Source: Methylophaga nitratireducenticrescens (lineage in GTDB: Bacteria > Pseudomonadota > Gammaproteobacteria > Nitrosococcales > Methylophagaceae). From it: 64,000 bases of DNA. A program made the translations under genes and the position numbers. The stretch is taken from the NCBI RefSeq assembly GCF_000260985.4, contig NC_017857.3, forward strand, positions 1-64,000. The letters are read 5' to 3'. Each line of letters opens with the position of its first letter. The first letter of the stretch is position 1. The notes under the pieces are model-generated. The model made no database searches. It was given only the letters and a program-made list of their open reading frames with translations, and was not told the DNA's origin. Positions 1 to 64,000 of the stretch are shown here, piece after piece.

Positions 1-91
1 AGCGAGAATTATACAGCCACTCGCCCGGCTGTCAACAACAATTATTACAGAATTATGAAACTAGAATAAAACTGAAATCTTGCGGAAAAAA

Positions 92-167
92 TGGTGGGCC
101 GTCTGCGACTCGAACGCAGGACCATCGGATTAAAAGTCCGGTGCTCTACCAACTGAGCTAACGGCCC
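92..167 (-). tRNA. tRNA-Lys (anticodon UUU)
   Basis: Read on the minus strand this is a complete 76-nt cloverleaf with a GGGCCGU acceptor paired to ACGGCCC. It has a D-arm with the AGTTGGTAGAGC motif, an anticodon loop CTTTTAA giving UUU (Lys), a GTTCGAGTC T-loop and a genome-encoded CCA at 92-94. It lies downstream of queC on the same strand. A short open frame that spans it on the plus strand is not a gene. Confidence 0.97.
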
Positions 168-307
168 AAACCAAGCGCGACATAATACTATAGTTGATAA
201 AAATGACAACCCCAGTTGCCAATATTTTTCTATTTTACTGACATAGATTAGTGGGTGGAGTCTTACAGGAAACAGGTAATCACTGATTCTTACCAAGAAA
301 CAATAAC

Positions 308-976
308 TTATTGATAACGTGTTGGGTCTGCTAATCCGGCATCAATAAAACCTTGTCGTCTGAAGCGGCAGGAATCACATTGTCCACACGCTCTGCCTTG
401 CGCATCAGCTTGGTAACAGGAAACCGTTTCGCTGTAATCAATCCCCAGCTCCGTACCACGCTTAACGATTTCTGACTTTGAAAGATACATCAATGGTGCT
501 TTTATATATATAGCGGAACCTTCAACTGCAGATTTGGTTGCCAGGTTAGCCAGCTTTTCAAATGCATCAATAAATTCAGGGCGACAATCAGGATAGCCTG
601 AGTAATCCACAGCGTTAACCCCGACAAAAATGGCTTCGGCATTAAGCACTTCTGCCCAGCCTAATGCAATCGACAGAAAAACTGTATTTCGTGCCGGGAC
701 ATAAGTAATCGGAATACCCTGCTGTTCTGTCTCTGGCACATCAATGTCATCTGTTAATGCTGAACCACCGATGGCACGAAGATCAATCTGTATTACTTTG
801 TGGCTGGCGACACCAGCTTTTTTAGCCAGATTTTCCGCCGCTAAAAGTTCGGTTTTGTGTCGCTGACCATAATCAAAGCTGATACTGAAGCATTCATAAC
901 CTTCAGCTTTGGCAATTGCCAGGGCGGTAACGGAATCCAATCCGCCGGAAAGTAATATGACAGCACGTTTAGTCAT
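308..976 (-). CDS. queC: 7-cyano-7-deazaguanine synthase QueC
   Basis: QueC converts 7-carboxy-7-deazaguanine to preQ0 using ATP and ammonia, in the cytoplasmic queuosine pathway. The 222-residue protein has the PP-loop SGGLDS near residues 10-15, and a zinc-binding cysteine cluster (CYQ, then ACGQCDSC) close to the C-terminus; both are family hallmarks. The start at 976 gives a 4-base ATGA overlap with the queE stop and begins MTKRAVILL as in homologues. A start at 997 would add seven unconserved residues. It is the last gene of the tol-pal-cpoB-queE-queC array and is probably translationally coupled to queE. Confidence 0.95.
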
Positions 977-1614
977 CGGCCTTGAGCATCGTTCCACAAA
1001 TATTTATGCAATTGAATTTGCATTCTCACCGGCAGATTATCGGCAATAATCCATTCCGCTAAATCCGTTGGCGTTAGATCACCATGCACTGGGGAAAATA
1101 AAATCTCACAACGATCTATCAGATCCAGTGAAGATAACTGTTCACGAGCCCAATCATAATCTTCGCGATTGCAAATAACGAATTTAACCTGATCCTGATG
1201 ATTTAACTGATCGACATTACTGTATAGGTTTTTGGAAACTTCACCTGATGCGGGGGTTTTTAAATCCATAACCCGAACGACTCGCGGATCGATATTACCG
1301 ATATCCATGGCACCACTGGTTTCCAGAGACACTTCGACATCCAAATCACACAAGGCGGTTAATAACTCCCGGCAGGTGTTTTGCGCCAACGGCTCGCCGC
1401 CGGTAACAGTGACATAGCGGGGATTGTAGCTTTTTACTTCTGCAACAATGTCACTTACTTCCATTTTTTGCCCGCCATGAAAGGCATAAGCTGTATCACA
1501 ATAACCACAACGCAATGGGCAGCCGGTCAACCTGACAAAAACTGTAGGCAGACCCACTGTCCGGGTTTCACCTTGTAATGAATAGAAAATCTCGGTGATA
1601 CGACATTGAGCCAT
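973..1614 (-). CDS. queE: 7-carboxy-7-deazaguanine synthase QueE (radical SAM)
   Basis: QueE is a radical SAM enzyme that contracts 6-carboxytetrahydropterin to 7-carboxy-7-deazaguanine, the step before QueC. The 213-residue protein has the radical SAM cluster CPLRCGYC (Cys32, Cys36, Cys39) and the glycine motif VTGGEPL. The N-terminal [11 protein letters not shown] stretch is typical of QueE. It follows cpoB by about 23 bases and overlaps queC, so it is probably in the same transcript. Placement of queE-queC behind tol-pal is common in gammaproteobacteria; this is family knowledge and was not searched here. Confidence 0.95.
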
Positions 1615-1637
1615 CTACGTTATCTACAAAAATTGTT

Positions 1638-2468
1638 TTATTGGGCATTTTGCTGGATACGATCCAGACGCACTTTCGCCAAGCGAGAAGCTGATGTATC
1701 AGGATATTGTTCAATAACCTGATTCAATGATGCTTGCGCCTTACTGGTATCGCCAGTTTCATATTCACTGAAACCACGTTTTAACAAAGCATCTGCAACT
1801 TTATTACTATCGGGATAGCTGGATATGACTTTATCGAAAGCTACAATTGCTTTATCAAATTCACGTAAAACATAATGTGCTTCACCCTGCCAATAATAGA
1901 CATTAGGCAGATATAAACTGTTTGGGTAGGTTTGAGGGAAAGCTCCCAAGGCTGACAAAGCATCCTGATAACGACCGCCACGCAGATCCTGTAATGCAGA
2001 CTGATATGCGGCTTCGCCACTTTCCACAGCTACAGGTACAAGCGAACTGTCTTCAGCCTTTGTCTGTTCATCGGGGGTATTCTGCAAGCCACTCTCAGCT
2101 AATTCTTCATCAATTGACTCATTATCAACACTAGGAGAATCAACAGTTGAAGGAGCTTGAGAAACTGGTGGTTGCTGCTGGATTTCTGTTATCCGTTGAT
2201 CAAGATCCAGATATTGTTCACGCTGGCGTTTTTGAATCTGCTCTATCTGGTGATTAAGCTCTTCATTAGCACCATTTAAACGCTGAATCTCTCGCTGTAA
2301 TTGATCAACCTGAGTGAGCAAAGAGGTTAATCCCTGCCCCTGAATAATACGTTCCAGTCGATCCATGCGAGCCTGTAAAGACTCTTCCTCAGCCCAAGAA
2401 ACAGCGGGCGCCAATATAGCGCCCACCATTACTACTATTGCAAGTTGTTTTTGCTTTTTAAACGGCAT
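1638..2468 (-). CDS. cpoB: Cell division coordinator CpoB (YbgF), TPR protein
   Basis: CpoB is a periplasmic protein that links outer-membrane constriction by Tol-Pal with peptidoglycan synthesis at division. The 276-residue product starts with a signal peptide (MPFKKQKQLAIVV to SWA), followed by a coiled-coil segment rich in Gln, Glu and Leu. A low-complexity Ser/Glu linker leads to C-terminal TPR repeats (for example GGRYQDALSALGAF and YYWQGEAHYVLREFDKAI). The ATG at 2468 sits just after the pal stop (TGATATG); a TTG 12 bases upstream is less likely. Position between pal and queE agrees with the call. Confidence 0.94.
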   Translation of the reverse strand: MPFKKQKQLAIVVMVGAILAPAVSWAEEESLQARMDRLERIIQGQGLTSLLTQVDQLQREIQRLNGANEELNHQIEQIQKRQREQYLDLDQRITEIQQQPPVSQAPSTVDSPSVDNESIDEELAESGLQNTPDEQTKAEDSSLVPVAVESGEAAYQSALQDLRGGRYQDALSALGAFPQTYPNSLYLPNVYYWQGEAHYVLREFDKAIVAFDKVISSYPDSNKVADALLKRGFSEYETGDTSKAQASLNQVIEQYPDTSASRLAKVRLDRIQQNAQ

Positions 2469-2469
2469 A

Positions 2470-3039
2470 TCAACGACCAATGTAAATTATTTCAACTCGA
2501 CGGTTTTGCGACCATGCAGATTCATCACTGCCATCAACAGCAGGACGCTCTTCACCAAAACTTGTCACACGAAATTGTTGGGCACTCGCACCTTGCAACA
2601 TCAGTAACTGACGAATAGACAAAGCACGTCGCTCGCCTAATGCAAGATTGTATTCACGTGAACCCCGTTCATCGGTATGACCTTCAAGACGGACAGTCAG
2701 ATTAGGGTTTTTGCCCAAATACTCGGCATGAGCTTCAACAATAGACTGATCTTCGGCTCTGACGCTGGCACTATCATAGTCAAAGTAAATGACACGATTG
2801 GATAATGGATTAGAAGGATCGTTCAATTCACTTCCTTCGTAACCATCCTCACCAACAATTACACTTGCTTCAGCTCCCAGATCACTACCATCTGCTCCTT
2901 CGCCATCAACACCTGAAGTTGAAGTGCCATTACGCTCCTCAACCAGTACTTCATCGGTTCCATCTTTTGTGGCGTTACCGCTACAGGCATTGAGTAAAAA
3001 CAATGCAATAAGTAGAGCCGAGAACTTATAACGATTCAT
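2470..3039 (-). CDS. pal: Peptidoglycan-associated lipoprotein Pal
   Basis: Pal is an outer-membrane lipoprotein that binds peptidoglycan and completes the Tol-Pal envelope complex. The 189-residue protein has a lipoprotein signal with lipobox LLNAC near residues 14-18 and an acidic, Ser/Gly-rich linker. Its C-terminal OmpA-like domain contains the peptidoglycan-binding pattern GHTDERGSREYNLALGERRA. The start at 3039 is preferred over one at 3057 because an AGGAGTG ribosome-binding sequence lies a few bases upstream of it, inside the longer frame. It lies between tolB and cpoB. Confidence 0.96.
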   Translation of the reverse strand: MNRYKFSALLIALFLLNACSGNATKDGTDEVLVEERNGTSTSGVDGEGADGSDLGAEASVIVGEDGYEGSELNDPSNPLSNRVIYFDYDSASVRAEDQSIVEAHAEYLGKNPNLTVRLEGHTDERGSREYNLALGERRALSIRQLLMLQGASAQQFRVTSFGEERPAVDGSDESAWSQNRRVEIIYIGR

Positions 3040-3060
3040 AACAAACACTCCTGACATAAA

Positions 3061-4362
3061 TTATTTTTTCAGCGGAGACCATGCTGGTTCACGCACAACA
3101 GTTCCGGATTCGCTCAAACGTTGATGGATCCGGCCATCAACAGAGACAGCAGCTAAAATACCGCTACCTTTTTGCTCAGTAGCATACAGGATCATTTGGC
3201 CATTCGGCGCGAAACTCGGCGACTCAGCTTTTCCTGAATCGGTCAAAACGTGTATTGCGCCGGTTTTCAAGTCCTGTACAGCAATATAAAAACCGCCATT
3301 GGCACCATGGACCATGGCCAGTTTGCTTCCATCTGGTGATAAATCAGGTGAAGCATTGTAATTTCCTTCAAAACTGATCCGCTCAGCTCTCCCGCCACTT
3401 GCTGAAACTTTATAAATTTGTGGTCGCCCCCCACGGTCAGAAGTAAAGTAAATATCACTTCCATCCGGCGACCAGACGGCTTCAGTATCAATCGCCTGAG
3501 CATTGTTGGTTACCCGGATTAAATCACCATTAGCCAACTCCATGACATATATTTCCGGATTACCATTTCTCGACAGAGTCAAAGCCAGTTTTTTGCCATC
3601 AGGCGACCAGGCTGGGGCGCTGTTTATTCCTTCAAAGGAGGCAACTGACTTGCGTTGTCCGCTTTGCAACTGCTGAACAAAAACCTCTGTTTTACCATTC
3701 TCAAATGATACATAGGCTAGCTGATCACCATCAGGGCCCCAGGACGGTGACATAATAGGTTGAGTAGATTGTAATACTGTTCGGGGATTTGCTCCATCGG
3801 CATCGGATATCTGTAGAGCGAACCACTTTTTACCATCACCAGCTGTTATTTGTGTAACAAATGCCAGACGTGTTGAAAAGATACCTTTTTCACCCGTCAA
3901 AGTTTCATAAATCACATCAGCAATTTGATGCCCCAAAGCACGCAGACCAGATGCTGGAACCTGGTAACGTTTTCCTGCCAATTGCTGACCACGATAAACA
4001 TCAAATAATTGGAACTGAACCTGATAGTTCTCTCCATCTTGACTGCTGATTTTACCAATGACAAGCCCTTCCGATCGTAATAAACGCCAATCGGCAAAGT
4101 TGACCTGAGATTGTTCGGATGGACGAGAGACCAAATCCTGATTATCTAATGGTGCGAAACGCCCACTACTCTCAAGATCATTACGAATAATGCTGGTTAT
4201 ATCCTCTGGTGATTTCATTCCCTCGGACCCAAACGGCACTATCGCAATGGGAAGCGCACCATCTGAACCACCGGTAATTTCAACTTTCAAAACGGCAAAT
4301 GCCTGAATTGGCATAAAAAACATAGCCATTAAGGCAAGAAAACGAATTAATCTCAGGGCCAT
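3061..4362 (-). CDS. tolB: Tol-Pal translocation protein TolB
   Basis: TolB is a periplasmic beta-propeller that interacts with Pal and TolA. The 433-residue protein has a signal peptide ending around AFA, then the N-terminal alpha/beta domain. A C-terminal six-blade propeller shows as repeated SPDG-type motifs: SPSWGPDG, APAWSPDGKKLAL, AVWSPDGSDIYF, SPDLSPDGSKLAM and SPSFAPNGQ. Length and layout are normal for the family. It is placed between tolA and pal with very short gaps. Confidence 0.97.
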   Translation of the reverse strand: MALRLIRFLALMAMFFMPIQAFAVLKVEITGGSDGALPIAIVPFGSEGMKSPEDITSIIRNDLESSGRFAPLDNQDLVSRPSEQSQVNFADWRLLRSEGLVIGKISSQDGENYQVQFQLFDVYRGQQLAGKRYQVPASGLRALGHQIADVIYETLTGEKGIFSTRLAFVTQITAGDGKKWFALQISDADGANPRTVLQSTQPIMSPSWGPDGDQLAYVSFENGKTEVFVQQLQSGQRKSVASFEGINSAPAWSPDGKKLALTLSRNGNPEIYVMELANGDLIRVTNNAQAIDTEAVWSPDGSDIYFTSDRGGRPQIYKVSASGGRAERISFEGNYNASPDLSPDGSKLAMVHGANGGFYIAVQDLKTGAIHVLTDSGKAESPSFAPNGQMILYATEQKGSGILAAVSVDGRIHQRLSESGTVVREPAWSPLKK

Positions 4363-4373
4363 ATCAGCTTCTC

Positions 4374-5456
4374 TTATTCAGGTTTAAAGTATATTTCAAT
4401 GCCTTCATTAATTATCTTTTGCGCAGCATCAGGATCAGAGGGCATTGGCATTGGAGCGGCCTTGTAAACAGCATTTTCTGCAGAACGATCAAAGATTTCA
4501 CTACCACTGCTTTTTATCACTCTTACACTACGAATATCTCCACCCGGAATAAGTTTCACTTCCAGGGTAACAAGCAGCCCAGCTTCTGCATTTGCCGGTT
4601 TGGTCCAATAACGGGTAATTCTTTGCTGAATTTGCAAGCCATATGAATCCAATATTCCAGTAATACGTTGTTGTTTGCGTTGTTCTGCTTCAGCATCTAA
4701 TTGTCTCTGCAAAGCTTCTTCAGCTTCTGCTCGTGATTTTTCCGCTGCCAAGCGTTCAGCCTCAGCTTTTCGTTTCGCCTCATCTTCAGCAGCTTTTCGT
4801 TTGGCTTCTTCTTCTGCCTTAAGCTTGGCTTCCTCTTCCGCTTTTCGTTTGGCCTCTTCCTCAGCCTTGCGTCTGGCTTCTTCTTCCGCTTTGCGTTTAG
4901 CCTCAGCTTCCTCACGGGCCTGTTCTGCTGCTAAGCGTTCTGCTTCAGCTTTTTGTTTGGCTTCTTCAGCCGCTTTTCGCTCGGCTTCAGCCTGTTGTTT
5001 AGCTTGTTCTGCTTGTTGACGTTCCAACTCTGCCTGTTTACGTGCTTCTTCCTGCTCTATACGTTGTTGCTCAAGCTCTTTCAAACGTTGCTGTTCAAGC
5101 TCAGCTTCCTGTTTTCGTTGTTCGGCATCCAGCTTTGCACGTTCCTGCATATCCAGAAATTCCTGCTCTTTACGAGCCAGCTCATCTTGCGTTTTTTCAA
5201 GTTGCTCATCCAGCTTTTGCTGACGCTCTTCTTCTGCGGCACGTTTTTTTTCTTCCGCTTCCTGCAACCGTGCCATTTCTTCAAGAATCAAATCTTCATC
5301 AACCACGGTAGCTTGTACGATCTCGACTTCTGGCTGACCAAACTGGCGAATATCAGTGGGCATATCAAAGCTGAAGATCAGCAGCAGAAATAACAATATA
5401 TGCAGTATTGTTGAAGTGCCACCGGCAAGAAGAGTTTGCACAATTGGATGCTTCAT
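4374..5456 (-). CDS. tolA: TolA, inner-membrane spanning Tol-Pal protein
   Basis: TolA couples the TolQR proton motor to TolB and Pal across the periplasm. The 360-residue protein has one N-terminal membrane helix (about residues 13-30). Domain II is a long Lys/Glu/Ala/Gln-rich helical region of about 200 residues with near-repeats such as KRKAEEEA. A C-terminal TonB-like domain contains the LEVKLIPGGDIRSVRVIKSSG stretch. The repetitive middle gives long antisense open frames that are not genes. Length is ordinary; the repeat number of domain II varies widely between species. Confidence 0.95.
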   Translation of the reverse strand: MKHPIVQTLLAGGTSTILHILLFLLLIFSFDMPTDIRQFGQPEVEIVQATVVDEDLILEEMARLQEAEEKKRAAEEERQQKLDEQLEKTQDELARKEQEFLDMQERAKLDAEQRKQEAELEQQRLKELEQQRIEQEEARKQAELERQQAEQAKQQAEAERKAAEEAKQKAEAERLAAEQAREEAEAKRKAEEEARRKAEEEAKRKAEEEAKLKAEEEAKRKAAEDEAKRKAEAERLAAEKSRAEAEEALQRQLDAEAEQRKQQRITGILDSYGLQIQQRITRYWTKPANAEAGLLVTLEVKLIPGGDIRSVRVIKSSGSEIFDRSAENAVYKAAPMPMPSDPDAAQKIINEGIEIYFKPE

Positions 5457-5462
5457 CTTAAA

Positions 5463-5909
5463 TTACTGTGTGTCCGTTTCCGGTCGTTGAGTAATCAAAC
5501 CGACATTCGGTACGCCTGCTTTTTGTAATAACGCCATAGCACCTACCACTTGTCCATAACTTGCTGAACTATCGCCTTTGACCATTACTGGTGTTTGAGG
5601 GTTACGGCGTATTACGGCTGATACTCTGGCAACCAGTTCCTGTGCACCAAGGCTTTGATCCTGATTCTCCCCCACAGACGCATAATAAGCACCATTAGCA
5701 TCCACTGAAATCACAAGTGGCTCAAGGTTTTCCGGTGCTTCTACCGGGTTGGCATCTGCTTTGGGTAAGTCGACCTGAACGCCCTGGGTAAGCATGGGCG
5801 CGGTAATCATGAAAATGATCAGCAAGACCAGCATGACGTCGATGTACGGCACGACATTAATTTCTGCCATAGGCTTGCGACGTTGGCGTTGTTGTTTATA
5901 AAGCGCCAT
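5463..5909 (-). CDS. tolR: TolR, proton-channel subunit of the Tol-Pal system
   Basis: TolR belongs to the ExbD/TolR family and forms the proton-conducting motor with TolQ in the inner membrane. The 148-residue protein has a basic N-terminus and a single membrane helix that begins INVVPYIDVMLVLLIIFM. The helix carries the conserved proton-carrying aspartate (Asp24). A periplasmic domain with the VMVKGD motif follows. It lies 6 bases from tolA and 14 bases from tolQ, so co-transcription is very likely. Confidence 0.97.
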   Translation of the reverse strand: MALYKQQRQRRKPMAEINVVPYIDVMLVLLIIFMITAPMLTQGVQVDLPKADANPVEAPENLEPLVISVDANGAYYASVGENQDQSLGAQELVARVSAVIRRNPQTPVMVKGDSSASYGQVVGAMALLQKAGVPNVGLITQRPETDTQ

Positions 5910-5923
5910 AGTTGGCTCCGTTA

Positions 5924-6592
5924 TTAACCTTGTTGCCGTTGCAAAATTGAAGAGAATTCTTCAACGAAATTGTCATAACGACTAATCAATCTCTCAACTT
6001 CGTGTGAATAACGGTTATATGCTACAACCGCTGGAATCGCTGCAAACAAGCCCATTGCTGTTGCGATCAACGCCTCGGCAATACCTGGTGCGACCATAGC
6101 CAGAGTCGCCTGTTGCACTTCACCTAAGGCGCGGAATGAATTCATGATACCCCAGACCGTTCCAAACAAACCAATGTATGGACTGGTAGAGCCTGCCGTC
6201 GCCAGAAAGGGTAACGAAACTTCCAATTCATCCATTTCACGGGACAAGGAAATACGCATTACCCGCTGTGTCCCCTCCAATACATAGGTTGAATCAGTAG
6301 AGGATTTTTTTAAACGAACAAATTCCTTGAAACCTGCCTCGAAAATTCCCTCCATACCCCGACCAGAATGTGGTCTGGCAGTAATGTCCTCATAGAGTCT
6401 GTTTAATTCATTTCCCGACCAGAATTTATCCTCAAATAAATCAGCATCTCGCCGGGCATCGGCTAACTCGCTGCGTTTTTTGAAAATAATGGTCCAGGAA
6501 TAAACTGATATCAGCAGCAAAATCAGCATCACGATCTGCACCAGTAAACTGGCTTCAGATATCAGGGACATCAAGGATAGATCAGCATTCAC
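5924..6592 (-). CDS. tolQ: TolQ, proton-channel subunit of the Tol-Pal system
   Basis: TolQ belongs to the MotA/TolQ/ExbB family and forms the inner-membrane motor with TolR. The 222-residue protein has an N-terminal membrane helix (about residues 15-35). A cytoplasmic loop follows, then a helix pair in the GLFGTVWGIMNSF and ALIATAMGLFAAIPAVVAYN regions, which are the family signature. The GTG at 6592 overlaps the end of ybgC by 11 bases; an internal ATG at 6571 (MSLISEASL) is an alternative start. Order ybgC-tolQ-tolR-tolA is conserved. Confidence 0.96.
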   Translation of the reverse strand: MNADLSLMSLISEASLLVQIVMLILLLISVYSWTIIFKKRSELADARRDADLFEDKFWSGNELNRLYEDITARPHSGRGMEGIFEAGFKEFVRLKKSSTDSTYVLEGTQRVMRISLSREMDELEVSLPFLATAGSTSPYIGLFGTVWGIMNSFRALGEVQQATLAMVAPGIAEALIATAMGLFAAIPAVVAYNRYSHEVERLISRYDNFVEEFSSILQRQQG

Positions 6593-6986
6593 AGTGCATC
6601 TCCGTCAAAATAAAAGAAGGTATCGGGCACGGTTTAAATCGCAAAGCATCCAGACAGGCCACTCGGACCGACGCACTGCACAACATCTCACCGTCACACA
6701 GCACTGATTGCTCAAACTGCATGCTTGCACCGCTCATTTGTGTCATTTCAGATCGAATCAATAAGGCATCATTAAAACGTGCCGGGCGACGAAAATTGAT
6801 TTGCATCGAATGGACTGCAAACAGACAATTATGTTCGTCTTTTAAAATAGTTTGTTCAAAACCAAGTTGGCGTAGCCATTCTGTTCGCGCCCGCTCCATA
6901 AACTTCAGATAATTTGCGTGATATACCACGCCACCACTATCTGTATCTTCGTAATACACTCTCACCGGCCAATCAAAAGACTGCAT
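6582..6986 (-). CDS. ybgC: Tol-Pal-associated acyl-CoA thioesterase YbgC
   Basis: YbgC is a hotdog-fold thioesterase encoded at the head of most tol-pal operons and thought to act on acyl-CoA or acyl-ACP at the membrane. The 134-residue protein carries the 4-hydroxybenzoyl-CoA-thioesterase active-site pattern DTDSGGVVYHANYLKFMERA. The ATG at 6986 overlaps the ruvB stop (TGATG); an upstream TTG would add one residue. Its 3' end overlaps tolQ. These overlaps suggest translational coupling from ruvB into the tol genes. Confidence 0.94.
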   Translation of the reverse strand: MQSFDWPVRVYYEDTDSGGVVYHANYLKFMERARTEWLRQLGFEQTILKDEHNCLFAVHSMQINFRRPARFNDALLIRSEMTQMSGASMQFEQSVLCDGEMLCSASVRVACLDALRFKPCPIPSFILTEMHCEC

Positions 6987-7999
6987 CAATCACCTGTTAG
7001 ATCTAAATCCGGTGTCAGACCCAAATGCAAAAAAGCCCGTTTGGTGGCGATTCTGCCACGAGGTGTCCGCATGATAAATCCTTCCTGAATCAAAAAGGGT
7101 TCAATAACATCTTCAATCGTGCCACGCTCTTCGCCAATGGCTGCAGCAATATTGTCCAGTCCTACCGGGCCACCGGAAAATTTTTCAATAATGGCCAACA
7201 ACAGTTTTCGGTCCAGCATATCAAAGCCAAACTTATCAACATCCAGTAAATCCAGTGCCTGTCTAGCAATTTCTGCCGTGACAATACCATCAAACCGCAC
7301 TTCTGCGTAGTCACGAACCCGTCGTAATAAACGGTTGGCTATCCGCGGCGTGCCTCTGGAACGGTGAGCAATTTCATCTGCACCATTAACGTCCAGCGTT
7401 AAGCCTAGAATACGTGCGCTACGCTGCACAATCGTACTTAAATCAGCAACATTGTAAAATTCTAATCGCTGCACAATGCCAAACCGGTCTCGCAAAGGCG
7501 AGGTCAGTGAACCAGCGCGGGTTGTTGCTCCGACCAGGGTAAATGGCTCAAGATCCAGCTTAATCGAACGAGCTGCCGGTCCTTCACCGATCATGATATC
7601 GATCTGGTAATCTTCCATCGCCGGATACAACACTTCTTCAACCACCGGGCTTAACCGATGAATTTCATCGACAAACAATACATCATTCGGCTCGAGATTC
7701 GTCAGCAATGCTGCCAAATCACCAGGACGCTCTAAAACTGGCCCCGAAGTTTGTCTTAAATTAACGCCCATTTCATTGGCGATAATATGGGCCAATGTGG
7801 TTTTACCCAGACCCGGAGGACCGAATATCAGAGTATGGTCCAATGCTTCTTTACGTTGCCGGGCCGCTGCAACAAATAACTCCATCTGCTCACGCACCAC
7901 CGGCTGCCCGATATAATCCTCTAACCTAATGGGTCGTATAGCCCGATCCACCCGGTCATCATCATTCAGCGTTTGCGGAGTAATAAAACGTTCATCCAT
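6986..7999 (-). CDS. ruvB: Holliday junction helicase subunit RuvB
   Basis: RuvB is the AAA+ motor that drives branch migration with RuvA. The 337-residue protein has Walker [10 protein letters not shown], Walker [10 protein letters not shown], the sensor stretch [12 protein letters not shown] with LRDRFGI, and a C-terminal winged-helix DNA-binding domain ([15 protein letters not shown] to RTPRGR). All catalytic motifs look intact. It lies two bases after the ruvA stop and just before ybgC, in the usual ruvC-ruvA-ruvB order. Confidence 0.98.
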
Positions 8000-8001
8000 A
8001 G

Positions 8002-8598
8002 TTAGTTACGCTGTAACGCCTGTCTGATGATTTGCTCGGTAGTCATATCCTGCGCATCAAAACTACGGATCATTCTGTCTGCTTCGGCGGCTTTATACCC
8101 TAAAGCAATCAAAGCTTCCAGTGCTTCTTTTCGTGCCCCGCTGCTGCTCGGCATATTCGTCGTAATTTGTTCATCAAGCCCCATTGCAGAACCGACTTCT
8201 TTAAGTCTGTCGCGCATTTCTATAATAAGACGATCTGCTGTCTTTTTACCGACACCTGGCAAACGCGTCAAACTTGCGGCATCGCCTTCCTGCACACTTC
8301 GGGCAAAGCTATCAACATCACTCCCCGATAAAATTGTCAGCGCCAGTTTCGCTCCCACACCATTTACCTTAAGTAAACTGCGAAATAATAATCGTTCGCG
8401 AGTAGTCGCAAAACCATATAACAATTGGGCATCTTCGCGCACGACTAAATGGGTATATAAACTCACTTTTTCATTAAGTGACGGCAAATTTACAAACGTC
8501 GACATGGGGGCGGAGACTTCATAGCCCACCCCATTTACATCCAGCACTAATTCCGGCGGCTGTTTTTCGATAATAATTCCGGTAAGACGACCAATCAT
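8002..8598 (-). CDS. ruvA: Holliday junction subunit RuvA
   Basis: RuvA binds four-way junctions and loads RuvB. The 198-residue protein begins with the OB-fold typical of RuvA ([28 protein letters not shown]). Two helix-hairpin-helix motifs follow, seen in [13 protein letters not shown] and [18 protein letters not shown]-terminal three-helix domain ([13 protein letters not shown]) contacts RuvB. It overlaps ruvC by four bases. Confidence 0.97.
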
Positions 8599-9134
8599 CG
8601 GCTGTAACGTCCTCCTCGACGACGACTGATGCGCATTCCTGCGGGAAGTTTATTGCTGAGACTATCCAGTGCGGCATGATTTGCATGGGTTACCGCACAG
8701 GCTAAGGCATCTGCGGCATCTTCCATTGGCGCTTCTTTTAATTGCAACATGACGGACATCATATACTGGACCTGTTCTTTTTTGGCATGTCCGTTACCAA
8801 CGACAGCTTTTTTTATTTGGGTAGCGGAATATTCATGGACTTTTAACTGTTGATTGACTGCGGCACAAATGGCAGCCCCTCGAGCCTGACCAAGTTTCAA
8901 TGCTGAATCAGCATTTTTATGCAGAAACACCTGTTCGATGGCCATAATTTCAGGTTGATAACGTAGAATCAGATCGGTCAGTCCATCAAAAATCTGCTTC
9001 AAACGATCGGCAAATTCACCATCACCCACCAGCAGTCTGCCATTAATGACATGTTTAATCTGTTTACCGTCAAGCTCTATGATGCCAAAACCGGTTTTAC
9101 GGGAGCCGGGATCAACACCGAGAATGCGTGGCAT
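8595..9134 (-). CDS. ruvC: Holliday junction endonuclease RuvC
   Basis: RuvC is the dimeric RNase-H-fold nuclease that resolves Holliday junctions. The 179-residue protein starts [17 protein letters not shown], with the first catalytic Asp at residue 7. It contains AIEQVF (catalytic Glu) and a C-terminal [12 protein letters not shown] with the last acidic residues. Length is normal. It lies 14 bases downstream of yebC, with which it is usually linked. Confidence 0.97.
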
Positions 9135-9148
9135 AGTGGGGATGGCCG

Positions 9149-9898
9149 CTAGTTCTCCAGCTGCGCCATAACCTCATCAGAAAAGTCTGCATTTGAATAA
9201 ACCTGTTGCACATCATCCAATTCTTCAAACGCTTCAATCATTGCAATAGCTTTTTGTGCATCTTCCAGCTCAAGACTGACCGTGGTATCCGGGTGCATCG
9301 TCACTTCTGCAGATTGCGCTTCCAGTCCAGCAGTATCAAGTGCGTCTTTCACTGCCGAATAGTCTTCTGGAGAAGTAAACACATCTACTGAACCGTCAGC
9401 ATTGGTGACGATATCTTCTGCACCGGCTTCAAGCGCAATTTCCATCACATCATCTTCAGTAACGTCATTACCAAAGCTGATAATACCTTTCTGATTAAAC
9501 AGATAGGCAACTGAGCCATCCGTTCCCATGTTACCGCCGCGCTTGCTGAAAACATGGCGCACTTCGGCAACAGTACGATTACGGTTATCGGTCATGCAAT
9601 CAACCATAATGGCGATACCGTTAGGGCCATAACCTTCATAACGAATTTCTTCGTATGCCGCGCCTTCCAGTTCGCCGGCACCACGCTTGGAAGCACGCTC
9701 AATAACATCTTTAGTCATATTGCTGCCCAATGCTTTATCGATGGCAGCACGTAACCGTGGATTCGTGGCAGGATCACTGCCGCCCATTCTGGCAGCGACA
9801 GTAATTTCACGAATCAGCCGTGTGAACAGTTTGCCGCGTTTGGCATCTTGCGCACCTTTTCTATGCTGAATATTCGCCCATTTACTATGACCTGCCAT
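9149..9898 (-). CDS. yebC: YebC/PmpR family protein (TACO1-like)
   Basis: This is a 249-residue member of the YebC/PmpR/TACO1 family. Members have been described as DNA-binding regulators and, more recently, as ribosome-associated factors that help translation of difficult sequences. The N-terminus [23 protein letters not shown] is the family signature, and the [19 protein letters not shown] segment of the middle domain is also present. It is first of the yebC-ruvC-ruvA-ruvB block. Which function applies here cannot be decided from sequence. Confidence 0.96.
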
Positions 9899-9945
9899 TT
9901 GGTACTAACCTCTTTGTTATTACGTTAAATAGTTTGTTTTCTGAA

Positions 9946-10875
9946 TTAAACCAGGGTATTCCAGTCGCGATAATATTCGCTACGACCGTAAACCTGGTCG
10001 AAATACATGCTTTGTAGCTGTTCCGTGATTGGGCCGCGTTTACCCTCGCCAATTGGACGATTATCCAATTCACGAATGGGGGTAACTTCTGCGGCAGTGC
10101 CGGTGAAAAAGGCTTCGTCACAGATATACACTTCATCACGCGTAATGCGTTTTTCAATGACTTTCAAACCAATATCGTTCGCCAGTCGCATAACGGTATC
10201 GCGGGTAATACCCTCCAGTGCAGAGGTCAACTCAGGTGTATAAAGTACACCATCACGCACCATAAAAAAGTTTTCCCCACTGCCTTCCGTAACAAACCCG
10301 TTGGCATCTAATAAAAGTGCTTCGTCATAGCCATCGTTCACGGCTTCCTGCAGCGCCATCATCGAATTCATGTAGTTGCCATTGGCTTTGGCTTTACACA
10401 TAGTGATGTTGACATGATGGCGGGTAAACGAAGAGGTTTTGATACGAATGCCGCGGGTCATATTTTCTTCCCCCAGATAGGAACCCCAGCTCCAGGCAGC
10501 CACCATGACATGTGTTTTCAGATTATCAGCGCGAATACCCATGCCTTCAGAACCATAAAAACACATCGGACGAATATAGGCAGAGTCCAGTTTGTTATCG
10601 CGAACCACCGCTCGTTGCGCATCGTTTAATGTTGCTTTATCAAACGGGATATTCATACCGAGGATCTTGGCACTGCGGAACAGCCGGTCAGTGTGCTCCT
10701 GCAGGCGAAAAATAGCCGTTCCAGTCTCTGTTTGATAGGCACGAACGCCTTCAAAGACACCCATACCGTAATGTAGTGTATGGGTCAGCACATGGACTTT
10801 AGCTTCACGCCATGGCACAAACTCACCATCCAACCAGATAACGCCATCACGATCTGCCATTGTTACTGCTGCCAT
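9946..10875 (-). CDS. ilvE: Branched-chain amino acid aminotransferase IlvE
   Basis: IlvE is the PLP enzyme for the last step of leucine, isoleucine and valine synthesis. The 309-residue class IV aminotransferase has HTLHYGMGVFEGVRAY near the N-terminus and the PLP-lysine segment CKAKANGNYMNSMMA. The C-terminal motifs DANGFVTEGSGENFF and FFTGTAAEVTPI are also present. A start at internal Met6 (10860) is possible. It is downstream of glnE on the same strand, a pairing known in Pseudomonas. ilvD of the same pathway lies about 15 kb away. Confidence 0.95.
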   Translation of the reverse strand: MAAVTMADRDGVIWLDGEFVPWREAKVHVLTHTLHYGMGVFEGVRAYQTETGTAIFRLQEHTDRLFRSAKILGMNIPFDKATLNDAQRAVVRDNKLDSAYIRPMCFYGSEGMGIRADNLKTHVMVAAWSWGSYLGEENMTRGIRIKTSSFTRHHVNITMCKAKANGNYMNSMMALQEAVNDGYDEALLLDANGFVTEGSGENFFMVRDGVLYTPELTSALEGITRDTVMRLANDIGLKVIEKRITRDEVYICDEAFFTGTAAEVTPIRELDNRPIGEGKRGPITEQLQSMYFDQVYGRSEYYRDWNTLV

Positions 10876-10917
10876 AATTACCTACTTTTGAGACTTAAGT
10901 TGATATCAAACTGGTTT

Positions 10918-13725
10918 TTAACCTAACCAGCGTTGCCAAATTGCATTCACTTGTTGCTGAAAATCGACCACTTTGGCTTCCGGCACTACTGCCGGCTGTT
11001 CCTGCAGGACACAGTGATTTGCTTCACTACGGTAATACCGATATGCATCTGCGAGCATGGTCCCTTCTTGCTCACTGAGCTTGCCTGTCGCGACTAAAGC
11101 ATCCAAAATTCGGATATTATCGGTGTAAACCATCAGATCTGGCAAGTTTGCTGACCACGCAAGTACTGCATATTGCACCATAAATTCAATATCTGTGATA
11201 CCTCCAACACCCTGCTTAAGATCAAATTTTCCTACAGAAGACTTGTCCAGTTGCTGACGCATTTTATGGCGCATTTCGCTGACTTCTTTTGCCAACTCTG
11301 ATTCAGTACGTGATTTGCACAAAACCTGCTGACGAATATGGCTGAACTGCCCGGCTAATTTTTTATCACCTGCTACACACCTTGCTCTCACCAGCGCCTG
11401 ATGTTCCCAAGTCCACGCTTCGCTTTGCTGATAATCAGCAAAGCCTGAAATCGGACTGACCAGCAAACCCGAGTTACCTCTAGGACGCAGTCGCATATCG
11501 ACTTCATAAAGCACGCCACCCGATGTTACGGTATTTAATAAGTGGATCATCCGTTGTGCCAGCCGGGTATAAAACACCATTAAATCAACTGGCTTGTTCC
11601 CATCCGTCATTCCTTTCAACGCATCATTGAACACAAATACCAAATCCAGATCCGAGCCATAGCCCAACTCCAGCCCACCTAATTTGCCATAGGCAATCAC
11701 ACTAAAGCCGCACTCCAACATATCGTCTTTATCCGCTGCCGGTGGTAATCCGTGACGCACAATCAGATGTTGCCATGCTAACAGCAATACCCGTTCCAAC
11801 AGAATTTCTGCCAGTTCGCTGAGCTGATCACCAACACGCATTAACGGTAATACTTCAGTGACATCTGCCGCAGCGACATGCAAAGTCGCAATTTGCCGAA
11901 ACTCACGCAATAAATTCATTTGCTGCTCAAGATCGGTGTCTTCAGCAACTGATAGAAATTGATTCAATAAAGCTTTTTGCTGTTCACGGCCGGGCACTTC
12001 ATAAAGCGAGCGTGGATCCAGTAATTCATCCAGCAACACCGGATAGCGGGCCAATTGATGACTGATCAGCGGGCTCGCTGCACAGAGTTTGACCAGCTGC
12101 GACAATGCCAAGGTGTTTTCGACCAATAGCGACATATAGGCTGAACGCCGCATGATGGATTCCAATAGCGGAATCATCCGGTTCAGACAGGTATCGGGAT
12201 CGTCAGTACCAGCAGCTGCCTGAACCAATAACGGCAATAATTTTTTGAGTCGTCCAAGACCTGTGTGACTGAGGTTTTTGACGACATGCAGGTTCAATAG
12301 TTTTTCAATCGTCTGCTGGGATTGCTCCGGTTCGTGATATCCCCATTTCTTCAAGTATGCAAAGATTTCTTCCTCGCTGGAAGTTAACAGTGCAATTGTC
12401 TCAGTGGCTTCATTATCGGCCTGAGGGGCGGTAAGCAACTGCGCAAAATGTTCATGAACCTGCTGACGATGTTCATTGAGCGTTGTGGCGAATTCATCCC
12501 AGCTTCCAAAACCCATACTACGCGCCAGACGCATCTGCGCTACATTATCTTTAGGCAATAAATGGGTTTGTTGATCCGCCCAGGCCTGAATACGATGTTC
12601 AGTACGCCGCAAAAAAATATAAGCATTTTTTAAAGCCGTTACCGCGTATCCTGACAGTAATTTTCGTTCCGCCAATAAATCCAGAATCGTCAGAATGGGT
12701 CTTTGTTGCAAAGGCCTGTCACGCCCGCCATAAATCAACTGGAACACCTGACCAATAAATTCAATTTCGCGTATTCCTCCTGCACCAAGCTTGATATTGT
12801 TTTCCATACCCTTTAAATGCAGTTGCCTGGCGATCATCGATTTCATCTCGCGCAAGGAATCAAACATGCCGTAATCAAGATAACGCCGATAGACAAAGGG
12901 TCTTAGCAGCTCGTTGACGGCTTTTTTATCCTGTTCACTGCCAGTGACAGGTCTTGCCTTAATCATCGCATAGCGTTCCCATTCCCGGCCCTGAGTCTGA
13001 TAATAATCCTCCATGGCATCGAAACTGGCTACCAACGAACCACTATCACCAAAAGGGCGTAGACGCATGTCTACCCGAAACACAAAACCATCAACTGTCA
13101 CGTTATCGAGAGCCTGAATCAGTTTGCGGCCAAGGCGAGTAAAAAACTCTTCATTGGTCAGGCTTTTTCGGGCGCCTTGTGTTTCACCCTCATCAGGATA
13201 GGTAAAAATCAAATCAATATCTGAAGAGAGATTCAGCTCACCAGCACCCATTTTCCCCATTCCCAGCACAATCAAATGCTGTGGGTCGCCCGCATTATTT
13301 GTTGGTGTGCCCAATAATTCAGTTTGCCAATGATAAAGTTTGTTTAATGCCTGTCTTACGCAGCAATCTGCCAGTGCAGTCAACTCTCGCACCGTTTCTG
13401 TCAGATCCGCCCAACCACTTAAATCCCGCCAAATGATACGAACCATTTCGCGATGTCGAAATATCCGCAACTGTTGGTGCAAAGTAGCTTCATCATTTAC
13501 CTTTGCCAGTCGGGTTTGTAATCGCTGCTGATAGCCATCTTCTGCATAGACAATTTCCAAATCACCACTTTCAACCAACTCACGCAACCGCTGTGGCTGT
13601 CTGTCGCCCTGATTCAACACATACTCACTGGCAGTTAATACTTCAGGAGCAGCATCGAGCAGATATTGCTTATCCTGCAGAATTGATAGCCATTGTTCTG
13701 TCAGTAGCGGAGGAGAGATGGTCAT
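10918..13725 (-). CDS. glnE: Bifunctional glutamine synthetase adenylyltransferase/deadenylase GlnE
   Basis: GlnE adenylylates and deadenylylates glutamine synthetase in response to nitrogen status. The 935-residue protein holds two nucleotidyltransferase domains. The N-terminal one has LGMGKMGAGELNLSSDIDLIF and the C-terminal one has AYGKLGGLELGYGSDLDLVF; each carries the paired acidic metal ligands. Start 13725 (MTISPPLL) is chosen because GAGG lies about six bases before it; the frame stays open to 13791. It lies upstream of ilvE. Confidence 0.95.
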   Translation of the reverse strand: MTISPPLLTEQWLSILQDKQYLLDAAPEVLTASEYVLNQGDRQPQRLRELVESGDLEIVYAEDGYQQRLQTRLAKVNDEATLHQQLRIFRHREMVRIIWRDLSGWADLTETVRELTALADCCVRQALNKLYHWQTELLGTPTNNAGDPQHLIVLGMGKMGAGELNLSSDIDLIFTYPDEGETQGARKSLTNEEFFTRLGRKLIQALDNVTVDGFVFRVDMRLRPFGDSGSLVASFDAMEDYYQTQGREWERYAMIKARPVTGSEQDKKAVNELLRPFVYRRYLDYGMFDSLREMKSMIARQLHLKGMENNIKLGAGGIREIEFIGQVFQLIYGGRDRPLQQRPILTILDLLAERKLLSGYAVTALKNAYIFLRRTEHRIQAWADQQTHLLPKDNVAQMRLARSMGFGSWDEFATTLNEHRQQVHEHFAQLLTAPQADNEATETIALLTSSEEEIFAYLKKWGYHEPEQSQQTIEKLLNLHVVKNLSHTGLGRLKKLLPLLVQAAAGTDDPDTCLNRMIPLLESIMRRSAYMSLLVENTLALSQLVKLCAASPLISHQLARYPVLLDELLDPRSLYEVPGREQQKALLNQFLSVAEDTDLEQQMNLLREFRQIATLHVAAADVTEVLPLMRVGDQLSELAEILLERVLLLAWQHLIVRHGLPPAADKDDMLECGFSVIAYGKLGGLELGYGSDLDLVFVFNDALKGMTDGNKPVDLMVFYTRLAQRMIHLLNTVTSGGVLYEVDMRLRPRGNSGLLVSPISGFADYQQSEAWTWEHQALVRARCVAGDKKLAGQFSHIRQQVLCKSRTESELAKEVSEMRHKMRQQLDKSSVGKFDLKQGVGGITDIEFMVQYAVLAWSANLPDLMVYTDNIRILDALVATGKLSEQEGTMLADAYRYYRSEANHCVLQEQPAVVPEAKVVDFQQQVNAIWQRWLG

Positions 13726-14084
13726 TTTTGCCTCATTTGCCATTTCAAAGTGCACAATCATTAAATATGTGATTAAACTAACAGAACACATGCTTTCTCG
13801 CGATGCATAAACGACAAAAAATTCACCTCTGTTCGTGTGCCTTCAAAGATTGAATGAACTTCAGTCTCGTCATAGGGGACAATAATGGATAGCACTGAAT
13901 ATGGTGTGCCACATTACACACCGAAACGTACTTCAGAAATGCGGTTCTGGTTGTAAGAGACGATGAGGCCAAACATCGTGTTGTGAGTCATGACTTTGCT
14001 AATCAACTGCAAAACGCCTAATATGCCGCTGCATTCATTGTTACAACCGGCTAAAACTGACCACGCTGACAGACAAGGACGACT
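13726..14084. other. Intergenic region with a possible short ORF
   Basis: This gap separates divergent glnE and the DUF6164-like gene. The clearest item is a possible 23-codon frame on the plus strand at 13885-13956, preceded by AGGGG seven bases before its ATG. It covers a small hairpin (GGTGTG ... CACACC, near 13911-13930). The hairpin could belong to an untranslated leader instead. No confident promoter was identified. Confidence 0.35.
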
Positions 14085-14453
14085 ATGGCGACTTTATTAT
14101 TTCGACTTAACAATGTAGCTGAAGATGAAGCAGAAGATGTCCGGCAATTACTGGATGAGAAAGGCTTTGCCTTTTACGAAACTCAGGCCGGATTTTTTGG
14201 CCTTGGTGTGGCAGCCATATGGTTGGTGAATGATGAACAATTTCCCATTGCCAAAGCCACTCTCGATGAATATCAGACCAAACGCGCTATCGAACAACGT
14301 CAGCATTATGAAAATCTGCGTGCCAATGGTGAAATCCCAGGGTTTTTCCAATCCATTCTTCAGCATCCACTTCGCTTTATAGGCGTGTTGCTGTTAATAG
14401 CTTTTGTATTGAGTCTGATGTTGATTCCTTTCTGGAAAACATTACATCCTTAA
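14085..14453 (+). CDS. DUF6164-like small membrane protein
   Basis: This is a 122-residue protein with no assigned function. It has an N-terminal region beginning MATLLFRLNNVAEDEAEDV, a glycine-rich middle (GFFGLGVAAIWLV) that is probably soluble, and one C-terminal membrane helix (about residues 97-116, FIGVLLLIAFVLSLMLIPFW). The pattern matches my recollection of the DUF6164 family, whose N-terminal part resembles DUF2007-type putative signal-transducing domains. An AAGGAC ribosome-binding site precedes it. It stands alone, convergent with groL and separated from it by a terminator. Confidence 0.8.
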   Translation: MATLLFRLNNVAEDEAEDVRQLLDEKGFAFYETQAGFFGLGVAAIWLVNDEQFPIAKATLDEYQTKRAIEQRQHYENLRANGEIPGFFQSILQHPLRFIGVLLLIAFVLSLMLIPFWKTLHP

Positions 14454-14475
14454 AAGCTCTTTTCAATTTAATAAG

Positions 14476-14516
14476 CAAAAAAAAAGCCCCACCTCTTTCG
14501 AGGCAGGGCTTTTTTG
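14476..14516. terminator. Bidirectional rho-independent terminator
   Basis: An 11-bp stem with two internal mismatches (AGCCCCACCTC at 14485-14495 with GAGGCAGGGCT at 14500-14510) is flanked by a run of A on the left and T on the right. It can stop transcripts of the plus-strand DUF6164-like gene and of minus-strand groSL. Confidence 0.85.
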
Positions 14517-14542
14517 TGCGCTGAGAACTATGCTGTAACGAA

Positions 14543-16183
<1,641 letters not shown>

Positions 16184-16228
16184 TTATAGCTATGTTTAAC
16201 GTAACCAGATATGAAATCGTCGGGAAGC

Positions 16229-16519
16229 TTACGCTTCGATCACAGCAACGATATCGTCTTCACGCATTACCAGCAGTTCTTCGCCTTCCACTTTGACTTC
16301 GGTGCCGGCATATTTGCCAAACAGCACTTTGTCACCGACTTTAACAGCCAGAGGACGGACTTCACCAGAATCGGTAGGTTTGCCGTTACCCGCTGCGATA
16401 ATTTCACCACGAGATGGTTTTTCTGCTGCATTGTCAGGAATGACAATTCCACCAGCAGAGGTAGTTTCTTCTTCCATGCGACGAACAATCACACGATCAT
16501 GAAGGGGACGAAGGTTCAT
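16229..16519 (-). CDS. groS: Co-chaperonin GroES
   Basis: GroES caps the GroEL chamber. The 96-residue protein starts [18 protein letters not shown] and contains a mobile-loop region [13 protein letters not shown] plus the [20 protein letters not shown]-terminal segment. The start at 16519 is supported by a strong GGAGGAT ribosome-binding site; the frame is open further upstream but without homology. It is first gene of the groSL operon. Confidence 0.98.
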
Positions 16520-16574
16520 TAGTTTTATCCTCCAAAAGTAACAAAAAATGACCAAGAAAATTCCAGGAACCCCT

Positions 16575-16603
16575 TTAATGGGGCTGCCTGAGTAAACTTC
16601 AAG
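16575..16603 (-). promoter_or_regulatory. Sigma-32-type heat-shock promoter of groSL
   Basis: On the minus strand, CTTGAAG (16597-16603) is followed after exactly 13 bases by CCCCATTAA (16575-16583). This fits the sigma-32 consensus CTTGAAA-N13/14-CCCCAT-T very closely. It lies 56 bases upstream of the groS start. Confidence 0.88.
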
Positions 16604-16666
16604 TGCCTGAGTTAAAAAATTTCTGAAAAATTTTTCACATAGCCGTAAATGCTTGCTTTACCGACA

Positions 16667-17122
16667 TTAATGAATATGGCGTTGATCGTCATCTTTGATA
16701 ACTTCACCTTCAATAACATCATCGCCTTGCGAGTAACGCTTCTGTGCTGACCATTGCTGACGGAATATCACATTGCTGTTACGAATTAATTTCAGCAATA
16801 GCATTCGGCGTAAGGCTGGAACCAATAATAAAAAGCCCACCGCATCGGTTACAAAGCCTGGAATCAGTAACAGAAAGCCACTTATAAATAAGGTCATTCC
16901 CTCCAGCATCTCCAAAGCCGGCGTGTCACCACGACGAATTGATTGCTGAGCTCGCTGCATGGTTGCCAGCCCTTGTAACTTGACCAACCAGGCGCCTAAG
17001 ACCGCAGTCGCAATCACAAACAAAATGGTCCAGCCAGCGCCAATCACCTCACCGACTTCGATTAAAACGTAAATTTCTGCGATTGGAACCAGCAGAAATA
17101 ACAAAAATAGCCACTTGAACAT
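16667..17122 (-). CDS. fxsA: FxsA family membrane protein
   Basis: FxsA is a small inner-membrane protein; in E. coli its overproduction relieves phage T7 exclusion by plasmid F. The native role is not known. The 151-residue protein has several hydrophobic segments: an N-terminal helix (LFLLFLLVPIAEIYVLIEVG), a second helix near residues 28-45, and a hydrophobic stretch ISGFLLLIPGFVTDAVGFLLLVP, the family core. It is upstream of groSL on the same strand, a neighbourhood also found in E. coli. An AAGGAA ribosome-binding site precedes the ATG. Confidence 0.93.
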   Translation of the reverse strand: MFKWLFLLFLLVPIAEIYVLIEVGEVIGAGWTILFVIATAVLGAWLVKLQGLATMQRAQQSIRRGDTPALEMLEGMTLFISGFLLLIPGFVTDAVGFLLLVPALRRMLLLKLIRNSNVIFRQQWSAQKRYSQGDDVIEGEVIKDDDQRHIH

Positions 17123-17238
17123 ATTTATTCCTTAACGGATAGCATTCACTAGGAAGGTTGGGGCTTATCCGGGCTTTTCAACCAAGTCAGTCGATTATTG
17201 ATGTGGTTTTTTAACAACATTTTTGGCGATTTGTTGCG

Positions 17239-17256
17239 TTGTCACACAACTGTCAC
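17239..17256 (+). promoter_or_regulatory. Candidate Pho box upstream of the porin gene
   Basis: TTGTCAC-ACAA-CTGTCAC is a direct repeat of two 7-base PhoB half-sites with the 4-base AT-rich spacer (11-base period) of the E. coli Pho box. It lies about 95 bases upstream of the OprP-like porin gene, which fits control by phosphate starvation. Only one clear repeat pair is visible and the -10 element is not clear. Confidence 0.65.
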
Positions 17257-17350
17257 AGTTTTTTCATCACGCTGAAATATTTGGGTTTTAAGGTGTGCAG
17301 GTCTCGGAGATTCAAACCGAACGTGTTTTATCAACTAAGAGGATAGTCCC

Positions 17351-18703
17351 TTGAAATTAAAAACGTCTGCAATACTAATCGCCGGCGCACTGTTCGGTGC
17401 CGCCACACTGCCTGCACAGGCTAACAATGATGCCATGATGGATCTTTTACAGGTTTTACGTGATAAAGGCACAATCAGCAACGATGATTACAAATTGCTG
17501 ACCAATGCCGCAGCGGCTGATAAAGAAATGGCAGAAGCTGATAAAGAAGAGCTGAAAAAAGAAGTTGAAACAGCAACTGCTGAAATGCCAAAAATCACTA
17601 CCGATGGCAAATTGGTTGTTTCAGACCGTGAAGGTAACTGGGAATTCCAACCAATTGGTCGTGTCATGTGGGATGCAGTTAATGCTGATGCTGATACTGA
17701 CAACAGTGACGATGATGTCAAAGGTACAGAATTACGTCGTGCTCGATTAGGTTTCTCAGGTAAAATTTATGACTGGGGCTATAAATTTGAAGCTGACTTC
17801 GCTGGTAATGACGTATCTGTAAAAGATGCCTATTTGGGTTACGGCAACAAACTTACAGAAAGCACTAAATGGGGAGTTAAACTCGGTCAATCCCATATCC
17901 CGTTTGGTCTTAACACCAAAATCAGTTCTAAATACATGACTTTCATGGATCGTCCAATGTTTGCAGACAGTACAGTCTCTCCAGCACGCGAGAGTGGTAT
18001 TGTAGCGGCAATCAATGATAAAGATTACAAATGGTTACTGTCTGCTGGTCTGACTAACGGCCCGCTTGATGGTGACGGCGAAACTTGGGACAACAACGGA
18101 AGTACCTTTGCGGTTCGTGGCTCATTTCTTCCATATAATGAAGGTAAAAACCTGATTCAACTTGGCGGTGGTTACCTTCGCCAAGGTGGCGGTGATAACT
18201 TCGGGTTTACACCTGACTTAGTTAGCCATGATGACAGCTTTAAACCTGTATCAACGGGCTCTATCGCACTTGAACAAGCTGATGCATTCACTATCGATGC
18301 TATGGGTGTATTCGGTTCGTTCCACGCTATGGCTGAATATCTGGACCATACTGCTGAACCTGAAACAGGTAGTGATATCGATACCACAGGTTATGCAGTT
18401 GAAGCTGGTTATTTCCTGACTGGTGAATCACTAAAATGGTCAAAAGGCTACACATCTGGCATCACGCCTAAATCACAGTACGGTGCATGGCAAGTTGCTG
18501 CACGTTTTGAGAGTGTCGAAATCGACCCAGGTTCATCTTTAGAAGATGAATACGACCAGTTCACTCTCGGTGTTAACTATTATCCGACTAAAAATACTCG
18601 TCTGATGCTCAACTACTCAAAAGTTACCGATCTGACGGTTAATGGTAGTGGTGCTGACGAAGAGCCTTCAGCTGTTAAATTCCGCGCTCAAGCCTTCTGG
18701 TAG
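17351..18703 (+). CDS. OprO/OprP-like (phosphate-selective type) outer-membrane porin
   Basis: This 450-residue protein is probably a 16-strand anion porin of the outer membrane. It has a signal peptide (MKLKTSAILIAGALFGAATLPAQA), a Glu/Lys/Ala-rich helical segment (about residues 50-80), and a beta-barrel ending in the aromatic residue expected for outer-membrane insertion (RAQAFW). The GTELRRARLGFSGKIYDWGYKFEADF segment is typical of the phosphate-selective porin O/P family. The start codon is TTG with GAGGAT eight bases upstream; no ATG fits the signal peptide. The Pho box supports phosphate as a substrate, but the family also includes other anion porins. Confidence 0.88.
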   Translation: MKLKTSAILIAGALFGAATLPAQANNDAMMDLLQVLRDKGTISNDDYKLLTNAAAADKEMAEADKEELKKEVETATAEMPKITTDGKLVVSDREGNWEFQPIGRVMWDAVNADADTDNSDDDVKGTELRRARLGFSGKIYDWGYKFEADFAGNDVSVKDAYLGYGNKLTESTKWGVKLGQSHIPFGLNTKISSKYMTFMDRPMFADSTVSPARESGIVAAINDKDYKWLLSAGLTNGPLDGDGETWDNNGSTFAVRGSFLPYNEGKNLIQLGGGYLRQGGGDNFGFTPDLVSHDDSFKPVSTGSIALEQADAFTIDAMGVFGSFHAMAEYLDHTAEPETGSDIDTTGYAVEAGYFLTGESLKWSKGYTSGITPKSQYGAWQVAARFESVEIDPGSSLEDEYDQFTLGVNYYPTKNTRLMLNYSKVTDLTVNGSGADEEPSAVKFRAQAFW

Positions 18704-18739
18704 CCGCGGAATCAAGAGAGTTATCTCCTCTGCAAACTT

Positions 18740-18768
18740 GCCCCACTCCTTTGGGTGGGGCTTTTTTG
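18740..18768 (+). terminator. Rho-independent terminator after the porin gene
   Basis: A GC-rich hairpin (GCCCCAC at 18740-18746 paired with GTGGGGC at 18755-18761) is followed by six T residues. It separates the porin gene from the next plus-strand gene. Confidence 0.88.
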
Positions 18769-18796
18769 TATCTGGCTTACTGGGAGTTAAATTCCA

Positions 18797-20587
18797 ATGA
18801 CAAAAGAAGAGTTACTGCAATTTACTTCACTGGAAGATATCCTTACCGCAGGAACACTTACCCCTCTTTTTCAACCAATTGTTTCTTTAAAAAACCAAGA
18901 AATTTATGGCTATGAAGCATTGATTCGTGGCCCTTCTGACAGCGTTTTACATTCTCCAATCAATTTATTTGATGCTGCCAGCCGACATGGGCGTTTAGCT
19001 GAACTGGATCTGCTTTGCCGTGAAATAGCCATCACTCGTTTTGGTGAATTACGACTAAATGCCAAGCTGTTTATTAACACTATCCCGTCAGCATTATTGC
19101 AACCGGATTATCCGCATGGCTTAACCGAGAAATTCCTGCAAAAGTCGGGAATTCCCGCAAAACAGGTGGTGATCGAGTTAACCGAACAATACCCGATTGA
19201 CGATTATGTTTTAATGCGCAAAGCAACCCAACATTATCGTGAAATGGGCTTCTCGATTGCCATTGACGATTTAGGGGCGGGTTATTCGGGGTTACGCACT
19301 TGGTCAGAGTTAAAACCGGATTATGTCAAACTGGATCGTCACTTCATGCAGAATATCCATGAAGATCAGCAAAAAAAACAGTTTGTCCAATCGATGATAG
19401 ATATTGCACAAAGCAGTAATTGCAGAGTTATTGGTGAAGGTGTAGAAGTTCGAGAAGAGTATTTAGTGGCTCAATCCATGGATATGCATTTTGCGCAGGG
19501 TTATTATTTTGGCCGCCCAACACCGAATCCTAAGCGAGAATTACCGCCTGAATTATTTGCCAAACGCCAGCCCCGAAATAAGATTCATTCGGGGGTTCCC
19601 CGTTCAGATTCACTGGTGGGAAGCTTGCTGACTCAATTAACACCGGTTCGCATTTATCATGATGTCAATCAGGTGGGCGAACGTTTTCAAAATGCCGTAA
19701 AACTGGCCGCTCTCCCCGTTTTACATGAGAACGATACCATTGCCGGCATGGTATGGCGGGATGAGTTTATGACCCTGTACGCAAGTCGTTATGGTCGAGA
19801 CTTACATGGTCGCAAACCGATTCACCTGTTTATGGATAACCGTCCTATCATTGCTGAAACGAATTTGCCGTTAAAGACGCTCAGTCAGCAAATCACCAGC
19901 CAGGAACCTTCTCAGCAACACAGCATTTTTATCATTTCTGAACAAGGTTACTACCGTGGTATAGGTAATCTGATGGATTTGTTGCGCCAAATTACTGACT
20001 TGCAGCTGACCATCGCTCGCCATGCTAATCCACTGAGTGGGCTACCCGGAAATGTGCCTTTAAATGAGCACATTCAACAAGCCATCCGGGAGAAACACCA
20101 TGCTACGGTATGTTATTTCGACTTGGATAACTTCAAACCGTATAACGATACCTATGGCTATAACAAAGGAGACAAGGTCATTACCAAAACAGCAAAAATC
20201 CTCAGTCAGTTCATTGATTATGAAATTGATTTTTTGGGCCATGTTGGCGGCGACGATTTCATCGTAATCTTTGATAGTCAGGACTGGCGCCATCGCTGTG
20301 AGATGATGCTGGAGGCGTTTGCGTTACTCTATAGTGAACTTTATAGTGATACCCATCTGCAACAAGGTGGCATTCAAGCCTTTGACCGTCATGGTGAACA
20401 GGTTTTCTATCCTTTGTTAAGTTTATCCATCGGCGCCGTCACTATTAGTGATTTTGATTATTTGATCGATGAAACAGACCTGGCTGAACATGCCACCAAA
20501 GCCAAATCAAAAGCAAAGAAAATTCCGGGCAACAGTCTGTATCAACTTAAACTTTCAGATTGCCAGCTATTGGCCGAGATGAGTTAA
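18797..20587 (+). CDS. EAL-CBS-GGDEF cyclic-di-GMP signalling protein
   Basis: This 596-residue cytoplasmic protein has an N-terminal EAL domain (about 1-255). Its catalytic motifs look complete: EALIRGP, the Asn of LFINTIPSALL, ELTEQYP, AIDDLGAGYSGL, the Lys of PDYVKLDRHF, and GEGVE. The centre (about 280-400) resembles a CBS-pair/regulatory region. The C-terminal GGDEF domain (about 415-590) has DLDNFKPYNDTYGYNKGD and the signature GGDDF instead of GGDEF. It could be a c-di-GMP phosphodiesterase with a regulatory or weak cyclase domain. It is monocistronic, after a terminator. No membrane segment is seen. Confidence 0.9.
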   Translation: MTKEELLQFTSLEDILTAGTLTPLFQPIVSLKNQEIYGYEALIRGPSDSVLHSPINLFDAASRHGRLAELDLLCREIAITRFGELRLNAKLFINTIPSALLQPDYPHGLTEKFLQKSGIPAKQVVIELTEQYPIDDYVLMRKATQHYREMGFSIAIDDLGAGYSGLRTWSELKPDYVKLDRHFMQNIHEDQQKKQFVQSMIDIAQSSNCRVIGEGVEVREEYLVAQSMDMHFAQGYYFGRPTPNPKRELPPELFAKRQPRNKIHSGVPRSDSLVGSLLTQLTPVRIYHDVNQVGERFQNAVKLAALPVLHENDTIAGMVWRDEFMTLYASRYGRDLHGRKPIHLFMDNRPIIAETNLPLKTLSQQITSQEPSQQHSIFIISEQGYYRGIGNLMDLLRQITDLQLTIARHANPLSGLPGNVPLNEHIQQAIREKHHATVCYFDLDNFKPYNDTYGYNKGDKVITKTAKILSQFIDYEIDFLGHVGGDDFIVIFDSQDWRHRCEMMLEAFALLYSELYSDTHLQQGGIQAFDRHGEQVFYPLLSLSIGAVTISDFDYLIDETDLAEHATKAKSKAKKIPGNSLYQLKLSDCQLLAEMS

Positions 20588-20620
20588 GTTAAAGAAACGC
20601 AATAAACAAGACCTAACCGT

Positions 20621-21061
20621 TTAGCGTGCATTTGCCACAGACTTGTTTAACTGTTGCAGTACATAGTTTACCCGTTGCTTGATTTTTTCCCGGGTAAGTC
20701 GAAATTCTGCCAGAATTTCGGCATCAGAGCCCCGATATTTTGCCGGATCGGTCAGCGGTAAATGCAACCGTAGCGTATGTGGACTAACCACTGGGCATTG
20801 TTCATCAGCGTTTTCACATAGCGTGACTAATAAATCCGCCCATTCCAGCATTTCACCATTTATCCGAATAGATTCCTGCTGTGAAATATCAACACCAACT
20901 TCAGACATCACTTGTATTGCCTGAGCATTCAGTCCATGTGATTCGATGCCGGCAGAACGTACTTCAATTTCATCCCCAGCTAGAAATCTGGCCCAACCTT
21001 CAGCCATTTGAGAGCGACAGGAATTTCCTGTGCACAAAAACATTATTCTGAACTTATCCAT
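20621..21061 (-). CDS. Low-Mr tyrosine-phosphatase fold protein, ArsC-like arsenate reductase
   Basis: This 146-residue protein has the phosphatase P-loop FLCTGNSCRSQMAEG at the N-terminus and a downstream DPAKYRG acid motif; both fit the thioredoxin-coupled ArsC / low-molecular-weight phosphatase family. The LCENADEQCP segment provides candidate redox cysteines for arsenate reduction. Start 21061 (MDKFRIMFL) is preceded by GAGGTG; the longer frame has no homology-like sequence. There is no arsR, arsB or acr3 next to it, so arsenate reduction is plausible but unproven. Confidence 0.85.
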   Translation of the reverse strand: MDKFRIMFLCTGNSCRSQMAEGWARFLAGDEIEVRSAGIESHGLNAQAIQVMSEVGVDISQQESIRINGEMLEWADLLVTLCENADEQCPVVSPHTLRLHLPLTDPAKYRGSDAEILAEFRLTREKIKQRVNYVLQQLNKSVANAR

Positions 21062-21133
21062 AACCCACCTCATTAAATTCACCGCTAAACATAACAACCT
21101 TTTGTGACAAACCCATTAATTCACAACTATTCT

Positions 21134-21148
21134 TAATAATGATTATTA
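21134..21148. promoter_or_regulatory. Candidate Fur-binding site
   Basis: TAATAAT-G-ATTATTA is a perfect 7-1-7 inverted repeat that matches the Fur half-site consensus (TGATAAT-n-ATTATCA) at 13 of 15 positions. It lies between the divergent ArsC-like and YgiM-like genes, immediately upstream of the -35 region of the latter. An AT-rich palindrome can arise by chance, so binding is a hypothesis. Confidence 0.45.
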
Positions 21149-21155
21149 TCTGTTC

Positions 21156-21186
21156 TTGAAATCAGCCACATGGCTTCTGCTAGAAT
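21156..21186 (+). promoter_or_regulatory. Candidate sigma-70 promoter, extended -10 type
   Basis: TTGAAA (21156-21161) and an extended -10 TGCTAGAAT (TAGAAT at 21181-21186) lie 30 bases upstream of the GTG start of the SH3-domain gene. The 19-base spacing is long, but the TGn extension may compensate. Confidence 0.5.
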
Positions 21187-21215
21187 GACCCTTTAATTTT
21201 ATCTCGGGTTTTCAC

Positions 21216-21893
21216 GTGAAAAAAATCATTATCAGTCTGTTGTTTATTGCCGCCCCAATACTTATTTCGGGGAACAGTTCAGCCCAAACAACGCGTTATG
21301 TTTCGGATGAGCTTGAGATTACGATGCGCAATGGTCAAGGATTGGAATTTGGTATTCGCAAAATGCTGACATCCGGTACCGAACTTGCTGTACTGGAAAA
21401 TGATCCTTCAGGTTATTCGAAGGTTCGCACCAATGAAGGCGTTGAAGGTTGGGTGTTATCCCGTTATCTGGTCAACAACCCTAGCGCACGTGACCAACTG
21501 GCAGCCAAAGAACAACGCATTGCCAATCTGGAACTGGAAATTACTGGTTATAAAGAAGAAATTGAACAATTGAGCTCACAGACCAGTGAAGCAGATAACC
21601 AGAACATGTCGCTGAAAGAAACTGCTCAGCGGCTCAGTAAAGAATTGGATGACTTACGACGCACCGCCTCTAATGCCGTGGCACTGGAAAATGAAAATCG
21701 CCAGTTAAAAGAGCGGCTGCAGCAAATCGATCATGAAATTCAATCTATTGTGATTGAAAACAATACGCTTAAAGACAATGATGCCAAAAACTGGTTTTTA
21801 ATTGGTGCCGCTGTATTGTTTGGCGGCATGATTATCGGACTGGTTTTACCGAGTCTGAGAATACGTAAGAAAAATGCTTGGGGAAATTTCTAA
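21216..21893 (+). CDS. YgiM-like SH3-domain membrane protein (TIGR04211 type)
   Basis: This 225-residue protein has a signal peptide (MKKIIISLLFIAAPILISGNSSA), then a bacterial SH3 domain (about 25-90, with YVSDELEITMRNG and GVEGWVLSRYL). A coiled coil of about 100 residues rich in Glu, Gln and Leu follows. One C-terminal membrane helix (about 193-213, WFLIGAAVLFGGMIIGLVL) ends in a basic cytoplasmic tail. This layout matches YgiM-type proteins of unknown exact function, probably anchored in the inner membrane with the SH3 domain in the periplasm. The start codon is GTG. Confidence 0.85.
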   Translation: MKKIIISLLFIAAPILISGNSSAQTTRYVSDELEITMRNGQGLEFGIRKMLTSGTELAVLENDPSGYSKVRTNEGVEGWVLSRYLVNNPSARDQLAAKEQRIANLELEITGYKEEIEQLSSQTSEADNQNMSLKETAQRLSKELDDLRRTASNAVALENENRQLKERLQQIDHEIQSIVIENNTLKDNDAKNWFLIGAAVLFGGMIIGLVLPSLRIRKKNAWGNF

Positions 21894-21934
21894 ACGCTTT
21901 AGACACGATGCCATTTTTCTCGGTATTTTATGAA

Positions 21935-22480
21935 TTAACTATAATTAGTTGGCGAAAGAATCACTTCTCGTTTTTTATGACCATTGCGTAAATGTTCCAG
22001 GTTCTCTCCTGCCAATGTTCCCGTATCAATCTGATATGCTTTGCCAAACCCTTTCACATAGCGCCCACCTAATGGGTTAAGTTTAAATAATCGAAAATCA
22101 GTTAACTGGCTCAGATTAGTTATACGCTGTCCATGCCGCTCCGTTAATAAAGCAATCCCCACATGCCATCCGTCTGAATCGACCTGAACGCACTCTGCCT
22201 CAACCTGATACGTCACCCGTAAACGGGCAAACAGCTCAATGGCCGTATCTTCATCCTCAATAATCATGACAGACGCTTGCGGATGAATTCGCAGGTTCAT
22301 ACCATGCACAGCAATATCACTTACCAGTACATACAGACAATCTCGGCCGGCTGCAAACATTGCATACGATGCATAGGGGTGATTGTTTTCATCCAGTGTC
22401 GATAGCATCAATGTCTTCCGGCTATTGACCATCATCATTATTTCGTTGCTGATGTGTTGTGCCAAACATTTGCTTTTCAT
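21935..22480 (-). CDS. HugZ/HutZ-like heme-utilisation protein (PNP-oxidase-like fold)
   Basis: This 181-residue protein has the split-barrel FMN-binding-like fold, with LMLSTLDENNHPYASYAMFA at the N-terminus. Its GGRYVKGFGKAYQI stretch and a C-terminal HLRNGHKKR are typical of HugZ/HutZ heme-degrading proteins rather than of classical pyridoxamine-phosphate oxidases. Those proteins release iron from heme in the cytoplasm. No heme-uptake genes are adjacent, and no clear Fur site was seen directly upstream. It could also be a general pyridoxamine-oxidase-family protein. Confidence 0.8.
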   Translation of the reverse strand: MKSKCLAQHISNEIMMMVNSRKTLMLSTLDENNHPYASYAMFAAGRDCLYVLVSDIAVHGMNLRIHPQASVMIIEDEDTAIELFARLRVTYQVEAECVQVDSDGWHVGIALLTERHGQRITNLSQLTDFRLFKLNPLGGRYVKGFGKAYQIDTGTLAGENLEHLRNGHKKREVILSPTNYS

Positions 22481-23416
22481 TTGTTTGTCCTTGGGCGGGA
22501 AGCTCTTTTCTTGTCATGGGGCAGCATCAGTCAGTCCTGAGGACTATTGATCTTTCATAGCCACCACTATTGGAGGCGCATTTCGACCAACAAGGCTGAA
22601 AAGGATGCGATAAAGTCTTTCTGCGTAAATCATTTCCAATGTCGTAAGACGAAAAAATAATCCCAGCCTTACGAATTGTGCCTGAAAATGCGATATAAAA
22701 TCATTCAGATCTTAGAAAAAGAACCATTTAAAGCCTTATTCGACATGCATCCCCGATATTGCTGTACCCTCTATTTAAGCCAACAAAGTTGAAAGTAGCG
22801 GTTACTGTTCGAGAAAATTATCACAACAAAACCAGTATGTAAATAACAATCATTACCATTTAGAAAAGAGCTTAAAAATACTTACTTCAAATAGGCGATA
22901 GCTTTTGCTTATTTCTCGCGATGGCATCTGTAACAGGAATATTCAAACGACAAGCCAGCTTTTAATTGTGTATCAACTTGAATTTGCTTGATAACATCTG
23001 AAATATATAACTGCCCCTCTTATCTTATTACCGCTTTAAAACAAACCTTGCCAGCGTTTTGTTGCAACGATGCACTCCTTGTTATCACGGGAGACACCAA
23101 CCATTGTCCAGAGTTTTGATAGCAACATCCGCTATTGAATTTGGTAAAATTGATTCATCGGAAAAATACCTTTGCTGTGATCAGCCTTTTCAGGATCTGA
23201 ACCAAGCGTGTCTTTATGCTGACTAAGTGAGCCTTTTGCACTCGGTTACACTCGTCGCCTAAGAATCACAAGGCAGAAGCTTCAAGCTGAAAACTTATGA
23301 AATTGTGGAGTTATCAACCGAAGCTGGCTTTCAACTGCCAGGCCCAGCAGAACCTAATGTCGGCAAAGACTCACGTTGCATTGCTGCCTATGACCTAACT
23401 GAATTGACTAACATCC
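22481..23416. other. Gene-poor region with repeat copy and possible gene relics
   Basis: These 936 bases between the HugZ-like gene and the ABC exporter contain no convincing gene. They hold a degenerate copy of the MITE-like repeat (22540-22692), a Fur-like AT-rich site (GTAAATAACAATCATTACC at 22839-22857, 14 of 19 matches to the E. coli consensus), and open stretches near 23040-23445 that may be gene debris. Confidence 0.6.
22540..22692. repeat. Degenerate, truncated copy of the MITE-like repeat
   Basis: About 150 bases align by eye with the left part of the complete element at 34299-34450. The runs ATCTTTCATA, CCACCACT, TGGAGGC, ACCAACAAGGC, GATGCGAT and TAAATCATTTCCAA are shared, in the same order and spacing. 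The left terminal repeat is diverged and no right end is visible, so it is probably an old, inactive fragment. Confidence 0.75.
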
Positions 23417-23445
23417 ATGAGCACAGAAACCAGCTATCAGCTTAA
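23263..23445 (+). pseudogene. Possible gene relic or short ORF before the ABC exporter
   Basis: A 60-codon open frame (after a stop at 23260-23262) overlaps the start of the ABC exporter in another frame. Its translation looks protein-like in composition (for example KTYEIVELSTEAGFQLPGPA and DSRCIAAYDLTELTNI). A GTG at 23305 could start a 46-residue peptide, but no ribosome-binding site is visible. It may be the remains of a decayed gene, a short peptide gene, or chance. I do not recognise the sequence. Confidence 0.25.
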
Positions 23446-25201
23446 AGGCATTCTCAAACAGGCGTTGAGTTATAAAAAACATCTGATAAAAGCCAACCTG
23501 ATCGCGCTGTTTGCCACTCTCTGTGCCGTTCCGGTGCCATTACTATTACCGATAATGGTGGATGAAGTCCTGCTGGATCAACCCGGAACCGCTGTAGCAT
23601 TTATTTCTTCATTTACACCTGAACACTGGCATGGCCCTATTCTTTTCATCAGTGCCATGTTGATCCTGACACTGGTATTGCGTTTGTCCTCATTGGTTTT
23701 AAACGTGTTGCAATCACGTTATTTCACTATTATTGCCAAGCGTATTACTTTTCGAATTCGCCGCCAGCTGATCAAACGGCTGGGAAGAATCGCTATTAGT
23801 GAATATGAAACTCGCGGCAGTGGTGGCATCTCCTCACATTTTGTCACCGATATTGAGGTGATTGATAACTTCATTGGCAATACCATCAGTCGATTTATCG
23901 TAGCGGTGTTGAGCATCATCGGCACAGCAGTAATTTTGCTGTTTCTGCACTGGCAACTGGCTTTACTGATTCTGTTTATGAATCCCCTGGTGATTTATTT
24001 CACTATGCGTGTGGGGAAACACGTCAAAAATCTGAAAAAAAATGAAAATACCGCGGTTGAAGTTTTTCAGCAAAGTCTGACTGAAACACTCGATGCTATT
24101 CAGCAGATCCGTGCTGCCAACCGTGAAAAACATTATTTTCTGCGGGTTATCGATCGGGCTCGCGGAGTTCGCACCCATGCCACTGACTATGCATGGAAAA
24201 GCGATGCTGCGAACCGCATATCCTTTGTCATTTTCCTGTTTGGTTTTGATGTATTTCGCGCGGTAAGCATGTGGATGGTGGTATTTTCCGATTTGAGTAT
24301 CGGTCAGATGTTTGCGGTGTTTGGGTACCTGTGGTTCATGATGGGGCCGGTGCAGGAAGTACTGAATATCCAGTATGCCTTTTATGCTGCCGGCGCGGCG
24401 GTTTCTCGTTTAAACAAGTTGTTTTCGTTAAAACAGGAAGTAATTTATCCGGCCAAAACCAATCCGTTTATCGAAGGCCAGGCCAGTAGTATCCGCATTG
24501 AAAACCTGCATTTCAGTTATGACGAAAATAATACGGTGCTTAGCGGTGTTTCGCTGGATATCAAAGCTGGTGAAAAAGTGGCTCTGGTGGGGGCCAGTGG
24601 TGCCGGTAAATCCACCTTGGTCAATGTATTGCTGGGTTTGTATCCAGCCGATAAAGGCATGGTGTATTTTAATGAGGTACCGGTCAGCGAAATAGGACTG
24701 GAAGGGGTACGCGAGCATGTGGCTACCGTTTTACAACATCCTGCCTTGTTTAATGACTCAGTGCGGGAAAACATTACACTGGGACGCGATTATCCCGATG
24801 AAGCGATCTGGCAGGCGATAAAAACCGCGCAGATTGGAGATGTTATTCAGGCCATGCCGAAAGGTCTGGATACCTTGGTTGGCCGTTCCGGCGTTAAGCT
24901 CTCGGGCGGCCAACGGCAACGCCTTGCCGTAGCCAGAATGGCATTAATGAATCCAAGTGTAGTGGTGCTTGATGAGGCTACTTCAGCGCTGGACAGCAAT
25001 ACCGAACACCATCTGCATATCGCCTTGGCGGATTACCTGAAAAATCGTACTACCATTATCATTGCGCATCGCTTAAGTGCCGTTCGACAGGCCGATCGTA
25101 TTGTGGTGTTTGATGGTGGCGAAATCATCGCCGATGGCGATCACGACAGTCTGATTCAGGAACACGGCATTTATCAGAAACTTTATGCCCAGCAGATTTA
25201 G
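23417..25201 (+). CDS. ABC exporter, fused permease and ATPase (MsbA-like)
   Basis: This 594-residue half-transporter has about six membrane helices in residues 25-310 and a nucleotide-binding domain (about 355-590). It has Walker A GASGAGKST, signature LSGGQRQRLAVARM, Walker B VVVLDEATSALD and the H-loop IIIAHRLS, so it should be active as a homodimer. There is no N-terminal peptidase domain. Substrate cannot be read from sequence; lipid, peptide or drug export are all possible. It stands alone, between the gene-poor region and a long inverted repeat. Confidence 0.9.
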   Translation: MSTETSYQLKGILKQALSYKKHLIKANLIALFATLCAVPVPLLLPIMVDEVLLDQPGTAVAFISSFTPEHWHGPILFISAMLILTLVLRLSSLVLNVLQSRYFTIIAKRITFRIRRQLIKRLGRIAISEYETRGSGGISSHFVTDIEVIDNFIGNTISRFIVAVLSIIGTAVILLFLHWQLALLILFMNPLVIYFTMRVGKHVKNLKKNENTAVEVFQQSLTETLDAIQQIRAANREKHYFLRVIDRARGVRTHATDYAWKSDAANRISFVIFLFGFDVFRAVSMWMVVFSDLSIGQMFAVFGYLWFMMGPVQEVLNIQYAFYAAGAAVSRLNKLFSLKQEVIYPAKTNPFIEGQASSIRIENLHFSYDENNTVLSGVSLDIKAGEKVALVGASGAGKSTLVNVLLGLYPADKGMVYFNEVPVSEIGLEGVREHVATVLQHPALFNDSVRENITLGRDYPDEAIWQAIKTAQIGDVIQAMPKGLDTLVGRSGVKLSGGQRQRLAVARMALMNPSVVVLDEATSALDSNTEHHLHIALADYLKNRTTIIIAHRLSAVRQADRIVVFDGGEIIADGDHDSLIQEHGIYQKLYAQQI

Positions 25202-25211
25202 GTTTTAGATA

Positions 25212-25521
25212 TAACCACTGAGACACAGAGGGCACAGAGGTTTCTTTGAAAACCTACAGGCTAAAAAGAAAATATCCGCAGATTACGCAGATTTGCACTG
25301 ATTAAAGCGGCTGTTTTTCAAGCCCCTTTCAGATATCACTCCAGAAAACAAAACGCTCGCTTCAGTGCTCTTGATTGATTAAGCACGATCAAGTCAGATA
25401 ATCAGCACTAAATTTGCCCATGAAAAAAAGCTAACTCTACTCATTTTTTTCATCTGCGAAAATCTGCGTAATCTGCGGATATATTTTTTAAACCTCTGTG
25501 CTCTCTGTATCTCCGTGGTTA
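25212..25521. repeat. Long inverted repeat, arms of about 70-90 bases
   Basis: The left arm (25212-25303) and right arm (25451-25521) are near-complementary. Both contain AACCAC-GAGA-ACAGAG-GCACAGAGGTTT and the inner motif TATCCGCAGATTACGCAGATTT; about 147 unrelated bases separate them. This type of palindromic repeat is common between genes in many bacterial genomes, from memory. It lies between the convergent ABC exporter and ilvD, so the transcript could fold into a very long hairpin that may act as a terminator for both. No gene is visible in 25202-25534. Confidence 0.8.
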
Positions 25522-25534
25522 GTTTTTTAATCCC

Positions 25535-27388
25535 TCAGCGGCGTTTCAGTTGCTCTACATCACGTACCGCGCCTTTGGCAGCAGAGGTCGTCAAAGCAGC
25601 ATAGGCCTGCAATGCAAGGCTGACTTTACGTTCACGGTTAACCGGCTTCCAGGCCATCTCACCGCGTTGTTCCATCGCAACACGTCTTTCCGCCAGCTGG
25701 GCATCGGTTAAATCAACATTGATGCTGCGATTAGGGATATCAATGTGAATCATATCGCCCTCTTCGACCAAACCAATATTGCCGCCTTCTGCAGCTTCCG
25801 GGGAAGCATGACCAATGGATAAGCCTGAAGTACCACCAGAGAATCGGCCATCGGTCAGCAACGCACAGAGTTTGCCAAGCCCTTTGGATTTCAGATAGCT
25901 GGTCGGGTACAGCATTTCCTGCATTCCCGGCCCGCCTTTCGGGCCTTCATAGCGAATCAGCACCACATCACCAGCCTGAACCTGTTCCGTCAGAATGGCG
26001 GTCACGGCATGATCCTGCGATTCAAAAATACGCGCCGGACCGGAGAATTTAAGTATCGACTCATCCACACCCGCGGTTTTGACAATACAGCCCTCTTCGG
26101 CCAGATTGCCAAACAACACTGCCAAACCACCGTCTTTGCTGTAGGCATGCTCAACATTGCGAATACAACCCTCTTCACGATCCAGATCCAGAGAAGGCCA
26201 GCGGCAGTCCTGACTAAATGCGGTTTGGGTTGGTATTCCGGCAGGACCTGCCAGATAACGTAATTGCGCTGGCTGGTGATCACTGCGTGCCACATCCCAC
26301 AAAGCCAGACCTTCGGCCATCGTTTTGCTGTGCACTGTAGGTACTTCGGTATGTAGCAATCCACCGGCAGCCAGTTCAGACAGGATGCCAATCACACCAC
26401 CGGCACGATGCACGTCTTCCATATGATATTTATTGGTCGCCGGGGCGACTTTGCAGAGATTCGGAATCTTACGGGACATTCGGTCAATATCTGCCATAGT
26501 GAAATCTACCTCACCTTCGTGAGCAGCGGCCAGTAAATGTAAAACGGTGTTGGTTGAACCGCCCATGGCGATATCCAAAGCAATCGCATTTTCAAATGCC
26601 GCTTTGCTGGCAATCGCGCGGGGTAAGACATCTTCTTCATCATTTTCGTAATAACGTTTTGCCAGATCGACGATACGGCGACCTGCTTCCAGAAAAAGTT
26701 CGCGGCGATCAGCATGTGTCGCCAGTAATGAACCGTTCCCCGGCAATGATAAACCAAGCGCTTCTGTCAGACAGTTCATTGAGTTGGCAGTAAACATACC
26801 CGAGCATGAACCACAGGTTGGGCACGCGCTTCGCTCAACTTGAGCAACATCTTCATCACTGACATTGTCATCTGCCGCCTGCACCATGGCATCGACCAGA
26901 TCAAGTTTGACATCTTGGCCCGCTAATTTGGTTTTTCCGGCCTCCATCGGGCCACCGGAAACAAACACTACTGGAATATTCAAGCGTAATGCTGCCATCA
27001 GCATGCCGGGAGTGATCTTGTCGCAGTTGGAGATACACACCAGTGCATCAGCACAATGCGCATTGACCATATACTCAACTGAGTCGGCGATAATTTCACG
27101 CGACGGCAGACTGTAAAGCATACCGCTATGGCCCATGGCGATACCGTCATCGACCGCAATGGTGTTGAATTCTTTCGCAACACCGCCAACACGTTCGATT
27201 TCACGCGCGACTAACTGCCCCAGATCTTTCAAATGAACATGACCCGGAACAAACTGTGTGAATGAGTTCGCAATCGCTATAATAGGTTTGCTGAAATCAT
27301 CATCTTTCATGCCTGTGGCCCGCCACAAAGCACGAGCACCCGCCATATTACGTCCGGCGGTAGACGTTTTTGAACGATATTCAGGCAT
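25535..27388 (-). CDS. ilvD: Dihydroxy-acid dehydratase IlvD
   Basis: IlvD is the Fe-S dehydratase that makes 2-oxoisovalerate and 2-oxo-3-methylvalerate in branched-chain amino acid synthesis. The 617-residue protein begins [26 protein letters not shown]. It contains the cluster cysteines in [12 protein letters not shown] and [19 protein letters not shown], and the [21 protein letters not shown] motif near the C-terminus. Length is normal. It is divergent from argA. Confidence 0.98.
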
Positions 27389-27510
27389 TGCTTTTCTCCG
27401 ACTAAATTTGAGTCTGACGAATCTTTGAGTTAAGAAAAAATGTGTCAGGTTAACTAAAATATTTTACACGCAACTTGGCAAGCGTGGTGAGACTACGATA
27501 AAAAGACGGT

Positions 27511-28806
27511 ATGAATTCATCATCACAACAACCAACTGATGCCCATTTCGCGACCACAACCTCGTGGTTCAGAGCGGCTGCGCCCTATATTCATGCCCAC
27601 AGTGGCGCGACTTTTGTTATCGCCTTTGATGGCGAAACGGTCGCAGCCGATAATTTTGATCATCTGATTCATGATCTGGCCATTCTCAATAGCCTGGATA
27701 TACGACTGGTATTGGTGTTCGGTGCACGCCCACAAATTGAAGCGAAATGTGAAAAGCTTGGTGTAGCAGTGAAATATCATCAAGGCTTAAGAATTACTGA
27801 TGATGCCAGCTTGCAAATTGCCCGGGCCGTAGTGGGTGACTTGCGTATTGCCATTGAATCAAAACTGTCATTCGGTCTGCCACATACACCAATGGCTGAC
27901 TCACGGATCCGTTGTGTCAGTGGAAATCTGGTTACTGCAAGACCAGCCGGTATTATTGATGGGATTGATCTGGGACATACCGGTGAAGTCAGAAGAATTG
28001 ATGCCGAAGGTATCCAACAGCAATTGACCAGTGGCAATCTGGTATTGCTACCGCCTTTGGGATATTCATTAACCGGTGAGATCTTTAACTTATCGGCAGA
28101 ATCCATCGCCACAGCAGTCGCTACCCGGTTGCAGGCTGACAAACTTATTTTTATTGGTCAAAGCAATGAAAGTCTGCCGCGTGAAATAACCATACAACAA
28201 ACTAAAGATTACGATCATCCGTCACTGAATGCTGCCGTTACCGCCTGTAAAGCGGGTGTCAGCAGGGTACATTTACTTGACCGTTCGGTTGATGGCGCAT
28301 TGCTACAGGAATTGTTCAGCCGGGATGGTGTAGGCACATTAATCAGTGCAACGTCTTTTGAAACTACTCGTCAGGCGAATATTGAGGATGTCGGTGGTAT
28401 TCTGGAATTACTGCAACCTCTGGAACAAAGCGGTGTACTGGTCAAACGTTCACGGGAACTGCTGGAACGGGAGATTGATCATTTCACCGTAATGGAGCGT
28501 GACGGCACTGTAGTTGCCTGTGCTGCGTTGTACCCCTATCCGGAAAACAATGCGGCTGAACTGGCCTGTATGGCAATCTCCTCTGATTACCGTCACCAGG
28601 GCCGTGGAAAACAGTTATTAAACATTCTTGAAAAACAAGCCATTGCCGCAGGCTGGGGTACGTTATATGTGCTCACTACACAAACAGCGCACTGGTTTCT
28701 CGAGCATGGCTTTCAGGCTTCTGCAATCAGTGATTTACCGATGCAAAAACAAGCTTTATATAATTACCAACGTAATTCGATCGTATTTCGAAAACAACTG
28801 CTTTAA
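27511..28806 (+). CDS. argA: Amino-acid N-acetyltransferase ArgA
   Basis: ArgA makes N-acetylglutamate, the first step of arginine synthesis. The 431-residue protein has an N-terminal amino-acid-kinase-like domain ([15 protein letters not shown]; about 30-280), which binds the arginine inhibitor in homologues. A C-terminal GNAT domain (about 290-431) has the acetyl-CoA loop [11 protein letters not shown]. Length matches the classical bacterial enzyme. Its 3' end interlocks with convergent rppH by four bases. Confidence 0.96.
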
Positions 28807-29318
28807 CTTAATGACGATTCGCGACTTCCGGCACGTTTACGGTACTCGGGAAATAATAGCGGGGCAAACTCATGCAGCGCTTTTTCATAGACCCGGCGTT
28901 TAAAAAACACGATCTCCTCAACCGGGGTCCAGTAATCTACCCAGCGCCAGTCATCAAACTCTGGCTTTTCATGCAGATCCAGCCGCACATCAGTTTCATC
29001 ACCGGTAAAGCGCATCAGAAACCAGCGTTGTTTCTGACCGATACATAACGGTTTGTTACCATAGCGCAAATAACGTTTGGGTAAACGATAACGTAACCAA
29101 CTTCGGGTGATTGCCAACAACTCAACGTGTTCACGGCCCAAACCAATTTCTTCCGTCAATTCACGGAAGGCGGCCTGCTCCGGTGTCTCGTTGATTTTAA
29201 TGCCACCCTGGGGAAACTGCCATGAGTCGTGCTGAGCACGTTGCGCCCACAACACCTGATTGAGGTCGTTGCAGAGGATTATCCCCACATTGGCTCTGAA
29301 GCCATCTTTGTCTATCAC
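28803..29318 (-). CDS. rppH: RNA pyrophosphohydrolase RppH (Nudix)
   Basis: RppH removes pyrophosphate from 5'-triphosphorylated RNA and starts mRNA decay. The 171-residue protein begins [17 protein letters not shown] and has a complete Nudix box, from [17 protein letters not shown] to TEEIGL. The following [11 protein letters not shown] and the DWRWVDYW stretch are typical of RppH/NudH rather than other Nudix enzymes. Confidence 0.96.
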
Positions 29319-29466
29319 GGTTCAATCTCTCACCGGGGCAACAATTCGCAATAGCCACCGGCACAATAATTTATTTAATAAGTTTAGATTAGTGAATGAG
29401 ACATGAGGATGCAACGCATTTTGTCTTACAATAGCCAATTATTTTATTGGAACATGACCTGGAACA

Positions 29467-30123
29467 ATGGCTTTAGCAATATTTGACCTAGACAATACCT
29501 TGCTCGGTGGTGATAGTGATTATTTATGGGGGCGCTATTTGGCGGAAAATGACATCGTCGATCCGCAGGGTTATCACGATACTAACCTGGCTTTTTACCA
29601 CGATTATCAGGCAGGAAAGCTGGACATAAATGCGTTTTTGGAATTTGTATTTGAGCCTTTGGCAAAAAACAGTATGCAAGATCTGCTGACATGGCGTGCA
29701 GATTATCTGCAACAAAAAATCCTGCCGATTATTCTGCCAAAAGGCCTTGAGCTGATTGAACAACACCGCCAGCAAGGCGATACGCTGTTAATCATCACCG
29801 CAACCAATAGTTTTTTAACGACGCCCATTGCAGAACTGCTGAAAATCGACCATCTGATTGCGACTGATCCTGAAATGCTGGATGGACGCTATACCGGAAA
29901 AGTTTTCGGCATGCCGTCATTTCAGCATGGCAAGGTTGAACGTCTGCAACACTGGTTGGCTGAACATCAGCAGGATCTTGCGGGAAGTTATTTTTATAGC
30001 GATTCGCACAATGATCTGCCATTGCTGGAACAGGTCGATACACCAATCGCCGTGGATCCGGACGACAAGCTGGCCGAAGTTGCGCGACAACGTGACTGGA
30101 AAATCCTCAGTCTGCGTGAATAA
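29467..30123 (+). CDS. HAD-IB family phosphatase
   Basis: This 218-residue cytoplasmic hydrolase has HAD motif I FDLDNTLL (nucleophile in residues 6-10), motif II LLIITATNSF, and motif III/IV in the YFYSDSHNDLPLLE region. It resembles the SerB-like HAD-IB group (TIGR01490 type). Homologues include phosphoserine- and histidinol-phosphatase-like enzymes, and the substrate here is unknown. It is divergent from rppH and 46 bases upstream of gatB; the rppH neighbour is conserved in Pseudomonas. Confidence 0.88.
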   Translation: MALAIFDLDNTLLGGDSDYLWGRYLAENDIVDPQGYHDTNLAFYHDYQAGKLDINAFLEFVFEPLAKNSMQDLLTWRADYLQQKILPIILPKGLELIEQHRQQGDTLLIITATNSFLTTPIAELLKIDHLIATDPEMLDGRYTGKVFGMPSFQHGKVERLQHWLAEHQQDLAGSYFYSDSHNDLPLLEQVDTPIAVDPDDKLAEVARQRDWKILSLRE

Positions 30124-30169
30124 TTGCTACAATTCGGGGTTTTAATCACTTAAATTCAGGCCGTCAATT

Positions 30170-31612
30170 ATGGAATGGGAAGTTGTTATCGGGTTAGAGA
30201 TCCACGCCCAGCTTGCAACCAAATCAAAAATTTTCTCCGGAGCAGCAACTGCTTACGGCGCGGCGCCAAACTCTCAGGCGTGTGCCATTGATCTGGGTTT
30301 ACCGGGTGTATTGCCGGTATTAAACAAAGAAGCCGTGCGCATGGCTGTTAAATTCGGTCTTGCTGTTGATGCTGAAATTGCTGATCGCTCAGTGTTTGCC
30401 CGCAAAAATTATTTCTATCCTGATTTACCCAAAGGCTATCAAATCAGCCAGTTTGAATTGCCAATCGTTGGCAAAGGTCAAATCAGCATTGAAATGGAAG
30501 ACGGCAGCGAGAAAATTGTCGGAATTACCCGTGCCCACCTTGAAGAAGATGCCGGTAAATCTTTACACGAAGACTTTCATGGTCAAACCGGTATCGATTT
30601 GAATCGTGCTGGTACGCCATTACTGGAAATTGTTTCCGAGCCGGATATGCGCAGCGCTAAAGAAGCTGTGGCCTATATGAGAAAAATTCATTCTCTGGTG
30701 CGTTATCTGGAAATCTGTGATGGCAATATGCAGGAAGGCTCTTTCCGTTGTGACGCCAACGTATCGATTCGTCCCAAAGGTCAGGAAAAATTCGGCACCC
30801 GCGCTGAACTGAAAAACATTAATTCATTCCGCAACGTTGAGCGCGCTATCAATATCGAAATTGAGCGGCAGATTGATGTTATCGAATCGGGTGGTACAGT
30901 GGTTCAGGAAACCCGTCTTTATGACGCCGATAAAAATGAAACCCGCTCCATGCGTAGCAAGGAAGAAGCGAACGATTACCGTTACTTCCCGGATCCGGAC
31001 TTATTACCTGTGGTGCTCGATGAAGGACTGCTTGAACAAGTCCGTGCAACGTTGCCGGAACTGCCGAATGAAAAATGTGACCGTCTGATAAGTGATATGG
31101 GCTTATCCAAATATGACGCCAGCGTGCTGACCAGCAGTCGTGAACTGGCCGATTATTTTGAATCAGTTCTGGCGGCGACAGGCAATAAAGATCCTAAACA
31201 ATGCGCCAACTGGGTAACTGGTACTCTGTCCGGCGCGCTGAATAAAGCGGGTCTGGAAATCACCGAATCCCCAGTATCTGCCGAGCAGCTTGGCAGTGTT
31301 TTACTGCGAATTCAGGACAACACTATCTCTGGCAAAATTGCCAAGCAAGTGTTTGAGGCTATCTGGACTGGTGAAGGCGCTGACGCCGACTCGGTCATCG
31401 AATTCAAAGGTCTGAAGCAGGTCACCGATACTGGTGCCATCGAAGCGATGATTGATGAAGTGATTGCTGCCAATCCAGAACAGTTACAGCAATATCGTGA
31501 CGGTAAAGAGCAGTTATTCGGCTTTTTTGTCGGACAGGTGATGAAAGCCTCCAAAGGCAAAGCCAATCCCGGTCAGGTCAACGAGATCCTCAAACAGAAA
31601 TTGGCTGGTTAG
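30170..31612 (+). CDS. gatB: Aspartyl/glutamyl-tRNA amidotransferase subunit B
   Basis: GatB activates misacylated Glu-tRNA(Gln) or Asp-tRNA(Asn) in the GatCAB complex. The 480-residue protein begins [17 protein letters not shown] and contains the [10 protein letters not shown] and [10 protein letters not shown] segments, [11 protein letters not shown], and a C-terminal YqeY-like domain ([16 protein letters not shown]). gatC and gatA are not next to it, unlike in many gammaproteobacteria, so they must lie elsewhere. A terminator follows. Confidence 0.97.
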
Positions 31613-31633
31613 GCTTTTTATATTGAACTCGAA

Positions 31634-31668
31634 AGCCCTGACGCAGGATAGGCGCTCAGGGCTTTTTT
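31634..31668 (+). terminator. Rho-independent terminator after gatB
   Basis: AGCCCTGA (31634-31641) pairs with TCAGGGCT (31656-31663), with a 14-base loop, followed by a T tract. Confidence 0.85.
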
Positions 31669-31756
31669 GTGTGCCAGATTTGTGCAAATCAGTTCACATT
31701 TTGGATTAAGCTACTCCCAGTATTCGACAATCTGATGTAGTATCGGCTGATGTTTT

Positions 31757-32962
31757 TTGAACACGCATAACAAGGACGCTAATGATTCATTTAAAATTCA
31801 GGATGTTGGGCCTACTAAAATGAAGTTTGTACAGGAACATTTACCTTCCAAAACCGGTTTAAACAAACTCTCCTCAACATCGGCGTTGAGTGATGCAAAC
31901 TGGGTATTGGTCTTCGGCTCGGTTAACCGATTTAGCGAACGTAACTTCGCCAGTCAATTACAGAAACGCTATCCCAATGCGCAAATTATCGGCTGTACCA
32001 CTTCCGGTGAAATTACCGGTGATGGCGTTTTCGATGACAGCGTGCACATCACTGCCATGCAATGGCAGAAAAGCCAGCTGCGCTTTATCTGCAAACCGGT
32101 GAACAGCATGGAGCAATCTCATGCTTTAGGTGTGCAGATTGCCAATGAATTAGTCGCGCCTGATTTGAAAGGTGTGTTTGTCCTCAGTGACGGTCTGAAC
32201 GTAAATGGCTCGGAACTGGTTGAAGGCCTGCAGGAAGTTCTTCCTAACACCCCCATTACCGGCGGATTGGCTGGCGATGATGCCAAATTTACCAAGACAT
32301 TGTTACTGAATAATGATCAAATCAAAGATCGTATAGTCATAGCCGTCGGTATCTACGGTAAAGATGCCATCGTCACCAGTGGTGCATTGGGTGGCTGGAA
32401 GCCTTATGGCCCACCTCGACGCATTACCAAGGCCATTAAAAATGTGGTTTATGAAATGGACAATAAACCCGCCTTGCCACTTTATAAAATGTATATCGGC
32501 TATTACGCCAGCGAACTGCCTTCTTCTGGCTTAAATTTCCCCTTTGCCATCATGGATGATAAAAACGTCAATGTGATACGAACCTTGTTGTCGATTAATC
32601 AAAAAGATAACAGCATGACTTTTGCTGGCAATATTGCTGAAGGCTCAACTGTCCGTTTTCTCAAATCTGATCACGATCAACTGGTGGCAGGCGCCAGTGA
32701 AGCCGCCAGACAGATTTTATTGAAGAAAGTAGATATTAACGACAAGGCACTGGCAATCTGTGTGAGTTGTGTCGGACGCAAACTGGTCATGCAAGAGCAG
32801 GTTTCAGATGAAGTCTATGCGGTGCAGCGCCTACTGGGTATGCAAACTGGCATTACCGGCTTTTACTCAAACGGTGAAATCTGCTCAGGAGAAGATGATA
32901 GTCATAGCCTGTTGCATAACCAGACCATGACTATCGCTTATTTAAGTGAACATAATTCCTGA
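31757..32962 (+). CDS. FIST N/C-domain sensory protein
   Basis: This protein of up to 401 residues carries a FIST_N domain (about 45-240; ANWVLVFGSVNRF, IIGCTTSGEITGDG and PITGGLAGDDAKF) and a FIST_C domain (about 245-390; ending GFYSNGEICS). FIST domains are predicted small-ligand, possibly amino-acid, sensors usually attached to or encoded near signalling proteins. Here there is no output domain, so any partner must be separate. The frame opens with a TTG at 31757; the first ATG is at 31820 (MKFVQEHLP). Neither has a clear ribosome-binding site, so the start is uncertain. Confidence 0.88.
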   Translation: MNTHNKDANDSFKIQDVGPTKMKFVQEHLPSKTGLNKLSSTSALSDANWVLVFGSVNRFSERNFASQLQKRYPNAQIIGCTTSGEITGDGVFDDSVHITAMQWQKSQLRFICKPVNSMEQSHALGVQIANELVAPDLKGVFVLSDGLNVNGSELVEGLQEVLPNTPITGGLAGDDAKFTKTLLLNNDQIKDRIVIAVGIYGKDAIVTSGALGGWKPYGPPRRITKAIKNVVYEMDNKPALPLYKMYIGYYASELPSSGLNFPFAIMDDKNVNVIRTLLSINQKDNSMTFAGNIAEGSTVRFLKSDHDQLVAGASEAARQILLKKVDINDKALAICVSCVGRKLVMQEQVSDEVYAVQRLLGMQTGITGFYSNGEICSGEDDSHSLLHNQTMTIAYLSEHNS

Positions 32963-32981
32963 TCGTAAGCTGGTATAAACT

Positions 32982-34256
32982 TTATGCCAGTTCCCTTGCC
33001 GCAGCCAGCAATGCCAGCCGGGCAATGACACCATAAGCATAAAAACGATTTGGTTCGGCGTCTGGCTTATCAAGCCTATCTGGCGTAATACAGGATTGTG
33101 CAAACGCCAAAGGCTCGAAATGCATACCCGGCGCATTCAGGTTTTCATCCACACCTCTTCCGGTATGAACACGATAAAAACCTCCGATAACAAAATGATC
33201 CATCATATAAATTACCGGTTCAGCCACAGCTTGCTCATCACCAAGCGTTTCAAAGGTATAGACACCTTCCTGAATTAATACATTATCTACTTGCAACCCT
33301 TCTTTAGCAGAAGACATCTTGGTACGTTGTTTGCGATTCAGTTTCGATACATCATCGGCACTTTTCACCATCATAATGCCCATACCATAAGTGCCAGAAT
33401 CCGCTTTAAGAACAACAAAGGGCTGTCTATCTATACCGTATTGATCATATTTCTTTTGAATAGCCGTCAATAAAGTTTCCACATTACGAGCCAGACACTC
33501 CATACCACTACGTTCCATAAAGTTGACTTCACCACACTGCAAACTCAACGGCGAAACTAACCATGGATCAATATCAATCTGTTCAGCAAATGCATGCGCT
33601 ACCATCGTATAGTGAGTAAAGTGATCTGATTTCTTGCGCGTGCTCCAACCGGCATTTAATGGCGGCACCAATTGCTGTTCCAGACCTTCCAGAATAGCTG
33701 GCCGTCCCCCTGACATATCATTATTCATTAATACCAGACAGGGAGAAAAATCCACAACAGCAACCCGGTTACCATGCCGTTGCAAAGGTGAAATTTCACA
33801 GATTTTTCCAGAAGGCAGCTCAATTTTTACTGGCTCATTAATATCAGTGCGCAAACTGGCAATACGTGCCTCTAGTCCGGCTTTCTCAAAGATATCCTTC
33901 AGCGTTTCTATACTTTCCAGATAAAACAAATTGCGCGTGTGATTCTCTGCAATAATCAATATCCGCCGGGCTTTTGGGCAAAGTCTTTCAACAGCTGCCT
34001 GTGCTGCCTGCACACACAACGGCATAAAAGCTGGATTAAGATTGTTAAACCCCGCTGGAAATAAATTAGTATCTACCGGCGCTAATTTAAAACCCGAATT
34101 TCGTAAATCGACTGATGCATAAAAAGGCGCGGGGGTTTTCAACCATTGTTCTCGTAACCAACACTCAACATCAGCCTGTCGCTTAAGCAAATGTGCTTCC
34201 AATTCCAGTAAAGGCCCGGTTAAGGCAGTTGTAAGGTTGGGTACAGCTGATGTCAT
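32982..34256 (-). CDS. gshA: Glutamate-cysteine ligase, Acidithiobacillus type
   Basis: This 424-residue enzyme probably makes gamma-glutamylcysteine, the first step to glutathione. It resembles the proteobacterial TIGR02049-type ligase rather than E. coli GshA. Family-like segments include VDLRNSGFKLAPVDTNLFPAGFNNL, LMNNDMSGG, GWSTRKKSDHF and LKADSGTYGMGIM. It is convergent with the FIST gene (20 bases apart). A gshB gene, often near this type of gshA or near pilG, is not present in this window. Confidence 0.88.
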   Translation of the reverse strand: MTSAVPNLTTALTGPLLELEAHLLKRQADVECWLREQWLKTPAPFYASVDLRNSGFKLAPVDTNLFPAGFNNLNPAFMPLCVQAAQAAVERLCPKARRILIIAENHTRNLFYLESIETLKDIFEKAGLEARIASLRTDINEPVKIELPSGKICEISPLQRHGNRVAVVDFSPCLVLMNNDMSGGRPAILEGLEQQLVPPLNAGWSTRKKSDHFTHYTMVAHAFAEQIDIDPWLVSPLSLQCGEVNFMERSGMECLARNVETLLTAIQKKYDQYGIDRQPFVVLKADSGTYGMGIMMVKSADDVSKLNRKQRTKMSSAKEGLQVDNVLIQEGVYTFETLGDEQAVAEPVIYMMDHFVIGGFYRVHTGRGVDENLNAPGMHFEPLAFAQSCITPDRLDKPDAEPNRFYAYGVIARLALLAAARELA

Positions 34257-34898
34257 GGTGAACTCTCTTAATCAATAAAAATGCGGCCAACAGGGCTAGG
34301 GTCTGTTTATCTTTCATATCCACCACTGCTGGAGGCTATTTTTTTACCAACAAGGCGGAAATGATGCGATGTAGCCGTTCTACATAAATCATTTCCAACG
34401 CAGTTGGACGGAAAAACAGCCCCAGCCCTATGGGTTGAGGCTGAAAATGCACTACTCTTCGTTGCTCGTCGTTTATTTAGAATGGCTAAACTGCTCTCCT
34501 CGCGCCTTGATTAGTGCATTTTCAGTCACAACAGAGGCGGCTATGAAAGATAAACTGACCCTAATATTCTACTTATATTTATCACAACCTAAATCACTAA
34601 GCTTCTTCTCGCCCATTTGCGTTGAACATGCCCTATATAGCATAACTGCATTGCGCAATTCCCGCCTTAATTGAACGTGAAAACCGTATCCGGCATTGAT
34701 AACGATGAATGATAAACAGACCTTTGTTACTGTGATATGGGACACAGATCGGATATTTCAAGTCATACATACTCTGCTATGCGTTTAGAAATGAAGGATT
34801 AACAGACCTTAACATCGAAAGTAGTCACTAGCCTGACGCTCAAAAATGGGTTATCTTCAAGGCTGATTTTAATCGAATGTGGCAGGCTGTAGGTATAA
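34257..34898. other. Gene-free region containing the MITE-like element
   Basis: Between gshA and pilG there is no supported gene. The left half is the MITE-like element; the right half (34564-34898) should contain the promoter of the pil-chp operon, but I could not assign one firmly. A 12-base GATAAACAGACC at 34711-34722 is identical to part of the element's terminal repeat and may mark another lost copy. Confidence 0.6.
34299..34561. mobile_element. MITE-like element with TA target-site duplication
   Basis: A 263-base non-coding element is bounded by inverted repeats. The left end GGGTCTGTTTATCTTTCATA and the reverse complement of the right end GGGTCAGTTTATCTTTCATA differ at one of the first 20 positions. 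Both ends are flanked by TA (34297-34298 and 34562-34563), as left by IS630/Tc1-mariner transposases. A second inverted repeat lies inside: CTGAAAATGCACTA at 34441-34454 pairs with TAGTGCATTTTCAG at 34512-34525. It has no transposase and would need one in trans. Confidence 0.82.
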
Positions 34899-35312
34899 AT
34901 GACCGTGAGTGAGACTTTATCAGAATTTTCAGGCCTAAAGGTGATGGTTATCGATGACAGCAAAACGATTCGTCGCAGCGCCGAAGCCCTGTTACAGAAA
35001 GCGGGCTGTGAGGTGCTTACCGCGGATAATGGTTTTGAGGCATTGCCAATTATTAGTGGGCAGCATCCTGATATCATTTTTATTGACATCATGATGCCGC
35101 GTCTTGATGGATATCAAACCTGTGCCTTGGTAAAAAATAATCCCAAATATCGTGATATCCCAGTAGTAATGTTATCAAGCAAGGATGGTCTGTTTGACCG
35201 TGCAAAGGGGCGGGTTGTTGGTGCAGAACAGTATCTGACAAAACCTTTTACCCGCGATGATTTACTAGATGCGATACGGACGCATTTGCTCGACAAAAAC
35301 AAGGACGCTTAA
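34899..35312 (+). CDS. pilG: Type IV pilus response regulator PilG
   Basis: PilG is a single-domain CheY-like regulator of the Pil-Chp system and promotes pilus extension in Pseudomonas. The 137-residue protein has the receiver motifs VMVIDDSK, IIFIDIMMPRLDG (phospho-acceptor Asp), VVMLSSK and YLTKPF. It is first gene of the pilG-pilH-pilI-pilJ-chpA-chpC run. Confidence 0.94.
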   Translation: MTVSETLSEFSGLKVMVIDDSKTIRRSAEALLQKAGCEVLTADNGFEALPIISGQHPDIIFIDIMMPRLDGYQTCALVKNNPKYRDIPVVMLSSKDGLFDRAKGRVVGAEQYLTKPFTRDDLLDAIRTHLLDKNKDA

Positions 35313-35319
35313 TTTTTAT

Positions 35320-35691
35320 ATGGCTTTAATTTTAATAGCCGATGACTCGCCAACTGAAGTGTATGTATTACAGAAAATGTTGGAAAAAAATGGTCACGAA
35401 GTAATTGTGGCTACAGATGGTGAGCAGGCAGTTGCAATGGCGCAATCTCAATTACCTCAATTAATTTTGATGGATGTTGTAATGCCGGGGTTAAATGGCT
35501 TTCAGGCGACCCGCAGATTAACTAAAGATACTGCAACCGCGCATATTCCTATCGTTATCGTGTCATCCAAACATCAGGAAACTGACCGTATGTGGGGTAT
35601 GCGACAAGGTGCACGTGGCTACCTTGGTAAACCTGTTGCCGAGGATGATCTGATAATGCAAATTAACGAATTGGTGGAAGTCTCGGTATGA
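35320..35691 (+). CDS. pilH: Type IV pilus response regulator PilH
   Basis: PilH is the second CheY-like regulator of the Pil-Chp system, associated with pilus retraction control. The 123-residue protein starts MALILIADDSPTEVYVLQKML and has LILMDVVMPGLNG, IVIVSSK and YLGKPV receiver motifs. The start at 35320 removes an upstream extension that overlaps pilG and looks non-coding. Its stop overlaps pilI by four bases. Confidence 0.94.
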   Translation: MALILIADDSPTEVYVLQKMLEKNGHEVIVATDGEQAVAMAQSQLPQLILMDVVMPGLNGFQATRRLTKDTATAHIPIVIVSSKHQETDRMWGMRQGARGYLGKPVAEDDLIMQINELVEVSV

Positions 35692-36236
35692 CCACTCTGG
35701 ATAATCCCACAGATATAATTGCCATCCTTAAAGATATTGAACGACGCAGCCAGCAGCGCATTGCGGGCCTATCTCAACAAGACAATATGGAAGGTGCCTG
35801 GACAGCTATTGGCTTTCGTCTGGACGACCTTCATTTACTTATTCCTCTTGGCCAATCACGAGAAGTTTTCCCGCTACCGCAACAGATTACTCCTGTGCCA
35901 AAATCACAACCATGGGTTGTCGGCATGACCAGTCTGCGCGGCGATCTTCTACCATTAGTCGATTTAAACCTGTTTTTACAAGGTAACTACAGCCCGACGG
36001 ATAAACGCAAACGCGTTATTGTTTTGAACCACCCTGAGTTTTTCACTGGTTTGATTGTGGATGAAGTTTTTGGCCTGAAACATTTCCAGCGTCAACCTGA
36101 GCCGGCAGATGCAAGGCAGCTTTTACACCTCAAACCGTATTTACAGGGCAGACTTTACCAGCAAGAAACCTATTGGCACGTATTCAGTCTGCTTAAACTA
36201 GCTGAAGATCCCCGATTTCTAAATGCAGCGGCTTAA
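35688..36236 (+). CDS. pilI: CheW-like adaptor PilI
   Basis: PilI connects the receptor PilJ with the kinase ChpA. The 182-residue protein is a single CheW domain: WTAIGFRLDDLHLLIPLGQSREVF, then WVVGMTSLRGDLLPLVDLNLFL, the adaptor signature. It overlaps pilH by ATGA and is followed by pilJ after 24 bases. Confidence 0.92.
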   Translation: MTTLDNPTDIIAILKDIERRSQQRIAGLSQQDNMEGAWTAIGFRLDDLHLLIPLGQSREVFPLPQQITPVPKSQPWVVGMTSLRGDLLPLVDLNLFLQGNYSPTDKRKRVIVLNHPEFFTGLIVDEVFGLKHFQRQPEPADARQLLHLKPYLQGRLYQQETYWHVFSLLKLAEDPRFLNAAA

Positions 36237-36260
36237 CGATTTTATTTCAGGATATGCCTC

Positions 36261-37523
36261 ATGAACGCCACCAGTAAACTGTTTTTTTCTTCGCTGCTTA
36301 ACGGCAAAAACCTATTTTTCATTGTTTTAATCATTCTTTTTAGTGGTTTGACGCTCACCGGCATTTGGTTGTTGGTTTCCGGGCAATATTTACTCGTCCA
36401 CCCTGATCCATTGGTAACGGCTGCAGCCAGTGGTCTAAGCGTCATTTTTGCGGTGATATTCGCGTTGATAGTCGCTTATCAGCCATTACGTAAAGTTAAA
36501 CAATCTATGGATGAAATGGAATTACAAAATCGACATAATCAAGATGCGATTTTACGATTACTGGATGAGATGGGCGATCTCGCAGATGGTGATCTGACCG
36601 TCACAGCTACGGTGACAGAAGATATCACCGGAGCAATTGCTGATTCCGTCAACTACACCATTGACGCATTACGCAGTCTGGTCGCACAGATCAACTCAAC
36701 TACCTTGCAGGTCGCTTCGGCTGCACAGGAAACGCAGGCTACTGCATTGCATCTCACCGATGCCAGCGAACATCAAGCACATCAGATTTCTGAAGTCAGT
36801 TCAGCCATTACCCAAATGGCGGCTTCTATCGAACTGGTTTCTGAAAATGCCAGCCAATCTTCTGAAGTTGCTAGACAGTCCGTTAGTTTGGCTGTGCAAG
36901 GAAACGGCGCGGTGAAAAAAGCCATTCATGGGATGGACACTATTCGCGAACAGATTCAGGAAACCTCCAAGCGGATGAAACGGCTGGGTGAAAGTTCGCA
37001 GCAAATCGGTGAAATCGTTGAACTGATCAATGACATCGCAGAACAAACCAATATTCTGTCCTTGAATGCGGCGATTCAGGCCGCTATGGCCGGTGAAGCC
37101 GGTCGTGGTTTTGCCGTCGTTGCCGATGAGGTTCAGCGACTGGCGGAACGTTCAGGCAGTGCCACTCGCCAGATTGATGCGCTGGTTCGAACTATTCAAA
37201 GTGATACCAGTGAGGCCATCAGTTCCATGGAACAAAGTACCGCTGAAGTAGTTTCCGGAGCACGTCTGTCGCAGGATGCCGGTGCCTCGCTGGAACAAAT
37301 TGAAACCGTTTCTCAGCAATTAGCCGAACTGATTAACAATATTTCCAGCAATGCCAAACAACAGGCTACGGCAGCGATTAGCACATCAGAAAGTATGAGT
37401 GTGATTCAGGAAATCACCATGCAGACCTCAACCGGTACCAATGAAAGTGCGGCGGCGATCGGTAGACTGCTTGAACTGACAAACGAACTGCGTAAGTCAG
37501 TCTCTGGTTTCAAATTACCTTAA
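36261..37523 (+). CDS. pilJ: Pilus methyl-accepting chemotaxis protein PilJ, without periplasmic domain
   Basis: This is the receptor of the Pil-Chp array. The 420-residue protein has two membrane helices (about 18-40 and 57-75) separated by only some 15-20 residues. A cytoplasmic HAMP-like/linker region and a signalling domain follow, with the tip [34 protein letters not shown]. Pseudomonas PilJ (about 680 residues) has a large periplasmic region between the helices that is absent here. The gene appears complete: it starts next to pilI and has no frameshift. Confidence 0.93.
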
Positions 37524-37551
37524 TACAGCCTGAGCCGGCGGAGAAGCATAT

Positions 37552-40500
37552 ATGACCCAATCCAGAGGCAATTATAATGCTCTGACATGGCTGCAGGATG
37601 AATTGCAGAAGTCACTTGCTGCGGCATTACAATCCGTTCAGACCTATATTGATGATCCACAACAATCAGAATCGCTGAGCCGTTGTGTCGAGCATTTGTA
37701 TCAGGTGAACGGTACGCTGGAAATGCTCAATCTGGATGGGGCACAGATGCTTGCAGCTGAAATGCAGTCCATCGCGGGTTATATGCGTTCATTCCCGGAA
37801 GATAAACAAAATTCAGCATTGGAAACGTTAACCCGTGGCTTGATTCTGTTGCCGACCTATTTACAGAAGGTGAATGAGAAGTTTCCAGACAATGCTTTGT
37901 GTCTGCTGGACTCAATAAATGAATTAAGATTATTGAGAGACAAACCCGCTATTGCTGAAACCGATGTGTTTGCCCCGGATTTATCCATCAGTCTTCCGGA
38001 CAGTATTGCCCCTAACCCGGCTCACACGGCTCCCCCGCTAGAGCTGGAAAGACATAAAGTAGCGCACGTATTTCAACACTTGCTGCTGACCTGGATGCGC
38101 GAACAGGACGATAAAAGTCTGCGTAAGATGCGGGGCATTCTGCGACATCTACGACTGCAATGTTTGCAGGAAAAAACCACGCTTTTCTGGTGGGTCGCTG
38201 AGGCTCTGCTCGAAGGTCTGGCACACCGAGGCATCCGCGATGATTCCAGCGCCAAACAACTTATTGGCAAAATGGCTTCGCCAATTCGACTGGTCTGTGA
38301 AAGCGATGAGAATTCATTACTGGCCGGTTATCCTGAAACCCTGCTGAAACAGTTACTGTTACTGGTTGCCCGTTCAAGCAGCTATGGCCCTTTAGTCACC
38401 GGCGTGAAAGCGAGTTTTGGGCTGACCTTCTACGATCAGGCTTTACAATTAATTGGTCATAGCGATGCAGCATTACAGGAAGCGCAAAATGCCCTGCTCG
38501 AGCAACTTGAAGAACTGAAAGAGCGTATCAGTCAGTTTGATACGGCCGAAGACCAGGCCGATGAGGCCGTTAACGATATAAGCCTGCAACTACTGAGCAT
38601 GGCGGATACGCTGACGCTTTTACAACATCAGACCCAAAGTGATGATTTACATAAACACCATAAGGCTCTGCAGAAATGCCTGGCAACTGATAAGTCCTAT
38701 CATAATCAACTGACCAGTCTGGCTGACGATTTATTGCAAATCGAAGCATTGCTCAGAAAAACCGATGCCACTGACGCGATTCATCGTCAGTTACAAAAAA
38801 CCGTATTAACCGAGTGTCTTAATGAGTTGGCCAGTGTTAAAGAACTTTTGATTCTTCAATCAAGCCATCAGACGGACAATGATGAAACAGCTCAGCAAAA
38901 TCTGGCAAATAGCTTAAACATGCTCGCTGGCAGTCTGGATGTACTGGATATCGGTAAAGCATCACAGCTGTTTTTTTCATTGGCAACTAAGTTCAATGAT
39001 GATGCTTCATCGTTTAATACTCCCAAAGCTCAACAGGATATGGCCGAAATACTAGCGTCGGCTGAAATTTATCTGGAGAATCTGCACCGAACCGGCCAGG
39101 TCGATGAAAATATTCTGCAAACAGCTCTTAATACGTTGCAACATTTTGGGCAAAGCGATGAACAAATTGACACATTGCAGCTGCCCGAGATTAATTTTTC
39201 CACTGAGGATGAACCTACCGCTGAAGATGAGAAGTTAAGTTCGGTTGCTTTGTATCTCAGAGCGCTCGAAGATAAAGCAGCTGATATCGACGCATCTCAA
39301 CTCAGCATCGCTCCAGCGGATCAGGAATCTTTAGTAGCGCAAGACATCAGTTACTCAGAAGAGCAGGTTGAGGCATTGGAACTGCCCGAGATTGATTTTT
39401 CTGCCGATGATTCCAGTGAAGTCCCCGCTGAAAAAGCTGAACCTCTGAAATTGAGCTCTGTCGATTTATATATCAAGGCACTTGACGACAGGGAAACTGA
39501 CACTCAAACGTTGCAGTTCGAAGATTTCCAACCGTCTGTTGCAGATCTCAGCGAGAATGTCACTGCAGATGAACCATTGGAGTTACAGGATTATCAGTCA
39601 ACGGACATCAACTTTGATCAGGTAGAGTCCGAGACTTCCGAGCCAGTTGCTTTTGAAGATCAAACATCTTTTTCTGCTGAATCTGCAGACTCCTCCGAAA
39701 GTAGCGATAGCTTTAGCTCCGGAAACTGGCAATTTGAAGAGCATATCAATCCTGAAATCGCTGAAGTTTTTGTTGAAGAAGCCAATGAAGTTTTAGACGA
39801 TTTGCAGCAACTACTGCCTATTTGGAGCGAAACGCCGGAAAATGGCGATCTGCCAACTATCCGCCGTCATTTTCATACCCTAAAGGGCAGTGGGCGGATG
39901 GCTGGTGCAACCACCATTGCCGATATGGCACAAGCAGTAGAACATTTATTGAATCAGATTTTAGAAGATGCTTTACCTGTATCGGATGAAATCATGGCGT
40001 TAGTCATGGAAGCCGTTCCGGAAGTGAACGACTGTTTAGGTTTATTCACTCAGGCACAATCCGATTTCACTGAATCTGCAGCAGCATTAACCATACTGGC
40101 CCAACAACTCACTGAACAGGAAAGTGTGTTGGATAGTGCCGATGAAGAGGACGAAGACAGAGCTTTACGAGATATTTTCTATCAGGAAGCAGAACAGCAC
40201 CTACAAAATTTATTTGCTGAAACAGCTGTTTTACAAGTCGGCAAAGTCATTAATAAATCCATGCTCAGTGCGGCGCATTCTCTCAAAGGCTGTGCCAATA
40301 TTGCTGGTGTCAAACCCGTCGCCATCATTGCCACCCAGCTCGACCAGACTTTCCGTAATCTTTACCACCAGCAACAAACGTTCACTGAAGAATCCATCAG
40401 CGAATTGAATGATATCGTAATGGAATTAAGTCAGTTGTTGCAGGCAGTGAAAACAGGGGAAGACGAGCCGGATATTCGCTTGCTGGATCGGCGAATTTTT

Positions 40501-43257
40501 GAACTTTGCCCGCAAAAGTCAGAACAGAGTCACACTGCGCGACTGGACCCGGAACAACTGGTCAGCTTTCTCGAGGAGACTGATGGCCTGCTTAATGAGT
40601 ACAGCCAGCAACTTACTGCATGGCAGCAAACGGATAGCGAGCCTCCCTTAGCATTAAAGCAGACATTAAACACGCTCGCTGAAAATAGCGTACTACCGCA
40701 ATTGGCTGCCCTTTATCAATTAATGCAACGTCTTATTTCGCATCCCCAAAGCCGAAGCGAGAATTTAAAAGCCCTGCTTGATGAAGCGTTGGAAATTGTT
40801 AATGATCAGATTGAAGCGCTAATACAGCATAAGACTCCAGCCGATTTCACCCTTTTCCGTGAACAGATTCGTGCCACTTTGACAGCGTTTGACAGTGTCT
40901 CCACGGTTGAGGTTGATCCAGAAATTCTGGAAGCGTTTACCGAAGAAGCTGCTGAATTATTAGTATCAACCGATCGTGCTATCAAACAATGGCAAACCGA
41001 ACCGGAAAATCCAGCAGGCCCAATGCAGTTACAGCGCGACCTGCACACCCTTAAAGGTGGTGCAAGACTGACGGCAACCATGGCTATGGCAGATTTGACT
41101 CATCAGGTTGAAACATTGGTGCTGTCCGTTACTGACCAGCAGGAAACACCGGACGATGGTTTTTTCAGTTTGCTGCAACGCTGCCAGGATCGGCTGACCG
41201 AAATGCAGGAACAGCTGGCGAACCGGTCTGACATTCCCGCAGCCAATGATTTACTGCAGGAGATTCAACAGTATTCAGGTTATGTACTGGCAGATATTGA
41301 TAACAGGGATACGCTGCAGCAACCAGCTTCTGCTGCTGAGCAACTTCCTGCCGAAGCCAGCAGCTTTAACAAAGCTCCAGCCGATAACGCTAAATCCAGC
41401 AGCTCACAAAGCTCGGAAAAAATCAGGGTAAGAGCCGACTTGTTGGATTATCTGAGCAATTTTGCCGGTGAAGTCAGCATCACTCGCGATCAGGTAACCC
41501 AGCAGCATGGTGTCATGCATCAGCAGCTCGAGGAAATGGAAGAAACCGTTTCCCGTTTACATGAGCAATTACGCAAACTGGAAATAGAAACCGAAACCCA
41601 GATCCTGTATCGCTATGAAGACACTGTTCAGGATACCAACACTGAATTTGATCCATTGGAACTGGATCGTTTTTCGACTATCCAGCAGTTATCGCGCAGT
41701 CTGACCGAAACCGTTAACGACTTGAATAATATCAGTCGTTCAATGGGTAACCTGATGCGCGAAACCGACATTTTGCTGCTGCAGCAATCCCGGCTGAATA
41801 CAGATTTACAGCAGGGCTTGATGCATACCCGCCTGCTGCCATTTAATTCGATAGTGCCGCGTCTGGAACGAATAGTCCGTCAAACCAATAGTGAATTAAA
41901 TAAACAATCCCAATTACTGATCCGTGGCGCAGATTTGGAACTGGACCGTACTATCTTGGATCGGCTGGTGGCACCGATAGAACATATTCTTCGCAATGCT
42001 ATCGCTCATGGGCTGGAAACTGCCGACGAACGTTCACAACAGGGAAAACAACAATCGGGTCGGTTAAAGATTGAGATGCAACGTGAAGGTTCGGAAGTCG
42101 TCATTACCATTGCTGATGATGGTCAGGGGCTGAATATTGAAAAAATTAAACAGCGCGCCATCGCACAGAACCTGATTGATGCAAATAATATTCCTAATGA
42201 ACAGACACTGATCCAGTTGATTCTGACATCGGGGTTCAGTACTGCCGAAACTATCTCTCAATTAGCCGGTCGTGGCGTCGGTATGGATGTTGTCAGTAAC
42301 GAAATCCGGGCACTAAAAGGTCGTTTATCAATCAGTTCAAAACCTGGTAAGGGCACCCAGTTTCACCTGCGTCTGCCATTAACGTTGTCGGTTATGCAGG
42401 CATTGTTGATTTCGGTTAATCAACAGCAGTTTGCTGTGCCGCTATCAGCTGTCAACGCCGGTGAGCGTATCAGCATCCAGCATATTGGTGAGTTGATGGC
42501 TCAGGAGAAGCCTACCTATACTTTCCATGGCGAACATTATGACTTCATTCCACTCGGTAATCTGCTCGGTCAGCCTTTAAATCTACTGGAAAATCTGTCC
42601 CACCAAATGCCGTTACTGTTATTCCGTAGTGGTGATATCAAAATTGCCCTGGCCGTTGACAGTATTGATAGCAATCGGGAAATCGTTATCAAATCAGTCG
42701 GCCAACAGCTCGGACAAATTAGTGCGATCAATGGCGCAACCATCCTTGGTGACGGTCGGGTTATTTTTATCCTGGATATTCCAACGCTAATCGAGGATTA
42801 CCAGGCCCCCTCCGGAACAACTAACTTGCAACAGGCCAGTGAGAGCTTTAAGAAAATTGAAGAAAATCGTAACCCACTGGCAATGATTGTGGATGATTCG
42901 ATTACTATGCGTAAAGCAACGGAAGGCCTGTTAACCCGCCTTGGTTTTGACGTGGTGACGGCGAAAGACGGTGTTGATGCACTGGCTCGATTATATGAAC
43001 AAACACCTGATATCGTGTTGCTCGATGTGGAAATGCCCCGAATGGATGGCTTTGAATTCGCCTCGATTATTCGTAACGATTCGCAATTTAAACACTTGCC
43101 AATCATTATGATCACTTCCCGTACCGGTGATAAACACCGTCAACGAGCGATGAGCATCGGTGTGAATGCCTACCTTGGTAAGCCCTATCAGGATGATGAG
43201 TTGATTATTTCGATGAAACAACAACTCGCCTATAAATATCCTAACGAAAAGCGTTGA
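37552..43257 (+). CDS. chpA: ChpA/PilL hybrid chemotaxis histidine kinase
   Basis: This 1901-residue kinase controls type IV pili. It starts with a pseudo-Hpt/FimL-like domain (CVEHLYQVNGTL). An acidic repetitive linker (about 530-720) leads to three Hpt domains with phospho-acceptor motifs HTLKGSGR (near 775), HSLKGCAN (near 910) and HTLKGGAR (near 1165). Then come CheA-type dimerisation and ATPase domains (HILRNAIAHGLE near 1480, and RGVGMDVV), a CheW domain (about 1610-1750) and a C-terminal receiver (VDDSITMRK, VLLDVEMPRMDG, LGKPY). Pseudomonas ChpA is larger with more phospho-transfer domains. It lies between pilJ and chpC. Confidence 0.94.
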   Translation: MTQSRGNYNALTWLQDELQKSLAAALQSVQTYIDDPQQSESLSRCVEHLYQVNGTLEMLNLDGAQMLAAEMQSIAGYMRSFPEDKQNSALETLTRGLILLPTYLQKVNEKFPDNALCLLDSINELRLLRDKPAIAETDVFAPDLSISLPDSIAPNPAHTAPPLELERHKVAHVFQHLLLTWMREQDDKSLRKMRGILRHLRLQCLQEKTTLFWWVAEALLEGLAHRGIRDDSSAKQLIGKMASPIRLVCESDENSLLAGYPETLLKQLLLLVARSSSYGPLVTGVKASFGLTFYDQALQLIGHSDAALQEAQNALLEQLEELKERISQFDTAEDQADEAVNDISLQLLSMADTLTLLQHQTQSDDLHKHHKALQKCLATDKSYHNQLTSLADDLLQIEALLRKTDATDAIHRQLQKTVLTECLNELASVKELLILQSSHQTDNDETAQQNLANSLNMLAGSLDVLDIGKASQLFFSLATKFNDDASSFNTPKAQQDMAEILASAEIYLENLHRTGQVDENILQTALNTLQHFGQSDEQIDTLQLPEINFSTEDEPTAEDEKLSSVALYLRALEDKAADIDASQLSIAPADQESLVAQDISYSEEQVEALELPEIDFSADDSSEVPAEKAEPLKLSSVDLYIKALDDRETDTQTLQFEDFQPSVADLSENVTADEPLELQDYQSTDINFDQVESETSEPVAFEDQTSFSAESADSSESSDSFSSGNWQFEEHINPEIAEVFVEEANEVLDDLQQLLPIWSETPENGDLPTIRRHFHTLKGSGRMAGATTIADMAQAVEHLLNQILEDALPVSDEIMALVMEAVPEVNDCLGLFTQAQSDFTESAAALTILAQQLTEQESVLDSADEEDEDRALRDIFYQEAEQHLQNLFAETAVLQVGKVINKSMLSAAHSLKGCANIAGVKPVAIIATQLDQTFRNLYHQQQTFTEESISELNDIVMELSQLLQAVKTGEDEPDIRLLDRRIFELCPQKSEQSHTARLDPEQLVSFLEETDGLLNEYSQQLTAWQQTDSEPPLALKQTLNTLAENSVLPQLAALYQLMQRLISHPQSRSENLKALLDEALEIVNDQIEALIQHKTPADFTLFREQIRATLTAFDSVSTVEVDPEILEAFTEEAAELLVSTDRAIKQWQTEPENPAGPMQLQRDLHTLKGGARLTATMAMADLTHQVETLVLSVTDQQETPDDGFFSLLQRCQDRLTEMQEQLANRSDIPAANDLLQEIQQYSGYVLADIDNRDTLQQPASAAEQLPAEASSFNKAPADNAKSSSSQSSEKIRVRADLLDYLSNFAGEVSITRDQVTQQHGVMHQQLEEMEETVSRLHEQLRKLEIETETQILYRYEDTVQDTNTEFDPLELDRFSTIQQLSRSLTETVNDLNNISRSMGNLMRETDILLLQQSRLNTDLQQGLMHTRLLPFNSIVPRLERIVRQTNSELNKQSQLLIRGADLELDRTILDRLVAPIEHILRNAIAHGLETADERSQQGKQQSGRLKIEMQREGSEVVITIADDGQGLNIEKIKQRAIAQNLIDANNIPNEQTLIQLILTSGFSTAETISQLAGRGVGMDVVSNEIRALKGRLSISSKPGKGTQFHLRLPLTLSVMQALLISVNQQQFAVPLSAVNAGERISIQHIGELMAQEKPTYTFHGEHYDFIPLGNLLGQPLNLLENLSHQMPLLLFRSGDIKIALAVDSIDSNREIVIKSVGQQLGQISAINGATILGDGRVIFILDIPTLIEDYQAPSGTTNLQQASESFKKIEENRNPLAMIVDDSITMRKATEGLLTRLGFDVVTAKDGVDALARLYEQTPDIVLLDVEMPRMDGFEFASIIRNDSQFKHLPIIMITSRTGDKHRQRAMSIGVNAYLGKPYQDDELIISMKQQLAYKYPNEKR

Positions 43258-43279
43258 GAACAACGCACAAAAGGCAATT

Positions 43280-43765
43280 ATGCAGAAAGAAAAAGATTTT
43301 ATTCATTGCATGTTGATTCCATTACGGCAGCATTATTTGTTGTTACCGAATCCAACGATTGCCGAAGTTATTCCGCTGCCTCGTCTGACTGATAGTGATA
43401 TCAACTCATCCTGGTGTATCGGCCAGTTTTTCTGGCGTGATATGCCATTAGAAGTGATTGATTTGGAAACGCTGATTGGAAGTGGCCAACAAAACAATCG
43501 TCAAATCAATAAACTCTGCGTGATCAACGGCATCAACAGCGACGCTAAAATCAAACATTATGCCGTTGCCTGCTGTGGGGCGCCCCAACTTATCACCATC
43601 AATGAAACTGCTTTGCAACCCACGCATGATATTGTCGATTCGGACTGGCTTCACTGCCAGATTAAGATCGGATCCAATGTCGCTTTTATTCCAAAACTAG
43701 ACAATATTGAAACTCATCTGCAAAACAGCTTGTCGGGTAATACAATCTCTGACAATTTGCTTTAA
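43280..43765 (+). CDS. chpC: CheW-like protein ChpC
   Basis: ChpC is a second CheW-type adaptor of the Pil-Chp system. The 161-residue protein is weakly conserved but shows the CheW start MLIPLRQHYLLLPNPTIAEVIPL and a WCIGQFFWRDMPLEVIDLETLI segment equivalent to the CheW signature. It follows chpA directly, as in Pseudomonas. Confidence 0.85.
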   Translation: MQKEKDFIHCMLIPLRQHYLLLPNPTIAEVIPLPRLTDSDINSSWCIGQFFWRDMPLEVIDLETLIGSGQQNNRQINKLCVINGINSDAKIKHYAVACCGAPQLITINETALQPTHDIVDSDWLHCQIKIGSNVAFIPKLDNIETHLQNSLSGNTISDNLL

Positions 43766-43774
43766 GATACCGGC

Positions 43775-45718
43775 ATGAAAAATCAAATTCGCATTGCAAT
43801 ATTGCTGATGCTTGCCGTTTTTTTGCCTATTCAGGCAGTGACTGCAGCATCTGACATCAATCAACAGCGCAAGCTTTATCAGCAAGCCAAAAAAGCGCTG
43901 CAAACACATCAGCTGACGCAGTTTCGTCAACTGCAGGCTCAACTGGAAGGTTATCCGTTGCAGGAATATCTGGACTATTTATATCTGCAACATCGGATAA
44001 ACGATACCGAAGCAGCAAACATCAAACGCTTTCTGCAAACCCGTGAAGACAGCTTTTTCAAGGCGCGCCTGCGCGGTGCCTGGTTGGACAAATTGGCTGG
44101 CAGTCAACAATGGCAGCAGTATCTGGAGTTTTATCAAGTGCCTCAGTCGGCTGCACGTGAATGTCATTATGCCCGGGCATTAATCGCTACCAATCAACAA
44201 CAGGCTGCTGCTGAGGCATTCGAAAAACTCTGGCTGGTTGCCGCATCCCAGGACAAGGCATGTGATGCTGTTTTTCATCACGCAGAACAACGTGGCTGGT
44301 TAACAGATGAGTTACGCTGGCAACGGCTGCTACTGGCATTACGCAACCAGCAATTTGCTCTGGCAAACTATCTTGCCAAAACAGTAAAACAAAGTGCAAC
44401 CGCCCAGGCCTGGACCAAGCGCTGGGAAGATATTCATAAAAACCCTGTCAGTTTGCTGTCTCAGTTACCGGCCCCGGCCCCCGCTCAGGGAGTCTCTCTG
44501 GCACAGGATGTTGCTATGGCCAGGGAAATTATTGTTTATGGCCTGAAACGTTTAGCCAGAAATGATCCCGCTAAAGCCCACTATCACTGGACACGCCTGG
44601 AAAACAGTTATCAGTTCTCTACTGATGAACGCCATGATATTCAGGGCAGCATTGGACTTTGGGCCGCGTTGGATCGTGACGATAAAGCACTTTATTATTA
44701 CGGTGACACACCAAATCATCCATGGCGGGTTCGTGCAGCCTTATGGCAGCAAAACTGGCCTGAAGTACAAAAAGCTATTGCCAGCCTGGATGAACACACA
44801 CGTCAGGAAGCACGCTGGCAATACTGGCTTGCCAGAAGTATGGCCGAGTTAGGCGAGCGGACTGAAGCCGAAGCGATATGGCGCACCCTGGTGGATGAGC
44901 GTGATTATTATGCCTTTCTTGCAGCAGATAAAGTTGATGCTGAATATGCGATGAATCACCACCCTATTGTCGCCGAGCCCGAATACCGCAATTCCATTAT
45001 CACCATGGAAAGCGTTCAACGTATGCGTGAATTTTACCTGCAGGACGAATTACTTGATGCCCGACGTGAAGCCTATTTTCTGCAACAGACTTTAACCCCT
45101 CGCGAACTGCAGATTGTTGCCACGGAAACCCATAAGTGGGGCTGGCATAATCAAACCATTGCCCTGTTAGGCACTGCCCGCTACTGGGATGCATTGGATT
45201 TACGTTTTCCAGTGCTTTATGACACTGAAATGCGGCAGGCCAGTGCTGATGTAGGAGTAGATGCTTCGTGGTTACTTGCCATTGCCCGGCAGGAAAGTGC
45301 TTTTAATCCCAGAGCGCGCTCACATGCTGGCGCAATGGGGTTGATGCAAGTCATGCCCGCCACCGGTAAGCAGGTTGGACGCTGGCTGAATAAGCCTTTA
45401 AAGCAGGATTCTGAGCTTTATCATCCACCGCGTAATATTGAGATGGGAAGCTTTTATATCCGTCGTATGCAGGATCAATTTCAAAACAATCCAATACTGG
45501 CCACCGCGGCTTATAATGCCGGGCCTCATCGTGTTTCACGCTGGTTACCGGAACAAACCATGCCGGCCGATATCTGGGTAGAGAACATTCCATTTACCGA
45601 AACACGTCGCTATGTTCGCACGGTGTTCAGTTATGCTGCCACCTATGACTTTCAAAGAAAACAGACTATCAAGCGAATGTCGGAACGTATGCCAGCAGTA
45701 CGTCCCAAAAACCCTTAA
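43775..45718 (+). CDS. slt: Soluble lytic murein transglycosylase Slt
   Basis: Slt cleaves peptidoglycan glycan strands to 1,6-anhydromuropeptides in the periplasm. The 647-residue protein has a signal peptide (about 1-24), a long alpha-helical superhelical region (about 30-450) and a C-terminal lysozyme-like SLT domain. The catalytic Glu is in ARQESAFNPRARSHAGAMGLMQVMPATG; the later TAAYNAGPHRVSRW motif is also present. It begins 9 bases after chpC. Confidence 0.95.
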   Translation: MKNQIRIAILLMLAVFLPIQAVTAASDINQQRKLYQQAKKALQTHQLTQFRQLQAQLEGYPLQEYLDYLYLQHRINDTEAANIKRFLQTREDSFFKARLRGAWLDKLAGSQQWQQYLEFYQVPQSAARECHYARALIATNQQQAAAEAFEKLWLVAASQDKACDAVFHHAEQRGWLTDELRWQRLLLALRNQQFALANYLAKTVKQSATAQAWTKRWEDIHKNPVSLLSQLPAPAPAQGVSLAQDVAMAREIIVYGLKRLARNDPAKAHYHWTRLENSYQFSTDERHDIQGSIGLWAALDRDDKALYYYGDTPNHPWRVRAALWQQNWPEVQKAIASLDEHTRQEARWQYWLARSMAELGERTEAEAIWRTLVDERDYYAFLAADKVDAEYAMNHHPIVAEPEYRNSIITMESVQRMREFYLQDELLDARREAYFLQQTLTPRELQIVATETHKWGWHNQTIALLGTARYWDALDLRFPVLYDTEMRQASADVGVDASWLLAIARQESAFNPRARSHAGAMGLMQVMPATGKQVGRWLNKPLKQDSELYHPPRNIEMGSFYIRRMQDQFQNNPILATAAYNAGPHRVSRWLPEQTMPADIWVENIPFTETRRYVRTVFSYAATYDFQRKQTIKRMSERMPAVRPKNP

Positions 45719-45727
45719 TATAGTGTC

Positions 45728-46969
45728 ATGCAAATATATAAAGTAGGTGGCTGTGTTCGGGATCGCTTACTGGGACGGCCGGTAAAAGATAAAGACTGGG
45801 TTGTTGTGGGCAGCACTGCCGATGAAATGCTGGCTCAGGGATTTCGTCCCGTGGGCAAAGACTTCCCTGTCTTTCTGCATCCCAAAACCCATGAAGAATA
45901 CGCACTTGCCCGTACAGAACGAAAAACGGCGCCGGGCTACCATGGTTTTGAAATTCACGCCTCACCAGAGGTGACTTTAGAAGAAGATCTGGCACGTCGG
46001 GATCTGACTATCAACGCCATGGCTGAAGATGACGATGGCAATGTCATCGATCCATTTGATGGGCAAACCGATCTGCACAACAAGACTTTACGCCATGTAT
46101 CCAATGCCTTTGTTGAAGATCCAGTCAGGGTATTGCGTATGGCAAGGTTTGCTGCCCGCTTCGGTTTTCAGGTGGCTGATGAGACCAAACTATTAATTCA
46201 CCAGATGATAGCCAATGGTGAACTGGAGCATCTTGTCGCCGAGCGCGTATGGCAGGAGCTGGAAAAAGCGTTATTAAGCAATCAACCCTCTTTATTTTTT
46301 ATCTGTTTAAGAGAAGTCGGCGCTTTAAAAACGCTGTTTCCAGAAATTGATCGGCTGTTTGGTGTTCCACAACATTCTCAATGGCATCCCGAAGTGGATG
46401 CCGGTGTACATGTGATGCTGGTGCTGGATCAAGCCGCCAGACTGACTGATGATCTGGCCGTGCGTTTTGCGGTGGTATGTCATGATCTGGGCAAAGGAAC
46501 GACCCCTGCCGACATTTTGCCAGGTCATAAAGGGCACGAACAACGCAGTATCGCATTAACCCATGCGTTATGTGAACGGTTACGTGTACCCCGCGAAATC
46601 AGCAGTCTGGCACTGAAAGTCGCTGAATTTCACACCCATTGCCATTTACTTTTTGAATTATCATCGTGTGAAGTATTAAACGTAATAGAAGGGCTTGATG
46701 CGTTTCGCAAACCGCAACGATTGTCACAATATCTCTTGGCTTGTGAGGCCGACTTTCGAGGACGTCCTGGTTACGAAAACGCTGATATGCCCGAAAAAGC
46801 CGCTTTTCAGGCCTGTTTTGATGCTGCATCAAAGGTAAGCGCAGCAGCTTTTGTTAATGAGGGACTCAAGGGTCCGGCGATTGCCTCGGCCATGGCAGAT
46901 CAGCGTTGCAGGATAATCGAGCAAATGCTTAAACCATTTCGTAAAAACACCGGTGGAACAGCTAGCTGA
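45728..46969 (+). CDS. cca: CCA tRNA nucleotidyltransferase with HD domain
   Basis: Cca adds or repairs the 3' CCA of tRNAs. The 413-residue protein is the long gammaproteobacterial form. The nucleotidyltransferase head has MQIYKVGGCVRDRLLG and RRDLTINAMA, with acidic residues DKDWVVVG; an RNA-binding middle and a C-terminal HD phosphohydrolase domain with VCHDLGKG follow. It begins 9 bases after slt. Confidence 0.97.
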   Translation: MQIYKVGGCVRDRLLGRPVKDKDWVVVGSTADEMLAQGFRPVGKDFPVFLHPKTHEEYALARTERKTAPGYHGFEIHASPEVTLEEDLARRDLTINAMAEDDDGNVIDPFDGQTDLHNKTLRHVSNAFVEDPVRVLRMARFAARFGFQVADETKLLIHQMIANGELEHLVAERVWQELEKALLSNQPSLFFICLREVGALKTLFPEIDRLFGVPQHSQWHPEVDAGVHVMLVLDQAARLTDDLAVRFAVVCHDLGKGTTPADILPGHKGHEQRSIALTHALCERLRVPREISSLALKVAEFHTHCHLLFELSSCEVLNVIEGLDAFRKPQRLSQYLLACEADFRGRPGYENADMPEKAAFQACFDAASKVSAAAFVNEGLKGPAIASAMADQRCRIIEQMLKPFRKNTGGTAS

Positions 46970-46971
46970 AC

Positions 46972-47000
46972 ATTACAGCGCCCAATGCATAACGTATACT
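46972..47000 (+). promoter_or_regulatory. Candidate sigma-70 promoter of mch
   Basis: ATTACA (46972-46977) and TATACT (46995-47000) are separated by 17 bases and match the -35 and -10 consensus at 4/6 and 5/6. The position, 31 bases before the mch ATG and overlapping the end of cca, fits a dedicated promoter for the C1 cluster. Confidence 0.6.
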
Positions 47001-47031
47001 ATTTTCATTTTTTATCAGACAGGATCTTTTC

Positions 47032-48015
47032 ATGAGCAGTCAAATCTCCGCCAACTGGACCAGTGTGAACGCCGCCAGTAAGCCACTGGTTGATAAATTA
47101 ATCGACAATGCTCAAGCCCTGCAATTGGAAATCAGTCATTTATCCAATGGCACACGGGTTGTTGATGCAGGTATTAAGGCCACCGGCGGTCTGGAAGCGG
47201 GTCGATTGATTGGTGAAATCTGCATGGGTGGACTGGGTACCGCAACGCTTGGCAGCACCAGCGGTTTTAGCGATTGGCCATGGTCAGTGTATGTTCATGC
47301 AAAAACGCCGGTATTAAGTTGTCTTGGCAGTCAATATGCAGGCTGGAGTCTTTCCCATAAAAGTGAAGATGTGAAATTTTTTGCCCTGGGCTCCGGGCCA
47401 GGTCGTGCACTTGCTGCGCGGGAAGAATTATTCAAGGAATTTGGCTATCAGGATAAAGCAGATTCAACGGTTATTGTGTTGGAAGTGGACAGCATGCCCC
47501 CCGTCGAAATCGCCGATAAAGTTGCTGATAACTGTGGTATCAAACCTGAAAACCTGACGTTAATTCTGACGCCAACCACCAGTCTGGCGGGGGTAATGCA
47601 AATTGCTATTCGTGTACTGGAAGTGGCCATGCATAAAGCCCATACCCTGCACTTCCCGATGGATAAAATTGTCGATGGTTTTGGTACCACGCCTGTGGCA
47701 CCACCCGGTGGTGATTTTATGACCGGCATGGGCCGCACTAATGACGCTATTCTGTATGGCGGTACCGTGCATCTTTTCGTGGACAGTACCAATGATGAAG
47801 CACAAGAACTTGCCGAGAAAATGCCCAGTAATACATCGTCTGATTATGGCCGCCCGTTCGGTCAGATTTTCAAATCTTACGAATATGACTTTTTTAAAAT
47901 AGATCCCATGCTGTTCAGTCCGGCCAAAGTCATTATCACCAGCACCCAAACCGGGAAAAGCTTCACTGCAGGCGAATTGAATGCCGACTTATTGAAACAG
48001 TCTTTCGGACTGTAA
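47032..48015 (+). CDS. mch: Methenyl-tetrahydromethanopterin cyclohydrolase Mch
   Basis: Mch hydrolyses methenyl-H4MPT to formyl-H4MPT in the H4MPT-linked formaldehyde oxidation pathway. The 327-residue protein has the family pattern VVDAGIKATGGLEAGRLIGEICMGGLG, a GTTPVAPPGGDFMTGMGRTNDAILYGG segment and a C-terminal KSYEYDFFKIDP. An AGGATC ribosome-binding site precedes the ATG. It is first gene of the C1 cluster, as in Methylobacterium where mch is followed by orf5, orf7 and fae. Confidence 0.97.
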   Translation: MSSQISANWTSVNAASKPLVDKLIDNAQALQLEISHLSNGTRVVDAGIKATGGLEAGRLIGEICMGGLGTATLGSTSGFSDWPWSVYVHAKTPVLSCLGSQYAGWSLSHKSEDVKFFALGSGPGRALAAREELFKEFGYQDKADSTVIVLEVDSMPPVEIADKVADNCGIKPENLTLILTPTTSLAGVMQIAIRVLEVAMHKAHTLHFPMDKIVDGFGTTPVAPPGGDFMTGMGRTNDAILYGGTVHLFVDSTNDEAQELAEKMPSNTSSDYGRPFGQIFKSYEYDFFKIDPMLFSPAKVIITSTQTGKSFTAGELNADLLKQSFGL

Positions 48016-48024
48016 TGATTGACT

Positions 48025-48951
48025 ATGTCTAACGCCCGCGTTGTTGTTTTTAATGATACCCACGGGTGGCATAGTGCTCAGCTGACTGAAGCACTGGCTG
48101 ACTTAAATATTGAAACGGTGCTTATCGATCTGGCGGAATGCCGGATCGATACCCGCAGTCCAACAGGCATGGTGATTCCGCAGTTTGAAGCGACATTGCC
48201 TGATGCCGTGCTGGTCAGAGGCATCGCTCCCGGTAGCCTCGAACAAATCACCTTACGCATGGACGTATTGCATACCTTTGCCGAATTAGGTGTGCCGGTT
48301 TTGAATCCCGCCCATGCTATTGAACTCACCGTCGATAAAGCGCGAACGTCATTAAGACTTCATCTGGCGAATATCCCTTCGCCACAGACCTGGGCTTGCG
48401 AAAGCCGCGATCAGGCGTTGCAAATTGCCCGCGAAGAATTCGCCAAAGGATTCAGCCTGGTCGTTAAACCATTATTTGGTTGTCAGGGGAAGGGCATTCA
48501 ACGGCTTGATGAGTTAGCACAACTGGATAACCTCTCAGTGGTTGGTGAGGCTTATTATCTTCAGCATTATGTGGCGCCAGCTGAAACCGGTTGCTGGCAG
48601 GACTGGCGCTTGATGGTGGTCAATGGTGAAGTCATTGCCGCCATGACACGTCGCTCGAATCACTGGATAACCAACTTTGCTCAAGGTGCCAGCTGTTTTG
48701 CCAGTACCGTGACTCATGAAATGGCACAACTTGCGATCAGAGCGACGGCTGCGGTGGAAGCACCTTATGCCGGCGTCGATCTGATTCAGGATCCGCAAGG
48801 CCAGTTCAGTGTATTGGAAGTTAATAGCGTACCCGCCTGGAAAGGCTTATATCAGGCAACAGGTATTGATATTGCTGCTCGACTTGCAGCAATGGTTGCT
48901 TCTCATATTCAGCAAACCAGACAGGTATCTTTCCCCGAACATGCTAGCTGA
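48025..48951 (+). CDS. RimK-like ATP-grasp ligase of the H4MPT cluster (orf5 type)
   Basis: This 308-residue ATP-grasp protein has FSLVVKPLFGCQGKGIQRL (ATP lysine and glycine loop), DWRLMVVNGEVIAAMTRRSNHWITN and a C-terminal VLEVNSVPAWKGL metal-binding motif. It resembles MptN-type H4MPT glutamate ligases and orf5 of the Methylobacterium mch cluster. It probably adds an amino acid to a pterin-type cofactor, but the exact substrate is not shown here. ATG 48025 is preferred to a TTG at 48019. It overlaps the next gene by 11 bases. Confidence 0.88.
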   Translation: MSNARVVVFNDTHGWHSAQLTEALADLNIETVLIDLAECRIDTRSPTGMVIPQFEATLPDAVLVRGIAPGSLEQITLRMDVLHTFAELGVPVLNPAHAIELTVDKARTSLRLHLANIPSPQTWACESRDQALQIAREEFAKGFSLVVKPLFGCQGKGIQRLDELAQLDNLSVVGEAYYLQHYVAPAETGCWQDWRLMVVNGEVIAAMTRRSNHWITNFAQGASCFASTVTHEMAQLAIRATAAVEAPYAGVDLIQDPQGQFSVLEVNSVPAWKGLYQATGIDIAARLAAMVASHIQQTRQVSFPEHAS

Positions 48952-49819
48952 ACAACAGATTGCTGACAGTGTCCGTTGGGCCTGTGAGCAGGAAGTCAAC
49001 GCTCCAAAACCCGGTAATGTAAATGTCTGGAGTGACGGACATAATATGGCAGTACAGGACTTTCTCTCCAGCGCTGCAGCAATTGCGCCGGTAATGGCGC
49101 AACCCAATCTAAAGGTTGGCGAACGGATTTTGCAGTCCATTGAAGCTACCCGTAAGGTCGTCAACTGTAATACCAACCTTGGTATCGTATTATTATTTGC
49201 CCCATTATGTGATGCAATTCAGCGATGTTCCAGCTTTGATCAACTATCTTCAGAGCTTGAAAAAACCCTAACAGCTTTAACCATTGAAGATGCCCGACTG
49301 TGTTATGAAGCTATTCGGTTGGCAGATGCGGGAGGGTTGGGACATCAAGCAGAACAAGACGTCCACCAACAACCAAACGTCACCCTGAAACAAGCGATGG
49401 CTTTAGCGCAGAATCGGGACACGATTGCTCTGCAATATGTAAATAATTACCAGCAAGTATGGGAAATCGGCTATAAACAATTGACAGAAGCGCTGAAATG
49501 TGGGGAAAAGGTTGAATGGGCAAGCACAATCGCGTATCTTTATCTACTATCACGTGTGCCGGACACTTTAATTGTCAGAAAGCAATCCCGGCATATCGCC
49601 CAGACCGTGGCACAAAAGGCACAGTTATTTATTTTAGAAATGAATAAAAATAGACCCTTAAGCAAATCAACAGCTGAGCTGACCGTCTGGGATCACGAAT
49701 TAAAGAGTCATGCCATAAATCCCGGAACCTCCGCAGATATGACTGCAGCAGCATTGCTGCTATTTGCGTTTGAGCAGGCGTTTGATTCTAACCGAATTTC
49801 AGTAGCACGATGCTTATAG
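48941..49819 (+). CDS. CitG/MdcB-like protein of the H4MPT cluster (orf7 type)
   Basis: This 292-residue protein resembles triphosphoribosyl-dephospho-CoA synthase. Seen are SVRWACEQEVNAPKPGNVNVW, NTNLGIVLLFAPL, ADAGGLGH and a C-terminal INPGTSADMTAAALLLF. In methylotrophs this gene (orf7) always sits with H4MPT genes, where a role in cofactor synthesis is presumed but unproven. The true start is the ATG at 48941 inside the end of the preceding gene; the longer frame is out of homology. Confidence 0.85.
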   Translation: MLAEQQIADSVRWACEQEVNAPKPGNVNVWSDGHNMAVQDFLSSAAAIAPVMAQPNLKVGERILQSIEATRKVVNCNTNLGIVLLFAPLCDAIQRCSSFDQLSSELEKTLTALTIEDARLCYEAIRLADAGGLGHQAEQDVHQQPNVTLKQAMALAQNRDTIALQYVNNYQQVWEIGYKQLTEALKCGEKVEWASTIAYLYLLSRVPDTLIVRKQSRHIAQTVAQKAQLFILEMNKNRPLSKSTAELTVWDHELKSHAINPGTSADMTAAALLLFAFEQAFDSNRISVARCL

Positions 49820-49895
49820 CGGGCGGCACTGAGCAGGTGATACGTTCCTTTATTACGTATAAACCTCAATCTCATATAAAAAGGTTGAGGAAAAA

Positions 49896-50456
49896 ATGAG
49901 CCTTTTTGACAATTTTTTTGGAACAGGAAAATATAACATGCCAGTTATCGATCGCGTACTTGTAGGTGAATCTTTAGTCATTGAAGATGGAGACTTAGAC
50001 AACGTTGCTCACATCGACTTATTAATGGGCCCACGTGGTTCAGCAGCAGAAGATGCTTTCTGCCGCACTATGACCGACCAGAAACAAGGTGTTAACGGCC
50101 TGTTGGCTGTGGTTGCACCTAACCTGATGGTCAAACCAGCTACCGTTATGTTCAACAAAGTAACCATCAAAAACATGAAACAAGCTGTGCAAATGTTTGG
50201 TCCTGCACAACGTGGTGTTTCTGTTGCGGTTGCTGAGTGTGTTGAAGATGGCACTATCCCTCTCAGTGAAGCTGATGATTGCTTCATTTGCGTTGGTGTA
50301 TTTATCTCACCAACTGCTGACAGTGATGAAAAAATCCAGGACTGGAACTACCGTGCAACTAAAGAAGCTATCAAACGTGCAGTAGCTCGTGAGCCTAAAG
50401 CGGCTGACGTTGTTGCACAATACAAAGCTTCTGAACACCCATTTGGTGCTAAGTAA
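49896..50456 (+). CDS. fae: Formaldehyde-activating enzyme Fae
   Basis: Fae condenses formaldehyde with H4MPT to methylene-H4MPT and is a marker of H4MPT-dependent methylotrophy. The 186-residue protein contains VAHIDLLMGPRGSAAEDAFC (with the catalytic His), LLAVVAPNLMVKPATVMFNKVT and AVQMFGPAQRGVSVAVA. A GAGG site lies about five bases before the ATG at 49896. A second ATG at 49938 (MPVIDRVLVGESL), with AGGA upstream, matches the usual N-terminus and would remove 14 residues. Confidence 0.97.
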   Translation: MSLFDNFFGTGKYNMPVIDRVLVGESLVIEDGDLDNVAHIDLLMGPRGSAAEDAFCRTMTDQKQGVNGLLAVVAPNLMVKPATVMFNKVTIKNMKQAVQMFGPAQRGVSVAVAECVEDGTIPLSEADDCFICVGVFISPTADSDEKIQDWNYRATKEAIKRAVAREPKAADVVAQYKASEHPFGAK

Positions 50457-50472
50457 GTTTTAGACTGATGTA

Positions 50473-50497
50473 AATGCCGCCCTTCGGGGCGGCATTT
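50473..50497. terminator. Bidirectional terminator between fae and the HisA-like gene
   Basis: A perfect 9-bp stem, ATGCCGCCC (50474-50482) with GGGCGGCAT (50487-50495), closes on a stable TTCG tetraloop and has A on the left and T on the right. It can end both the fae transcript and the opposite-strand HisA-like transcript. Confidence 0.88.
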
Positions 50498-51193
50498 TCA
50501 GTTCATTATCTGGCGTATTGTATCGACGCCAAGTCTGCCTTTGTGCAAAGCACTGGCAATCAAAGCCCCTTTGATTTGTTTTTTTGCCAAATGCATTAAA
50601 TCTTCTTTCCCACGCACACCTCCCGCCGCAATTAACTGTGCATCAGGCTTAATCATTTGAATTTTATTCAGTAACTTTTCATCTGGCCCCGTATCCATCC
50701 CCACCGTATCCAGACTCATCACAATGATAGTGTCAGGCCATAAATCTACCCGCGTTAACAAATCATATTGCCCCAATAACCGCCCCTGCCGAAAATCCAG
50801 AGATAATATAAATTCCGTGGGTTGCAGCGTGGTTAACAATTGAAGATTCTGCAGAGTCTCACTCCCCAATACCGGCGTAATATTTGGGATATCACTCCAG
50901 AACTGCCAGTCATTCAGAGTACGGATGCCCGCATCCAGCCAAATGGTTAATTGTGGAAATAGCTGGTGCAGTTGCAAATAAAACGCTTTATCGATTTTTC
51001 CAATTTCGATTGCATCCAGATCCGCAATATAAATATCAGTGAACGGATACCATTTCAGTAACTGTTTAATCACCGCATTTGGATAGACACTGGAGGTTAA
51101 TTGCGATTTAAGTAGCTGATATTGATCACGCCTTCCACCTTGTGCATGAACGACCTTCCCCCCCATCAGATCAATGACCGGTATAATCAACAC
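50498..51193 (-). CDS. HisA/HisF-related TIM-barrel protein of the C1 cluster
   Basis: This 231-residue protein matches the hisA/hisF-related family seen in methanogens and methylotrophs (TIGR00734 type). It keeps the two HisA catalytic-type aspartates: Asp8 in PVIDLMGGKVVHA and Asp133 in LSLDFRQGRLL. It also keeps both phosphate-binding loops (AAGGVRG near 189-195 and GALIASALHKG near 209-219). The fold and residues suggest an active enzyme on a phosphorylated sugar-like substrate, which is not known. It is on the opposite strand to its neighbours, 22 bases from the next start. True HisA is usually in a his operon, which is absent here. Confidence 0.88.
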   Translation of the reverse strand: MLIIPVIDLMGGKVVHAQGGRRDQYQLLKSQLTSSVYPNAVIKQLLKWYPFTDIYIADLDAIEIGKIDKAFYLQLHQLFPQLTIWLDAGIRTLNDWQFWSDIPNITPVLGSETLQNLQLLTTLQPTEFILSLDFRQGRLLGQYDLLTRVDLWPDTIIVMSLDTVGMDTGPDEKLLNKIQMIKPDAQLIAAGGVRGKEDLMHLAKKQIKGALIASALHKGRLGVDTIRQIMN

Positions 51194-51215
51194 TTCTTTA
51201 AGTAACCTCAGAAAA

Positions 51216-52211
51216 ATGAACTTAGTCGTCTACGAGCATATCACCAGTGGCGCATTGTGTGACGAGCAGTTACCCGCATCGCTCTCACATGAAGGCGAAA
51301 TGATGCTTTCTGCCATTGTGCAGGATCTTCTCCGGCTGGGTCAGATTCATATCACTATCCTTAGAGATAAGCGACTGAGTGAGTCCGACTGGATGCAGAC
51401 CTCCAACATCACGATAAAACCTTGTGCCAGTCGCCAGGAATTTGATCAAAATTGGCAGTATTGTTTAAAAAACCTTTCGTTTTTTTTACTGATTGCTCCC
51501 GAAACCGATAATATTTTATTGTCCCTGCAACAGCAGGTTATCGCTGCGAACAATCTCTATCTAGGGTGTTCAATTGAGGCAACCAGCTTTTGTACGGACA
51601 AATTTCAATGTTCTGAGCAACTGCTAAATAAAGGCATTGCTACGCCAGTGACTTTTTCAGCTGCCGATGGTTTATTAGACCAGTGCCTGCTCGACCAGCC
51701 TTATGTCGTCAAACCCCAGGATGGCGCGGGTTGTCTTGATACACTCAAATTTGATTCGATCCAACAAACTCGTCAATACCTGATAAGTCTGCCTAAAAAG
51801 GCACGAGACAAACTGATTGTGCAACCCTACCTTGATGGCCCGGCATTGAGTGTTAGTTTGTATGTGGAACAAAATAACATTGAGTTGCTGTCAATTAATC
51901 AGCAATTAATCGAACAACAGGCACAACAATTTGTCTTTCATGGGTGTCAGGTAAACACTATTGTGACAAAGAAATTTACTGACCAGCAGGCAACGCAGCT
52001 TGCCAATTTGATTGATCGGGCGATTGCAGGATTATCTGGCTATGTTGGTATCGATTTTATATTAACTAAGCAAGGGCCGGTGGTGGTAGATATCAACCCC
52101 CGATTGACTACAGCCTATGTCAACCTGGCAACAAATAAACAGCGCAACCCTGCCCTGCCGTTATGGCAGCATCTACAACGTTTGCAGCAACAAGAAGCAT
52201 ATTATGCATAG
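51216..52211 (+). CDS. ATP-grasp ligase, MfnD-like (orf17 type)
   Basis: This 331-residue ATP-grasp protein starts MNLVVYEHITSGALCDEQLP, a methylotroph/methanogen family signature. It has VKPQDGAGCLDT (ATP-binding lysine and loop) and a C-terminal VDINPRLTTAYVNLA metal site. Homologues are tyramine-glutamate ligase MfnD of methanogens and orf17 of Methylobacterium, needed for H4MPT-linked C1 transfer. Start 51216 gives the conserved N-terminus; the frame is open 42 bases further up, overlapping the opposite gene. It overlaps the next gene by 8 bases. Confidence 0.88.
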   Translation: MNLVVYEHITSGALCDEQLPASLSHEGEMMLSAIVQDLLRLGQIHITILRDKRLSESDWMQTSNITIKPCASRQEFDQNWQYCLKNLSFFLLIAPETDNILLSLQQQVIAANNLYLGCSIEATSFCTDKFQCSEQLLNKGIATPVTFSAADGLLDQCLLDQPYVVKPQDGAGCLDTLKFDSIQQTRQYLISLPKKARDKLIVQPYLDGPALSVSLYVEQNNIELLSINQQLIEQQAQQFVFHGCQVNTIVTKKFTDQQATQLANLIDRAIAGLSGYVGIDFILTKQGPVVVDINPRLTTAYVNLATNKQRNPALPLWQHLQRLQQQEAYYA

Positions 52212-53247
52212 ACAAGAAAAAGGCTGTTTCACCGGCTGGGATATTGGTGGAGCACACTTAAAAGTAGTTCGCTGTAATAATCAAGGCGAACTGTTACAGG
52301 CGCTTGAACTGCCCTGCCCACTTTGGCGGGGCAAAGAAGCGCTGCGCAAGGCTATTCGTCTGGTAGTTGATACATTGAACAATGAATTGGATCAACAACT
52401 AGTCACCATGACCGGAGAACTGGCAGATTGCTTTGTTGACAGAGCTTCCGGTGTATCAGAAATTCTGGCCTGTATAGCTGAATATTTTCCAACTGATCGG
52501 GTTTCGGTATTCAGCAGGGATGGCTGGTTAAGTCAGGAAGAAGCCCGTACTCACTGGGATAAAGTGGCTTCGATGAATTGGCTGGCCAGTGCTCAGTTAG
52601 CCGCTACAAATTATCCAGCAGGACTGTTGGTTGATTGTGGAAGCACAACCACCGACATTATTACGCTTAATCAATCTCAGCCACAACTAACCGCATATGA
52701 TGATCAAGGCCGGCTAAAAAGTGGTGAGTTACTGTATACCGGTGTTATCCGTACCCCGTTGATGGCTGTGGGGCAGAAGCTGCCGTTTCGTGGACAGTGG
52801 CAGACCATCACGGCTGAATTATTTGCCACCACTGGGGATTGCTGGCGGCTGCTGGATAAAATCAGTGCTACACAAATTAATGATAACAGTGCTGATGGCA
52901 ATGATTGGCAAACCGAAAACTGTCAACGCAGATTGGCTCGAATGCTGGGAACCGATGCCAATTTGTTTACAGCAGAAGACTGGCAGAATGTCGCAATATG
53001 GTTTTCTGAACAGCAAATCCAGCAGATTCATAATGCCTGCTTACAGGTATTATCCGCTCATAGTGATCTTGATAAACAAGCACCGGTGATTGGCGCAGGT
53101 GCTGGACGATTTATCGTCAGCCAGATTGCTGAGCGTTTACAGCGTCCATACGTTGATTTTGATAGCCTGCTTGACTCACATGAAACCGCTGCGACATACG
53201 CCCCAGCCAGCGCACTCGCCCTTCTAGCCCAGAGGCAGTTCACGTAA
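52204..53247 (+). CDS. H4MPT-linked C1 pathway protein, MfnF-like (hydantoinase/ASKHA type)
   Basis: This 347-residue protein belongs to the hydantoinase/oxoprolinase-like group named H4MPT-linked C1 transfer pathway protein (TIGR03123 type). Phosphate-binding motifs GWDIGGAHLKVV and LLVDCGSTTTDIITL, and GAGAGRFIVSQI, show the ASKHA fold. From memory, a methanogen relative is MfnF, which couples the furan and tyramine parts of methanofuran. Start 52204 (MHRQEKGCF) is inside the end of the preceding gene. The mapping to MfnF needs a search. Confidence 0.85.
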   Translation: MHRQEKGCFTGWDIGGAHLKVVRCNNQGELLQALELPCPLWRGKEALRKAIRLVVDTLNNELDQQLVTMTGELADCFVDRASGVSEILACIAEYFPTDRVSVFSRDGWLSQEEARTHWDKVASMNWLASAQLAATNYPAGLLVDCGSTTTDIITLNQSQPQLTAYDDQGRLKSGELLYTGVIRTPLMAVGQKLPFRGQWQTITAELFATTGDCWRLLDKISATQINDNSADGNDWQTENCQRRLARMLGTDANLFTAEDWQNVAIWFSEQQIQQIHNACLQVLSAHSDLDKQAPVIGAGAGRFIVSQIAERLQRPYVDFDSLLDSHETAATYAPASALALLAQRQFT

Positions 53248-53256
53248 AATACTGTG

Positions 53257-54642
53257 ATGAATTCTCAATTGCCGCCTTTACGTGCCGAGCTTCCCTATCA
53301 AATAGACAGTGCCACACTGTTTGCTGCTATTCGTGATTTGCCGTGGGCAGTTTTCCTGGATAGTGCCATTACCGAAGGCGATAATGCCCGCTTCGATATC
53401 ATCGCGGCAGATCCTTTTATTACCCTGCAAACCACCGGTCAAACAACCACTATTGATTATCGCACTGCAGATAGCCTGAATTCGGCGGATGATCCCTTTT
53501 TGTTGTTGCAGACTGTGCTGAAAAAATATGCTCAGCAGTCAACCGAACTGCCCTTCTGTGGTGGCGCTATCGGTTATTTCAGTTACGATCTGGGCCGCAG
53601 AATTGAAAGCCTGCCAAGTCTGGCGGTAGATTCGGAACAAATACCGGAAATGGCTGTTGGCATTTATGACTGGGCGGTCATTAGTGATCATCAGCAACAA
53701 CGCTGCTGGTTAGTCAGTTATGGCGTTGACCCAGCCACGCACCAGAACTGGTCGGATTTAATCAATCGATTGCAACGGCCACAAACAACTGATTCAACTA
53801 CCTTTAAGGTGAATGGCGAATTACGTTGCAATATGGATCAACAAGCCTATCAAACAGCCTTTGAAAAAATAAAAAACTACATTACTGATGGGGACTGTTA
53901 CCAGGTCAATCTGGCCAAGCGTTACGAAGTAAATGCTGAAGGTGATCCCTGGATTGCCTATCAGCAGTTACGAAAGCAGAATGCCGCGCCTTTTTCAGCC
54001 TTTTTAAACACGCCCCAGGCAGCAGTGTTAAGTTCATCACCGGAACGGTTATTACGGGTTAAAAACAAGCTGGTGGAAACCAAACCCATCAAAGGTACCC
54101 GACCACGAGATTTGCACAATGCAGAGCGCGATCGTTTGCTCGCTCGACAGTTACAGGACAGCCTCAAGGATCGTGCTGAAAATGTGATGATTGTTGATTT
54201 GCTGCGCAATGATCTGGGCAAAGTCTGCACACCGGGTTCCATATCCGTGCCCTCTCCTTTTGCACTCGAGTCTTTTGCTACCGTACATCACCTGGTCAGC
54301 ACCATCACTGGGACACTGGCTGAAGATCAGGATGCTGTCAGCTTATTAAGAGCCTGTTTTCCGGGGGGATCCATTACCGGTGCACCCAAACTACGATCGA
54401 TGGAAATCATCGAAGAACTCGAACCGCAACGCCGTGGTGTCTATTGTGGCAGCATTGCTTTTATTGGCTTTGACGGCAATATGGACAGTAATATTACGAT
54501 TCGGACATTGGTATTCAGTGATAATCGCCTGCGTTTCTGGGCCGGTGGCGGCATTGTGGCGGATTCCGAACTCGAAGCCGAATATCAGGAAGTGGCTGAT
54601 AAAGCCGCGGCAATGCTGGGCCTGGTGGAGTCATTACGTTAA
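53257..54642 (+). CDS. pabB: Aminodeoxychorismate synthase component I PabB
   Basis: PabB makes 4-amino-4-deoxychorismate, the precursor of p-aminobenzoate. The 461-residue protein has the chorismate-binding core: KPIKGTRPR (the PIKGT form is typical of PabB rather than TrpE), NVMIVDLLRNDLGKV, and CFPGGSITGAPKLRSMEIIEELEPQRRG. The ATG at 53257 is preferred to the GTG at 53254. Placement among cofactor genes makes sense because H4MPT is built on p-aminobenzoate. The next gene starts one base after its stop codon. Confidence 0.94.
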   Translation: MNSQLPPLRAELPYQIDSATLFAAIRDLPWAVFLDSAITEGDNARFDIIAADPFITLQTTGQTTTIDYRTADSLNSADDPFLLLQTVLKKYAQQSTELPFCGGAIGYFSYDLGRRIESLPSLAVDSEQIPEMAVGIYDWAVISDHQQQRCWLVSYGVDPATHQNWSDLINRLQRPQTTDSTTFKVNGELRCNMDQQAYQTAFEKIKNYITDGDCYQVNLAKRYEVNAEGDPWIAYQQLRKQNAAPFSAFLNTPQAAVLSSSPERLLRVKNKLVETKPIKGTRPRDLHNAERDRLLARQLQDSLKDRAENVMIVDLLRNDLGKVCTPGSISVPSPFALESFATVHHLVSTITGTLAEDQDAVSLLRACFPGGSITGAPKLRSMEIIEELEPQRRGVYCGSIAFIGFDGNMDSNITIRTLVFSDNRLRFWAGGGIVADSELEAEYQEVADKAAAMLGLVESLR

Positions 54643-55218
54643 ATGCATATCGTTAAACTGGGTGGCAGCCTTTATCACACTGCTGAACTCAAATCCTGGT
54701 TAACATTGCTGGAACAGACGGCGCTTAATGAGTGTGTGGTAATTGTTCCGGGCGGTGGTCCTTTTGCTGACATGGTGCGTCAGGCGCAGCAACTGCATAA
54801 ATTTGATGATCAACATGCTCACCATATGGCGATCCTTGCCATGGCACAATATGGGTTGATGCTGCAGGCCTTGTTACCCTCCGCTGTCCTTGTAAAAACA
54901 CCAGCAGAAGTTTCCAGCCATTGCCAACTGTCTATCTGGTTTCCAGATGATCAATTACTGCAAGTCACAGAAATTACCCAAAACTGGCAGATCACTTCCG
55001 ACAGTCTGGCATTATGGTTTGCACAGCAATTTGCACAAAGCCGCTTGAGTCTAATCAAATGTGTTTCCGCAGAGAGTGGAGATCTCAACGAGTTAAGTAA
55101 AAAGGGCATTATTGATCAGGGTTTTACTGCACTGTTCCGACAAAGACCCATTTCAACTCAAATGATCCATTATCAAGCCCCGGATAACTTTCCTGAGCAT
55201 GGAATTAAGCTCGGATGA
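54643..55218 (+). CDS. Amino-acid-kinase family protein, MfnE-like
   Basis: This 191-residue small AAK-fold protein has a glycine loop HIVKLGGSLY at the N-terminus and IVPGGGPFADMV near residue 34. It is much shorter than aspartate or glutamate kinases and similar in size to the archaeal-type kinase that phosphorylates the aminomethylfuran phosphate precursor of methanofuran (MfnE). ATG directly follows the pabB stop (TAAATG), and it overlaps the next gene by ATGA. Context in the C1 cluster supports a cofactor role; substrate specificity is an inference. Confidence 0.8.
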   Translation: MHIVKLGGSLYHTAELKSWLTLLEQTALNECVVIVPGGGPFADMVRQAQQLHKFDDQHAHHMAILAMAQYGLMLQALLPSAVLVKTPAEVSSHCQLSIWFPDDQLLQVTEITQNWQITSDSLALWFAQQFAQSRLSLIKCVSAESGDLNELSKKGIIDQGFTALFRQRPISTQMIHYQAPDNFPEHGIKLG

Positions 55219-56396
55219 GCATTAGTTCAAATCAACTATCTACCACGCTGTCAGCGTTAATTAATCAGTCTCTGCAACAATTCGACATCAACGCTAAAAC
55301 GCTTCAACAACTTTCCCAACAGATTGATACCTTACTCCTTGCAGGACAGCGTCACAGACATGCAAACTGGGCAGGCCATATGACGCCTGCAGTAAATGAA
55401 TTAGCCGCACTGGGACAGCTTGTGGCGGCTTTGCACCAAGGCAATTTGCTCTCATCGGAGCTTTATCCAGAACTTGCAATCGTTGAGAAAGATATCTTTG
55501 ATTTTTTCTGCCCTTTATTTGGTCAACAACACGGGCATGCGACACATGGTGGCAGCTATGGCAACCTTGATGCATTATGGCAGGCTCGAAAAAAATTCGG
55601 TGGTTATTCAAACCGGGTATATGCCAGCGATCAATCGCACTATTCCGTTTTCAAGGCATGTGACATTCTGGGTCTGGAATTACAATTGATACCCACCAAT
55701 AATTCCCAGCAGATGGATATTGCAGCACTTGCGTTTGCCTGTAACGAGCAGACTCCAATGGCCATTGTTGCCACAGCAGGCACCACCAGTAGCGGACAGA
55801 TCGATGATATCAATGCGGTTAAAGCGATCATTGAGCATAGTCCGTGTTGGCTGCATATCGATGCAGCCTGGGGTGGTTTTTTAAGTTTGATCAACACCAG
55901 TCCACTGACGGACAAACAGTTTGGACAAGCAGATTCGGTCTGTTTTGATCCGCACAAAAGTCTGGGTCAGCCCCGTCCCTGCGGGTTATTGATGTATCAG
56001 CAACCAATCAAAGCCGCAGCCTCGCCAACCCAATACCTGACACAAACACCACGTGACACATTACCGGGTTCCTATGGAGCAGAACTGTTACTGCCTTTAT
56101 GGCTGACCATCAAAACACTTGGAAAAACAGGCCTTGTCGATCAAATCGACTTTCAACTCGACCAGGCCAGAAAATTTGCCGGTTTTCTCAATGAGCAGCC
56201 AGGTTGGCAGGCAGAAGTTTCTCCCACTGGCATTGTCTGTTTTAATTCACCACCACAAACAGACCTTTCCGATTTGCTGGAAAAAGGTATTTTTTCACTT
56301 ACGGAACTTGCTGGAAAGAAAGTCTATCGGGCAGTCTTTGCCGGACCTAGCACCCGCAGTGACACACTGATTAGCGATCTGGCGCCTTATCTATAA
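55215..56396 (+). CDS. PLP-dependent group II decarboxylase, MfnA-like
   Basis: This 393-residue PLP enzyme has the group II decarboxylase core: GGSYGNLDALWQAR, the ring-stacking His142, TAGTTSSGQIDDI, HIDAAWGG with the PLP aspartate Asp216, and Lys248 in DPHKSLGQP. Its size and motifs fit the tyrosine/aspartate decarboxylase MfnA of methanogens. Tyrosine decarboxylation would supply tyramine for a methanofuran-type carrier. Aspartate decarboxylation to beta-alanine is an alternative. It is last gene of the cluster, and its stop overlaps damX by 26 bases on the other strand. Confidence 0.82.
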   Translation: MSISSNQLSTTLSALINQSLQQFDINAKTLQQLSQQIDTLLLAGQRHRHANWAGHMTPAVNELAALGQLVAALHQGNLLSSELYPELAIVEKDIFDFFCPLFGQQHGHATHGGSYGNLDALWQARKKFGGYSNRVYASDQSHYSVFKACDILGLELQLIPTNNSQQMDIAALAFACNEQTPMAIVATAGTTSSGQIDDINAVKAIIEHSPCWLHIDAAWGGFLSLINTSPLTDKQFGQADSVCFDPHKSLGQPRPCGLLMYQQPIKAAASPTQYLTQTPRDTLPGSYGAELLLPLWLTIKTLGKTGLVDQIDFQLDQARKFAGFLNEQPGWQAEVSPTGIVCFNSPPQTDLSDLLEKGIFSLTELAGKKVYRAVFAGPSTRSDTLISDLAPYL

Positions 56397-58086
56397 TTTG
56401 TTTTTGAACACCGTCATAACGTCTTAGCCAGGGCGATATTTTATTCAACGGAGAGGACCATTGCTGACTGTCACGCATTGCTACCTGTTTTGAAGGATAT
56501 ACTCCGTAGATCACGGCATACCAGACTTCACCATTACGCAGACTTTCAAAAACCGCGACATTACCTGTCAGTTCATTTTTTTCCACAAAGCTGTCCACTT
56601 CGGCCCGATCCCATGTACCCATTAATTGAAAGGTAAAATCGGTGGCAGATTGCTGCATAATCCACTCTTTATCCTTTAGAGTCGTATCAACCAGATCAGA
56701 AAATGCTGTATCAGCTTTCTCCGTGTCGGTAGCGGGTTCGGGAATTAATTCGACTGGAGGGTTAATTTGTTCAGGCGGTGAAGGTGGCTCAACCTCTTGT
56801 TCATCTGCTGTTTCAGAAGTCACTTTTTCTGTTTCAGAACTTACATCATCATTCACCGTGTCAACGTCAGCAATAGATTCCTCTGAATCAGCAGTCTGCG
56901 ATGGTTGTTCAATTATTTCTACGGGATCGATTACAACTTCTGCAGTGACTTCCTGTTCAGGTTCTTCTTCATTTGCTGGGGTAATGGTTTCGATTGCTGG
57001 TTCAACATCAGAGTCAGTCGTCGGTTCAGCTTCTACATCTGCCTGCTCCAACTCTTCGAGCAGCTCGACTAATTCCTGGCGATCGGCTTCTGCAACACTG
57101 GTAAGTTCTTCTGGTTCATCCACAACGACCATCGGCAAGTTTTCGTTTAAAACATCCGTGTTTAGCACATCGTCTTCAATAGTGTTTTTATCAGCAACAA
57201 ACAAGTCATTTATCTGCTGCTGGTAAAACAGAATCAATGCAAATAAAACACCCAGAGGAACCAGTCCAAACCATTTATTCCAGCGCAAAGAAACAGCAGG
57301 AAACTTGAAGCTGAAAGGCAACTGCACCGGTTTCCCCTGTCCCAGTAAAAATTTATGGGCAAGGTGATTCAATGCTGCCGGTACACCTGAAGACTGTCGA
57401 TGAAAACGTATTAATGCTTTGTCATCAAAGGGGCTGTCACCGTTGAAACCAACACCCTGTAACCGCTGCAATAAATAAGCAGCGGTTTCCTGCTGTGGAA
57501 TAGGCCCCAGCAGTAAGGGTTGAATACGCTCATTTTGAGTAGCCATGGCATCAGCCGTAACATCGGTTACTACCGCCCGCCATAGATAGTTGCCTTCATG
57601 TTGCCAGTCAAACCAGGCTTTTAATTGCTGGAGTAATGGTTCAGCAAGCTTACTGATATCATCAATCAGTAGCACAGGACGAATCTGCAAAGTCTGGAGT
57701 TGCTGTAATCGCTGTTGTAATAGCTGCAGGTTGTTACTGCCCAGCGTACTTTCCTGAGGCGCACCAAAAACCTGCAAACAGCGGCTGACTATAAACTGAA
57801 TGGTCAACGAGGGTTCTGCCTGAATCAGGCAAAAACGCAGATCATCGCCACCCCGATTCATTAAGGCTTTTAAAGTAGTGGTTTTACCCAGACCGTGGTT
57901 GCCATACAGCAAAGGAATTTTGTCACTGGCTCGCAACAGATGCAGAACCAAATCCAGACGCTGCTTAATTTCCGGCCCCATATACAGTCCGGCTTCTGTC
58001 ACCTCTGCACTGAAGGGATTCGACTGAAGCGCTAATCTCGAAATATATTTTGGTTCAGCTGCCGCTGCAGTCATTGCATTACTCAA
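56371..58086 (-). CDS. damX: DamX-like AAA/SPOR-domain protein
   Basis: This 571-residue cell-division-related protein has an N-terminal ATPase domain with Walker [10 protein letters not shown] and Walker B LLIDDIS. One membrane helix near residue 275-290 and a long acidic Glu/Thr/Val-rich linker follow. The C-terminal SPOR domain ([36 protein letters not shown]) is predicted to bind denuded peptidoglycan at the septum. Placement after aroK-aroB matches E. coli damX, although the AAA domain is not seen in E. coli DamX. It overlaps aroB by four bases. Confidence 0.88.
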
Positions 58087-59168
58087 TTTTCAGCAGTAAA
58101 TTTCGCCAGGGTTTCAGCCAGGGCATCACCATCGTAGTTATCGGAAATAATGGCCTGACCGATATCTTTTAACAACACCAGACGAATCAGTCCATCCTGA
58201 ACTTTTTTATCTACCGCCATCAGGTTCATAAAATCTGCAGAACTTAACTTGTCCGGAACAGTAACAGGAAGATTAGCGGCTATCATAATGTTGCTGATAC
58301 GTGTAACTTTTTCCGTGCTAAGCCATCCCATACGTTGCGATAAGTCGGCCGCCATCACCATGCCTATTGCAATCGCCTCACCATGCAGACAATTCCCGTA
58401 GCCAGAGCCAGTCTCGATGGCATGACCGAATGTATGACCGAGGTTTAACAATGCTCTGACGCCCTGTTCACGCTCATCATCTGCCACAATGGTTGCCTTA
58501 TCCTGACAGGATCGGGCAATCGCTTGTGCCAGTGCCGCAGGATCACGCGAAACCAGCAACGACATATTCTGTTCAAGCCAGTCAAAAAATTCAGCATCAT
58601 TAATCAGGCCATATTTAATGACTTCTGCCAGCCCCGAAGAAAACTGACGATCATCCAGCGTTTTTAACGTGTCAGTATCTGCCAGTACACATTGCGGCTG
58701 GTAAAACGCACCAATCATATTTTTGCCTAAAGGATGATTGACTGCGGTTTTACCGCCGACTGATGAATCGACCTGTGATAATAAGGTGGTGGGAACCTGG
58801 ATAAAGGGCACTCCGCGCTGATAACAGGCTGCAGCAAATCCTGCCATATCGCCTATAACACCACCACCCAGCGCAATAATGGTTACCTGACGAGACAATC
58901 TGGCTTCCAGTAAACGATCAAAAATCAGCTGCATGATGTCCAGCGTTTTATATTGCTCCCCATCAGGCAAAATAACACTTTCCAGCCGATAATCATTTAA
59001 CGCTGTTTTTACCGTATCCAGGTACAGAGGTGCCACCGTTTCATTGGTAACAATCAATACTTCCTTTCCTCGGATATGGGCGGTAAATAAATCACTTTCC
59101 GATAGCAGGTTTTCACCAATATGGATGGGATAACTGCGATCACCGAGCGCAACTTGAAGCGTTTTCAT
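58083..59168 (-). CDS. aroB: 3-Dehydroquinate synthase AroB
   Basis: AroB is the NAD-dependent second enzyme of the shikimate pathway. The 361-residue protein has the nucleotide and substrate motifs [25 protein letters not shown] and [29 protein letters not shown], and zinc ligands in [12 protein letters not shown] and LHGEAIAIG. The second Met (59168) is chosen as start. It lies six bases after aroK. Confidence 0.97.
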
Positions 59169-59173
59169 CATAT

Positions 59174-59701
59174 TCAGGTTTCTTTTATTTTTAATTGTTG
59201 CAGTTGTTTTATCACTGCGTTCACGGTTCGGGTAACAGACTGATCACCCGTTTGTAACACCACATCAGCTACTTGCCTGTAAAGGGGATCACGCTGTGCC
59301 ATTAGTTGCTTTATTTGCTGGCGACGATCGCCTACCTGCAACAGGGGGCGGCTGGTATCACGAGATGTGCGACGGTAAAGCTGTTCCGCTGTGGCCGCCA
59401 GATAGACAACCTTGCCACGTTTCAGATTGCGCCGGTTTGCCTCCGCCAGCACAGCACCGCCACCGGTGGCCATTACAATATTATCCATTGCGCTAAGCTC
59501 AGCAATTATTTTCTGCTCGCGCTCCCTGAAGCCCTCTTCACCTTCCATCTCGAAAATCCAGGATATGGATACGCCAGTGCGTTTTTCAATCTCACGATCA
59601 CTATCAAAAAACTTGCGATGTAGCTTTTTGGCAAGCTGTCGACCAATGGTAGACTTTCCAGACCCCATTGGCCCCACCAGAAATATATTACCTGAAATCA
59701 C
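59174..59701 (-). CDS. aroK: Shikimate kinase AroK
   Basis: AroK phosphorylates shikimate. The 175-residue protein has the P-loop GPMGSGKST near residues 10-18, DSDREIEKR, and the shikimate-binding ATGGGAV. The start codon appears to be GTG at 59701, without a strong ribosome-binding site. It is followed by aroB; the upstream pilQ is separated by a terminator, though these genes are often linked in gammaproteobacteria. Confidence 0.96.
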
Positions 59702-59730
59702 GTGGTTAATGGCTCAACTGTTTATCGTAA

Positions 59731-59772
59731 AAAAAACCGGATCAACAGACTATTCGTCGATCCGGTTTTTTA
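59731..59772 (-). terminator. Rho-independent terminator after pilQ
   Basis: ACCGGATC (near 59736-59743) pairs with GATCCGGT (59759-59766), with A and T tracts on the two sides, so the hairpin can terminate in either direction. It lies between pilQ and aroK. Confidence 0.85.
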
Positions 59773-59793
59773 TCTTAACTGAAAAAGCTGAAT

Positions 59794-61971
59794 TTAATAA
59801 TCCATGCCTTCCTTAATAATTTTTGGTGTAACAAATACCAGCAGTTCACGTTGGCGATCTTCATTTAAATTGGTTTTGAAGAGAAAGCCAACATAAGGCA
59901 AATCACCAAAGAACGGGACGCGTGTGGAAGACTGTGTCGAGGTTTGTTCATAGATCCCCCCCAGCACAACCGTTTCGCCGTTATCTACCAATACCTGGGT
60001 ACGAACGCTACGGGTATCAATACTTGGCACATTGAGAAAAATCTCACCCACTTCATCTTTATTAACCTCCAGATCCATAACAATACGATCATCTGGCGTA
60101 ATCTGTGGAGTCACATCCAATTTTAACAGAGCCTCTTTGAACGAAACCGAGGTTGCACCGCTTGACGAGGCTTCCTGATAGGGAATTTCGGTACCTTGTT
60201 CAATGGTTGCCTGCTTTTGATTCGACGTAATAACTCGTGGGCTGGAAATAATCTCACCCTTACCTTCTTCCTGCATTGCAGAAAGCTCTAACTGCAAAAT
60301 TGTTCCTAACGGTAATTTTGCCAAAGCTAAACCTATTGAACCAGCGGGGTTTGCAACGGGTAAATTTACATTCAAACCCTGATTAGTGTTAATTGCACTT
60401 TGAGACGGGCCTCCTATATTTCCAGAAGTAGATAGCTCTGAGCCATTATTTGAAATATCACCCAGCGTCCCGGAAACAGCTCCATTATTTATCAAGCTAC
60501 CATTAGAATTTGAAGCAGAGGAGGCTCCAAAACGTACTCCTAGCTCTTTGGTAAAGTCATTATTGGCAATAACAATCCGTGATTCAATCAACACCTGCCG
60601 TACCGGTATATCAAGCTTTTCGATTAACTTGCGTACATCGGCCAGATTATCGGCCGTATCACGAAGCAATAAAGAGTTTGTCCGTTGGTCAACCACCACA
60701 CTACCACGCTCAGAAAGAAATCCTCCAGCGCTGCTTCCTGCTGTTGACTGACCCTGGGTTGTCGTTAGAATCTCCGCCATCTCCGAGGCTTTTGCAAAGT
60801 TGACTTCAAATATCTCGGAATAAAGGGGCTCCAACTCAACCAGCTGCCGTCTTGCTTCAAGCTCCTGTTTTTCGCGAGCGGCAATTTCTGCTGCTGGGGC
60901 AATCAGCATGACATTACCATTTTGACGCATACCCAGACCCTTGGTTTTCAGGATAATGTCCAGCGCCTGATCCCAGGGTACATTTTTCAAACGTAACGTT
61001 AAGTTGCCGGTCACTGTGTCACTGGTCACCAGATTCATCCCGTTAAAATCAGCCAGCAGCTGTAAAACAGCCCGAACTTCAATATTCTGGAAGTTCAGCG
61101 ACAGTTTTTCGCCTTCAAAGCCAAATTCACTTTCCGCAGAATCAGCTGCATTTTGTTCCACAACGGGTTTCACTTCTACCACCAGCATATCACCAGACTG
61201 ATACGCCAGGTGTTCAAACTTGCCGTTGGTGGTTAATATCAGGCGGGTTCCGTCAGATGTCTGAATACTGTCAATCATGTTTACCGGTGTAGCAAAATCC
61301 ATTACATCCAATCTACGTTGTAAATTGTCAGGTAAACTGACGCCAGGTAAGTCGACGACTAAATCACCTCGTTCCCGTCGAACATCCAATGAAGTATTCT
61401 CATTTTGCAAAGCCACCATCAGCTTGGCTTCGCCCTGCTCACCACGTCGGAAATCGATATCGGTAACGGCGTTTCCACCACTTGAAGCTTTAGCCGGTGT
61501 CCCTGTGCCAATGGCAGATGCTACTGAAGTGTTGTCATTCAGCATGACTTTGACCACATTACCCTCAACCTCAACCTGATAGGGTAATTTGCGTAATAAA
61601 TTGATAACCATCCGGGTCCGCTCACCCGCTTCAACCGTTGCAATACTGCGGGTTTGTCCACTGTTTATCTGCTTGGTTGTTTCACTTAATTTGTTACTGA
61701 TACCTCTAAAGTCAAGCACAATCCGGGCGGGATCATCAGTAGCAAAACTTTCAGGTGTCTCTACTGCTTCAGAAAACGTCAGCGTCACAACCCCTCTGTC
61801 TCCAGAAAGAGTTGAATAATCGAGTGATTGCAGTTCATTTGCATAAGCAAAACTGCTGATGAGCAATAATGAAAGCAAACCCAGGCGAAAACGCCATCGC
61901 TCCAATAGTTTGTTATCGGTGTTGGTCATGACTTGTCGCCGTGTGATTGTCATTCCGTATTTACGCATCAT
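59794..61971 (-). CDS. pilQ: Type IV pilus secretin PilQ
   Basis: PilQ is the outer-membrane ring through which pili pass. The 725-residue protein has a signal peptide ending near SSFAYA, N-terminal AMIN domains (from LQSLDYSTLSGDRGVVTLTF), N0/N1 domains (FQNIEVRAVLQLLADFNGMNLV) and the C-terminal secretin domain (VDNGETVVLGGIYEQTSTQSSTRVPFFGDLPYVGFLFK). An AAGG site precedes the first ATG, but an internal Met (61929) could be the start. It is last gene of pilMNOPQ. Confidence 0.96.
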   Translation of the reverse strand: MMRKYGMTITRRQVMTNTDNKLLERWRFRLGLLSLLLISSFAYANELQSLDYSTLSGDRGVVTLTFSEAVETPESFATDDPARIVLDFRGISNKLSETTKQINSGQTRSIATVEAGERTRMVINLLRKLPYQVEVEGNVVKVMLNDNTSVASAIGTGTPAKASSGGNAVTDIDFRRGEQGEAKLMVALQNENTSLDVRRERGDLVVDLPGVSLPDNLQRRLDVMDFATPVNMIDSIQTSDGTRLILTTNGKFEHLAYQSGDMLVVEVKPVVEQNAADSAESEFGFEGEKLSLNFQNIEVRAVLQLLADFNGMNLVTSDTVTGNLTLRLKNVPWDQALDIILKTKGLGMRQNGNVMLIAPAAEIAAREKQELEARRQLVELEPLYSEIFEVNFAKASEMAEILTTTQGQSTAGSSAGGFLSERGSVVVDQRTNSLLLRDTADNLADVRKLIEKLDIPVRQVLIESRIVIANNDFTKELGVRFGASSASNSNGSLINNGAVSGTLGDISNNGSELSTSGNIGGPSQSAINTNQGLNVNLPVANPAGSIGLALAKLPLGTILQLELSAMQEEGKGEIISSPRVITSNQKQATIEQGTEIPYQEASSSGATSVSFKEALLKLDVTPQITPDDRIVMDLEVNKDEVGEIFLNVPSIDTRSVRTQVLVDNGETVVLGGIYEQTSTQSSTRVPFFGDLPYVGFLFKTNLNEDRQRELLVFVTPKIIKEGMDY

Positions 61972-61981
61972 GTTGTGGCCC

Positions 61982-62530
61982 TTAATTTATCTCTACGACG
62001 GGTACTGTCGTCTCACGCTCGTTATAGCCGTTTCCTTCAGGAACGATTTCTTTCAGTGTCAGTTGTGTTTCACTGATCGCAACAATCTGGCCATGGTTCA
62101 ACCCCATGTAATTACCAATCTGTACACGATGTATCGTACTGTCTGGAGCCCGTATTAATGCCCATAAGCTTTCCTGTTCCAGAGTACCGACATATTGCAA
62201 ATCACCCAGCGGATAATTTTCCAGAATTTCCTTCATCCGGTTTTCATTTGGCTGAATGCCATTATCAACCACTTGCTCCGGTTCCGGTTCGGGAACATCA
62301 ATAACGGTTGGAACAAATGGATCACGTAACTCAGCAGCGGCATAACTGAATTTTTCATAAGGCTTCATCACAGGAATCGGTGGAATATCGACAACCTGAC
62401 GAGCTTTTACTTCAGCAACATAGGCTTGCAGATCATCTTTTGGTTGCGAACAGGCCACCAGCAGAAATGCCATGGAAAGCAGAATAAGCTTTTGAATTAA
62501 TGAATGGCTAGATATGGATATGTTCATCAT
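61982..62530 (-). CDS. pilP: Type IV pilus assembly lipoprotein PilP
   Basis: PilP is an inner-membrane lipoprotein that links PilNO to the PilQ secretin. The 182-residue protein has a lipobox LLVAC near residues 25-29 and a C-terminal beta-domain (LGDLQYVGTLEQESLWALIRAPDSTIHRVQIGNYMG) typical of the family. ATG at 62530 overlaps the pilO stop (TGATG). Confidence 0.95.
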   Translation of the reverse strand: MMNISISSHSLIQKLILLSMAFLLVACSQPKDDLQAYVAEVKARQVVDIPPIPVMKPYEKFSYAAAELRDPFVPTVIDVPEPEPEQVVDNGIQPNENRMKEILENYPLGDLQYVGTLEQESLWALIRAPDSTIHRVQIGNYMGLNHGQIVAISETQLTLKEIVPEGNGYNERETTVPVVEIN

Positions 62531-63117
62531 CAATTACCCTGCTCGTCAAAGTAACGATAGGTCTTGGCCGTAATATCCATGGTCATATTTCCATCGCTGG
62601 TTAATGGACCCATTTTGAAATTATGCAGTGTCACAATACGGGGTAATGCCGCTATCCCACTAATAAACTCAGCAAATTGATGATATGAGCCTGTCACGCG
62701 CATAGTGATAGGCAATTCAATATAAAAATCAATCGGCCGTTCTTCTTCGGGCTTGAATAGTTCAAACTCCAGTCCATTTACCAAGCCAGTTCTGGAAATA
62801 TCAACCAGCAGATCAGCCACTTCACTTTTCCGGGGTAATTGTTGCAACATCGAAGCAAATGACAACTCCATTTCTTTCATCTGCTCTTTGTAAGCTTCCA
62901 GATTTACCGCTTTGCTCTGTTTTATTTCAAAGCTGGTACGCAACTCCGTTTCTGCTTGCTCAAGCTGTGCCAATTCAGCCCGTTTATCTTTAATTATGAA
63001 GTAGTAACCACCACCCCAAATTACTGCGCAGATTAGTATTGCGGCAACAATTTTTCCTATCAGCGGCCATTCACCACTTTCATTGAAATCAATATCATTG
63101 ACTGATGGGATATCCAC
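62530..63117 (-). CDS. pilO: Type IV pilus alignment protein PilO
   Basis: PilO is an inner-membrane protein that dimerises with PilN. The 195-residue protein has one membrane helix (about 20-40), a coiled-coil stretch (about 45-85) and the PilO domain (SFASMLQQLPRKSEVADLLVDISRTGLVNGLEFELFKP). It lies between pilN and pilP with a two-base gap and an overlap. Confidence 0.96.
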   Translation of the reverse strand: MDIPSVNDIDFNESGEWPLIGKIVAAILICAVIWGGGYYFIIKDKRAELAQLEQAETELRTSFEIKQSKAVNLEAYKEQMKEMELSFASMLQQLPRKSEVADLLVDISRTGLVNGLEFELFKPEEERPIDFYIELPITMRVTGSYHQFAEFISGIAALPRIVTLHNFKMGPLTSDGNMTMDITAKTYRYFDEQGN

Positions 63118-63119
63118 GA

Positions 63120-63680
63120 CTATTGCTCCTCATCCGTTTGCGGTTTGGACTCGGTGACTTCCAAAGTAAATTGACGAATGGCATCATCTCGGGAGGAGGT
63201 ACGCTGAACAACACGAAGTTTTGATTCCGTAAACTCCGGATCTTTATCGAGTTGATTCATGAATACTGATACCCTGGCATTGGTTTGCGCAACTCCTTGC
63301 ACAATCAATTTATCGCCTTCACGGCTTAAAACTTGAAGGTGAATTCCTTCCGGAACCGTTCTCACTAACGAATCGAACACTTTTACAACTTTAGGCCGGC
63401 TTTGTTGTAAATCCTGGATAACCTGCATTCTGGCTAATAATCGATCTCGCTGTTTCTCCAAATCCTGGATTTCTTTAATTTGACTATCGACTAGGGCTAT
63501 TTCTTGCTGCAGGTAGGCATTACGTTGATTTTGTTCATTAACAAGACCGTTGATATGTGAAGTAAATAAAATAAAGACCATAATGGCAAAAGCTAAAGTC
63601 AGTCCCATCGCTATATAGAACTGCTGTTGCTTTTCCTGACGTTTTTCTTCACGCCAGGGTAGAAGGTTAATATGTGCCAT
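63120..63680 (-). CDS. pilN: Type IV pilus assembly protein PilN
   Basis: PilN is an inner-membrane partner of PilM and PilO. The 186-residue protein begins MAHINLLPWREEKRQEKQQQ with the PilM-binding INLLPWR motif, then has one membrane helix (about 22-42) and a coiled coil. Start 63680 follows a GAGGAGT site and overlaps the pilM stop (TAATG). Confidence 0.96.
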   Translation of the reverse strand: MAHINLLPWREEKRQEKQQQFYIAMGLTLAFAIMVFILFTSHINGLVNEQNQRNAYLQQEIALVDSQIKEIQDLEKQRDRLLARMQVIQDLQQSRPKVVKVFDSLVRTVPEGIHLQVLSREGDKLIVQGVAQTNARVSVFMNQLDKDPEFTESKLRVVQRTSSRDDAIRQFTLEVTESKPQTDEEQ

Positions 63681-64000
63681 TAGTCGAAACTCCTCATGGC
63701 CAGCCCACAAGCAATCATCATCGAGGGGGCATCGTTACTGAGCGCCTGAACCTTGACTCTAGCGCCCAAGGCCATGTCGGTGAATGGATTGGCAATAGAT
63801 GTTGAGGTACCAGTTTCTACCTCAACAACCTTATCTACTCCCTCAATCGAGGCACAACCACCAGCAAGGATAATATGATCAATTGATTGGTACTGGCTTG
63901 ATGCTGAAAAGAAGAACTGCAGGGCTCGAGTGATGGTTACTGCCATGGAACGTTTGAAAGGCTCCAGTACCTTTGGTTCATAATCGTCAGGCAAGCTCTT
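63680..64000 (-). CDS. pilM: Type IV pilus assembly protein PilM (3' part only)
   Basis: PilM is the actin-like cytoplasmic protein that binds PilN. Only the C-terminal 106 residues are in the window; the gene continues past the right edge. Seen are IDHIILAGGCASIEGVDKVVE (the adenosine-loop glycines), ANPFTDMALG and the terminal MMIACGLAMRSFD, which are typical of PilM. It is first gene of pilMNOPQ. Confidence 0.94.
   Translation of the reverse strand, partial: KSLPDDYEPKVLEPFKRSMAVTITRALQFFFSASSQYQSIDHIILAGGCASIEGVDKVVEVETGTSTSIANPFTDMALGARVKVQALSNDAPSMMIACGLAMRSFD

Follow-up and report, generated by a model that had tools for sequence, protein, structure and literature searches.

The closest described system is that of Hemmann 2021 (PMC8141765). 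Of the nine bacterial strains analysed there by LC-MS, six contained tyramine-type methylofuran (MYFR), so that a bacterial tyramine carrier is not in itself new, and the carrier of Methylobacterium contains tyrosine, as the preliminary description of the present DNA had stated (PMC8141765). The system resembles the present locus in its Orf17, which is required for MYFR in M. extorquens, its MfnD homologue, Orf9/MfnF and Orf21/MfnE, as well as in a PF00282 enzyme proposed for the conversion of tyrosine to tyramine (PMC8141765). Candidates for mfnA were found by BLAST in three of the six tyramine-type strains, and Mfla_2033 adjoins the mxa cluster, whereas the Methylophaga decarboxylase lies at the mfnE end of the MYFR cluster. 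The 2021 survey reports three of the six proven tyramine-type strains as being without an MfnA homologue and assigns no gene as yet to the bacterial MfnC transaminase; Methylophaga does not occur in the available text (PMC8141765).

The DNA analysed here (the window) is a stretch of 64,000 nucleotides of Methylophaga nitratireducenticrescens, a bacterium that lives on methanol (NC_017857.3, positions 1 to 64,000). A packed gene block had been described at 51216–56396, and its genes, order and coordinates were confirmed: an mfnD-type gene, mfnF (orf9), pabB, an mfnE-like gene and the gene of a PLP-dependent decarboxylase. The block forms the second half of a longer, standard bacterial H4MPT/MYFR cluster starting at mch, with the following features.

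47032..48015, + strand: mch, methenyl-H4MPT cyclohydrolase, the upstream end of the MYFR cluster (TIGR03120, 420 bits, above the cut-off of 228.8; PF02289)
48025..48951, + strand: RimK-type ATP-grasp ligase in the Orf5/MyfB place (TIGR00768, 174.3 bits, above 143.4)
48941..49819, + strand: CitG-like protein in the Orf7 place (PF01874, 239.7 bits, scanned from 48947)
49896..50456, + strand: fae, formaldehyde-activating enzyme (TIGR03126, 210.4 bits, above 118.05)
50498..51193, - strand: Orf17, HisA/HisF-like (PF00977; TIGR00734, 103.5 bits, below 179.85)
51216..52211, + strand: MfnD-type ATP-grasp ligase, candidate tyramine–glutamate ligase (NF040722, 120.9 bits, below 400)
52204..53247, + strand: mfnF/orf9, with an ATG at 52204 (TIGR03123, 339.4 bits, above 244.1, scanned from 52207)
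53257..54642, + strand: pabB, aminodeoxychorismate synthase component I, pABA for H4MPT (TIGR00553, 384 bits, above 328.4)
54643..55218, + strand: mfnE-like kinase (orf21), named from its position (NF040622, 69.6 bits, below 300)
55215..56396, + strand: PLP-dependent decarboxylase, proposed MYFR-dedicated tyrosine decarboxylase (PF00282, group II PLP decarboxylases, 115.4 bits, above the gathering score of 27; trees, AU tests and synteny)

The mfnF gene overlaps the mfnD-type gene by 8 nt and is separated from pabB by 9 nt (a GTG at 53254 is a possible alternative start of pabB), the mfnE-like gene abuts pabB exactly, and the start of the decarboxylase gene overlaps the end of mfnE by 4 nt (ATGA). 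MfnF/Orf9, Fae, Mch and Fhc (fhcBADC) are all present in the genome with scores above the NCBIfam cut-offs, and MfnF presumably joins the furan to the glutamyl-tyramine or glutamyl-tyrosine part. The furan synthase gene mfnB is likewise present (PF04476, 245.2 bits against 22.4), with NCBIfam models below their cut-offs (best 269 of 297), while MfnD and MfnE, short of their equivalog cut-offs, are named by family and position only. Apart from mfnC, the pathway genes are thus present in the genome. The ligase at 48025 scored 217.1 bits with the MptN model NF040720 (scanned from 48028; cut-off 350), and its Orf5/MyfB place suggests that it may form the polyglutamate chain of MYFR; MyfB and MptN share 33% identity (PMC8141765). 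Its start was placed at the ATG at 48025, and a TTG at 48019 is possible too.

The ligase at 51216 is the best NF040722 match in its own genome. Its adjacency to orf17 had suggested an OrfY/MyfA protein, and this assignment was ruled out by a comparison that separates two ligase groups. The OrfY type lies upstream of mch in other families and, in this genome, at 622.5–623.6 kb of contig C1 beside mtd-type genes; the distinct MfnD type adjoins mfnF in 33 of 38 loci of the class, and because the window gene falls with this mfnF-adjacent group it is regarded as MfnD-type.

The decarboxylase gene follows mfnE in all 43 named loci, and a start codon giving the 4 nt overlap is available in 36 of them (in the remaining seven the start lies between -16 and +132), so that the packing is not due to chance; translation of the decarboxylase is probably coupled to that of mfnE. 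Among the 57 genomes of the family (Methylophagaceae) searched, 51 carry both mch and the decarboxylase, one mch only, two the decarboxylase only and three neither. The contig of the mch-only genome ends within pabB, and the two decarboxylase-only genomes are 73% and 82% complete. The two genes lie on one contig in 44 of the 51 genomes, with starts 8.1–14.4 kb apart, and on different contigs in seven. The description of the decarboxylase as locked to the MYFR genes is thereby supported. In the 32 of 43 loci with all six genes, decarboxylase distances co-vary with those of MfnF and MfnD (Mantel r = 0.83 each), PabB (0.76), Mch and MfnE (0.70 each), with none of 2000 permutations as high for any gene, a result that common descent alone would also produce. 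The two mch-bearing genomes of the other family in the order have the cluster through mfnE without the decarboxylase, which looks like a family-specific, non-orthologous addition to the cluster.

The window enzyme is the only PF00282 protein in its genome and reaches no equivalog cut-off among the NCBIfam models. Lys248, His142 and Asp216, which had been pointed out earlier, are invariant, as are Tyr274 and Arg372, in an alignment of 44 sequences (the window enzyme and the 43 named loci); we take K248 to be the PLP lysine, H142 the ring histidine, D216 the aspartate and Y274 the loop tyrosine. Tyr274 aligns with Tyr333 of 4rit, and 4riz and 4rj0 carry a mutation of that residue. Archaeal MfnA (M. 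jannaschii, 3f9t) has the same PF00282 fold and a similar length (396 residues, against 393 in the window enzyme), and the catalytic His, Asp, Lys, Tyr and Arg align; however, the two share only 22.8% identity over 294 residues. With the MfnA model TIGR03812 the window enzyme scored 112.6 bits and six of its relatives 88.2 to 119.5 bits, against a cut-off of 299.4, and a clade of the window enzyme with M. jannaschii MfnA was rejected by the AU test on two trees (p = 0.00185 and 0.00262), in which M. jannaschii MfnA, a long branch, was the sole archaeal MfnA. The first tree was built without L148, L149 and L054; for the second, near-duplicates were removed, as were 11 of the 20 rows from the family. 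Score and tree rule out MfnA orthology, and the label 'MfnA-like' is too strong in the sense of the archaeal enzyme, since no equivalog cut-off is reached and the MfnA clade is rejected.

The phylogeny that the preliminary description had proposed against MfnA and bacterial aspartate decarboxylases thus separated the enzyme from MfnA, but it left kinship with PanP standing: the window enzyme lies in the same broad bacterial PF00282 branch as PanP, shares with it the H-M near residue 55 and was not grouped with it in two trees, yet a clade with PanP-type proteins was not rejected (AU p = 0.117). A PanP-like aspartate 1-decarboxylase that supplies beta-alanine for CoA and is merely located in a C1 cluster would also agree with the 105.6 bits given by the PanP model TIGR03799 and with structure entries, 6jy1 among them, in which M. 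jannaschii MfnA itself is named an L-tyrosine/L-aspartate decarboxylase. The PanP cut-off, however, is 606.1 bits. PanP stands in for a missing PanD, and there is none to replace here: PanD is encoded in the genome (PF02261, 161.9 bits, C1:2336579–2336920), which makes a beta-alanine role redundant. Of the 63 genomes in the order, 60 encode it (all but G033, G045 and G061), including the three family genomes that lack both mch and the decarboxylase (100%, 86% and 68% complete). PanP, HDC and MfnA, moreover, carry a G-[ST]-R motif, and at the position of its Arg the window-type enzymes have Tyr in 23 of 44 sequences and Arg in just 10, so that the Arg is absent from 34, and Glu290 is found in 43 of 44; this combination would fit an acidic side chain poorly. 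The aspartate role, earlier named as the main alternative, is accordingly weakened, and we regard it as very unlikely.

The highest-scoring model was that of histidine decarboxylase (NF002748, 122.7 bits), and the closest solved chains by profile, also among the closest by fold, were 8zpi (deposited as EctB, 186.7 bits), 4rit (Sphaerobacter thermophilus, 173.2 bits) and 4obu (R. gnavus tryptophan decarboxylase, 160.7 bits), with 24–28% identity over the fold alignment. The top score of the histidine decarboxylase model and the proximity of diaminobutyrate-related and tryptophan-decarboxylase chains would be in keeping with the production of another amine (histamine, phenethylamine, diaminopropane or similar) that serves some other core or an unrelated purpose. 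The histidine decarboxylase cut-off of 305 bits is not reached, however, an HDC-type grouping is borderline (AU p = 0.054, not rejected at 0.05), and the strict linkage to MYFR genes argues against this reading, which appears highly improbable. Comparison of the modelled fold (pLDDT 87.9) does not reveal the substrate.

The same operon logic would hold if the enzyme acted not on free but on bound tyrosine, either that of gamma-glutamyl-tyrosine or that of the completed MYFR core. The catalytic residues and Arg372, however, are placed as in decarboxylases of free amino acids, the substrates on which known PF00282 enzymes act. The available text of PMC8141765 bears on both sides, leaving the order of steps in bacteria open, with tyrosine or tyramine perhaps joining the furan first, and reporting that in vitro MfnD takes no substrate but tyramine. 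A bound substrate seems to us a slim prospect.

Outside the family, the closest protein (genome G278; 35% identity, 131.6 bits) comes from a genome outside the MfnF set and has uninformative neighbours. Among 38 MfnF loci from 42 non-family genomes (several short or ending early; those of G192, G315, G347 and G411 not included), queries with the window enzyme and M. jannaschii MfnA gave one match near MfnF, about 7 kb beyond mfnE (65–70 bits). In the 32 of these loci in which mfnE was found, two of them with fewer than 600 bases left downstream, no downstream gene is common to more than seven, and a decarboxylase of another fold could remain. Of ten PF00282 proteins scanned from these non-family genomes, one scores above the cut-off for glutamate decarboxylase, one above that for PanP and eight above none. 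Across 398 genomes of the phylum, no protein matched M. jannaschii MfnA with more than 116.4 bits (28% identity), and no true bacterial MfnA was found among them; matches in plasmid records (376 to the window enzyme, 393 to MfnA) all lie below 60% identity, the best below 30%.

Taken together, it is likely, judging from sequence and gene order, that the window decarboxylase makes tyramine for a tyramine-type MYFR and is a non-MfnA member of PF00282 appended behind mfnE. It would convert free tyrosine to tyramine, which the MfnD-type ligase would join to glutamate; aminomethylfuran would be made by MfnB, an MfnC transaminase and MfnE and attached by MfnF, and the polyglutamate tail would come from ATP-grasp ligases of the OrfY/MyfA and MyfB types, the product being a tyramine-type MYFR bound by Fhc. 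This pathway follows that proposed in PMC8141765. The tyramine-based carrier that had been suggested for this organism thus stands as the likeliest product. The addition behind mfnE would most simply have taken place in the ancestor of the Methylophagaceae, the decarboxylase having since been inherited with the cluster. We lean slightly towards the view that the tyrosine-to-tyramine step of MYFR was invented more than once, the Methylophagaceae having recruited another PF00282 branch as a dedicated, MYFR-only, mfnE-coupled enzyme whose active site was reshaped by the loss, in most sequences, of the motif Arg and the gain of Glu290.

A cluster-locked, non-MfnA decarboxylase provides a testable candidate of the kind that is missing in three of the six tyramine-type strains; those strains are not solved thereby, since no enzyme of the window type was found beyond the Methylophagaceae. 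For this methylotroph family as a whole, the locus gives a clear prediction of the carrier type, and it suggests that an archaeal-like coenzyme core may be reached with non-orthologous parts.

The preliminary description placed the putative decarboxylase, a PLP-dependent PF00282 protein proposed to convert tyrosine to tyramine for methylofuran (MYFR), at the end of a tightly packed block of five genes. The ORF list, the profile matches and a reading of the sequence bear out this arrangement, which lies in a 3.135 Mb genome on one contig.

Genes of the five-gene block
51216–52211, mfnD-like gene
52204–53247, mfnF
53257–54642, pabB
54643–55218, mfnE-like gene
55215–56396, decarboxylase gene

There is an 8 nt overlap between the mfnD-like gene and mfnF, pabB directly abuts mfnE, and an ATGA is common to the end of mfnE and the start of the decarboxylase gene. 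On the 5' side, mch, the MptN/MyfB-like and CitG-like genes, fae and the divergent Orf17 (47032–51193) belong to the same longer cluster. At its other end the block meets a convergent ORF on the minus strand (listed as 56371–58086), the two overlapping by 26 nt.

Among 57 genomes of the Methylophagaceae, searched with an E-value threshold of up to 1e-15 for the decarboxylase, 51 contain both the decarboxylase and mch, one mch alone, two the decarboxylase alone and three neither. The mch contig of the mch-only genome breaks within pabB, and completeness is 73% and 82% for the two genomes with the decarboxylase alone. The two genes share a contig in 44 of the 51 genomes, at a start-to-start distance of 8.1 to 14.4 kb, and lie on separate contigs in seven. 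A genome_contigs scan with two peptide patterns (one genome per species, 84,980 species), which divergent copies can escape, matched 76 stretches, of which 43 encode a relative; these are labelled Methylophaga, Piscirickettsiaceae, Gammaproteobacteria or Pseudomonadota, and in all 43 mfnE is followed by the decarboxylase. Over 32 loci, the pairwise distances of the decarboxylase track those of its neighbour genes (r of 0.70 to 0.83). In one family genome the gene contains an in-frame TAA (G004:C15:12316-13395, locus L024), reflecting either decay or a sequencing error.

In the order's other family (six genomes), mch was found in two genomes, both with the cluster through mfnE; a genome search of these two gave no match to the decarboxylase, the stretches fetched beyond mfnE being 254 and 603 bases. 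Across 369 sampled genomes of the class, MfnF reached at least 197 bits in 46, and the window-type decarboxylase was absent from the 42 of these outside the family (best match 86.8 bits); some PF00282 protein exceeded the cut-off in 16 of the 42 and none did in 26. The simplest reading is that the decarboxylase was gained in the Methylophagaceae, although loss elsewhere could also account for the pattern. One of the 38 class loci fetched, and only one (L108, G301:C1:56000-75900), encodes a PF00282 protein in the vicinity of the MYFR cluster; it lies about 7 kb beyond mfnE and is from another branch.

The decarboxylase is the sole PF00282 match in its own genome, the same search detecting the family in eight of 14 control genomes. 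Its closest named records are from Methylophaga sp. EAC20 (94%) and UBA2689 (93%); for M. muralis the figure is 70%. It scored 122.7 bits with the histidine decarboxylase (HDC) model against a cut-off of 305, 112.6 bits with the MfnA model against 299.4, and 105.6 bits with the PanP (aspartate 1-decarboxylase) model against 606.1; neither it nor the six relatives scanned reached any equivalog cut-off. Among 51 solved chains ranked by profile, 8zpi, 4rit and 4obu come closest, and archaeal MfnA (3f9t) is in 30th place (102.2 bits), near plant tyrosine decarboxylases. A 69-row tree places the 20 Methylophagaceae proteins in a single clade (100/99), separate from M. jannaschii MfnA. A forced clade with MfnA, represented in both trees by a single archaeal sequence on a long branch, was rejected (p = 0.00185). 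A second set of 55 rows, to which six other MfnA-similar proteins had been added, gave the same outcome (p = 0.00262, or p = 0.0218 when the clade takes in those six and two more). The missed cut-off and the rejected clade rule out orthology with MfnA, and the earlier label 'MfnA-like' fails in that sense. A clade with HDC-type proteins was borderline (p = 0.054). In a MYFR genome of another family, a PanP (L145, G258:C2:320405-321469) scores 619.3 bits against the curated cut-off of 606.1, and two more genomes of that family contain close relatives of it.

His142, Asp216, Lys248, Tyr274 and Arg372 are invariant in all 44 aligned sequences; Arg372 aligns with MfnA Arg371, which was mutated by the depositors of 6m4y, and Tyr274 with Tyr333 of 4rit. 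Aldehyde synthases have Phe at this loop position, and a decarboxylase is favoured over an aldehyde synthase because the Tyr is present. The AlphaFold model (pLDDT 87.9) matches tryptophan, glutamate, cysteine-sulfinate, tyrosine and MfnA decarboxylases with Z from 38.4 to 36.3, a spread of about two units (r.m.s.d. 3.4–5.0); the predicted fold does not settle the substrate. The rival reading that the enzyme is an aspartate decarboxylase for the pantothenate route draws on the tree test, in which a clade with PanP-type proteins was not rejected (p = 0.117). However, the MfnA, PanP, HDC and 4rit rows have Arg in the G-[ST]-R motif, whereas at this position 23 of the 44 window-type enzymes have Tyr, 10 Arg, four His, three Gln, two Phe and two Asn, with Glu290 after it in 43, which would argue against an acidic substrate. 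Moreover, panD is present in the organism's own genome and in 60 of the 63 genomes of the order (missing in G033, G045 and G061), including all three family genomes that lack both mch and the decarboxylase (G003, G006 and G042; 100, 86 and 68% complete). The decarboxylase thus tracks the C1 pathway rather than pantothenate, and the aspartate reading is weakened.

The other pathway genes were found in the genome, MfnC excepted. mfnB lies at C1:327586 (PF04476, 245.2 bits; NCBIfam models below cut-off), and all four parts of an fhcB-A-D-C operon at about 296–301 kb exceed their cut-offs. A second FhcA (C1:1724311-1725909; L233:4306-5949), 50% identical to the operon copy, may be a spare for metal limitation; the genes ahead of it encode a CobW/COG0523-like GTPase and two unassigned proteins of about 470 aa. 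A second MfnD-related ATP-grasp protein (C1:622.5–623.6 kb) adjoins two Mpt_N dehydrogenases, along with a GHMP-family gene that resembles β-RFAP synthase; in this region (C1:615000-631000; L205:7504-11477) the ATP-grasp gene is of the OrfY/MyfA type and the two neighbouring methylene-H4MPT dehydrogenases differ. OrfY of M. extorquens adjoins mtdB and mch. In 38 loci from other families, some of which end early, ATP-grasp proteins fall into two types: the window type lies by mfnF in 33, and the 622 kb type lies upstream of mch, with at least 90 bits, in at least 22. On these sequence comparisons, the window gene is taken as MfnD-type and the 622 kb gene as OrfY/MyfA-type. Three MYFR clusters (L114, L116 and L121, from G181, G152 and G273) have no MfnD-type gene between orf17 and orf9 and, by the logic of the 2021 paper (PMC8141765), are candidates for tyrosine-type MYFR.

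In that paper, Hemmann et al. (2021) reported that, of nine strains, six had MYFR of the tyramine type and two had the tyrosine type. They saw MfnA homologues in three of those six and proposed that there are further tyrosine decarboxylases; the main text does not mention Methylophaga. A literature search covering subscription journals poorly returned no paper on the decarboxylase in the Methylophaga cluster. In the text available, a paper on Methylophaga thiooxydans (PMC6548844) names H4MPT genes and lacks the word 'decarboxylase', as does a 2016 opinion article (PMC5020050). Making tyramine for MYFR, as proposed initially, is the likeliest role of the putative decarboxylase, while the general claim of a bacterial tyramine carrier was already in print (PMC8141765). 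What is new is a family-wide, cluster-locked decarboxylase from another branch of PF00282.
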